The translations under genes and the position numbers were made by a program. Below are positions 1 through 40,767 of a DNA stretch of 40,767 bases, in pieces (the first letter of the stretch is position 1; each line of letters starts with the position of its first letter). The stretch comes from Candidatus Nitrosomaritimum khambatensis. Lineage in GTDB: Archaea > Thermoproteota > Nitrososphaeria > Nitrososphaerales > Nitrosopumilaceae. The notes beneath the pieces were generated by a model. It saw nothing but the letters and a program-made list of their open reading frames with translations. It was not told the DNA's origin and made no database searches. The stretch spans positions 955 through 41,721 of the forward strand of contig WVWY01000002.1 of the NCBI GenBank assembly GCA_011773785.1. Direction: 5' to 3'.

Positions 1-1
1 T

Positions 2-121
2 CTCCAAAAGGATTATGACAAATTTGAGGGTAATTTGGCCGAATTTTCCAAGAATTTTTTAGTAAATGGAGCACAAAACACAGCAAAAATCGCAGTTGAG
101 ATCTTAGAAGAAAAGAGATAA
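2..121 (+). CDS. C-terminal end of a protein truncated by the window edge
   Basis: Open frame from the left edge: LQKDYDKFEGNLAEFSKNFLVNGAQNTAKIAVEILEEKR, stop TAA at 119-121; not in the ORF track. Confidence 0.6.
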   Translation, partial: LQKDYDKFEGNLAEFSKNFLVNGAQNTAKIAVEILEEKR

Positions 122-146
122 AGTAACAATTTGGGATTTTTAGATA

Positions 147-212
147 TCTGGCACGCGGTAGTTCGATGGGCGAACTGACCGAAAGGGATGAAGATATAAT
201 CCGCGTGTCAGA
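147..212 (+). ncRNA. Putative structured RNA (or 5' leader element): 12-bp closing stem with two internal hairpins
   Basis: TCTGGCACGCGG (147-158) pairs with CCGCGTGTCAGA (201-212), one G-U; inside are AGTTCG-ATGGG-CGAACT (160-176) and CC-GAAA-GG (179-186) flanked by CUGA/GAUGA; GC-rich island in AT-rich intergenic DNA. Confidence 0.5.
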
Positions 213-274
213 CCTTTTGATCGTAAAAAATTAGGTGGGAAGGCTTTTATGGAAAAAATTAAGCCAGATCATCA

Positions 275-583
275 TTGCCAAGTTGTCCAGAATGTACAGC
301 AAGAGAAAAAAAGAAAATTCAGGAAAAATATGAAGCAGAGACTCCAGAAGAAGAAAGACACAGAGATGATTTAATCAAATTATTTGATGAGATTGATTTT
401 CCTATGAAACTAGATTCATCAACTAAACACTTTATCTGTAAAAGATGTGGATTGTATGCAACAAGAGAACAAGTTTCTGATATTCGTTACAAGTTGAATC
501 AGCGTGAAAAAACCAGACAGGATAAACAAGATGATTACCTAGATTGGTGGCAAAAAAGTAAAAAAGAAAAAGAACTTACTTAG
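275..583 (+). CDS. Conserved hypothetical protein with two CxxC motifs (possible zinc binding)
   Basis: 102 aa, TTG start; CPEC and CKRC motifs. Confidence 0.7.
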   Translation: MPSCPECTAREKKKIQEKYEAETPEEERHRDDLIKLFDEIDFPMKLDSSTKHFICKRCGLYATREQVSDIRYKLNQREKTRQDKQDDYLDWWQKSKKEKELT

Positions 584-594
584 AGCTGATATTA

Positions 595-990
595 ATGGTA
601 AAAAAGAAAGACGATATTCCTGAATGGGTTACCGATGAGATTCAGAATGCTAAATTTAAGAAACCTGAAGAACTAAAACGAACTGGATACATTTTAGAAA
701 TATACGAAGCAGACAACAAGATGGATGCTCAACTTTATGATCCTGTTGAAGATGGAAGACATATTGTTACTTTGGATTTACCAAAAAAGATCAAGGCATC
801 AGATTTGGAGAGAGGAGTAGTCTATGAATTTGTATTTGATCAACACAAAGCACCATTAAGCAAAAAAGTTACAGAATATCTACAAAAAGAAAAAGAAATT
901 GATATGGCAGCAATTTACCAATTTGAACTAAAATCTCTGGAATTGCTCGATGTGGACTCGGATGAATCTGCAGCTGATGATGAAGAGTAA
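595..990 (+). CDS. Hypothetical protein
   Basis: 131 aa ORF, ATG start, 12 bp after the previous stop, acidic C-terminus. Confidence 0.75.
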   Translation: MVKKKDDIPEWVTDEIQNAKFKKPEELKRTGYILEIYEADNKMDAQLYDPVEDGRHIVTLDLPKKIKASDLERGVVYEFVFDQHKAPLSKKVTEYLQKEKEIDMAAIYQFELKSLELLDVDSDESAADDEE

Positions 991-991
991 G

Positions 992-1792
992 TTAGTTTTC
1001 TTCGTTTTTGTCTAGTTGTTTTTTAAATGCTGAGCCCAAAATGGGATTGATTAGATAGGGAAATGTTTCTTTCATCCATACTGCGCCTCTTACAAAAGAG
1101 GGTACAATAATTTCTAATCTTGATGAATTTGCTGCCTTTAGAATTGCATTTGCAACAGTTTCAGGACTCAATGATGTTGGGGAATATTTGGGCATCTTTT
1201 CAAAAGAGGGATGATCAAAAAAGTTAGTACGAACCATTATTGGGCTAACTACTGTTATTCCTACTCCTGTTCCTTTTAGTTCATGTTTAAGACCTTCAGA
1301 GAATCCTAGCATTGCAAATTTTGAGGCACAATAAGATGCTATACCCGGTAAGCCAAAGCTTGCAGCGACTGATGCAACATTGACAATATGACCAGACTTT
1401 TTCTTTATCATTGAAGGGAGAAAATTCTTTACACAATAAATCATGCCAAAATAGTTTGTTGCCATTTGAGATTCAATTTCTTCAATTGAAAGTTTTGATA
1501 CTGGACCGTAAATAGCAAATCCAGCATTGTTAACTAGTATATCTACAGAATCATGTTTTTCTAAAATGGATTTGGCCATCTTTTCTACATCAGATTTTTT
1601 AGAGACATCACATTCAAGGACAAATATTGAAACATTGAATTTTTTTAAATCTTCAGCTGTTTGATTTAGTTTTTCTTTGTTTCTTGCAACTAGTATCAAG
1701 TTTGCACCTTTTTTTGCAAATTGTAATGCTGCTGCTCGTCCAATTCCAGAAGATGCACCCGTGATTAGTACCAGTTTATTTTTAAAATTCAT
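992..1792 (-). CDS. Short-chain dehydrogenase/reductase (SDR)
   Basis: TGASSGIG nucleotide motif, NNAG, YCASK catalytic motif. Confidence 0.9.
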   Translation of the reverse strand: MNFKNKLVLITGASSGIGRAAALQFAKKGANLILVARNKEKLNQTAEDLKKFNVSIFVLECDVSKKSDVEKMAKSILEKHDSVDILVNNAGFAIYGPVSKLSIEEIESQMATNYFGMIYCVKNFLPSMIKKKSGHIVNVASVAASFGLPGIASYCASKFAMLGFSEGLKHELKGTGVGITVVSPIMVRTNFFDHPSFEKMPKYSPTSLSPETVANAILKAANSSRLEIIVPSFVRGAVWMKETFPYLINPILGSAFKKQLDKNEEN

Positions 1793-1826
1793 AATTCAAA
1801 AAATCTCTTAAAAGATAAAGTGCTTT

Positions 1827-2843
1827 CTATGTAGTTTCGGATTTGTCTATTTTAGTCAAGGCTAATTTTACAAGTAATAACCAAGTTACAGCTATTGGTA
1901 CATAATAGGTAGCAATTCTCCAGCCTATTACTGCATTCCAAATTGTATTTCCTTCTAAAATTTCAATATCAAAGGGGTTTAGGTTATTCAAGTATGCAAC
2001 AATTCCAAATTCAGCAAGTCCAGAACCTCCAACTGTAATAGGAAGATTTCCTATTGCATTGGCACCCATAACAGCCATGATTGAGTCAAATGCTCCCAAA
2101 ATATAGCCAGTTCCAAATGCAATAATCATAAAGGAAATTCCGTAAAAGGCCCATGATGCTAACGACATGAGAAATGTTACAGTGAATACCTTTTTGGATT
2201 CACTTGTTCTTAGATTTTTTTTGCTCATAACACAAACCTCTTCCATCCAAGCATTGGTTTTTTCTACAATGTTTTCACCTTTTTCTTTTCCAAACTTTTT
2301 GACCAAGCTCGATATTACGCCAGGCAGTTGGAAAACGCGTTTTGAGGATAAAAAGAACAAAACCATCCATAATGTTGTTACAAATACACTAGTTGAAAGA
2401 ATAATGATACCTACTACATATGCTCCATTAATTAAAGCAAGAATTCCTGCCATAATCGATAACAAGCCTCCTGCAAATACTTCTGTTACAATATCCATTA
2501 TCGCAATCCATGTTGATTTTGATGGAGGAACACCTTTTTTGTGCAAATAATAGATAATTATGAATTCAGCTCCAACAAACATTGGTGTTGTAAATTTGAT
2601 AAATTCACTTCCTACTCTTACACCTGATAGTTTCCAAAAAGAATCAAATTTTCCTAAATATCTTTGAGCAATATATGCAAATTTTACTCCTTGAATTCCT
2701 AATTTTATCAACATTGCAACAACAGCTAGTGTAAAAGGAATAATTCCAATTTCTAAGATGTCTTCAAATTCAATATCAAATTGGAGAGCTATGAATAGAA
2801 TTGGGATTAATGTAGCTGGAATTGCAATAATCCTCCAATTCAT
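1827..2843 (-). CDS. Integral membrane protein, flippase-like / lysylphosphatidylglycerol synthase TM-region family (UPF0104-like)
   Basis: 338 aa, multiple TM helices; GGSGLAEFG-type motif typical of the family. Confidence 0.7.
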   Translation of the reverse strand: MNWRIIAIPATLIPILFIALQFDIEFEDILEIGIIPFTLAVVAMLIKLGIQGVKFAYIAQRYLGKFDSFWKLSGVRVGSEFIKFTTPMFVGAEFIIIYYLHKKGVPPSKSTWIAIMDIVTEVFAGGLLSIMAGILALINGAYVVGIIILSTSVFVTTLWMVLFFLSSKRVFQLPGVISSLVKKFGKEKGENIVEKTNAWMEEVCVMSKKNLRTSESKKVFTVTFLMSLASWAFYGISFMIIAFGTGYILGAFDSIMAVMGANAIGNLPITVGGSGLAEFGIVAYLNNLNPFDIEILEGNTIWNAVIGWRIATYYVPIAVTWLLLVKLALTKIDKSETT

Positions 2844-2906
2844 TTGAAAATTTTTTTATGGATACAAATATGAAAGTTGACCCAATTTTATGACTAGATT
2901 TTCTTC

Positions 2907-3716
2907 ATGCCTGAATCTAGTTTGAAATATAAGCCAACAAAGTGGATTATGACAATATTGAAAACAATTTTCATTACTGGAACAGCAGGATCTGGAAAAT
3001 CTCTTCTTACCTCAAAATTGTATGATTATTACACTCAGAATAGTGCCTTTGCAGCAGTTCTAAATTTAGATCCAGGAGTGGAAAATTTGCCATATACTTG
3101 TGATGTGGATGTAAGAGATTATGTTGATATTGTATCTGTTATGAAAAAATACGATTTAGGACCAAATGGAGCTTTGGTTATGGCAAATGATCTTATTGCT
3201 TCAAAAATTGATGATATTAGAAGTGAAGTTGAAAGAGTAAATCCCGATTATTTGTTAGTCGATACACCAGGACAAATTGAATTATTTGCATATAGATCAA
3301 GTGGAAGATTTATTGTAGAAAATATTACTTCAGAAGAAAAAACTAGTATTTTCTTATTTGACGGCTCGTTGATAACAACCCCCATCAATTTTGTTTCTCT
3401 AGCTTTGTTGGCAACTTCCATAAAATTAAGACTTAATCTTCCCACAATCAATGTAATTACTAAAACCGATGTAATTGGAGAAAAATTACAAGATATTCTA
3501 AAGTGGTCAAGTAATATTAGAGCATTAGAAAATTCGATTGCTCAAGAAGCAGATGGAGAAACTTATACTCTGACTACAAATATCTTAAGAGGGTTAAATC
3601 TAAGTGGATTTGCACAGGGATTAATCCCCATCTCAAATGTTACTGGAGAAGGTCTTGTTAACTTAGAAGGAGCATTAAGCAGAATTCTTAATTTGGGTGA
3701 GGAGGTAGAAGATTAA
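2907..3716 (+). CDS. GPN-loop GTPase family protein (true start probably ATG at 2949)
   Basis: ITGTAGSGKS P-loop, DTPGQIELF, GPNGA (GPN loop), TKTDV. Confidence 0.9.
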   Translation: MPESSLKYKPTKWIMTILKTIFITGTAGSGKSLLTSKLYDYYTQNSAFAAVLNLDPGVENLPYTCDVDVRDYVDIVSVMKKYDLGPNGALVMANDLIASKIDDIRSEVERVNPDYLLVDTPGQIELFAYRSSGRFIVENITSEEKTSIFLFDGSLITTPINFVSLALLATSIKLRLNLPTINVITKTDVIGEKLQDILKWSSNIRALENSIAQEADGETYTLTTNILRGLNLSGFAQGLIPISNVTGEGLVNLEGALSRILNLGEEVED

Positions 3717-4640
3717 ATGGTTTCAAAAGTTACGGCATTAGCTCCATCTTCGACTGCAAATTTAGGTCCAGGTTTTGACGTTTTTGGTTTGGCAGTTAAT
3801 GCGTTTTATGATGAGATTACATTAACTAAAAAGAAAACTTTTGGAATTTCGATAGTTACTGATGATAACATTCCCACAAATCCTGAGAAAAATACAGCTG
3901 GTTTAGTCATAAAAAATATGATTAAAAAATTCAAAATCAAAGATGGAATTGAAATTAAAATTAAAAAAAATGTTCCGGCAGGTTTTGGAATGGGGAGCAG
4001 TGCCGCCTCAGCTGCAGCAGCTGCGTTTGCTTTTGACAGGTTGTATAATCTGAAGTTAGATGGAAACTCACTAGTAGAATTTGCAGGAATGGGAGAAAAA
4101 GCAAGTGCAGGCTCGATTCACTATGATAATGTAGCAGCTTCAGTACTAGGTGGGTTTGTAATTGTTAGAACAAATCCTTTAGACATTATACGAATTGACC
4201 CCCCAAGTAATCTAAGGATGTGTATTGCTGTTCCAAAATTACAAGTTCCAAAAAAGAAAACCAAAGTTTCAAGAGGAGTAATTCCAAAAAAAATTAGCTT
4301 GCAGGACAGTATAACAAATCTTTCAAATGCAACATCAATTGTTGCAGGGTTTATGAATAAAGATCCTGAGTTAATTGGAAAATCAGTTAAGGATGTGATT
4401 GTGGAACCAGCAAGACAACATATGATTCCAGGTTTTGCTAAAGTAAAAGAAAATGCCTTAAAGGCTGGTGCCTTTGGGGTTACTATTAGTGGAGCAGGCC
4501 CTTCAGTAATTGCTTTTTCAAAAAGCTCAGCAGATCTTAAAAAAATTAGCATGGCTATGAAAAGAGGCTTCAAATCTGCCAAAACGGATTGTCAGACCAT
4601 TATTTGCAAACCAAGTATTGGTGCTTCAATTAAAAGATAA
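3717..4640 (+). CDS. thrB: Homoserine kinase (GHMP family)
   Basis: APSSTANLGPGFDVFGLA; PAGFGMGSSAASAAAA GHMP motif; ISGAGPS. Confidence 0.88.
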   Translation: MVSKVTALAPSSTANLGPGFDVFGLAVNAFYDEITLTKKKTFGISIVTDDNIPTNPEKNTAGLVIKNMIKKFKIKDGIEIKIKKNVPAGFGMGSSAASAAAAAFAFDRLYNLKLDGNSLVEFAGMGEKASAGSIHYDNVAASVLGGFVIVRTNPLDIIRIDPPSNLRMCIAVPKLQVPKKKTKVSRGVIPKKISLQDSITNLSNATSIVAGFMNKDPELIGKSVKDVIVEPARQHMIPGFAKVKENALKAGAFGVTISGAGPSVIAFSKSSADLKKISMAMKRGFKSAKTDCQTIICKPSIGASIKR

Positions 4641-4654
4641 TAGGAGTTGCACAG

Positions 4655-5329
4655 ATGAAAAAAGCAGTTGTAGTTTTTAGTGGCGGAATAGATTCAGTCT
4701 GCTTAGCGTCATACCTAAAATCAAAGTATGAATTGTATGGAATTTCGTTTTCTTATGGGCAAAAAGCCAATCGCGAAATTTCAGCAGCAAAATCTTTTGC
4801 TAAAAAATTGGGTATAAAACAACACAAAATTGTTGATATTAGTTTTATGAAACAATTGTATGGAGATTCTAATGTTTTAACCAGTGCAAAACGAAGTATT
4901 CCTAGTAAGTTTGATTATTCAATTGTTGTTCCAATTAGAAATGCAGTTTTTCTTTCAATAGCATCTGCCTGGGCTTTTACATTAAATGCCTCGTTAGTTG
5001 CATATGGAGCCCATACTGGCGATAAAAACTACCCAGATTGCAGACCAAATTTTGCAAAAAAATTAGAATCCTCTTTTAATCAGGGAGAAATTGATGGGAT
5101 AAAATCAGGCTTACGAAAAAATATTGAAATTTGGTCACCATACAAGAAGGGTCTTTCTAAAAGTGATTTGTTGAAAGTTGGTTACAAAACAATAGGAGAT
5201 TCAATCTTTAAAACATGGAGTTGTTACTCTAGTGGAAAATATCATTGTGGACTATGTGAATCTTGTAACAATAGAAAGAATGCTTTTGAAAAGTCTGGAA
5301 TTCAAGACAAAACAAAGTATTTGAAATAA
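4655..5329 (+). CDS. queC: 7-cyano-7-deazaguanine (preQ0) synthase QueC
   Basis: VVFSGGIDS PP-loop; C-terminal WSCYSS...CGLCESCNNRKNAF zinc-binding motif. Confidence 0.93.
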   Translation: MKKAVVVFSGGIDSVCLASYLKSKYELYGISFSYGQKANREISAAKSFAKKLGIKQHKIVDISFMKQLYGDSNVLTSAKRSIPSKFDYSIVVPIRNAVFLSIASAWAFTLNASLVAYGAHTGDKNYPDCRPNFAKKLESSFNQGEIDGIKSGLRKNIEIWSPYKKGLSKSDLLKVGYKTIGDSIFKTWSCYSSGKYHCGLCESCNNRKNAFEKSGIQDKTKYLK

Positions 5330-5331
5330 AA

Positions 5332-5580
5332 TTAGTATTTGTTTCTAAGAATTTTCTTTTTAAGAATCAGATGACGTATACCCATATACCACACAAGAAA
5401 ACATACACCAAAAGTTCCAGTCAATATCCAGTTTCCAATCTCAGGTGTTACCTCAAAAGAATCTGCTACCTGATAAGCAATTGTAAATGAGATAATAATT
5501 ACAATTACTGCTTCAATTGCATACCAAATCCAATTTGGAAATGATTCTTTTGGTATGTGGATATTATCGTGAGCACCCAT
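5332..5580 (-). CDS. Small membrane protein
   Basis: 82 aa, two predicted TM helices. Confidence 0.6.
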   Translation of the reverse strand: MGAHDNIHIPKESFPNWIWYAIEAVIVIIISFTIAYQVADSFEVTPEIGNWILTGTFGVCFLVWYMGIRHLILKKKILRNKY

Positions 5581-5622
5581 ATGGTTGTGATGGAAAATAA
5601 TGATTATTTAATTTTTCAGATC

Positions 5623-6180
5623 TTAATATGAAGGATTTGAGGTTCGTTTTCTTATCATAGCCATGATACTTTCTTTTTCTTCTTTATTTTCATATATTCC
5701 CCTATATGCAGAAGAACTCAAGGTAGCATCATTTCTAACTCCACGCATTCTCATGCAAAGGTGTTCAGCATCAGCAACCACAACAACACCCTTTACTCCT
5801 TGTGCAAATAGTTCATCAGCTATATTTTTTGTCAGACGTTCCTGAATTTGTAGTCTTTTAGAGTATTTTTCTACTAGTCTTACAAGTTTTGAAATACCAA
5901 AAACTCTTCCGTTTGGAGAATATGCAATGTGAATTTTACCAAAGAAAGGTAACATGTGATGCTCACACATAGAATAAAACTGAATATCACGAGCCACTAC
6001 AGTGTCAGAATCTTCTGAGAATTGAACCGATAGTTCAGAATCAGATTCGTAACCATCAAAGATTTCTTGATACATGTGAGCAATCCTTTGAGGAGTATCC
6101 TTTAGCCCTTCACGCGTTGGATCCTCACCGATTTCAATTATCAGTTCTCTGACTAGTTTTTTTACTCGTTCTTCATCCAT
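5623..6180 (-). CDS. folE: GTP cyclohydrolase I
   Basis: [20 protein letters not shown] motif; [19 protein letters not shown]. Confidence 0.95.
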
Positions 6181-6245
6181 TGGATATTCTCAGGGACTTT
6201 TTCTAGTATTTGAACCTAATCTACTTTTTTGAGATAGTGGTAAAT

Positions 6246-6959
6246 TTAGGGGGCACCAATGAATTTGTGTAATTGAGGTACTACCTTAACTTCCTTGTAA
6301 TAAGGATAAACGATGTCATATAGATTTAGTAGAAGATCAAGTGATGGTTCAGAAATTCCATAAGTTGGTTGTATTATAAAGCCATTAATTTGATTAGATG
6401 AAATTGATTCGAAAATTTGTTTAACTAAATCAGTAAAATCTTCTGGTTTTGTTTTTGAGCTAACTACTATTTTGATGTAAGTAAGTTTTTTTTCAGATAC
6501 AGAGGATTTTAGACAATTAATAGCATTATCAGTTAATCTTTGATAGTGATTGGAATCTACAAAATCAGAATCTTTTGTTTTAAATTCAATTTTTACAATG
6601 TCAATATATGGTAAAACATGATTGAATCTTTCATGATCAAAGCAAGAGGATTCAAGATAGGTTGGTATGTTTTTGCTTTGGACATGTTTAGCTAATTCAG
6701 CCACTCCTTGATGCTGGATTAGTGGATCACCACCAGTAAAATTTACTTTGTATGTTTGCTTTTGGAGATTTGAATCAATTAGTTTACATGCTTCTTCAAT
6801 TGTGTATTCGTTCCCCGAATCAAGTGGAAGAGATTCTTTGGTGTCACAATAAAAACAAGTAAAAGGGCATCCGGCTAATCTAACAAAAAGAGTTTTTGTA
6901 CCATACAGAATTCCTTCGCCTTCTACTGATGTAAAAATTTCAAATAATCTAATTGTCAA
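6246..6959 (-). CDS. queE: 7-carboxy-7-deazaguanine synthase (radical SAM)
   Basis: EGEGILYGTKTLFVRLAGCPFTCFYCDT, VNFTGGDPL. Confidence 0.93.
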   Translation of the reverse strand: MTIRLFEIFTSVEGEGILYGTKTLFVRLAGCPFTCFYCDTKESLPLDSGNEYTIEEACKLIDSNLQKQTYKVNFTGGDPLIQHQGVAELAKHVQSKNIPTYLESSCFDHERFNHVLPYIDIVKIEFKTKDSDFVDSNHYQRLTDNAINCLKSSVSEKKLTYIKIVVSSKTKPEDFTDLVKQIFESISSNQINGFIIQPTYGISEPSLDLLLNLYDIVYPYYKEVKVVPQLHKFIGAP

Positions 6960-6999
6960 GTAATAATTGTAAATTTTTTCAATATTTATTCAGTGGGCT

Positions 7000-7200
7000 T
7001 TATTGCACAACTTGTTCTTTTGCGTAGAATAAACCAGAGATGAAAAAGATCACGCCTAAAATTCCTATTAGACTTCCGACAAATTCTACTGTACTTTGCA
7101 TGTCGGTTTCAGCTGGTGCCCATAACCATGCCATCAAAGCTCCCACAACTATCATAGGAATTCCTACTCCAAGAGAAATTGCTTTTGATGCCATGCTCAA
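7000..7200 (-). CDS. Small two-TM membrane protein
   Basis: 66 aa hydrophobic ORF; the overlapping plus-strand ORF has no family-like sequence. Confidence 0.55.
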   Translation of the reverse strand: MSMASKAISLGVGIPMIVVGALMAWLWAPAETDMQSTVEFVGSLIGILGVIFFISGLFYAKEQVVQ

Positions 7201-7242
7201 TCCTGTTTGGAAAATGTATATGAAGTTTATGATAATTTGTGA

Positions 7243-8235
7243 CTAGTTTTCTAATTCTTGTAGAAGGGATGATAAGGATCTAAGTGATTCAGTTGCACTT
7301 TCAAAATTATTTGAAGAAATTTGAGATTTGATTTCTTCTATTTTTTGATTAATTTGGTTTAGACTATCTTGATCAATTTGATTTGTGGAAGAAATCTTTT
7401 CAAGGGATTTTTCTATTTGTGCTATTCTTAATTCCAAAAGTTTACCTTCTGATAATTCGAATTGTTGTTGAATAAACAGGATATTTCTAACTTCTTTAAT
7501 CACTCCTGCAGGAGTTGTTGTAGAAGTAAGATCATTCTTTGCAGATTCTAATTTTTGTATTAGTTCTTCTGATTTTCCTAGCGTTGTTGCATGTTCAATT
7601 AATCTGTCAAGTTGAGAAATGTATTTTTGGGCAAATGATTGAGCACGATTTGACTCTTGTTTTGAAGCATTTTGGCGTAGTTCATTGTTAATTTCAATAA
7701 TAGTGCTTTTTATCTCTCTAATTGTTTGAGATGCTTCACTGAATTGTTTCTCGCCTATTTGTTGACGTGCTTCAAGGATTAGCTCATCTAATTCTGCAAA
7801 ATTGACTGAAGAATTTTGATTTTTAGCAATTGCCTTTAGATTATTAACATAGCCATACATTCTTAGAAGATCACCTGTTGGGTTTTTCACAGTATTTTGA
7901 ACTGTCGTTTCTGTTTGAGTTGTTGTTTGAGATGTCAATTGTCTTGAGATTTCAGTAAAGATCTTCATTGAAGAAAGAAAGTGCTTTTTAGCTGAATTCA
8001 TATCGTCATTTGAAAGAGATTTTTCTAAGGCCTCTACCTCATCTTTTCCTTCTTCAAATAATCTCTTTAATTCATCTGAAGCATCGGAGATTTGGTTTTG
8101 GATTTGGTTTTCAGCACGCTTTGCGATTGTAAGAAGGATACTAGGCTCATCTTGGGCATACACATTATTAGTAATCCCTGCAAAAACCAAACTTATTGTC
8201 AGAATTAAAGCACCGAAAATTGTAATAGATTTCAT
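7243..8235 (-). CDS. Secreted coiled-coil protein
   Basis: N-terminal signal peptide-like segment (ILTISLVFAGITNNVYAQD) then Q/E/S-rich helical sequence; overlaps the upstream gene by 4 bp. Confidence 0.7.
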   Translation of the reverse strand: MKSITIFGALILTISLVFAGITNNVYAQDEPSILLTIAKRAENQIQNQISDASDELKRLFEEGKDEVEALEKSLSNDDMNSAKKHFLSSMKIFTEISRQLTSQTTTQTETTVQNTVKNPTGDLLRMYGYVNNLKAIAKNQNSSVNFAELDELILEARQQIGEKQFSEASQTIREIKSTIIEINNELRQNASKQESNRAQSFAQKYISQLDRLIEHATTLGKSEELIQKLESAKNDLTSTTTPAGVIKEVRNILFIQQQFELSEGKLLELRIAQIEKSLEKISSTNQIDQDSLNQINQKIEEIKSQISSNNFESATESLRSLSSLLQELEN

Positions 8236-9260
8236 TCTTCCTCCTCCTCTAATTCCTTCTTTAAAGTCACAAGATTTTGTAGGTCTTTTTTGGAAATTTC
8301 AATTACTCCTAGTCTTTCTAATCTTTTTACTGCTCTCCACATAGTGGTTCTTGGTTGAAGAAATTTTTTTCTTAATTCACTTTCAAAAACTTGTCCTCCC
8401 ATTTCTGAGATAAATTGAACGATTTTTTTATCATCTTCTCTCATGTCTGGAACATAATCAAAAATTTCTTTAGGATCTACAAATTTTTCCTCAGGAGCTT
8501 TTTCTGACGTAACTTCGGTTTGTAAGGTGGAAGTCACTGTTTTTGATTTTCTAGTTTTTACTATTATTGATGCTCCAGCTATTCCAGCTGCTGCCAGTCC
8601 TCCTAATACTATTGGGATTGTATAATCGAATTCGTTGGGTGTTGGGGTTGGTATTGGGGTTGGTATTGGTGTTCCTAATATGTAATTAATTTCAGTAGGG
8701 CCATTAGAGAGTTCTAATTTAGTTTGGTCTTCGATTATTTCCATGTTGTTAGGAATGCTTGTCATTCCAACAATAATTGAACCAGATGGCATTAGTAATG
8801 AATAATCAGAAGGAGAGTCAAAGGAAAAAGTCCAAACTCTTCCTTCCTTTGAAATCAAGTCATGAATATCATAGTCAACAGTAATGGTAGATGAACCAAG
8901 AGTATCTATCGTGGCTTTACTTTCAATTATCTCACTGGATAACAAAAATCCATCATCGCCGACTGCAACAAAGTTATCCACTGAAGGGCCGAACAAGTCG
9001 ATCTCAAAATCAGGGGAAAAGGAATCTACTTCTATTAGAGTAGAAATGTGTGTAGAACCATCCGAATACATGGTTAGTTCTAAGGTTCTCGTAGAGCTGA
9101 ATGAAGTCTGAATTGGCATTGCAAAGGCCACAACGATCAATCCGGCAAGAATTAGGGGTGCCTTAATCATTGTATTGAGAATACCTTCAGTCCTTACAAA
9201 AAGCATTCCATCATCTACAAGAGATTCGTTCCTATGAAATGGTACAATTTGGGGATTCAA
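8232..9260 (-). CDS. Membrane-anchored regulator: extracytoplasmic domain, Pro-Thr linker, TM helix, cytoplasmic winged-helix domain
   Basis: N-terminal TM/signal region; PIPTPIPTPTP linker; TM IPIVLGGLAAAGIAGASIIV; C-terminal DDKKIVQFISEMGGQVFESELRKKFLQPRTTMWRAVKRLERLGVIEISKK wHTH. Confidence 0.75.
   Translation of the reverse strand: MNPQIVPFHRNESLVDDGMLFVRTEGILNTMIKAPLILAGLIVVAFAMPIQTSFSSTRTLELTMYSDGSTHISTLIEVDSFSPDFEIDLFGPSVDNFVAVGDDGFLLSSEIIESKATIDTLGSSTITVDYDIHDLISKEGRVWTFSFDSPSDYSLLMPSGSIIVGMTSIPNNMEIIEDQTKLELSNGPTEINYILGTPIPTPIPTPTPNEFDYTIPIVLGGLAAAGIAGASIIVKTRKSKTVTSTLQTEVTSEKAPEEKFVDPKEIFDYVPDMREDDKKIVQFISEMGGQVFESELRKKFLQPRTTMWRAVKRLERLGVIEISKKDLQNLVTLKKELEEEEE
8642..8669. repeat. 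12-bp tandem repeat (TTGGGGTTGGTA), about 2.3 copies
   Basis: ttggggttggta ttggggttggta ttgg; encodes the Pro-Thr linker on the minus strand. Confidence 0.75.
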
Positions 9261-9263
9261 TGG

Positions 9264-9551
9264 TTAATACCTTAAATTCATGCTCTCGACGAGTCCCTGG
9301 AATCTCTTGAATTCTTGGAAAAATTGAAGTCCTTTTTCTGTAATTACGAAGACTCTATTCCTATCGTTTTTGATGGACTCTACCAAGCCTGCTTCTACCA
9401 GTTTCTCACATTTGTCTAGTACTGCATAGTGAGAAAGGTTGGCTTTGCGAGAGATTGCAGATATAATGATACCTTCTCGGCCTCCATTTGCGGTAACGTC
9501 AAGGATATCACCCATTATGCCCATTTCGGACCTGTATTGTTGTTTTGACAT
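9264..9551 (-). CDS. Winged-helix transcriptional regulator
   Basis: 95 aa; ISAISRKANLSHYAVLDKCEKLVEAGLVESIKNDRNRVFVITEKGLQFF. Confidence 0.8.
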   Translation of the reverse strand: MSKQQYRSEMGIMGDILDVTANGGREGIIISAISRKANLSHYAVLDKCEKLVEAGLVESIKNDRNRVFVITEKGLQFFQEFKRFQGLVESMNLRY

Positions 9552-9600
9552 GTCTTAGTAAGGAAGAAGTTTGTTTATGAGGAATATTTTGAAACCTCAT

Positions 9601-9633
9601 AGCGGAACACAAAGCGGAACATCAAATTTGATG
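9601..9633. promoter_or_regulatory. Candidate operator: direct repeat AGCGGAACA x2 abutting the palindrome CATCAAATTTGATG
   Basis: AGCGGAACA at 9601-9609 and 9613-9621; perfect 14-bp palindrome 9620-9633; lies upstream of the minus-strand regulator. Confidence 0.45.
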
Positions 9634-9801
9634 AAAAAATTGTGTAAATTTGAGGATTTTTGATGCGGGCAAAGATTTTACTAAAATTTTTGTGCCTAGT
9701 AGAATGAGACAAAATTGATGATGTTTTGATAAATTTTCCAAAAATTGAATTTCTAAAATTTTCTAATAATTTTCGTAATTTTTACCAAGTTTTGTGATTT
9801 T

Positions 9802-9813
9802 TTTGTATATAAG
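9802..9813 (+). promoter_or_regulatory. Archaeal TATA-box-like element
   Basis: TTTGTATATAAG about 40-55 bp upstream of the 9850 ORF. Confidence 0.45.
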
Positions 9814-9849
9814 GAACAGGACGTTTCATTACCATTCCTAAACTATTAT

Positions 9850-10551
9850 TTGGAATATTCTCCATTAATGCAACAATTCCGTAATAATACCTTCAGAGTA
9901 GTTGGAATCCTATTGATGTTATCAACTGCACCATTAGGGGTTAGCTATTCTTATGCAGATATTGAAGAAAATCCTGAATACGAAGAAATTCCCTATGATC
10001 CGAAACTTGGGGAATATACTGTATTAGATGAAATTCAAGTTATTCTTGTAGAGAAAGTAATAGATGGAAAACTAGAAGAAATTGAATTCGTTTTACCAAA
10101 AGATACCGTCAAAGAGGATTTTGATAGAATACTTTCCTTAGAAGGAACTTCCAGTTGGTCATACGTGACCTATAAAACGTATAATTCAGGAATCGTTCTT
10201 TTTGATGGAAAAGTATCCAAATTGGGACAACAATTTTGGAAAATATCGCTAAGTGGTACTTTGAATTTATCAAAGGGTGAATTAAATCTAGATTTTAGCG
10301 GAAAATCCAATAATTCCACAAACTCAACCAGTCAAAATTCTTCAGAAGCCCTAGATTATAGGGTGATATTTTCTGGGAATTTGGATGATTCTGATGAGGA
10401 AAATGTATTTGCAATTGCATTCATGAATTCAAGTCAGAGTTCTGAAACGGTAAAAAATTTCAAATTTCTTCAATTTGGAAATCTAACCTCTGAAAATGGA
10501 AAAAATTCCGGATGGGATCAACAAATAAGAAATCCGAGTTTGGTAATTTAA
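9850..10551 (+). CDS. Hypothetical secreted protein (start may be ATG at 9868)
   Basis: 233 aa, TTG start; hydrophobic N-terminal segment VVGILLMLSTAPLGVSYSYA; Ser/Asn-rich middle. Confidence 0.65.
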   Translation: MEYSPLMQQFRNNTFRVVGILLMLSTAPLGVSYSYADIEENPEYEEIPYDPKLGEYTVLDEIQVILVEKVIDGKLEEIEFVLPKDTVKEDFDRILSLEGTSSWSYVTYKTYNSGIVLFDGKVSKLGQQFWKISLSGTLNLSKGELNLDFSGKSNNSTNSTSQNSSEALDYRVIFSGNLDDSDEENVFAIAFMNSSQSSETVKNFKFLQFGNLTSENGKNSGWDQQIRNPSLVI

Positions 10552-10652
10552 TTACCATTTTTTTCTTTTTTTAATGACAAAAATTCATTCTTTGGGTCAG
10601 TTTTGAGAATACATAATAACTTTTTATGCTTATTTTTTAAATAAATTATAAA

Positions 10653-11183
10653 ATGTTTGATAGGTTCAAGAAGCAAGAAGGCGGTGAAATGGTTGAAGAA
10701 AAACCTATTGAAGAAGGTATGGAGGAAGATATGATGGAAGAAAAGGAATTGGACGAAGAAAAGGAAGTAAAAGAGGAACCCACAGAGTTAGAGCCCTCAT
10801 TCTCAGAAAAATCAAGTGAATTAGGTATAGGAGACCTTATGGATAAAAGAGCCAAACTTGATGAGGCCATTGATTATGTAGGCTTGATGATCAAAAATTT
10901 GAAAGATAAAAGAACTTCGTTAGAAAAAGATGTAGAACAGGAATCTGTTGACATTAAAAATCTCAAAGAAAAATTAGAAAAAGTAGGTGCCTACATTGAT
11001 GAAGAAAATCAAGGTATCAAAGATTTAACTCATAAACGAGCACAGGTAGAAAAAGAAGCAGATGAAGTAGGGTCTTTGATTAATACATTAAAGGATAAAC
11101 TTTCTGGGATTGACAAGATTGTAGATGATGAAGGAAGTAGAGTAAAAAAGATAAAAGAAACTAGAGAATCTCTTGAAAGTTAA
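10653..11183 (+). CDS. Acidic N-terminus plus coiled-coil protein with 21-residue repeats
   Basis: 176 aa; five consecutive 21-aa units from LMDKRAKL... to LKDKLSGI... Confidence 0.75.
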   Translation: MFDRFKKQEGGEMVEEKPIEEGMEEDMMEEKELDEEKEVKEEPTELEPSFSEKSSELGIGDLMDKRAKLDEAIDYVGLMIKNLKDKRTSLEKDVEQESVDIKNLKEKLEKVGAYIDEENQGIKDLTHKRAQVEKEADEVGSLINTLKDKLSGIDKIVDDEGSRVKKIKETRESLES

Positions 11184-11195
11184 TTAGAATTTTAT

Positions 11196-11840
11196 TTATA
11201 GAAATTTTGTGGATGATGTAGTTGCACTAGCTGATGCAGGTACCGATGGGAATAAATCGCCAGTAGAGTTTTCTGCAACCGCTGCTGCTTCTTGTAAGAT
11301 CTTTTCTGATTCCATGTTAGTGGTTTCATCAATACCAAAAGCACCATCACCTGAGAAACTTTCTGTCATAAATCCTCCTAACATATCTGCCATCTGACTA
11401 ATTTCTTGTTCAGCTCCTGGCATTATTTTTCCTAATGAGGATTTTAGATTTTTCATTAGACCCATTGTTGGCATGATAGTCATTACAGTATCACCAAGGT
11501 CATTTGTAGTAGTTAATCTTAATTCAATTCTTTCCAGAGCAATTCTAGCGTTGCTTAAAATTTTGGTAACCTTTCTAACTTCTGCTAATTCATTTGATAA
11601 TACTTTGCTGGTTTGAGTGTCATGTTGTTGGGTTGCTTCAACAATACGTTGAAAAAGTTTACCATCACGTTCTTGTAATTTTGTTATCATGTGGTCAAGT
11701 TTAGAAATTTGTAAACTTAATTTTTTAATTGCTGCCTGAACTCTTGGTTTAAGCGCACCTTTTGGTTTTATTACATCATTAATTCGTTCTGTAAATCCTG
11801 GCTGTGGTTGTTTTGTCCACTTATCTTGTAACGTTGGCAA
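11196..11840 (-). CDS. cdvB: CdvB-family ESCRT-III (Snf7-like) protein
   Basis: LKPRVQAAIKKLSLQISKLDHMITKLQERDGKLFQRIVEA...NELAEVRKVTKILSNARIALERIELRLTT Snf7-type helical core. Confidence 0.85.
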   Translation of the reverse strand: MPTLQDKWTKQPQPGFTERINDVIKPKGALKPRVQAAIKKLSLQISKLDHMITKLQERDGKLFQRIVEATQQHDTQTSKVLSNELAEVRKVTKILSNARIALERIELRLTTTNDLGDTVMTIMPTMGLMKNLKSSLGKIMPGAEQEISQMADMLGGFMTESFSGDGAFGIDETTNMESEKILQEAAAVAENSTGDLFPSVPASASATTSSTKFL

Positions 11841-11994
11841 TGCATTCAGTCTTAAAGTTGATACTTAATTTCAGGTGTAAAGATTGATTCACAGTACATA
11901 AAATTTCCCTAACAAAGATTGACTCAGAATTAATTTGGTAGAATTAGGCATAATTAGAAATTTATTTTTATAATAAAACGTGATCTGAATCAAA

Positions 11995-12426
11995 ATGAAT
12001 AAAAAAATTGTGCTAATTATTCCAATTATCATTGCTATAATTGTCATAATAGGTAGTTTTTCACAGGAATCAGATATCAAAGATGGGCCTGCCTTCCATA
12101 TTACTTTGGCCAGCCCTGAACAATATTCAAATGGTGTTTATTCTAGTAATTTTGACTTAAGGAAGGGAGATTATTTTTTTAGATTTGTTCCTAATGGAGA
12201 TAGTCCTAAAACTTTATCGATATCACTAAATGGTGAAGAGTTTTCTTTTTCAGAAGATTTCATGTTAAAGGGCGAACTTCACAAGACTGGAATCTCTGAA
12301 TATTATACCTGGGATTATGAGGGCCAAAAGGAGATTCAACTTTCTTCTGACCAAGAAATTTCAATTTTGATTAATCCAAATGGTAATGTTCTTGGCAGTG
12401 TATCAGTTGATCTAATAGAAAATTAG
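11995..12426 (+). CDS. Small membrane-anchored/secreted hypothetical protein
   Basis: N-terminal TM KIVLIIPIIIAIIVIIGSF. Confidence 0.6.
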   Translation: MNKKIVLIIPIIIAIIVIIGSFSQESDIKDGPAFHITLASPEQYSNGVYSSNFDLRKGDYFFRFVPNGDSPKTLSISLNGEEFSFSEDFMLKGELHKTGISEYYTWDYEGQKEIQLSSDQEISILINPNGNVLGSVSVDLIEN

Positions 12427-12524
12427 GGGCGTGCCCCCCTTACTGCAGAACTTTGAGAGATTTCCTCTCGTGGTCAGGTCATCAAATGCCTGATTTCCCT
12501 TTTCGTTCTGCGGGGCCACGCTTC
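12426..12524 (+). ncRNA. Putative structured ncRNA with a branched fold
   Basis: GGGGCGTG/CACGCTTC closing stem (12426-12433 with 12517-12524), CCCC/GGGG, GCAGAAC/GTTCTGC (12445-12451 with 12505-12511), hairpins GAGAG-ATTTC-CTCTC and TCAGG-T-CAT-CAA-ATG-CCTGA; GC-rich island in AT-rich DNA. Confidence 0.65.
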
Positions 12525-12854
12525 TTTATTCGATAGATTTTCTGTCCATCGACATTAAACGATATAGGAATTTTAGCTATTTATGATTTAATAATAATTT
12601 TTATACATTTTTTAAAAATTATTGAAATTCCTTACATAAATTTTTAGTACCAATTAAACACCTGATTCTCAATTGGTTTACCTAAATTTGTTATTTTCAA
12701 AAAATTTACTCAGTTTTGGAAAAGTTAGATGGAATTTTCTAAATTAATTAAATGAAGAAAATTTTGAAAATTGAAAAAATTGATTTGCAAATATTATTCA
12801 ACAAAATTTGCGGATTCTTGGTAGTATAAATTACGAATTTGGCCCGTCGAATTT

Positions 12855-13598
12855 ATGAGATTTAATGACAAAGTTGTGATTGTTACTGGAGGTAGTCGAG
12901 GTATAGGACTGGAAGCTGCAAAAGCATTTAGTAAAAACGGAGCATCTGTTGTAATTACTGCAAAAGATTCGGAAAAGTTAGAAGAAGCAGCTCAAAGTCT
13001 AGCAAATACAATTTCTATTCCAGCGGATATAAGAAAAGAAGAAGATGTTAAGAAGGTAGTTGATAAAACCATAGAAAATTTTGGTAAATTAGATATTTTA
13101 GTAAATAATGCAGGTATTCTTCCAAAAATCAAACAACTACATGAAATTTCAGAATCTGAATGGAAGGAAGTTTTAGATGTAAATTTGAATGGGCCTTTTA
13201 GGTTTACCAAGTATTCAATACCTTATTTACAAAAAACCTCGGGTGTTATCATTAATGTTTCCTCAGATGCTGGGTTGAAGGCTTATGAAGGATTTAATGC
13301 TGATGCGTATTCAGCATCCAAGGCAGCTTTAATTGTTCTGACTCAATGCTGGGCACTAGAATATGCAAAAGACAAGATTAGGGTAAATTGCATTTGTCCT
13401 GGTGTTGTTAATACAGATATGACTAAGCCGTTTTTGAAGACTGATAAAGACAGGGAATTTATGGATAAAGATCATCCTTTAGGAAGAATGGGAGAACCAG
13501 AAGAAGTAGCAAAATCAATTTTGTTTTTAGCTTCTGAAGATTCTTCATGGACTACTGGAGCAATTCTTGCGGTTGATGGAGGTCAGTCGACAAAATAA
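12855..13598 (+). CDS. SDR family oxidoreductase (FabG/glucose-dehydrogenase-like)
   Basis: VTGGSRGIGLEAA, NNAGILP, YSASKAAL, CPGVVNTDM. Confidence 0.9.
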   Translation: MRFNDKVVIVTGGSRGIGLEAAKAFSKNGASVVITAKDSEKLEEAAQSLANTISIPADIRKEEDVKKVVDKTIENFGKLDILVNNAGILPKIKQLHEISESEWKEVLDVNLNGPFRFTKYSIPYLQKTSGVIINVSSDAGLKAYEGFNADAYSASKAALIVLTQCWALEYAKDKIRVNCICPGVVNTDMTKPFLKTDKDREFMDKDHPLGRMGEPEEVAKSILFLASEDSSWTTGAILAVDGGQSTK

Positions 13599-13639
13599 AT
13601 TCACATGAGTTTAATATTCCCTAGATTGTAGTAAATACG

Positions 13640-13846
13640 ATGAAAGACAAAAAAAAGAAAGCAAAGTTGATAATTTTACTAGGAATAATTTGGGTAGTAA
13701 TCACTTTACCATTACCTTGGATAATTAATAATCCACAGGTTTCTGAATCACAGTTTAACATTATACTGTCTATAGTCGGCATAATGTCAATTCCATTTAT
13801 CATGCTAGGAGTAGCATGGACATTAAAACCAGAACTAACAACGTAG
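13640..13846 (+). CDS. Small two-TM membrane protein
   Basis: 68 aa hydrophobic ORF. Confidence 0.55.
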   Translation: MKDKKKKAKLIILLGIIWVVITLPLPWIINNPQVSESQFNIILSIVGIMSIPFIMLGVAWTLKPELTT

Positions 13847-13855
13847 GTATTTCCA

Positions 13856-14671
13856 TTGAATCAAATTCCAATAGAAGATAGATTACCAGAGTTAGATGTT
13901 GCTCTAAGGGCAGCATTAGAAGCGGGAGATACAATACTTGGTATTTATGAAGAGAATTATGAAACTTCAACCAAACATGATGACTCTCCAATAACAGAAG
14001 CTGACCTGAAAAGTAATGAAATTATCAAGAAAATACTTTCAACCACAGAACATCAGATTTTATCTGAAGAAGACAAAGATGACCAATCTAGATTGTCTGA
14101 GGCAATAATATGGATAGTAGATCCCTTAGATGGGACTTCTGATTTTATAGACAAGACCGGTGAATTTACCGTAATGATTGCTTTAGTAAAAAACAAAGAG
14201 CCTATTTTGGGAGTGATTGGATGGCCTACTGAAAAAACTATTTTTGCTGCACAAAAAGGTAAAGGAGCATTTAGATATTCTAATGATGAGTGGAAAAAAA
14301 TTTCAGTAACTGAAATTTCTGATTTACAAAATTGTAGAGCAGTAGGATCAAGGCATCATCTTTCTGATAGGGAAAAGATGTTTATTGAAAAATTAGGAAT
14401 TAAAAATTTTACAAGTATTGGAAGCTCATTAAAGGTAGGAAAAATTAGTTCGGGGGAAGCTGAAGCATACATTACAACAACTAACAAAATGAAAGAATGG
14501 GATTCAGCTGCTTCTCATTGTATTATTTTTGAGGCTGGGGGAAAGATGACTGACATGAGCGGAAATGGATTAACTTACAATAATGAAATTGTTAATCACC
14601 AAAATGGGATTTTAGTAACTAACGGTTTGATTCATAATAAAATAGTGGAAGAATTTAAAAAATTAGATTAG
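13856..14671 (+). CDS. Inositol monophosphatase-family / 3'(2'),5'-bisphosphate nucleotidase (CysQ-like)
   Basis: ILSEEDKDD, WIVDPLDGTSDF, WDSAASHCIIFEAGG motifs. Confidence 0.85.
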   Translation: MNQIPIEDRLPELDVALRAALEAGDTILGIYEENYETSTKHDDSPITEADLKSNEIIKKILSTTEHQILSEEDKDDQSRLSEAIIWIVDPLDGTSDFIDKTGEFTVMIALVKNKEPILGVIGWPTEKTIFAAQKGKGAFRYSNDEWKKISVTEISDLQNCRAVGSRHHLSDREKMFIEKLGIKNFTSIGSSLKVGKISSGEAEAYITTTNKMKEWDSAASHCIIFEAGGKMTDMSGNGLTYNNEIVNHQNGILVTNGLIHNKIVEEFKKLD

Positions 14672-15178
14672 ATTTCTTTGTTTGAGGAAATCTTTTACTT
14701 TTTGTGCACTGGCATCTAAGGATTCATGTTCAGTGTCTACAATAAGATCTGCCTTTTCTGGAGCTTCGTAAGGATCATCTATTCCAGTAAATCCCTTTAT
14801 CTCACCTTTTCTTGCTTTTGCATACATTCCTTTAACGTCTCTTTTTTCACATTCTTCAAGTGAACATTTTACATAACATTCTGCAAATTGTTCTCCTGCA
14901 TCGATGATTTCTCTAGCATTTTCTCGATTTTCAAGATATGGAGATACTAAAGAGACAGCACTTGGAACACCATGTTTTAGCAAAAGTTTAGCTAAATGAG
15001 CCACTTTTTTGTTATGTTCATCTCTTCCAGCTTTTGAGAAGTCTTTTGGAGAGAACCATTCTCTTAATTCATCACCATCAAGCATAGCAAGGTTTGGAAT
15101 GTCTTTTTGCAAATCTTTGACAATTGTGGTCTTACCTGAACAAGGAAGTCCTGTCATCCAAAGAACAAATGGTTTCAT
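14663..15178 (-). CDS. cysC: Adenylylsulfate (APS) kinase
   Basis: WMTGLPCSGKTTI P-loop, LDGDELREWFS, SVSLVSPY, KGFTGIDDPYEAP. Confidence 0.92.
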   Translation of the reverse strand: MKPFVLWMTGLPCSGKTTIVKDLQKDIPNLAMLDGDELREWFSPKDFSKAGRDEHNKKVAHLAKLLLKHGVPSAVSLVSPYLENRENAREIIDAGEQFAECYVKCSLEECEKRDVKGMYAKARKGEIKGFTGIDDPYEAPEKADLIVDTEHESLDASAQKVKDFLKQRNLI

Positions 15179-15215
15179 GGATTGAAATGAAGAAATTGGC
15201 CATAAAGAGCTTACG

Positions 15216-15758
15216 TTAGAACTGAAACCAGGGTTGGCTTTCTAGGTAGTCTATCTCTTTTATCATATCTTCTTTCTTTTTTGTTATAGCTATGACAGAT
15301 CTATATTGCTCATACATTTCTTTTTCTTCTTCTGGAGATAATACGTCTGCTTCGGCTTGATCAAAAAATTGGTTTTCTTTGTTTAGATGATCAAAAAGAT
15401 AAACTGAATATGTTCTCAAAAATCTAGAAACAGGTTCTCGAGCATCTTCCCCTTTTTTCCATCTTTGCAAATGTTTAGAAATTTCTCTTGCAATATTTCT
15501 TCCAAATTCATGTTCAATCATAAATTTACGAATTTCTTCTTTTAAAGTGTCATAACTTGCCACACAAGGAAAATACGAATCTTCTTCTCTTGAATGATGA
15601 ATCGCATCTACAAATTCATAAATAATCAGAGTGATTTTTTCAATATCTGAAAAAGGAATGTTTGAGCCTTTTGAAATTTTATCTGCGCATTTTTCAGTAA
15701 TTATTTGTAATCTTCTTACTTGATCATGATCTGCTCTTAGTTCTCCTGTTGCACTCAA
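15216..15758 (-). CDS. Hemerythrin/HHE cation-binding domain protein
   Basis: ADHDQVRR, HHSREEDSYFP, EHEFGR, FDHLNKENQFF. Confidence 0.85.
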   Translation of the reverse strand: MSATGELRADHDQVRRLQIITEKCADKISKGSNIPFSDIEKITLIIYEFVDAIHHSREEDSYFPCVASYDTLKEEIRKFMIEHEFGRNIAREISKHLQRWKKGEDAREPVSRFLRTYSVYLFDHLNKENQFFDQAEADVLSPEEEKEMYEQYRSVIAITKKKEDMIKEIDYLESQPWFQF

Positions 15759-15884
15759 TAAAAAATAAAGATCTAGGGTAAAATTTAATGTGTTCTAAAA
15801 TACATAAAAAATTCCAATAAACCCTGAATCAACCTCAGTTGACTAATTTGCATTTTAATACCTCCTAATAAGACTCAAAAATGT

Positions 15885-17267
15885 ATGAATCCAATTTTTT
15901 TCGGAGTACTAGAATTAATCCGAGGCCAAGTAGAGGGTTTTCCTGGTTTGGGTGGTATTAATTCTGGATTTATTTTAGAAAAAATTAACGAATTTCAAAA
16001 TTTTATTAGTACTTTAAGTCAAGAAGGTCCAATTGCATCTGCACATGTAATTTTGCTTGCTGCAGGAGTTGTAATATTTCTAGGGGTAGCCGGGGAGGCT
16101 TTTTTCAAAAAAACAGGAATTCCAGATGTTGCATTTCTAATGATTCTGGGAGTGATTATTGGTCCAGTATTTGGAATCATTCAACCAGAAGCTGTGACAC
16201 AAATTGTACCCTACTTTGCTGCTTTGGCTTTAATTATCATCATGTTTGATGGTGGTTTGAATATAGATCTTAAACACATGGTAAAAACTGCTCATTTTTC
16301 CTTTACATTAGCCATTCTAGGGTTTATTCTGTCAGTAGCTATTGCAGCTATGGCTGTTCATTATTTACTTGATTGGAATTGGATGGAGAGTATTTTACTT
16401 GGATCAATTGTTGGAGGAAGTAGTTCAGTAATCGTTTTTGGTTTGGTTCGAAATATTAGAATTTCAGAAGAAACAAAACATATGCTAAGTTTTGAATCGG
16501 CTTTAACTGATATTTTAGCAACTATTATTGCCTTTATTCTATTTGAAGCGATTCTTGTAGGTCAATTTGATCTTCAAGTGTTAGAAGAAACTCTGGGAAG
16601 GGCTATAATCGTGGGGTTAGTTTTGGGATTTGGTGTAGGAATTCCATGGATGTATGTTTCGACAAAGCTAGGAAATGCACAACATGCATACATGCTAACA
16701 TTAGGAATTTTGTTTGTACTGTTCTTTTTGGCCAACTCATTTGGAGAATCAGGAGCATTAACAGCTCTTGTATTTGGATTAATGCTTGGAAATAAGAATC
16801 ATCTTGCTAGAATTTTAAAATTCAAACTTCCCCGAATTGAATATGATGATCCTACTCATAATCAATTAACCTTCCTAGTAAGGGCATTCTTCTTTGTTTT
16901 TGTCGGTTTGATGGCAACAATAGGCCAGTATGAGTATATTATTCTTGGAATAGGAATTACAATTCTTATTTATTTTGGACGATTAATTGTTGGAAAAATT
17001 ACTCTGACCAAAAGATTTTCTAAATTGGACAGACATGTGACTTATTCTATGATTCCTAGAGGTTTAGCAGCTGCGGTGTTAGCTACATATCCTATAACAC
17101 TTGGCATGCCAAATGCCGAAATATATCCACAAATTGTTTTCTTTATTATTTTGTCTTCAGTAATTATTACCACAATAGGATTGGGAAGATCAAAAAGAAT
17201 CCCTCCACCAGAACCAAAAGAGGGGGGATTTGTCAAAAAACCTCCTGAAGAACCTAAGAAAGAATAG
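15885..17267 (+). CDS. CPA1-type Na+(K+)/H+ antiporter (NhaP-like)
   Basis: 12-13 TM segments; FDGGLNIDL, ESALTDILATI (ND motif region), RGLAAAVLATYP. Confidence 0.88.
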   Translation: MNPIFFGVLELIRGQVEGFPGLGGINSGFILEKINEFQNFISTLSQEGPIASAHVILLAAGVVIFLGVAGEAFFKKTGIPDVAFLMILGVIIGPVFGIIQPEAVTQIVPYFAALALIIIMFDGGLNIDLKHMVKTAHFSFTLAILGFILSVAIAAMAVHYLLDWNWMESILLGSIVGGSSSVIVFGLVRNIRISEETKHMLSFESALTDILATIIAFILFEAILVGQFDLQVLEETLGRAIIVGLVLGFGVGIPWMYVSTKLGNAQHAYMLTLGILFVLFFLANSFGESGALTALVFGLMLGNKNHLARILKFKLPRIEYDDPTHNQLTFLVRAFFFVFVGLMATIGQYEYIILGIGITILIYFGRLIVGKITLTKRFSKLDRHVTYSMIPRGLAAAVLATYPITLGMPNAEIYPQIVFFIILSSVIITTIGLGRSKRIPPPEPKEGGFVKKPPEEPKKE

Positions 17268-17277
17268 GTTTACAAAA

Positions 17278-17580
17278 TTATTTTATGGACTTTAATTTTT
17301 GGTTTATTTGTTCAATGTATTTTTGGCTGTATTCTGTAAATAATCTAATTTTATCTTGAGCAAGTGCCATAGCTCCTGGTCTACTATTAACTAGTTTTTC
17401 TGCAGTGATTTGGTCTTGTAATAATTTTTGTAAAGATTCCTGATTTTGTGATTCAAGTTGTTCTGTTAGATGTTTGAGTTCATCATCAAGTAAATTTTTG
17501 GTTTCTGGAATTGCAGGTGGAATTGCACCAATGATTTCTTTGTGTGTGATTTTGCCAAATACCTTTGTATCAAGTTCCAT
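17278..17580 (-). CDS. Hypothetical helical protein
   Basis: 100 aa ORF with ATG start. Confidence 0.6.
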   Translation of the reverse strand: MELDTKVFGKITHKEIIGAIPPAIPETKNLLDDELKHLTEQLESQNQESLQKLLQDQITAEKLVNSRPGAMALAQDKIRLFTEYSQKYIEQINQKLKSIK

Positions 17581-17744
17581 TATTTACAATCTCTCTTTTT
17601 TGTATTATAAATGAAGTTTGAGTTTCTAAAAATTTCATTAGTTAATTTCGTGAAAAATTTTATTATTTATTCCCCAAGGTAATTATCAACTCTGAGATTA
17701 GAATTGTGCATATAATATGATCAAAACCGAAATTTTTGGAGAGA

Positions 17745-17954
17745 ATGACTTACTGTATCGGTAAATGCAAAAATTACAAGGCACAAAAGCCTGCTCGTAT
17801 AGGTAGATACGCTGCAGGACAAAAACGGTGTAACTATTGCGAGGTATTCGTAGATTATGAAGGGACCACGTGTCCTTGTTGCAATAGACAATTAAGATGT
17901 CTTCCAAGAAGTCGAAAGGGTAAAGAAAAGTACCTAGAACAAATAATAAACTAG
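17745..17954 (+). CDS. Small Cys-rich zinc-ribbon-like protein
   Basis: MTYCIGKCKNYKA...CNYCEVF...CPCCNRQLRC; ATG at 17745 preferred to the listed TTG at 17736. Confidence 0.7.
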   Translation: MTYCIGKCKNYKAQKPARIGRYAAGQKRCNYCEVFVDYEGTTCPCCNRQLRCLPRSRKGKEKYLEQIIN

Positions 17955-18004
17955 TGTTACCTAGGTAGAGTCCTTATTTATGAGAATATTCTATCAGTGA
18001 TATT

Positions 18005-18277
18005 ATGGCAATACCTGAAGATGTTCAAGAGTATGTTGAACAGCAGATAAAATTGATGATTTCACAGACAGAGGCTTATTTGCCATTTATCAAAGTAGCA
18101 TTTCCTTACTCAAAAAATCTGGCTGATGCGTGCTATAATCTCATAGTAGGCAGTGCAGTTTCAATTTTTGTAAATCAATATGCCATGAGATTAAAGTATC
18201 CAACCGCAGAAGATTTTACTGAGTTTGGTAAAATCATTGTAAAGTATAGAGATCAGATTGATCAGTTTTTCAAGTAA
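18005..18277 (+). CDS. Hypothetical protein
   Basis: 90 aa ORF, ATG start, adjacent to a convergent gene. Confidence 0.6.
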   Translation: MAIPEDVQEYVEQQIKLMISQTEAYLPFIKVAFPYSKNLADACYNLIVGSAVSIFVNQYAMRLKYPTAEDFTEFGKIIVKYRDQIDQFFK

Positions 18278-18670
18278 TTATTCAATTTTGATTTTATGAC
18301 CACTAATTTCCTTTGGAATGGTGATTGTAAGCCTTCCTTTATTGAATTTAGCTGAGGCTTTTCTAGAATTGATTTTTCCAGGTAAGGTTATTGTTTTTTT
18401 GAAAAATTCGAATTTTGTTTTTACACCAAATTTTTCCTCCGAGTAGATTTCTTTCAATTTTGCTTCTACTGTTACTGCATTTCCATCAAAAGTAACTTTG
18501 ATATCTTTTTTATTAACAAGTGGAAGATCAAATTCAAGAAGCCAAGTGTTTCCAAATTCTCTTAGACATGATAGGGGTGAAAGAATCTGTTGGTCAATAT
18601 CGTCACTTAGTAAAGACGAAAGTGGAGGATTAAAGATTTTGAAGTTAAAATGGTCGTCATCTAAAGACAT
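18278..18670 (-). CDS. Hsp20/alpha-crystallin family protein
   Basis: LLEFDLPLVNKKDIKVTFDGNAVTVEAK...FKKTITLPGKINSRKASAKFNKGRLTITIPK. Confidence 0.8.
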   Translation of the reverse strand: MSLDDDHFNFKIFNPPLSSLLSDDIDQQILSPLSCLREFGNTWLLEFDLPLVNKKDIKVTFDGNAVTVEAKLKEIYSEEKFGVKTKFEFFKKTITLPGKINSRKASAKFNKGRLTITIPKEISGHKIKIE

Positions 18671-18674
18671 ATTA

Positions 18675-19403
18675 TCACCTGTAAATTTGAGGAGCCTTCC
18701 CTGACTTTTTTTCTTGTTGTTGAAGTTGCAAAGATCGAATTGTCTCTTCCATAAGGTTTCTGTGTTGAATTCTTAACCACTCAATTTTCTTTTTTATATC
18801 AGTAGTGTCCACCTTAACATCCAAGATTTTGGCTGTCGTCGTAATAGCTACAATTGATGCCTCGGGGTCAGGAAAGAAAGGATGACATTCAGCATACAGA
18901 ATCAAGGCTGGGATTTTGGATTTTCTAAAGGCAGTAATCATTGATGCATCTGTTCCAAATATCGAACCAGAAAGAAATTTTGAAATTCCATGGTTGTACA
19001 GAACTTTTTCTAATGATTGATGAGTAACTAAACCATATATTTTTGGAGACTTGGGATCTCTGTTTACTGATTCCATTCCGCTAACAATGATTATTTTTTT
19101 GATTTTGTTTTTTTTGCAATATTCTAAGATTGATTGGGCAAAATCATATGCTACAAAGGGATCAAATGGGAGGTCAGACATAATTACGAAAATATTATTT
19201 TTTTTATAGATACGAATGGGAGGTAGTATTTCCCCATCTTCAACAAACAGAGTTGGTGGCAAGTCAGGGTGTTCAATTTCTCCAATTTGTTTCATACCCA
19301 AATAATGAACCAAATATGAGATAGTAAAAGTTCCAACTAGGCCATTACTAGGAAATCCAACTAACAGAATATTTTCTTTGGATAATTTTTTTGATGTTTG
19401 CAT
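18675..19403 (-). CDS. PAC2-family proteasome assembly chaperone-like protein
   Basis: ENILLVGFPSNGLVGTFTISYLVHYLGMKQIGEIEHPDLPP. Confidence 0.85.
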   Translation of the reverse strand: MQTSKKLSKENILLVGFPSNGLVGTFTISYLVHYLGMKQIGEIEHPDLPPTLFVEDGEILPPIRIYKKNNIFVIMSDLPFDPFVAYDFAQSILEYCKKNKIKKIIIVSGMESVNRDPKSPKIYGLVTHQSLEKVLYNHGISKFLSGSIFGTDASMITAFRKSKIPALILYAECHPFFPDPEASIVAITTTAKILDVKVDTTDIKKKIEWLRIQHRNLMEETIRSLQLQQQEKKSGKAPQIYR

Positions 19404-19405
19404 AA

Positions 19406-20572
19406 TTAGAATACAGGAATTCCCATTTTTCTAATACTAGTTTTTGATCTTCGTTTTGCACGTTTTGCCAAGTTTCTCAAAAGTTTCTGGCTTAATTCTT
19501 CTAGTACAGCACTAAGATCAAATCCAACAGATTTGTAAATCAAGGGTGTATGGTGAGAAGTTGTAACCATAATTGTTACATCGAATTTCCCTTCTTTTGT
19601 TCCACCACTCCTTTGTTTTTTAATGGAAACTCTTGCTTCATGAATTTCTGAATAGGTTTGCTGTAACCTTTTCAGAGTTTTTTCAAATTTTGAAGTTATT
19701 AAATCTGAATTTCTTTGATCATCAGGTAATCCTACTATGTACAAAGGAATTGGTGTTTCAACTTTTGATGCTAATAATCCAAGAATATCTTTGAAGGTGA
19801 TAATTCCTTGTAAGTTATCCCAGAGATTTACTAGGCAACAAGTAGTATCACTCCTGAGCATAGATTTTAAAATTTTATTCAAATCATCGTTAGGAGAGCA
19901 TTGAGGAATTCTTGTGCTTCCGATGTTTCCGATTTGTGATTCTAATTTGTTAACACGGTTTGAGCCTCTGGATAATCGTCCCAGACTTTCTTTTGGAATT
20001 ATAGCTTCAATTAGATGGTTTGAAGTCAAAACTTGTTTTATTTTATCTTTGGTTACTACAGGAAGATGATCAATTTTCTTGCCTGTCATTATTCTTCTTG
20101 CTGTACTAAGGGATTCATTTGAAGTAACCGTTACCGGATTTTGGGTGTAAATCAAATTCGCTTTAATCCACCTATTATCTTTTGAAGAAAGTGTTTTGAT
20201 AATTTTTTTCGCTGTGACTACACCGATGATTTGGTTATTCTTTACAACTGGTACTTCTCTTGTTCTATAGTGGGTCATAATATGAGCTGCTCTTTGAATA
20301 GTTGCATTAGGAGAAACATATGGTACTGGTGAAAGATAAGGTTCTACTTTCATACTTGTGATATTTTTAGCATTTAGTAATGATAGGATATTTGTAGATA
20401 GGGTAGTTTTTCCATTCATACAAAATGCATCATAGGATTTATTTCGATTAATTTTGTTAATAACGGAAGATAAAGTCTCAGATGGATCGATAATTGTTGG
20501 TTTTGAAATTAATTTCTTTATCTTTGTAGTTTGAATATCTTTAAGATGTTCATGAATAGTATCTGCAATCAT
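19406..20572 (-). CDS. CBS-domain protein with C-terminal HPF/RaiA-like domain
   Basis: Several CBS motifs (VKNNQIIGVVTAKKI, VVTKDKIKQVLTS) then IHEARVSIKKQRSGGTKEGKFDVTIMVTTSHHTPLIYKSVGFDLSAVLEELSQKLLRNLAKRAKRR. Confidence 0.8.
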   Translation of the reverse strand: MIADTIHEHLKDIQTTKIKKLISKPTIIDPSETLSSVINKINRNKSYDAFCMNGKTTLSTNILSLLNAKNITSMKVEPYLSPVPYVSPNATIQRAAHIMTHYRTREVPVVKNNQIIGVVTAKKIIKTLSSKDNRWIKANLIYTQNPVTVTSNESLSTARRIMTGKKIDHLPVVTKDKIKQVLTSNHLIEAIIPKESLGRLSRGSNRVNKLESQIGNIGSTRIPQCSPNDDLNKILKSMLRSDTTCCLVNLWDNLQGIITFKDILGLLASKVETPIPLYIVGLPDDQRNSDLITSKFEKTLKRLQQTYSEIHEARVSIKKQRSGGTKEGKFDVTIMVTTSHHTPLIYKSVGFDLSAVLEELSQKLLRNLAKRAKRRSKTSIRKMGIPVF

Positions 20573-20656
20573 CTTACTTCGATGAGGATTTACCCAGTTT
20601 TAAATTAAAAGAAAACACTAGATTTTCAAATTTGATTTTCATGCCTGATATTTGAG

Positions 20657-21556
20657 TTGATATATTTAACCCAAAGAATAGGAGTTGAGTTATTGTTGTT
20701 AAAAAGTGCGGACCTTAACCAAATTATTATTAAAAAAACGATCACTGTTAGCCCCAACACAAGTCTTCTAAATGCTAGAGAAATTCTCCTTAGACACAAT
20801 CTAAAGCGATTAGTAGTGGTTGATTCTAAAAAACGACCTATTGGAATTATTACCGAAAAAGATATTGCAAAAACAATTTACGCTCTAGGAGACAAGCCTA
20901 TCAAAACTGTCAAGGTATCTGGTTTTATGTCTAAGAAATTATTTAACGTAAAGAAATCAGCCTCAATTTATGACTGCGCCAAGTTAATGAGAAGACATAG
21001 AATCAGCTCAGTAATAGTAATTGGAAAAAATGGAGTTTTGGAAGGTTTGATAACAAAAACAGATCTTGCATCAATTTTTCTTACACATGCAGTATCTCCT
21101 CTCAAAGTTTCAAAAATAATGACTCGAAAAGTAATTACGGCAATGCCAGGAGATTCTTTACTTTATGTTGAAAGCTTATTGATTCATAACAGAATTTCTA
21201 GAATTGTTGTTCAACGAAATAAAGTTCCAGTTGGCATAATAACATACAGAGATTTTGTTCCGGCAAAATTACCACATTGGATTGCTCAATATGCAGACCC
21301 AAAAGAAGTAGAAGACTACAGGACAAAGAAAGATCTTACCGATTTTCAAGTTAATCAAATGAGTCATTTGCTTCATTTCAAAGCAGTAGATATTATGGCT
21401 TCTAATCCAATTACAGTAAATGCAGATGAAGATGTCGGTGTGGCTGTGCTATTAATGATTAGAAATGGAGTTAGTGGATTACCAGTAGTAAAAAATTCAA
21501 AACTTGTGGGAATAATCACAAAAGCAGATATTGTAAAGGCTATTGCTGAATCCTAA
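20657..21556 (+). CDS. Multi-CBS-domain protein (about four CBS motifs; start uncertain)
   Basis: Repeated R..VV....PIGIITEKDIAKTI-type motifs. Confidence 0.88.
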   Translation: MIYLTQRIGVELLLLKSADLNQIIIKKTITVSPNTSLLNAREILLRHNLKRLVVVDSKKRPIGIITEKDIAKTIYALGDKPIKTVKVSGFMSKKLFNVKKSASIYDCAKLMRRHRISSVIVIGKNGVLEGLITKTDLASIFLTHAVSPLKVSKIMTRKVITAMPGDSLLYVESLLIHNRISRIVVQRNKVPVGIITYRDFVPAKLPHWIAQYADPKEVEDYRTKKDLTDFQVNQMSHLLHFKAVDIMASNPITVNADEDVGVAVLLMIRNGVSGLPVVKNSKLVGIITKADIVKAIAES

Positions 21557-21557
21557 T

Positions 21558-21986
21558 CTATTTTACAATAAGGATTGAACAAGGAGAACTATTTGCTAGC
21601 TTATTAGAAACACTTCCAAGGAAAAATCTTGCTGTAGCACCAAGACCTTTGTTTCCAACAATAATTAGGTTGCAATTTTTAATTTTGGCAATCTTTACAA
21701 TTTCATGAGTAATGTTTCCTTCTTTCATAATGGTGGTAACATCCAGTCCTTCTTTTTTTGCAGTTTCCCTTCCTTTTAGGAGAACTTTTTCTCCAAATTT
21801 GCGTAAAATTCCAAGATACTCTTTTTTATCTAGCAAATTAAGTGAGCGAGGTTTATCCACCACATAGAGTAAAATCAGATTCGATTGGTAATTTTTTGCG
21901 AAATCACATGCCTGGACAAGTGCTTTTTGTGAATATTCTGAACCATCTAATGGGACTAGTATATTCATGTAGAGGGATTTACGCAT
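21558..21986 (-). CDS. Universal stress protein (UspA family)
   Basis: NILVPLDGSEYSQKAL...IIVGNKGLGATARFFLGSVSNKLANSSPCSILIVK. Confidence 0.92.
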   Translation of the reverse strand: MRKSLYMNILVPLDGSEYSQKALVQACDFAKNYQSNLILLYVVDKPRSLNLLDKKEYLGILRKFGEKVLLKGRETAKKEGLDVTTIMKEGNITHEIVKIAKIKNCNLIIVGNKGLGATARFFLGSVSNKLANSSPCSILIVK

Positions 21987-22171
21987 AAACAGTTTGTAGT
22001 TTTACTGATATTAAATTAAACTACTGAATTTCAATTAAAATAATCATCTATCTTTAATTTATCCAATTTGTCGATATTTTATTTTAGCAAAAATATCTCA
22101 TATTGAACATTAATTATTATAATTGATAATCTGAGATCAATATTAAATCCTAAAAATGGAATTGAAAACAA

Positions 22172-22600
22172 ATGATTAGAAAAAAAATTAAGAAAATTTT
22201 GGTACCTCTGGATGGATCAAAAAATTCTCTTCGAGGGTTAGATGAAGGGATTTATCTTGCTAGACAATGTCAAGCGACCATCACAGGCTTGTATGTAATT
22301 CCAATTTATCCTAGAAATTTAGCTGATGCTATTATGCCATTTCAGATTCATCTTACTAAGGAGGCTAAAAAATTCATGTCTGATGCAAAAACTAGATGTG
22401 CTAAAAAAGGTATAGTATTCAAATCTAAAGTTGTTTTTGGAAGTCCAACTGTAGAGATTCAGGATTTGTCAATGGCAGGGAAATTTGACATTATAGTTAT
22501 TGGTTCACGAGGTCAAAGCGGGATAAAAGAGGCATTTCTTGGAAGCGTGGCAAATGCAATTGTTCATAAGTCCAAAGTTCCTGTATTAGTTGTAAAGTAG
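22172..22600 (+). CDS. Universal stress protein (UspA family), paralog A
   Basis: KKILVPLDGSKNSLRGLDEGIYLARQCQATITGLYV...IVIGSRGQSGIKEAFLGSVANAIVHKSKVPVLVVK. Confidence 0.93.
   Translation: MIRKKIKKILVPLDGSKNSLRGLDEGIYLARQCQATITGLYVIPIYPRNLADAIMPFQIHLTKEAKKFMSDAKTRCAKKGIVFKSKVVFGSPTVEIQDLSMAGKFDIIVIGSRGQSGIKEAFLGSVANAIVHKSKVPVLVVK
22187..22297 (+). repeat. 111-bp perfect inverted repeat, left arm (within uspA paralog A)
   Basis: Identical base by base to the reverse complement of 24118-24228. Confidence 0.95.
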
Positions 22601-22607
22601 TGATAGT

Positions 22608-23078
22608 ATGTTTTCAAAAATGTTAACAAAAATTTTGGTACCTTATGATGGTTCAAAGTATTCTGTGAAGGCTTTAGCAAGAGCTATGGAACTTGCACAT
22701 AATTTAGATTCCGAGATTTTCTTGTTGTCGGTTGTAAATGTTGGATATATTGCTCCTCCAGGTCTTTTACATGGTTTGGTAAAATCTAAAAAAGAAAAAG
22801 ATGCGGTTAAGAAATGGGCCAAAACAGTAAAGACTGATGCAGAAAAGATGTTAAAAAATGCCTTAAAAAAGTGTGAATCAAAGGGAATTTCAGCCTCTTA
22901 CAAAGTAGAGGAGGGAGACGTTGCTGGAAAGATATTAGATTTTGAAAAAAGAAAAAAGATTACTCTAATTGTGATTGGGAGTCATGGCCTTCATGGGCTA
23001 GGTAAGCTAAAAACTTTGGGAAGTGTCAGTCGAAGGGTTTCTGAAAATGCAAAATCTCCTGTTTTAATTGTTAGATGA
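22608..23078 (+). CDS. Universal stress protein (UspA family)
   Basis: KILVPYDGSKYSVKALARAMELA...IVIGSHGLHGLGKLKTLGSVSRRVSENAKSPVLIVR. Confidence 0.92.
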   Translation: MFSKMLTKILVPYDGSKYSVKALARAMELAHNLDSEIFLLSVVNVGYIAPPGLLHGLVKSKKEKDAVKKWAKTVKTDAEKMLKNALKKCESKGISASYKVEEGDVAGKILDFEKRKKITLIVIGSHGLHGLGKLKTLGSVSRRVSENAKSPVLIVR

Positions 23079-23079
23079 T

Positions 23080-23310
23080 CTAAGCAAGTTCTCCTAGAAA
23101 GTGAATTATGTCTTTATCAACCACAACGGTTCTATCTTTTGGAACACGAAATAATTTTTTAGAACCACTAGAAGACTGAACAATTAATTTTGAGAATGGG
23201 TCTTTTGTTGCTTTGTATAAAATCCCCTTATCCCCAATAGACTGGGACCAATGTGTTCCTTGTACGAATGATACTGTTTGAAATTTAATTACTTGATATG
23301 AATAAACCAT
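23080..23310 (-). CDS. Hypothetical protein
   Basis: 76 aa ORF, tightly packed between neighbours. Confidence 0.6.
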   Translation of the reverse strand: MVYSYQVIKFQTVSFVQGTHWSQSIGDKGILYKATKDPFSKLIVQSSSGSKKLFRVPKDRTVVVDKDIIHFLGELA

Positions 23311-23314
23311 TTTC

Positions 23315-23752
23315 CTATTCTTTTTGCATTCTCATAAGTATTTGATCACAAATTCTTCTCATTTCAGAATCAGAACCAACGCTACAAATCTCAACTAAAT
23401 CGGTTGTGGTTATAATTCCAGTTACCTTTGAATCTTCAATTACAGGTAGCTTGTGAATATTGTTTACTTTCATGGATTCAGCTGCCTCCCAAACTGTTTC
23501 TTCGGGTCCAATAGAAATTAGGGGAGAAGACATTACTTCTTCTAGTGTGGAGGTCAAGGGTTTTTCTTTTGCAGCTATTCTTCTAACAAAATCTCTTTCA
23601 GTTAGAATCCCAATGGGTAAATTTTGTTGGGTAACAATAATGCAGCCAATATTCTTTTGTTCCATTAATTTTGCCGCATCCATAATCATTGAAGAGGAAT
23701 CTAATGAAGCAATGTTAGTTATCATTACATCTTTTACAAATGTGTGAGCCAT
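23315..23752 (-). CDS. Two-CBS-domain protein
   Basis: VKDVMITNIASLDSSS...IGILTERDFVRRI...KVTGIITTTDLVEI. Confidence 0.9.
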   Translation of the reverse strand: MAHTFVKDVMITNIASLDSSSMIMDAAKLMEQKNIGCIIVTQQNLPIGILTERDFVRRIAAKEKPLTSTLEEVMSSPLISIGPEETVWEAAESMKVNNIHKLPVIEDSKVTGIITTTDLVEICSVGSDSEMRRICDQILMRMQKE

Positions 23753-23814
23753 ATTGTTGAGTCAGATTATATTCTAATAAACAGGATCCTAATTTTCAGA
23801 ACAAAAAATGGCCT

Positions 23815-24237
23815 TCATTTTACAATAAGAACAGGTAATTTGGATTTGTGAAGAACGTAGTTTGAGGTGCTTCCAAGAAAGGCTTCTTTTAGAGAACCTA
23901 ATCCCCTTGATCCGATAATAATGATGTCATATGACTTGGTTTCTGCATAATTGATAATTTTTTTTCCCTCATCACCATACACTACTTTGTCCTCAAATAG
24001 AATTCCATTTTGAGCTGCCCGTTTTTTTGCTTTTGACATGAATTTTGCCGCATCAGTCAAAAGATGCTTTTCTATGTAAGAGATTTGAGAATCCGTTTTT
24101 GGTTTTGCTAAGGGTACTACATACAAGCCTGTGATGGTCGCTTGACATTGTCTAGCAAGATAAATCCCTTCATCTAACCCTCGAAGAGAATTTTTTGATC
24201 CATCCAGAGGTACCAAAATTTTCTTAATCTGTACCAT
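23815..24237 (-). CDS. Universal stress protein (UspA family), paralog B
   Basis: KKILVPLDGSKNSLRGLDEGIYLARQCQATITGLYVVPL...IIGSRGLGSLKEAFLGSTSNYVLHKSKLPVLIVK. Confidence 0.93.
   Translation of the reverse strand: MVQIKKILVPLDGSKNSLRGLDEGIYLARQCQATITGLYVVPLAKPKTDSQISYIEKHLLTDAAKFMSKAKKRAAQNGILFEDKVVYGDEGKKIINYAETKSYDIIIIGSRGLGSLKEAFLGSTSNYVLHKSKLPVLIVK
24118..24228 (-). repeat. 111-bp perfect inverted repeat, right arm (within uspA paralog B)
   Basis: Reverse complement identical to 22187-22297. Confidence 0.95.
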
Positions 24238-24314
24238 ATTTTCATTGATTATTGAATCTAATTTAAGAAGTTTTCAAAATATCATCTGTGGAAGCTTAGG
24301 TTATATTCTCTGAT

Positions 24315-24842
24315 TTGATTTTCAGAAATGAGATTTTACAAAGTCTATTATATTTGAAAATCAGGAATCAAATGATAATGGTACCAGATGCAAGGCAAAT
24401 TACTGTTAAAGACATCATGACAAAGTCTGTAATTTCAGTAGATGCATCTATGACAGTTAATGAAGCTGCCAAGATGATGGAAGATGCCAAAGTTGGTGCA
24501 GTAATTGTTATGGAAAACAATACTCCTATAGGAATAGTAACCGATAGAGATTTTGCTGTAAAAATTGTTGCGCACGCATATCAAATTACCACGCCAGTTA
24601 AACAAATAATGTCAACTCCATTAATTGCAACAATCCCAGATGAAACCGTGTTGATGGCTGCTGATTTAATGTATACTAGGGATATTCGCAAATTGCCTGT
24701 TATTGATAATGATAAGGTGGTTGGAATAATTACTGCAACTGACTTGGTAAACCAATTAGCAATTGCAACCGAAGATGATATCCAAAAAATGTACCATGAA
24801 TCTGTGATTAAGGTTTACAAACAATATAGTCCGTATAATTAA
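24315..24842 (+). CDS. Two-CBS-domain protein (start probably nearer 24372-24378)
   Basis: ITVKDIMTKSVISVDASMTVNEAAKMM...IGIVTDRDFAVKI...KVVGIITATDLVNQL. Confidence 0.9.
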   Translation: MIFRNEILQSLLYLKIRNQMIMVPDARQITVKDIMTKSVISVDASMTVNEAAKMMEDAKVGAVIVMENNTPIGIVTDRDFAVKIVAHAYQITTPVKQIMSTPLIATIPDETVLMAADLMYTRDIRKLPVIDNDKVVGIITATDLVNQLAIATEDDIQKMYHESVIKVYKQYSPYN

Positions 24843-25223
24843 TCAACTGTTAACAATTGCACCCACTATAGATTTTCCTGCAATTAAGGCTCCAATGGAC
24901 AGTCCAACATTTGCGATAATATTTACTGCTAGTGCTCCGTAATGTTGGTTATCAATTAGATTACTAGAATCTAATGCAAAAGATGACATCGTTGTCAAAG
25001 AACCACAAAACCCAACGGCTGCAAATAGAGAATATCTACCATCAAGATTCCATTGTTCAGATAATATCACAAAGGTTCCCAGGATAAAGGCTCCAATTAC
25101 GTTAACAATCAAAATATTCAGTGGTAATGTATTGAAGAGTAATGGAGATTCGGTGATTTTATACCTAAGAAAGGCACCAAAAACTGATCCTGCTGCTAAA
25201 AAAACAAATTCAAAACCTTTCAT
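24843..25223 (-). CDS. crcB: CrcB/Fluc-type fluoride channel
   Basis: GSVFGAFLRYKITES, NVIGAFILGTFVI, GFCGSLTTMSSFALDS. Confidence 0.92.
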   Translation of the reverse strand: MKGFEFVFLAAGSVFGAFLRYKITESPLLFNTLPLNILIVNVIGAFILGTFVILSEQWNLDGRYSLFAAVGFCGSLTTMSSFALDSSNLIDNQHYGALAVNIIANVGLSIGALIAGKSIVGAIVNS

Positions 25224-25314
25224 TTTCTATCAAAATTTTCTAATTGATAGTATAACATGGTTGGATATCAATTTGATTTACAGATAGAGTAAATCATCAT
25301 CAATTAATTGACTT

Positions 25315-25608
25315 TTGAGAATGGAGGTTTTGGTAGAGTCAATTTCTGAATTAGGGCAACAAAATATTGAAAAACTTGCCTATGATTTTTATATCCTCCA
25401 AATCGTTGACTCGCTGATGGCACTAAAACTTCGTTGTGAAGAGTATGGGTTCGAATGCGATTTTTCTCTGGAAGGAGAAGAAAGTATAGGACTCATAGAA
25501 AAGCTAAAAACACATTTTGAGGAAGAACATGGAATTGAATATCCGATAGATGCTGTAATTCAAATGATTCAAAATCGTGGTTATTCTCTTGACTCTATCA
25601 AAAAATAG
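25315..25608 (+). CDS. Hypothetical protein
   Basis: 97 aa ORF with ATG start. Confidence 0.65.
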   Translation: MRMEVLVESISELGQQNIEKLAYDFYILQIVDSLMALKLRCEEYGFECDFSLEGEESIGLIEKLKTHFEEEHGIEYPIDAVIQMIQNRGYSLDSIKK

Positions 25609-25783
25609 AAACAGTCAAAATTTTTGATTTATTTTTAACATTTATTACAATGTAGGTTGTATGTCAATCAAGTTTTATTTTGAAAAAAGTTTAAGGAATT
25701 TTTCGTTGTAAAATTTTGTTTTTAGTTTAAAAATTTCCTCTTTCAATTTGCTTTTATGTAATGGAAGCTAATAAGACTCAGTA

Positions 25784-26704
25784 GTGGTAGCGTATTATTC
25801 TAGTGATTATGATGTCAAGTGTCAATTAGATACTTGCAAAACCTACCCTGTAATTACCGATTCTGAAAGAGGAGAAGTTCTTTGTGGGGGTTGCGGTCTT
25901 GTCTTAGTGCAAAACTTAGACGATGTATCACACGATACTAGAAGTTACAGTTCTGAAGAATTTATGAAGAATGCTAGAACAGGTCCTGGAACATCATTGA
26001 CAATGTTTGATAAGGGACTATCAACTGTAATCGGTACAGACAAAGATTCCACAGGAAAAAGTCTATCAAGTAAAACAAAATATGAATTCAATAGGCTTCG
26101 TACTTGGGATCAACGTAGTAAATCTAGAAAGACTACTTCGTTAAGTAAAGCCTTTACTTTATTGCATGGAATGAAGACGAAGATAGGAGTTCCAGATAAC
26201 GTAGTTGAAAATGCAGCCTACATATATCGAAAAATTGTAAGTGCAAAATTAACAAGAGGTAGAACAATGGCTTCATTGATTTCTGCATCTCTTTATGCTG
26301 CATGCAGACAAAACAATATTCCTAGAACTCTGGATGATATTGCGGAAGCAGGGAACGTAGAAAGACGGATTTTGTCTAGGGACTTAAGGACAATAATCAA
26401 AAAACTAAGCTTGAATCTTAATCAGTACGATACTACATCATTTATTGCAAAAATTTCTAACAACATGAAATTAAGCGAGAAGACCAAAAGAGATGCCTTT
26501 GATATTCTCAAGAAATGTGAGAATGAAAAGATAACTGCTGGAAAGCATCCGGTAGCACAAGCAGCAGCGTCATTATATATTGCTGCAATCTTGAATGGAG
26601 AAAAAATGAGTCAAAAGAAATTTTCAAACGAGTCTGGCGTAAGTGATGTCACAATCAGAAACAGAGCAGCTTTAATCAAAAAAACTCTGGGATTATCTGA
26701 TTAA
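25784..26704 (+). CDS. tfb: Transcription initiation factor IIB (TFB), atypical zinc ribbon
   Basis: GTG start; ITDSERGEVLCGGCGLVL; two cyclin-like repeats (ASLISASLYAACRQNNIPRTLDDIA; KHPVAQAAASLYIAAIL...VSDVTIRNR). Confidence 0.93.
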   Translation: MVAYYSSDYDVKCQLDTCKTYPVITDSERGEVLCGGCGLVLVQNLDDVSHDTRSYSSEEFMKNARTGPGTSLTMFDKGLSTVIGTDKDSTGKSLSSKTKYEFNRLRTWDQRSKSRKTTSLSKAFTLLHGMKTKIGVPDNVVENAAYIYRKIVSAKLTRGRTMASLISASLYAACRQNNIPRTLDDIAEAGNVERRILSRDLRTIIKKLSLNLNQYDTTSFIAKISNNMKLSEKTKRDAFDILKKCENEKITAGKHPVAQAAASLYIAAILNGEKMSQKKFSNESGVSDVTIRNRAALIKKTLGLSD

Positions 26705-26707
26705 ATC

Positions 26708-27097
26708 CTAAATTTTTATTTTTGATGAATCAAATCCTTCAAAAAATGCTTCTTTTAGTTGTTCTACCAATTGCAGTATTACTTTGATCTGTTCCAAAGT
26801 AATTGCTTGAAGTTTTTCGATTATTTCATTTAATTCGTTAACCTGTATTCTTAATTGTAAATTTTCTTCTTTTAGTTGTTCATTTTCTTCAGTTAATCTT
26901 TGAATTTTTTCAGCATCACTTTCTTCTGGGAATGGTTCTCTTATTGGGTCAGGTTCAGGTAATTTAATGGGTTCTGGTTCAGGTGATGGTTCCGGGATTT
27001 TAGGAGGTCCAGGCTCTTGGGAAAATGCAGGGTTTGTAGAAATTAAAGCCAAAATGATTACAGAAAACCCAAAAATTATTTTCTTATCCACTGTCAT
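26708..27097 (-). CDS. Secreted Pro/Glu-rich leucine-zipper-like protein
   Basis: Signal peptide-like N-terminus; PEPSPEPEPIKLPEPDP; then RLTEENEQLKEENLQLRIQVNELNEIIEKLQ coiled coil. Confidence 0.7.
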   Translation of the reverse strand: MTVDKKIIFGFSVIILALISTNPAFSQEPGPPKIPEPSPEPEPIKLPEPDPIREPFPEESDAEKIQRLTEENEQLKEENLQLRIQVNELNEIIEKLQAITLEQIKVILQLVEQLKEAFFEGFDSSKIKI

Positions 27098-27186
27098 TCC
27101 CTCCTAATCTATTGAATAAATTTTTTGTATATGAATATGATTACTATTTTCTAATTTTGATAATTTATTCAAAATGAAAAATGTAG

Positions 27187-27405
27187 TTATTTGAAGAAAT
27201 CAAACTCTTGGTCCTTTTTTTGTTTTGGCAAGTCTTCCATAACTGCTTGGACTACCTCGTTGTGGTTATAGGTTAGATGTCTCAAAAATTTTGCTGATTC
27301 ATTGCTTCTTGTTGTTTCATCTGCTAAAAGCATCTCAGGACTACTAAGTTGTTTCATCATTGTATTGCATTCTTGGCATGGCTCGAAGTCAAGATAGAGT
27401 TTCAT
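27187..27405 (-). CDS. Small hypothetical protein with a CxxC motif
   Basis: 72 aa, CQEC motif. Confidence 0.6.
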   Translation of the reverse strand: MKLYLDFEPCQECNTMMKQLSSPEMLLADETTRSNESAKFLRHLTYNHNEVVQAVMEDLPKQKKDQEFDFFK

Positions 27406-27435
27406 ATATTCAGGTCAATCTCCTTAGTATTTAGA

Positions 27436-29577
27436 CTATTTTATCGAATGAGTCATGGGTGACTCTTTTTTTCTTGGTCTGACTTTATCGATAGCCTCAA
27501 CTAGGTCTTGTTGAGTGACTTGGATTTCTTTGATGTTTTCTGATTTTCCACCCACGTATCTCTTTAATGCTGCAATTGCTGCTCTGTTTGCAACAGATGC
27601 AATTTCTGCACCACTAAATCCTTCAGTTAGTTCAACCAATTTGGTTATACTAACATCTTCGGCAAGAGGTTTCTTTTTGGTATGGATTCTGAATATTTGC
27701 TCTCTTCCCTTATTGTCAGGTTTTGGAACTTCAATAATTCTATCAAATCTTCCAGGTCTAAGTAATGCCTCATCAACGATGTCAAGTCTATTGGTGGCTC
27801 CAATTATCAACACATTATGGAGTTCTTCTAATCCATCGATTTCTGTCAGAATTTGAGATACCACGTTTTCAGTAACATGCGATTCAGAACCTCCATTTCC
27901 TCTTCGTGGTACAAGAGCATCAACTTCATCAAAGAAGATTATACATGGTGCTGCTTGTCGAGCTTTTCTGAAAATTTCTCTAACTCCTTTTTCGGATTCC
28001 CCTACCCACTTTGAAAGTAATTCTGGTCCTTTTACACTGATAAAATTCGATTCTGTCATTTTGGCCAAAGCCTTGGCAATGAGAGTTTTTCCAGTTCCAG
28101 GTGGACCATGAAGTAAAACGCCTTTTGGGGTTTCTACATTAACATATTCAAAAGCTTCTTTGTGTTTGATTGGCCACTCTACTGCTTCTCTAAGCTCTTC
28201 CTTTAGTTCCTCTAATCCTCCTACATCATCCCAACTAACGTTAGGAACTTGTACTTGGACTTCACGTAATGCACTTGGACGAACTTCTTTTAGAGCATCT
28301 CTGAAATCTTCGTTTGTGATCTGAATTTTTTGAAGAATTTCAGATGAAATTTTATCTTCATCCAGATCAATTTCTGGTAAAATTCTTCTAAGAGATCTCA
28401 TTGCTGCTTCTTTTGATAAAACTTCTAAATCGGCTCCTACAAATCCATGAGTTGTTTTGGAAATCTGTTTGAGGTCAACTTTTTCATCAATCGGCATTCC
28501 ACGAGTGTGTATAGAAAGAATTTCAAATCTTCCTTCATCATCAGGAATTCCAATCTCAATTTCTCTATCTAATCTTCCAGGTCTTCTTAGGGCAGGATCT
28601 ATGGAATCTGGTCTATTTGTAGCCGCAATTACTACAACTTTTCCACGGCTTTTCATTCCATCCATCAAAGTCAATAATTGAGCAACTATTCTTTTTTCAA
28701 CTTCTCCTGAAACTTCATCTCTTTTGGGAGCAATAGAATCAATTTCATCAATGAAAACTATGCTTGGAGAGTTTTCTTCAGCTTGTTTGAAAATTTCTCG
28801 AATTCTCTCTTCGCTTTCTCCATAATATTTTCCCATAATTTCTGGCCCACTAAGAGAAATAAAGTGAGCGTTGGTTTCACCTGCAACAGCTTTTGCTAGA
28901 AGTGTTTTTCCTGTTCCTGGTGGGCCATACAATAAAACGCCTTTTGGTGCTTCTACTCCTATTTTTTCAAATAATTCAGGATGTCTCATGGGTAATTCTA
29001 CCATCTCCCGGATTTTTTGAACCTCATTTTTTAAACCTCCCAACTCATCGTAGGTAACCCTTGGAACAGATGAATCGACAGCTTTTGTCATTGGGCCAAG
29101 TTTGAAGATAGTCTCTTCAGTTACAATAACTGGTTTAGATGGTTTTGTACTGGTAATAACAAACTGAACTTTTCCTCCCATTTGAGTACCTAAAGAAATT
29201 GTGTCTCCAGTTGTAAATACATGATTTAGGTAATTGTAAATCATATATTCTTGAATGCCTTCTGCAGTAATTTTTTCAGTTGGTGATAAAACAATTTGTT
29301 CAGCGTTAGATGCTTCAACAACTTTCACTGTAATTTTATCTCCAATTCCTGCACCGATATTTTGTCTAGTAATTCCATCAATTTTTACAATACCTGTTCC
29401 ATATTCTTCAGGAGATCCAGGCCAAAGCTTGACATGGGTTTTTTTGTTATAGGTTAATTCTAAAATTTGTCCAGTATTCCAATTATTGTCTTCCATAACT
29501 TTAGGATCAATAATTGCTCTTCCTCTTCCTACATGCTGTTGTGGAACTTCATCAATTTTTAAAATAATTTCACTCAT
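27436..29577 (-). CDS. AAA+ ATPase, Cdc48/VCP family
   Basis: N-terminal double-psi barrel-like region; two AAA modules ([32 protein letters not shown]), [21 protein letters not shown]. Confidence 0.96.
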
Positions 29578-29605
29578 TTAATCACCATAAAAATCTGGAT
29601 GGGGT

Positions 29606-30100
29606 TTATTCAACCTCCACAGTTTTTCCTTTTGGTTTTTCATCCTCAACCAGGTTGAATACCAGTTCTAGGATTCCATTTTTGTAGGAAGCCTTTGCAG
29701 AATTTTCATCTACTTTGTATTTTATAGGAACGTTGACATGGTATTTTTTTTCACCGTGTTCAGCAGAAATGTCTACTAGTTTGTCTTTCACAACAATTTT
29801 GACATCAGACTTTTCAACCCCTGGCATTTCTGCTACTAGTTTTACTTTCTTTTCTTTTTCATCAACTATGGAATCTACCATTGGTTCACGAAGATTTGAA
29901 GTAGGAGCTAATTCTGGTTTAACATTCCCATATTCCTTTACGACAGGTTTCCCATCTGGACCAATGGTCATTGTATACCCGTAATAAAACGGACCACTGC
30001 TGGTTCCTTTGTTGAAATCTTCAAAAACGTCATCTATGTTAAAAAAAGAGTTGGACATTTTCTTGAAGATTCGATTGAATTCATCATCAAATATTGTCAT
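29606..30100 (-). CDS. Hsp20/alpha-crystallin family protein
   Basis: LVAEMPGVEKSDVKIVVKDKLVDISAEHGEKKYHVNVPIKYKVDENSAKASYKNGILELVF. Confidence 0.88.
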   Translation of the reverse strand: MTIFDDEFNRIFKKMSNSFFNIDDVFEDFNKGTSSGPFYYGYTMTIGPDGKPVVKEYGNVKPELAPTSNLREPMVDSIVDEKEKKVKLVAEMPGVEKSDVKIVVKDKLVDISAEHGEKKYHVNVPIKYKVDENSAKASYKNGILELVFNLVEDEKPKGKTVEVE

Positions 30101-30205
30101 ATTTATCTAGTATATGTAATATATATGACATTATTTAAGGTTTACTTACATTCTAATGATTTTTTACAAAATGCTATTATATTTGACATTATATAATATT
30201 ATTCG

Positions 30206-30874
30206 ATGAGGCTATCAACTACATCAGTTCCAGAAGTAGTAAGGGAGATTATTACAAGAAATCGTTCAGTTTTTGATTGTATGAAAATGGATTTGATAAA
30301 TTACACAGCACTTGCTGTAAAAATACAACCGGATGTTGAAAGAATTCTTGGAAATTCTGTTAATTTGAATACTATTGTAGTTGCAATCAAAAGATTTGCC
30401 GATTCCTTAGAGGTAAAAGAGGATTTACAGGAAAAGTCAGTTTTGAAAAATGCGAGATTAGCCCTAACAGATGGAATAGTAGACATCAAATTTTCTGTTA
30501 AAGATTCTCAGAATGTCGACCCCTTGATCATATTGGATAAATTTTCAAAAATAACCAGTAACTATGACTTTTTTAGATCCTCTGACTCTTTTAGATTTCT
30601 TACTGAAGACCTTGATGATGTCCGTCGAATTTTTGAGACTTTACCTAACCGAGAAGATATTTTCAGTACCGGTTTGGCTAAAATACGAATTTCGATTCCA
30701 GCAAGCCAGAATAAATCTGATGTAGTTTCCTATGTAGCCGAAGTTTTGCATGCAAACGGTATTGAGTTAGTAAATGCATTTTTCAGTCAGGATAGCATTA
30801 TTTTAATCCTAAATGAAAAGGATTCCTCAAGGGCATATGAAATTCTTCATTCTGACATCCTAAGAACAGCCTAG
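30206..30874 (+). CDS. ACT-domain-like regulatory protein
   Basis: 222 aa; C-terminal VVSYVAEVLHANGIELVNAFFSQDSIILILNEKDSSRAYEIL resembles ACT domains. Confidence 0.6.
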   Translation: MRLSTTSVPEVVREIITRNRSVFDCMKMDLINYTALAVKIQPDVERILGNSVNLNTIVVAIKRFADSLEVKEDLQEKSVLKNARLALTDGIVDIKFSVKDSQNVDPLIILDKFSKITSNYDFFRSSDSFRFLTEDLDDVRRIFETLPNREDIFSTGLAKIRISIPASQNKSDVVSYVAEVLHANGIELVNAFFSQDSIILILNEKDSSRAYEILHSDILRTA

Positions 30875-30939
30875 GACTGGGATCTTGCTAGGAATAGATC
30901 TCATAGGATATATTCGGTAATTTTTAGAGGTAAAACCTA

Positions 30940-32292
30940 TTGGTTGAAAGAAGGAAAAAAATCGTCGTTTTAGGTGGCGGGTATGGAGGAGTAGAATGTA
31001 CCAGGAAATTGGAGGAATATTTCAAAGATGATAATGGCATTGAGATTGTTCTAATTAGTGAAGACAATTTTCTTTTATTCACACCTATGCTTCCACAAGT
31101 GGCTGCAGGTATGTTGGCTACTAGGGATATAGTTATGCCAATTAGAACAATCATAAAAAAAACTACATTCTATGAAGGAAGGGTAAAAAACATTGATCCC
31201 CATGGCAAGATTGTCAATTTATGGGGAACTGATGAAAAAAGAGCAATTTCGATTCATTATGATTTTCTTGTAGTTTCTTTGGGTAGTGAGACCAACTTTT
31301 TTGGAATGAGTGATGTTGAAAAACATGCCTATACTATCAAAACTCTCAACGATGCGATGACCATTAGGAATCGAGTAATAGATATGCTTGAACAAGCTGA
31401 AAATGAATCTAATCCAATTTTGCGAAAAAGTTTGCTCACCTTTGTTCTTGTTGGAGGGGGGTTTGCAGGAATTGAAACTGCTGGCGAATTAATGGATTTG
31501 TTGTTAGATGCTAGAAAATATTATCCAAAGATTTCGAAAAATGAAATCCAGGTGATGGTTTTAGAGGCTTTACCAAATATCCTCCCCGGTTTTGACGAAA
31601 AACTTGCAAGATTTGCCCATAATCTATTAACAAAGAATGGAATCGAGATTAAACTCAAAACTGCTGTTACTAGTTTTGATGGTTTTGAAATTAAAATGAA
31701 AAAGATTGTTGATGAATCAAAAAATGAAGAACCAGAAATTGAAGCAGTCCAGACCAGAACTGTGATTTGGACTGCAGGGGTTACTCCAGTAAATACCATC
31801 AAAAGATCGATGTTCAAAACTGAAAGAGGTAAAATTATCGTTAATGACTTTTTAGAAGTTTCAGATTTTCCTGGAGTTTTTGCTATAGGAGATTGTGCTT
31901 TATTTATTGATCCTTCCACTGAAAGACCATTTGCACCTACAGCACAATTAGCAGAGGCTCAAGCTAAAACTGCTGCCTATAATTTACATGCATTAATTCG
32001 AAATGAAAGTATGAAGAAATTTGAGTATCAGTCAAGGGGGCAAATGGCCATTATTGGAAAAAGAAATGGTGTAGCCTCAATATTTGGGATGAATATTAGT
32101 GGAATTTGGGCATGGGCTTTATGGAGGAATGTGTATCTATCAAAAATTCCTAGATGGGATAAAAGATTAAGAGTGTTGTTAGATTGGACAATTGATTTGT
32201 TTTTTGATAGAGATATTTCACGATTGAAATTTGAAGATAAGAAACCAACCAAAGAATATAGGGTTCTTGATGAAGTAGATGATGTTTGGTAG
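30940..32292 (+). CDS. Type II NADH dehydrogenase-like FAD/NAD(P) oxidoreductase (NDH-2)
   Basis: VVLGGGYGGVECTRKLE, TFVLVGGGFAGIETAGEL, VFAIGDCALF, PTAQLAEAQA. Confidence 0.9.
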   Translation: MVERRKKIVVLGGGYGGVECTRKLEEYFKDDNGIEIVLISEDNFLLFTPMLPQVAAGMLATRDIVMPIRTIIKKTTFYEGRVKNIDPHGKIVNLWGTDEKRAISIHYDFLVVSLGSETNFFGMSDVEKHAYTIKTLNDAMTIRNRVIDMLEQAENESNPILRKSLLTFVLVGGGFAGIETAGELMDLLLDARKYYPKISKNEIQVMVLEALPNILPGFDEKLARFAHNLLTKNGIEIKLKTAVTSFDGFEIKMKKIVDESKNEEPEIEAVQTRTVIWTAGVTPVNTIKRSMFKTERGKIIVNDFLEVSDFPGVFAIGDCALFIDPSTERPFAPTAQLAEAQAKTAAYNLHALIRNESMKKFEYQSRGQMAIIGKRNGVASIFGMNISGIWAWALWRNVYLSKIPRWDKRLRVLLDWTIDLFFDRDISRLKFEDKKPTKEYRVLDEVDDVW

Positions 32293-32310
32293 ATTTTCTA
32301 AATTAGAAAA

Positions 32311-33843
32311 TTATTTTTTGATTCTATAAATTGCAAAAGCTGGTGCTGCAAAATACATTCCAATGTTTAGTGCAATAATGCTAATTCCATACCCTAGTAT
32401 TTCTTGTTCAGAATCAATATCCACATAATTCAAAATTGATAATGTGGTCAACATTGGAGTGATAACAATTTTCACCATTTCTTTAAAGGCTGGATTTTCA
32501 CGCTCAAGATCAGCTATTGTTGGAGAAAATGAATAGTAAAATTCATTGAATCCAGCCATGAATGTTGTTCCAGATTGAGTAGAAAGAATGGTATTATCCC
32601 TTAGTTCCCTTAATTGCTGTACTTGTGGTGCAAGTTCAGATCCAAACGTGGCAGTTGCAATTAAACAACCTCCGCCCTCTTCTGATGACTCTTGTGAGGT
32701 TTCAGAAGGTTCTGATAATATTTGGAATGAATCAATTGAATCATCAAATCTAGGTAGTTGGTTTTCAAAATCATCTATTCCATTACTATATGCAAAAGTG
32801 TAAAATTTGTCATTACCCATTATTGTTGTTTCTTTGAATTTGACTTCAAATGACTGGTTATTACTTTCAAAAATTCCAATGGCATTTGTAACATATGCTT
32901 CTTTTCCATTGATTGTTGTTTTTTCTTGTGAAATGACTTCTAAATTACCTGTTGAAACTACTTCTTGTAACAATTCATTTTTGTTTGCGATAAAAGCATC
33001 AAAACTGGTTCCATCTTTATCTACAACCCTTAAGGAAATTACTGAGTTTATTTCCCCTACTTTAGGTCCAACAGCAACAACATCGGGTGTATTTTCATCT
33101 ACTCTTGGAGGTTCTTGCAGAAACCATCCTTCAGGGACACTAAAGGCAACATCAAGATCTTCGTTTTCAAACATCTGACTTCCTGTTCCTTCAAGAGGTT
33201 GTTCTGGAATGTCCATGCTTGAACTTACTCGTTCAGGTTCTCCCAAGTCAAGTAAGTCAGAAATTTCGGAACGGCTTGCAGTGGTTGCTTTGATTATTAC
33301 AACTTCTTCAGGATGTTCTGGAATGTCTCTGGCTACGGTGTGTACAGATGCAATTTTGTCTAGTGTTTCAAAACTCTCATCCGTTACAATTCTTCCAAAT
33401 ACTGTGTATTGTTGATCTAAGAAGTTAGAATTTTGATGGACAATGAAAAATTGTGAGCCAGCACTGTCTGGATTTTGAGATCTGGCCATTGAAACTATTC
33501 CTCTATTATGTTTGATATCATTAAATTCAGCATTTACAGAATGTGAGGGTCCGCCGGTTCCCCAAGTGCTTGTATTATCATTTTTGGTGTTTGGGTCTCC
33601 TCCTTGAATCATAAATCCTGGAATAATTCTATGAAACAAAATTCCATCATAAAATCCACTTTCAGTCAAATTCATAAAGTTACTAACATGGTTTGGAGCA
33701 TCTTCGGGAAAGAATTCAATAGCGATATTTCCTTGAGTCGTCTCTAAAATTACTAATTTGTCTTCAGTTTGTCCAAATGATAAATTTGTTGAAGAGATTA
33801 AAACTAAAGCAAATGCAAATACTAGAAGAATTTTAAGCAACAA
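32311..33843 (-). CDS. Secreted cyclophilin-type peptidyl-prolyl isomerase with additional domain and C-terminal CFI-box-like region
   Basis: Signal peptide; FHRIIPGFMIQGGDP, SQFFIVHQ; middle FSVPEGWFLQEPP domain; GGGCLIATATFGSELAPQVQQLRELRDNTIL. Confidence 0.88.
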   Translation of the reverse strand: MLLKILLVFAFALVLISSTNLSFGQTEDKLVILETTQGNIAIEFFPEDAPNHVSNFMNLTESGFYDGILFHRIIPGFMIQGGDPNTKNDNTSTWGTGGPSHSVNAEFNDIKHNRGIVSMARSQNPDSAGSQFFIVHQNSNFLDQQYTVFGRIVTDESFETLDKIASVHTVARDIPEHPEEVVIIKATTASRSEISDLLDLGEPERVSSSMDIPEQPLEGTGSQMFENEDLDVAFSVPEGWFLQEPPRVDENTPDVVAVGPKVGEINSVISLRVVDKDGTSFDAFIANKNELLQEVVSTGNLEVISQEKTTINGKEAYVTNAIGIFESNNQSFEVKFKETTIMGNDKFYTFAYSNGIDDFENQLPRFDDSIDSFQILSEPSETSQESSEEGGGCLIATATFGSELAPQVQQLRELRDNTILSTQSGTTFMAGFNEFYYSFSPTIADLERENPAFKEMVKIVITPMLTTLSILNYVDIDSEQEILGYGISIIALNIGMYFAAPAFAIYRIKK

Positions 33844-33912
33844 AATTCGTCGATTTTTCTTCCTTAAAAGCTAATTGTATTAGTTTTTAACAAGTCAATT
33901 TAATGAACCGCT

Positions 33913-34404
33913 ATGGAACCTGATGAAAAAATTCAGGCACATTTAGTTTCTATTTGGAGAGAATCTAAAAAGTTCTTTTCAGTAGGAGGACGAGAAGGTA
34001 TGTTGATTTTAACCGATAAACATTTGATGTTTATTCATAAGACTGAAGCCAAGAAAAAATGGTGGGATGCCATTAGACAAAGACAAACACTTCATTTCTT
34101 AAGATCAAAAGATACAATGCTTACTCATGATGGATATGATGAAGAGGATCTTAAACAAGACCTGGAAAATGAAAAGAATGTAGAATTAAGATTTGATGAT
34201 ATTTTAGATATTTCTTATGAGGAAAAAGATTGGGGAAGTGTTTTGTTTATTGAATATGAAATCGATGGAAAGTTAGAAAAACATCAGTATTCTATTGCAC
34301 AGGACTGGGTTAAGTACCCGGCAAAGGAGCCTACAAAATACATGAAAGTAGATTGGGAAGAATTTGTTCAATATATTAAAGATAGACAAAAAATTACGAG
34401 GTAA
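33913..34404 (+). CDS. Hypothetical protein, possible PH/GRAM-like fold at N-terminus
   Basis: EGMLILTDKHLMFIHKTEAKKKWW pattern; start position ATG. Confidence 0.65.
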   Translation: MEPDEKIQAHLVSIWRESKKFFSVGGREGMLILTDKHLMFIHKTEAKKKWWDAIRQRQTLHFLRSKDTMLTHDGYDEEDLKQDLENEKNVELRFDDILDISYEEKDWGSVLFIEYEIDGKLEKHQYSIAQDWVKYPAKEPTKYMKVDWEEFVQYIKDRQKITR

Positions 34405-34406
34405 AA

Positions 34407-35123
34407 TTGGGAAAAATATATGCCGTTGGAGTTGGTCCTGGTTCTCCAAAATATGTAACTGAAATTGTAAAAGAAATAATTCAAAATTGTGATATCGTCA
34501 TTGGATACAAATACACTCTAAAGACAATTGAGGATTTACTAGATGGGAAAGAAGTCCATGAGATTACTATGAGTAATCAAGAAGAATCCTATCAGAAAAT
34601 TTTTCCTGTTCTAGGAGAACGTACTTTGGTAATTCCTTTTACCGGAGATGTTAATTTTTCCGAATCAGAAGTTGTCGATAGGTTAATTGAGATTTTTGGA
34701 GATGTAGAAGTTATTCCAGGAATTAGCTCCATTCAGGTAGCAGCGGCAAAAACTAGGGTTCCTTTGGACAAGTCCAAGGTGATAACTATGCATGTTACAA
34801 CTCCAATCGAAGATAAAAAACTTGAATTACAAAAGGCGTTAATTGATGGATATAGTGTCATTCTGGTTCCTAGGCCTTGGCCAAAACAACCTGATAAGCA
34901 CTTTATGCCATCGGAAATTGCATTTTATCTAAAAAATAATAATTTCAAAACAGAAAAAATGAAAGTACATGTTTTTGAATCATTAACCACTGAAAATGAA
35001 ACAAGTTTCGAGGGGACAGTCGAGGATTTGGAAGGAAAAGAATTTTCAGATTTATCGGTGATGGTTTTCAACCAAACAAGTTTGGATTCATATATGAATT
35101 ACAGATGGCAATGGGAAACCTAG
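34407..35123 (+). CDS. cbiE: Cobalt-precorrin-7 (C5)-methyltransferase-like (CbiE)
   Basis: IYAVGVGPGSPKYVT tetrapyrrole methylase motif; TTG start; VIPGISSIQVAAAKT. Confidence 0.85.
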   Translation: MGKIYAVGVGPGSPKYVTEIVKEIIQNCDIVIGYKYTLKTIEDLLDGKEVHEITMSNQEESYQKIFPVLGERTLVIPFTGDVNFSESEVVDRLIEIFGDVEVIPGISSIQVAAAKTRVPLDKSKVITMHVTTPIEDKKLELQKALIDGYSVILVPRPWPKQPDKHFMPSEIAFYLKNNNFKTEKMKVHVFESLTTENETSFEGTVEDLEGKEFSDLSVMVFNQTSLDSYMNYRWQWET

Positions 35124-36049
35124 TTTCCTTGTTGATTTTTGGTTGTCCCTAGAACAATATTATCCACATCTGGGAAGGAGTAGACAATTATTTCCATCCA
35201 AGGATATGTTGGATCATAAAGACGGTAAAATCCCATCTCATCAAAGGTAATTGTAAGTGATTCTCCGGGAGCTATATCTTCTGTAGCTATTCTTCCATCA
35301 GGGGTGTATGGATTGTATCGGTCTCCATAGTTTTCTTTTCCACTCTCAATACTATGGGGAACACTGTCTTCATTGACAAAAACCACACTTGTTCCGGGTT
35401 CTAATGTAATTCTGTCTTGAGAATAATATCTCAAACGTAATGGATCAGTATCACTAAGTCTAGGTTCTCGTACTTCACCACTTGGTATATAGCTACTTGC
35501 TATACCTTGTGTTGATGAATCTGGAAGAATTCGTATTGTAAGAATTTCTTCTTCTTGAGTAGTTTCAGTAATTTCAACAATATTGGTTAATTGGGAAAGT
35601 TTTGCAGTATAGATTATTTTGTATGAATTATCAGGTGTTGTAATCCTTCCAGTGAATCCATAGACTGAAGCATCTTTACTTTCTTCAACCAAACGACCAA
35701 AGAAACTAATCGTAGTATCAAAACCTACAGAGCTTTCTACATTACCATTAATTCGGATGTAGCGGCCCTCTCGAAGAAACTTTCCCTCAAGTTCAGAAAT
35801 TACAAAATCTTCATTATCTAAAGTTACAAATCCATCCTCAATTACAAAGTCAATACTACTTCCAGACTGCTGATGGGATGAAAGACCAATATCAATTTCA
35901 GAAAGTCGGATTATATCTTCAGTTACAGCAAAACCAGATCCTTCAATAAGATATGCAGAGTTTTCAGTAACTTCTGCAAAAGCATCATTTATGAAAAATC
36001 CTGAAGATATTATTCCTAAAACTAATAATCCTATAATGGAAATATTCAC
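35120..36049 (-). CDS. Secreted protein with C-terminal cupredoxin-like domain
   Basis: Signal peptide; SVVFVNEDSVPHSIESG...GESLTITFDEMGFYRLYDPTYPWMEIIVY. Confidence 0.75.
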   Translation of the reverse strand: MNISIIGLLVLGIISSGFFINDAFAEVTENSAYLIEGSGFAVTEDIIRLSEIDIGLSSHQQSGSSIDFVIEDGFVTLDNEDFVISELEGKFLREGRYIRINGNVESSVGFDTTISFFGRLVEESKDASVYGFTGRITTPDNSYKIIYTAKLSQLTNIVEITETTQEEEILTIRILPDSSTQGIASSYIPSGEVREPRLSDTDPLRLRYYSQDRITLEPGTSVVFVNEDSVPHSIESGKENYGDRYNPYTPDGRIATEDIAPGESLTITFDEMGFYRLYDPTYPWMEIIVYSFPDVDNIVLGTTKNQQGN

Positions 36050-36129
36050 GTTTTACTCTCCTGATAATTTGGTTTATAATTTGCTACTAAAGAATTTTAG
36101 ACCGGATACACAAATCACGGGTTTTTAGA

Positions 36130-36666
36130 TTAGAGACTAGGCATTTCAAACCCTTCATCTTGGGCCAGTTTTATCATGTAATCCTCCAGGAATCCACCAG
36201 CTAAAAGAAGTCCTAATAGAATTCCTACTTCAATTATTGTTGGCTTAAACAATGGTTTAAGATTAGTTTTTTTGGAAATTGCCCGGATTAAGATAAAGCT
36301 TCTTGAAGTCGCAAGAGAATAAGCAGATAGTTCCATCAAGCCAAATGGGGAAAGATATAGAATTGTTAGTGGTGGAATTTGCTCCAATTCTGGAGTAATT
36401 GAAACTATAGCAGCAAAAGCAAAGCCGGTCGACCATGCTGAAAATAAACCCCAAGCTACTCCAAATCCTGGTAAAAACATAGGTAAGGAAATTGTAGTGT
36501 TATGTACAAAAATCCCGATTGCATCAATATCTTCAACAAGTTTTTCAAATTCTTCCATAAAGATATTGGCGTCTTCCTCACTTACCTCAGACATTGAACC
36601 TAGTTGAAAAGCAGCAGAAAAAAGTCCCATAAAGACGAAAAAGGAGATTATTCTAATCCTAGACAC
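36130..36666 (-). CDS. Integral membrane protein, SpoIIM-like
   Basis: IGIFVHNTTISLPMFLPGFGVAWGLFSAWSTGFAFAAI pattern, about five TM segments. Confidence 0.6.
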   Translation of the reverse strand: MSRIRIISFFVFMGLFSAAFQLGSMSEVSEEDANIFMEEFEKLVEDIDAIGIFVHNTTISLPMFLPGFGVAWGLFSAWSTGFAFAAIVSITPELEQIPPLTILYLSPFGLMELSAYSLATSRSFILIRAISKKTNLKPLFKPTIIEVGILLGLLLAGGFLEDYMIKLAQDEGFEMPSL

Positions 36667-36741
36667 ATCATATTTCCTTGAATAGGATATTTGAGGGTTC
36701 GTAGTAGGCGCAGATTTAATTAAACCAGATTTTATTCTTGG

Positions 36742-38190
36742 ATGTTGAAAAAAGAATTAACATTTGCCCTAGATTATGCCTTGAATAAGGGTTTTCAGAT
36801 TCATCCAGATGCTTTTGAATTTTTAGAAAATGTTGATTCAAAAAAACTTGAAAAAATCATTAAAGATATTGTACGTGATAAGACCAAACAAAAGCAATTT
36901 CAAATAAACCAAAATGACCTTGAAAATTATTTTGGGATTAAGGAGGATAAAGACCTAAAGGTTGAGTATAAGGTTCTGTTTGACCCTTCATTAAAAATCA
37001 CAAGTGGAGAAGGTATTAGCGGCTACAATTCATTGTTTGTAAGTAGGTTCAACAAACTAAAGCGCATAATTTCTGATAGGCCAGAATCACGCCTGCTCAA
37101 ATCTATCTCAGCAGTAAAAACCGCAAAAACAGATGATGATTTGTATATTGGAGGTTTGGTAACAGCCAGAATAAGTGAAAGGAATATCACCAGACTAATT
37201 CTTGAGGACCCAACAGGCTCATTTGAAGGAATTATCTTTGATAATGAGTTGCAAAAGACAGCAGATTTACTCCTAAGTGACCAGTTTGTGATGGCTCGAC
37301 TCACCCTTGGTAAGAATTCAGGTTTTATCATCAAGGATTTGATATTGCCTGATATTCCTGATCAAGCCTCAAATAGATCAGATTCTGAGGTTTTTGCTGT
37401 TTTTCTTTCAGATCTGCATGTTGGAAGTAAATATTTCATGGAGGAAGAGTTTTCTGATTTTGTTGAATGGTTATCAAGTCCCGACCCTGTAGCTCGAAAA
37501 ATAAGATTCATCTTAATTGGAGGAGATGTGGTAGATGGAGTTGGTATCTATCCCAATCAAGATAAGGAACTTGTTTGTCAGACGATTGAGGAGCAATTAA
37601 AAAAATTAGAAGATCTAATAAGCAAAATACCAAACCATGTAAAAATTTTCGTCATGCCTGGTAATCATGACCCAGGAAGAAGGGCATTACCTCAACCTGC
37701 AATTCCCAAAAAATACAACTCGAGTCTTTGGGATCGGGAAAATGTGATAATGGTTGGTAATCCAGCCGTTGTATCTCTTAATGGAGTCAAAGTCTTGATG
37801 TTTCATGGACAAAGCATTGATGATATTGTAAAAACAACTCCAGGTCTAAGTTATGATAGTCCTACTGATGTAATGAAGAATCTGTTGAGGGCAAGACATC
37901 TTAGTCCAATTTACGGCAGTCAGACTCCTATAGCGCCTGAAATGGAAGACTTGATGGTGGTAGAAGATATTCCAGACATCTTCCATGTTGGGCATGTTCA
38001 TAGGGCTCAATTAGACATGTACAAAGGAATCCTATTGATTAATTCAGGGTCTTGGCAACACCAGACCCCATTTCAGGCTAGTGTTGGGATGACTCCAAAT
38101 CCTGGAATTGCTCTGATGGTGAATTTGAAGACCTTTCAAGTTCTTCATCAAAATTATAATTCTAAATTAGACAATATCTTGCAAAGTTAG
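36742..38190 (+). CDS. DNA polymerase II (PolD) small subunit DP1
   Basis: OB-fold region then LSDLHVGSKYF, GGDVVDGVG, MPGNHDPGRRALPQPA, FHGQSIDD, VGHVHRAQ phosphoesterase motifs. Confidence 0.95.
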   Translation: MLKKELTFALDYALNKGFQIHPDAFEFLENVDSKKLEKIIKDIVRDKTKQKQFQINQNDLENYFGIKEDKDLKVEYKVLFDPSLKITSGEGISGYNSLFVSRFNKLKRIISDRPESRLLKSISAVKTAKTDDDLYIGGLVTARISERNITRLILEDPTGSFEGIIFDNELQKTADLLLSDQFVMARLTLGKNSGFIIKDLILPDIPDQASNRSDSEVFAVFLSDLHVGSKYFMEEEFSDFVEWLSSPDPVARKIRFILIGGDVVDGVGIYPNQDKELVCQTIEEQLKKLEDLISKIPNHVKIFVMPGNHDPGRRALPQPAIPKKYNSSLWDRENVIMVGNPAVVSLNGVKVLMFHGQSIDDIVKTTPGLSYDSPTDVMKNLLRARHLSPIYGSQTPIAPEMEDLMVVEDIPDIFHVGHVHRAQLDMYKGILLINSGSWQHQTPFQASVGMTPNPGIALMVNLKTFQVLHQNYNSKLDNILQS

Positions 38191-39375
38191 ATCATCAGAA
38201 AAGGTCTTTTTCACCATTTCAGGGGCAATTGTCAGTTTGTATTTTTTTGTTCTTCCATGAATTCCTTGGTGAACAAGTCTGCCGCTGATGATACCAGACA
38301 ATTCAATTTCACTTAACATTTGGGTAATTCTACGTTGGGTAAGTTCGTCTCTTCCTACGGCTTTACAGAGAGATTTGTAAGATGAGTAGATTTCACCAGT
38401 TGAGGGGCCACCCGATTTCATTATTGCCAAAATAACTAATTTTTCATGAAGTGGATAAGATTTGAGGGATGTCTCTTCTTTATTCTCTTCAATTTTTTGG
38501 GAGGCCTCTCGTACATGTTCTTCTGTTACCTTATCAGATTGTTGTCTTTCGGCAATTTCTCCTGCAACTCTAATCAAGTCTATGGCTCGTCTTGCATCAC
38601 CATGTTCTCCTCCAGCGAGAGCAGCACATAGGTTAAGAGCAGGTGATTCAACAGAATCCTCAATGAAGGCCTCTTTGATTCTCTCTTCTAAGATTTTTTT
38701 GATTTGTTCTACATTATAGTTTGTAAATACAATTTCTTCCTCTCCAAGACTGCTAATTACGCGTGGATCTAGTTTTTCTTTGAATGTCAGGTCGTTTGAT
38801 ATTCCTACCAAAGTTAGCGAGCCCTGTTCAATTCGTTCGTTGGCTCGAGTTAACTGGTATAAGATATCTTTTCCAGTTTTTGATACTAATTGTGCTAAAT
38901 AATCAATTTCATCGATTACAAAAATCACATTGAGTTTTTCTTCATTGATTTTGTTGAGAATTCTTTTGAAAACCTCACTAATTGCCAAACCTGTTGTTGG
39001 AAGTTCCTTATCAGCCAAGCCTAATTGCCTGCCAAAACTAACAAGTAGGCCGTAAAGTGTAGTCTCCTCTTTAGAGTTGGTATAAACTAATTTTATTGGA
39101 AAATTTGATTTTCCCACCCTTTCTTGAATTTTTGAGATTACTTTCTTAACTACAAGTGTTTTTCCAGTACCAGGCTTTCCGTATACAAGTAGATTAGAGG
39201 GTCTTGATTGTTTGAGGATTGGTAGTAAAGATTGAGTAACTTGTTCTTGTTCAGAGTTTCTATGTTGGATGGTTTCTGGGATATAGGTAAAGTGAAGGAT
39301 ATCGCGATTTTTTATAAGTGATTTTCCAGCTTCTGCAGCATCAAGTAATCTATCGATCGGGTCTGACATACTCAC
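38167..39375 (-). CDS. Orc1/Cdc6 origin recognition initiator
   Basis: NLLVYGKPGTGKTLVVKKV, VIFVIDEIDYL, LTLVGISNDLTFKEKLDPRVISSL, C-terminal winged helix. Confidence 0.96.
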   Translation of the reverse strand: MSMSDPIDRLLDAAEAGKSLIKNRDILHFTYIPETIQHRNSEQEQVTQSLLPILKQSRPSNLLVYGKPGTGKTLVVKKVISKIQERVGKSNFPIKLVYTNSKEETTLYGLLVSFGRQLGLADKELPTTGLAISEVFKRILNKINEEKLNVIFVIDEIDYLAQLVSKTGKDILYQLTRANERIEQGSLTLVGISNDLTFKEKLDPRVISSLGEEEIVFTNYNVEQIKKILEERIKEAFIEDSVESPALNLCAALAGGEHGDARRAIDLIRVAGEIAERQQSDKVTEEHVREASQKIEENKEETSLKSYPLHEKLVILAIMKSGGPSTGEIYSSYKSLCKAVGRDELTQRRITQMLSEIELSGIISGRLVHQGIHGRTKKYKLTIAPEMVKKTFSDDLTLQDIV

Positions 39376-39515
39376 ACACCTTTGTTTCTACTAGTTAACA
39401 ACTTAATCATATCTGAATTAAGAGAGTATAGAATAGAATAGTAACTCTAGTTTAGTTTGTAATTAATTATTTTTAGTTAGATTTTCTCAAAAAAAAAATT
39501 AAGAAAAAGAAAGAG

Positions 39516-39530
39516 TGGAAATGTAGGTGT
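39516..39530 (+). repeat. Degenerate ORB-like element, opposite orientation to the two 23-mers
   Basis: TGGAAATGTAGGTGT vs TGGAAATTTAGGGGT (13/15). Confidence 0.5.
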
Positions 39531-39605
39531 GTGGGTAAATCCTTCAAAAATCAGTTAACATGTTGTTAATTTTATGTGAAGAAAATCACAAAAAAGGCCA
39601 ATTTG

Positions 39606-39628
39606 ACCCCTAAATTTCCATTCCAGGC
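39606..39628 (-). repeat. ORB-like repeat 1
   Basis: ACCCCTAAATTTCCATTCCAGGC; reverse complement GCCTGGAATGGAAATTTAGGGGT has the TGGAAA...GGGGT layout of archaeal ORB elements. Confidence 0.75.
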
Positions 39629-39667
39629 GTTAAGATAGATGTTAACATTGTGAATATCCAAAATCTA

Positions 39668-39690
39668 ACCCCTTTATTTCCATTCCAGGC
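39668..39690 (-). repeat. ORB-like repeat 2
   Basis: ACCCCTTTATTTCCATTCCAGGC, 21/23 identical to repeat 1, 62 bp downstream. Confidence 0.75.
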
Positions 39691-39848
39691 TTGAATTGAG
39701 GGCCTTAATTTATAAAATTAAATTAATTTTGTTAATAACAAAAAACAGGCTAGGCGTGGGTTACGCAGTCAATGTTAACAAACCATTTAGTTAACAAAAC
39801 TTCGCGGATCCATTGAACTGTTAACATTCGATCCTCAAAGATCTCAAT

Positions 39849-40235
39849 ATGGCAAAAAAACGTATCCGAATCGATATGGAAGACTCAGACGGAGCAAAAT
39901 ATGATATTAAATTAGAAGGAAATGTAACCAGAGAAAAGGTCCTAAAAATATTTGAAATGATGGACTTGATGAATATTGAGGAAGAACAAGAGGCTAGAAA
40001 TATTGATTCAGTTGGAGCCAAGATCTGGCATATTGTAGACAAGTTTTTCCCTATGGGTAAATTCACATCATCTAATATTTTGGAAAAATATGAAGATGAA
40101 TATAATGAGCCAGTCAAATTAAGTGTAATCTCTACATATCTCTCTAGATTTTCTACCAAAGGTAAAATTGACAGAACCAGGACTGGAAGAGAATGGACCT
40201 ACCAAACTATCAAACTTAGTCAAAAACACAATTAA
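39849..40235 (+). CDS. Hypothetical protein with a winged-helix-like C-terminus
   Basis: 128 aa; IWHIVDKFFPMGKFTSSNILEKYEDEYNEPVKLSVISTYLSRFSTKGKIDRTRTGREWTYQ. Confidence 0.75.
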   Translation: MAKKRIRIDMEDSDGAKYDIKLEGNVTREKVLKIFEMMDLMNIEEEQEARNIDSVGAKIWHIVDKFFPMGKFTSSNILEKYEDEYNEPVKLSVISTYLSRFSTKGKIDRTRTGREWTYQTIKLSQKHN

Positions 40236-40237
40236 TT

Positions 40238-40399
40238 TTATGAAATCATAATTTTACGCACAATTATCCTATCTTTACCCAAAATCATTTTGACATATTC
40301 TCCTTTTTGGATATCCATGTATTTTCGAAATTGTTTGGGTATGGAAATGGTTCCTGCTGAGGTTATTTTTACCAACACTTCATTTTCTTGAACAGACAT
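40238..40399 (-). CDS. Small AbrB/SpoVT-like DNA-binding protein
   Basis: Absent from the ORF track (53 aa): MSVQENEVLVKITSAGTISIPKQFRKYMDIQKGEYVKMILGKDRIIVRKIMIS; swapped-hairpin AbrB pattern. Confidence 0.8.
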   Translation of the reverse strand: MSVQENEVLVKITSAGTISIPKQFRKYMDIQKGEYVKMILGKDRIIVRKIMIS

Positions 40400-40523
40400 A
40401 AAATTACTATAAATTAATAATATATATAATTTAATAGAATTATTATTTAATAATTAATAATCAAATTAGGTTAAAAATAATAAAATCATTCATTTTGAAA
40501 CTGATGAAGGGTAGAAAATCAAA

Positions 40524-40767
40524 CTATACAATTGTTGGGTTGGTCTCTAAAACACCAATCTTTTCTTTTCCCTTTTCTGAAATTGAATAAGTGTATGGTT
40601 TAGATTCTGTATTTCGCTTGACATAACCATCCTCAAACAACTTTTTCATTAACCTAGATGTATGTTCTCGACTCCGTTTTAATGTGATTTGGATGTCACG
40701 TGATGTCATAGGTCTGGTTGTGATTAAGTGTAACACATGATCTATAGGGTTGTTCTGCTCGATACTA
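40524..40767 (-). CDS. Winged-helix (MarR-like) regulator, N-terminus beyond the window
   Basis: The 70-aa ORF stays open upstream to the window edge (SIEQNNPIDHVLHLITTRPMTSRDIQITLKRSREHTSRLMKKLFEDGYVKR...). Confidence 0.75.
   Translation of the reverse strand, partial: SIEQNNPIDHVLHLITTRPMTSRDIQITLKRSREHTSRLMKKLFEDGYVKRNTESKPYTYSISEKGKEKIGVLETNPTIV

Follow-up and report, generated by a model that had tools for sequence, protein, structure and literature searches.

Gene Conversion as the Probable Source of an Identical Tract in Two Convergent Usp Genes of Nitrosopumilaceae

The locus and its inverted repeat

The window, that is, the whole stretch of DNA analyzed here, comprises 40,767 nucleotides of contig WVWY01000002.1 from Candidatus Nitrosomaritimum khambatensis, whose genome is represented by 1.37 Mb in 42 contigs. 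It contains a block of Usp and CBS-domain genes (table 1). Two of the Usp genes, here called A and C, are convergent, and both of their proteins score above the curated cut-off of the Usp family (24 bits). The 5' ends of these two genes form the arms of an inverted repeat, and the 1820 bases between the arms consist of the rest of A, a further Usp gene (B), the CBS-domain gene cbs1, and the rest of C.

Direct comparison revealed that the left arm equals the reverse complement of the right arm at 111 of 111 bases, and that identity drops immediately to the ordinary paralog level outside both arm ends. This confirmed the first-pass annotation, which had described a perfect inverted repeat of this length within two diverged uspA paralogs. 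A repeat search returned arms at 22187-22302 and 24113-24228 (98% identity over 116 nt, with 1810 nt between them). The 111 bases run from codon 6 in A and from codon 4 in C, with an identical register in the two genes. Considering that third-position identity between A and C is approximately 0.3-0.6 over most of the remaining gene length, neither chance nor common ancestry explains such a perfect run.

Table 1. Positions of the genes and tracts discussed in the text. Positions are those of the window or, for the last four rows, of the locus named.
Feature	Position	Strand	Evidence or length
CBS4, four-CBS gene, left flanking marker	20657-21556	+	Profile match
U0, Usp gene, left flanking marker	21558-21986	-	Profile match
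Usp A, 142 aa, PF00582	22172-22600	+	Profile match (E 1.9e-29, 103.4 bits); orthologs found in relatives
Left arm, homogenized tract, codons 6-42 of Usp A (beta1-alpha1-beta2)	22187-22297	+	Identity, relatives, structure model
Usp B, 156 aa, tandem to A	22608-23078	+	Profile match
cbs1, CBS-domain gene between the arms	23315-23752	-	Profile match
Usp C, 140 aa, PF00582, convergent with A	23815-24237	-	Profile match (E 3.2e-30, 105.9 bits)
Right arm, homogenized tract at the 5' end of Usp C, from codon 4	24118-24228	-	Identity, relatives
cbs2, CBS gene, right flanking marker	24315-24842	+	Profile match
CrcB gene, right flanking marker	24843-25223	-	Profile match
TFB gene, right flanking marker	25784-26704	+	Profile match
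Second A-C tract, L037	3403-3444/4619-4660		42 bp
Second A-C tract, L114	2082-2138/3878-3934		57 bp
Second A-C tract, L118	3330-3373/4778-4821		44 bp
Second A-C tract, L121	3261-3329/4655-4723		69 bp

The two arms are the only perfect copies of the tract in the window's genome, the next best match being 73% over 96 bases. Apart from A and C, no pair among the 13 Usp genes of this genome has an exact run of more than 27 nt; longer "direct" matches among them are overlapping flanks of tandem genes. Gene B is not homogenized with A or C (its longest exact run with A is 15 nt), and no relative of A was found in viral contigs.

The AlphaFold2 model predicted for A has a mean pLDDT of 77. In it, residues 8-13 form a strand, residues 17-33 a helix, and residues 36-43 a second strand. 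The tract (residues 6-42) corresponds in this model to the beta1-alpha1-beta2 unit with its conserved PLDGS loop, and its end coincides with the end of strand beta2.

Elsewhere in the window (36742-39375), a gene resembling the DNA polymerase small subunit adjoins a Cdc6/Orc1 gene, and a replication origin may be located nearby.

The tract in related genomes

We searched 250 genomes of the family, in which A-like genes are widespread, and took 40 regions for location of the block. The gene block is kept across several genera of Nitrosopumilaceae. Six genomes of the same genus, including that of the window, have the order U0-, A+, B+, cbs1-, C-, cbs2+ (signs indicate strands) in a single orientation. 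Within each of them, A and C are either identical over the first 111 bases or differ at one, which is always base 111; between these genomes, the tract agrees at only 85-100 of 111 positions. Species-specific changes, both silent and amino-acid-changing, sit in both copies, as illustrated by the residues LDEA in G001 and QCHA in G006. In the genus of the window (g1) and in genera g5 and g11, nearly all loci have exact inverted repeats of 98-126 bp, and the exceptions either are truncated at a contig end or carry mismatches (one to three, scattered). Homogenization is weaker in two genomes of genus g17 (G231 and G232, exact repeat of 63-70 bp) and in G243 (84 bp).

Some relatives lack this pattern. 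No A-C repeat was found in control loci taken from g14, g15, and g16; in most of the g14 loci, C is located beside cbs2 and there is no convergent A. The convergent pair is present in the g16 loci and also in G010, in which A and C match at 78 of 111 bases and are not homogenized, so the convergent layout alone is insufficient for homogenization. Two genomes assigned to the window's genus (G008 and G005) have another layout, with an exact repeat of 48 bp or none. The distance between the arms does not appear to be critical, since in two g11 genomes (G042 and G036) the tract is still identical with an extra 4-6 kb containing further genes between the arms. From their translations, named by eye, we take these genes to be methionine adenosyltransferase-like and radical-SAM-like. 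The extra stretch (L106:3250-9186 and L113:1289-5578) lies between B and cbs1, in the same orientation in both genomes.

The full set of measurements covered 21 genomes from three genera. Over codons 1-36, A and C differ within genomes at 9 of 2268 bases, versus 15.3 mismatches per 108 bases, on average, in comparisons of this stretch between species. In 17 gap-free genomes, the A and C copies of one genome have a third-position identity of 0.98-1.00 through codon 36, which falls to 0.46 in the six-codon block that follows and to 0.33 in the one after it. Thus, silent sites included, the paralogs A and C are closer within a genome than orthologs are between genomes. In a tree of the 111-base tract, the A/C label changes 24 times over 54 rows, with A mostly paired with C of the same genome, whereas a tree of the remaining approximately 300 bases shows a single change of label (support 91/89). 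This conflict indicates that the tract and the gene bodies differ in history: the pair is old and its tract has been homogenized repeatedly. That the pair is older than the species follows from the common gene order and from the body tree, which separates A and C once.

These observations bear on three other explanations. Taken alone, the perfect identity in the window would suit one recent gene conversion or a recent duplication in the window's lineage only. Such an event is highly improbable and is refuted by the relatives, as the tract is homogenized with species-specific sequence in more than 20 species and both gene order and body tree point to an old pair. Of the recent conversion proposed in the first-pass annotation, the conversion was therefore upheld and the recency was not: a tract with nearly the same edges is homogenized in all measured genomes of three genera that keep the block. 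The same annotation had made a comparison of the tract in relatives part of its refutation test, with unchanged conservation as the refuting outcome; what was found is that silent sites differ between species and match within each.

Selection acting directly on the DNA or RNA letters, for instance through a shared regulatory RNA target or an overlapping signal, might also keep the copies alike. Third positions of codons 19-36 are somewhat more conserved between species (0.69-0.81) than those of the bodies (approximately 0.6), although a large number of these codons can be spelled in only two ways. However, a fixed sequence would be conserved across species, and approximately 20-55% of third positions differ between species yet match within the genome; in addition, the window's genome has no third copy of the tract that could act as a co-evolving regulator. 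Selection for a fixed sequence is rejected by this silent-site divergence, and we regard selection on the letters as very improbable.

An assembly artefact is the remaining explanation of this kind. Some contigs do end within the repeat (L113 and L123), but single-contig genomes (G021, G032, and G033) have exact repeats of 109, 122, and 106 bp, respectively, which makes short-read assembly an unlikely explanation, and many independent assemblies show the repeat with species-specific sequences. We consider an artefact extremely improbable.

Gene conversion, inversion, and the edges of the tract

Based on these comparisons of sequences, the inverted repeat is very probably the product of long-running concerted evolution, namely recurrent non-crossover gene conversion between A and C with near-constant edges. 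Homologous recombination between the convergent paralogs would copy approximately their first 37 codons (beta1-alpha1-beta2), and non-crossover conversion would be so frequent that a genome accumulates almost no differences between its copies. Beyond codon 37, and in the few codons that precede the tract, the two genes would be too diverged to pair, or conversion would be selected against there, and we propose this as the reason for the near-constant edges. The machinery is probably ordinary RadA-type recombination. The identical part may serve a common function of the two proteins, such as a nucleotide-binding part, a shared partner, or mixed dimers.

Transfer appears to proceed without exchange of flanks, in that orientation and the pairing of start and body are constant and tracts occur sporadically inside the genes. 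The first-pass annotation had offered another possibility, in which recombination inverts the approximately 1.8 kb separating the arms and swaps promoter and N-terminus: the start and promoter of A would come to drive body C, and those of C body A. Conversion would then be a by-product of the switch. The arrangement would permit it: the arms are inverted and in the same codon register, followed by different bodies, and the genes would be intact in both orientations. Both orientations were looked for among species, but all 27 loci that retain at least one flanking marker (CBS4/U0 or cbs2/CrcB) have the same one, whereas a free switch would give about half. By our own calculation, this places the inverted share below approximately 11% (95%), provided that the loci are independent draws. 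Body A is always joined to its own start and flank, and orientation is also unchanged in both G042 and G036, whose arms are 4-6 kb further apart. No recombinase domain was found among 40 scanned proteins of the window, some small ORFs being outside the scan. Invertible DNA segments commonly, though not universally, have a linked recombinase gene. Recombination of this sort can, however, run without a known site-specific recombinase: in pneumococcus, inversion occurs between the paralogs of the hsdS loci, and SpnIII recombination reportedly requires none of the known pneumococcal site-specific recombinases (PMC6620402). On balance, the proposed inversion was not borne out and a switch of this type is quite unlikely, although a rare inverted sub-population may exist within a population.

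Non-crossover conversion predicts tracts that move without the remaining gene, and such tracts were observed. Some species only have a second exact A-C inverted tract, at the GSRGxSGLKEAFLGS motif, with no exchange of the remaining gene (table 1); these are sporadic conversions of another part of the gene. In G003, C has the A-typical GSRGQSGLKEAFLGS inside an otherwise C-type body, which is the look of an internal, non-crossover conversion. Homogenization was also looked for in the other gene pairs of the block and, apart from sporadic short runs, was found for A and C only.

Several of these short runs were recorded. One species has a 47-bp exact inverted repeat between cbs1 and cbs2 (L108:2080-2126/3183-3229), with repeats of 36-43 bp in the sister locus L109, and it was not seen in other species; this is a sporadic conversion of the second inverted pair in the block. 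At L120 (G046), U0, A, and C have an exact 30-nt run in common, possibly a short conversion into the third paralog U0. Separately, gene A of G040 has a deletion and frameshift directly past the homogenized tract (L138:2161-2380), which is either a scar or an assembly error.

With regard to direction, we compared the converting A tracts with A and C of four outgroups. The A and C genes of the outgroups share no residue at three columns, and at each of these columns A of all 21 converting genomes has the C-type residue. The converting A tracts are also nearer to outgroup C than to outgroup A in 21 of 21 cases for G010, 21 of 21 for G222, and 18 of 21 for G216; for G214 this holds in only 5 of 21, which counts against C as the donor and leaves one outgroup of four not favoring it. 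Judged from these sequences, the pattern suggests that the C version may have overwritten the A version first, and this applies to the first event only.

All species with strong conversion have similar tract edges. Most simply, the edges would lie where the flanks have become too diverged to pair, and selection against homogenized bodies may help to set them. For homologous recombination to be frequent, 111 bp is a short length, and this counts against conversion; a minimum length for recombination in archaea was sought for comparison and none was found. A different reading is that copying is actively targeted to the tract, so that the N-terminal parts of two Usp proteins of ammonia-oxidising archaea are reset repeatedly, either by an unknown mechanism or by a transient inversion that always reverts to one orientation, the edges being fixed by the mechanism and not by lack of homology. 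We regard this as unlikely and favor recurrent gene conversion.

Comparison with known systems

With the A/C pair, gene conversion can be read from a clean natural record in archaea that form a major environmental group and whose recombination is difficult to study in the laboratory. Edges, tract lengths, and residual differences are available from more than 20 species, and non-converting relatives serve as controls. This record could be used to ask what the shortest repeat usable in archaeal recombination is, what accounts for the absence of crossovers, and why two genes that otherwise differ keep one part of the Usp protein identical. Our literature search found no paper joining Nitrosarchaeum with gene conversion, and none joining phase variation with archaea and gene conversion.

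In Helicobacter pylori, gene conversion reportedly homogenizes part of a pair of outer-membrane paralogs (bab, hom) while another part differs. Unlike A and C, these are bacterial adhesin genes known from strain-level studies. The phase-variable hsdS loci of Streptococcus pneumoniae likewise have inverted repeats inside paralogs with different bodies (PMC4948785, PMC6620402), but they invert within a population, in contrast to the constant orientation of the A/C loci.

Long-lasting recurrent concerted evolution has been described in prokaryotes for 26 genes, including tuf, amo, and hao (PMC6053082). As in those cases, recurrent conversion has over long periods kept A and C of a species more similar to each other than to their orthologs. 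Most of the genes in that study encode subunits of complexes, and its text does not mention stress proteins or Thaumarchaeota.

The nearest precedent is the mtrA-1/mtrA-2 pair of methanogens, in which one domain has been homogenized within species over long times and the other part differs (PMC4632066). Both are archaeal paralog pairs with one part converted and the other distinct, and in both the gene order shows that the pair is old. They also differ in several respects. The mtrA copies lie in one operon and are homogenized over the whole MtrA domain, what differs between them being a separate membrane domain. A and C, by contrast, are convergent and share a tract of only approximately 111-126 bp, beyond which the same Usp domain continues in diverged form. 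By the features tested, the A/C pair belongs with known cases of long-lasting concerted evolution, with an unusually short tract; it differs from them in this shortness, in that the genes converge, and in having an edge that falls within a single small domain.
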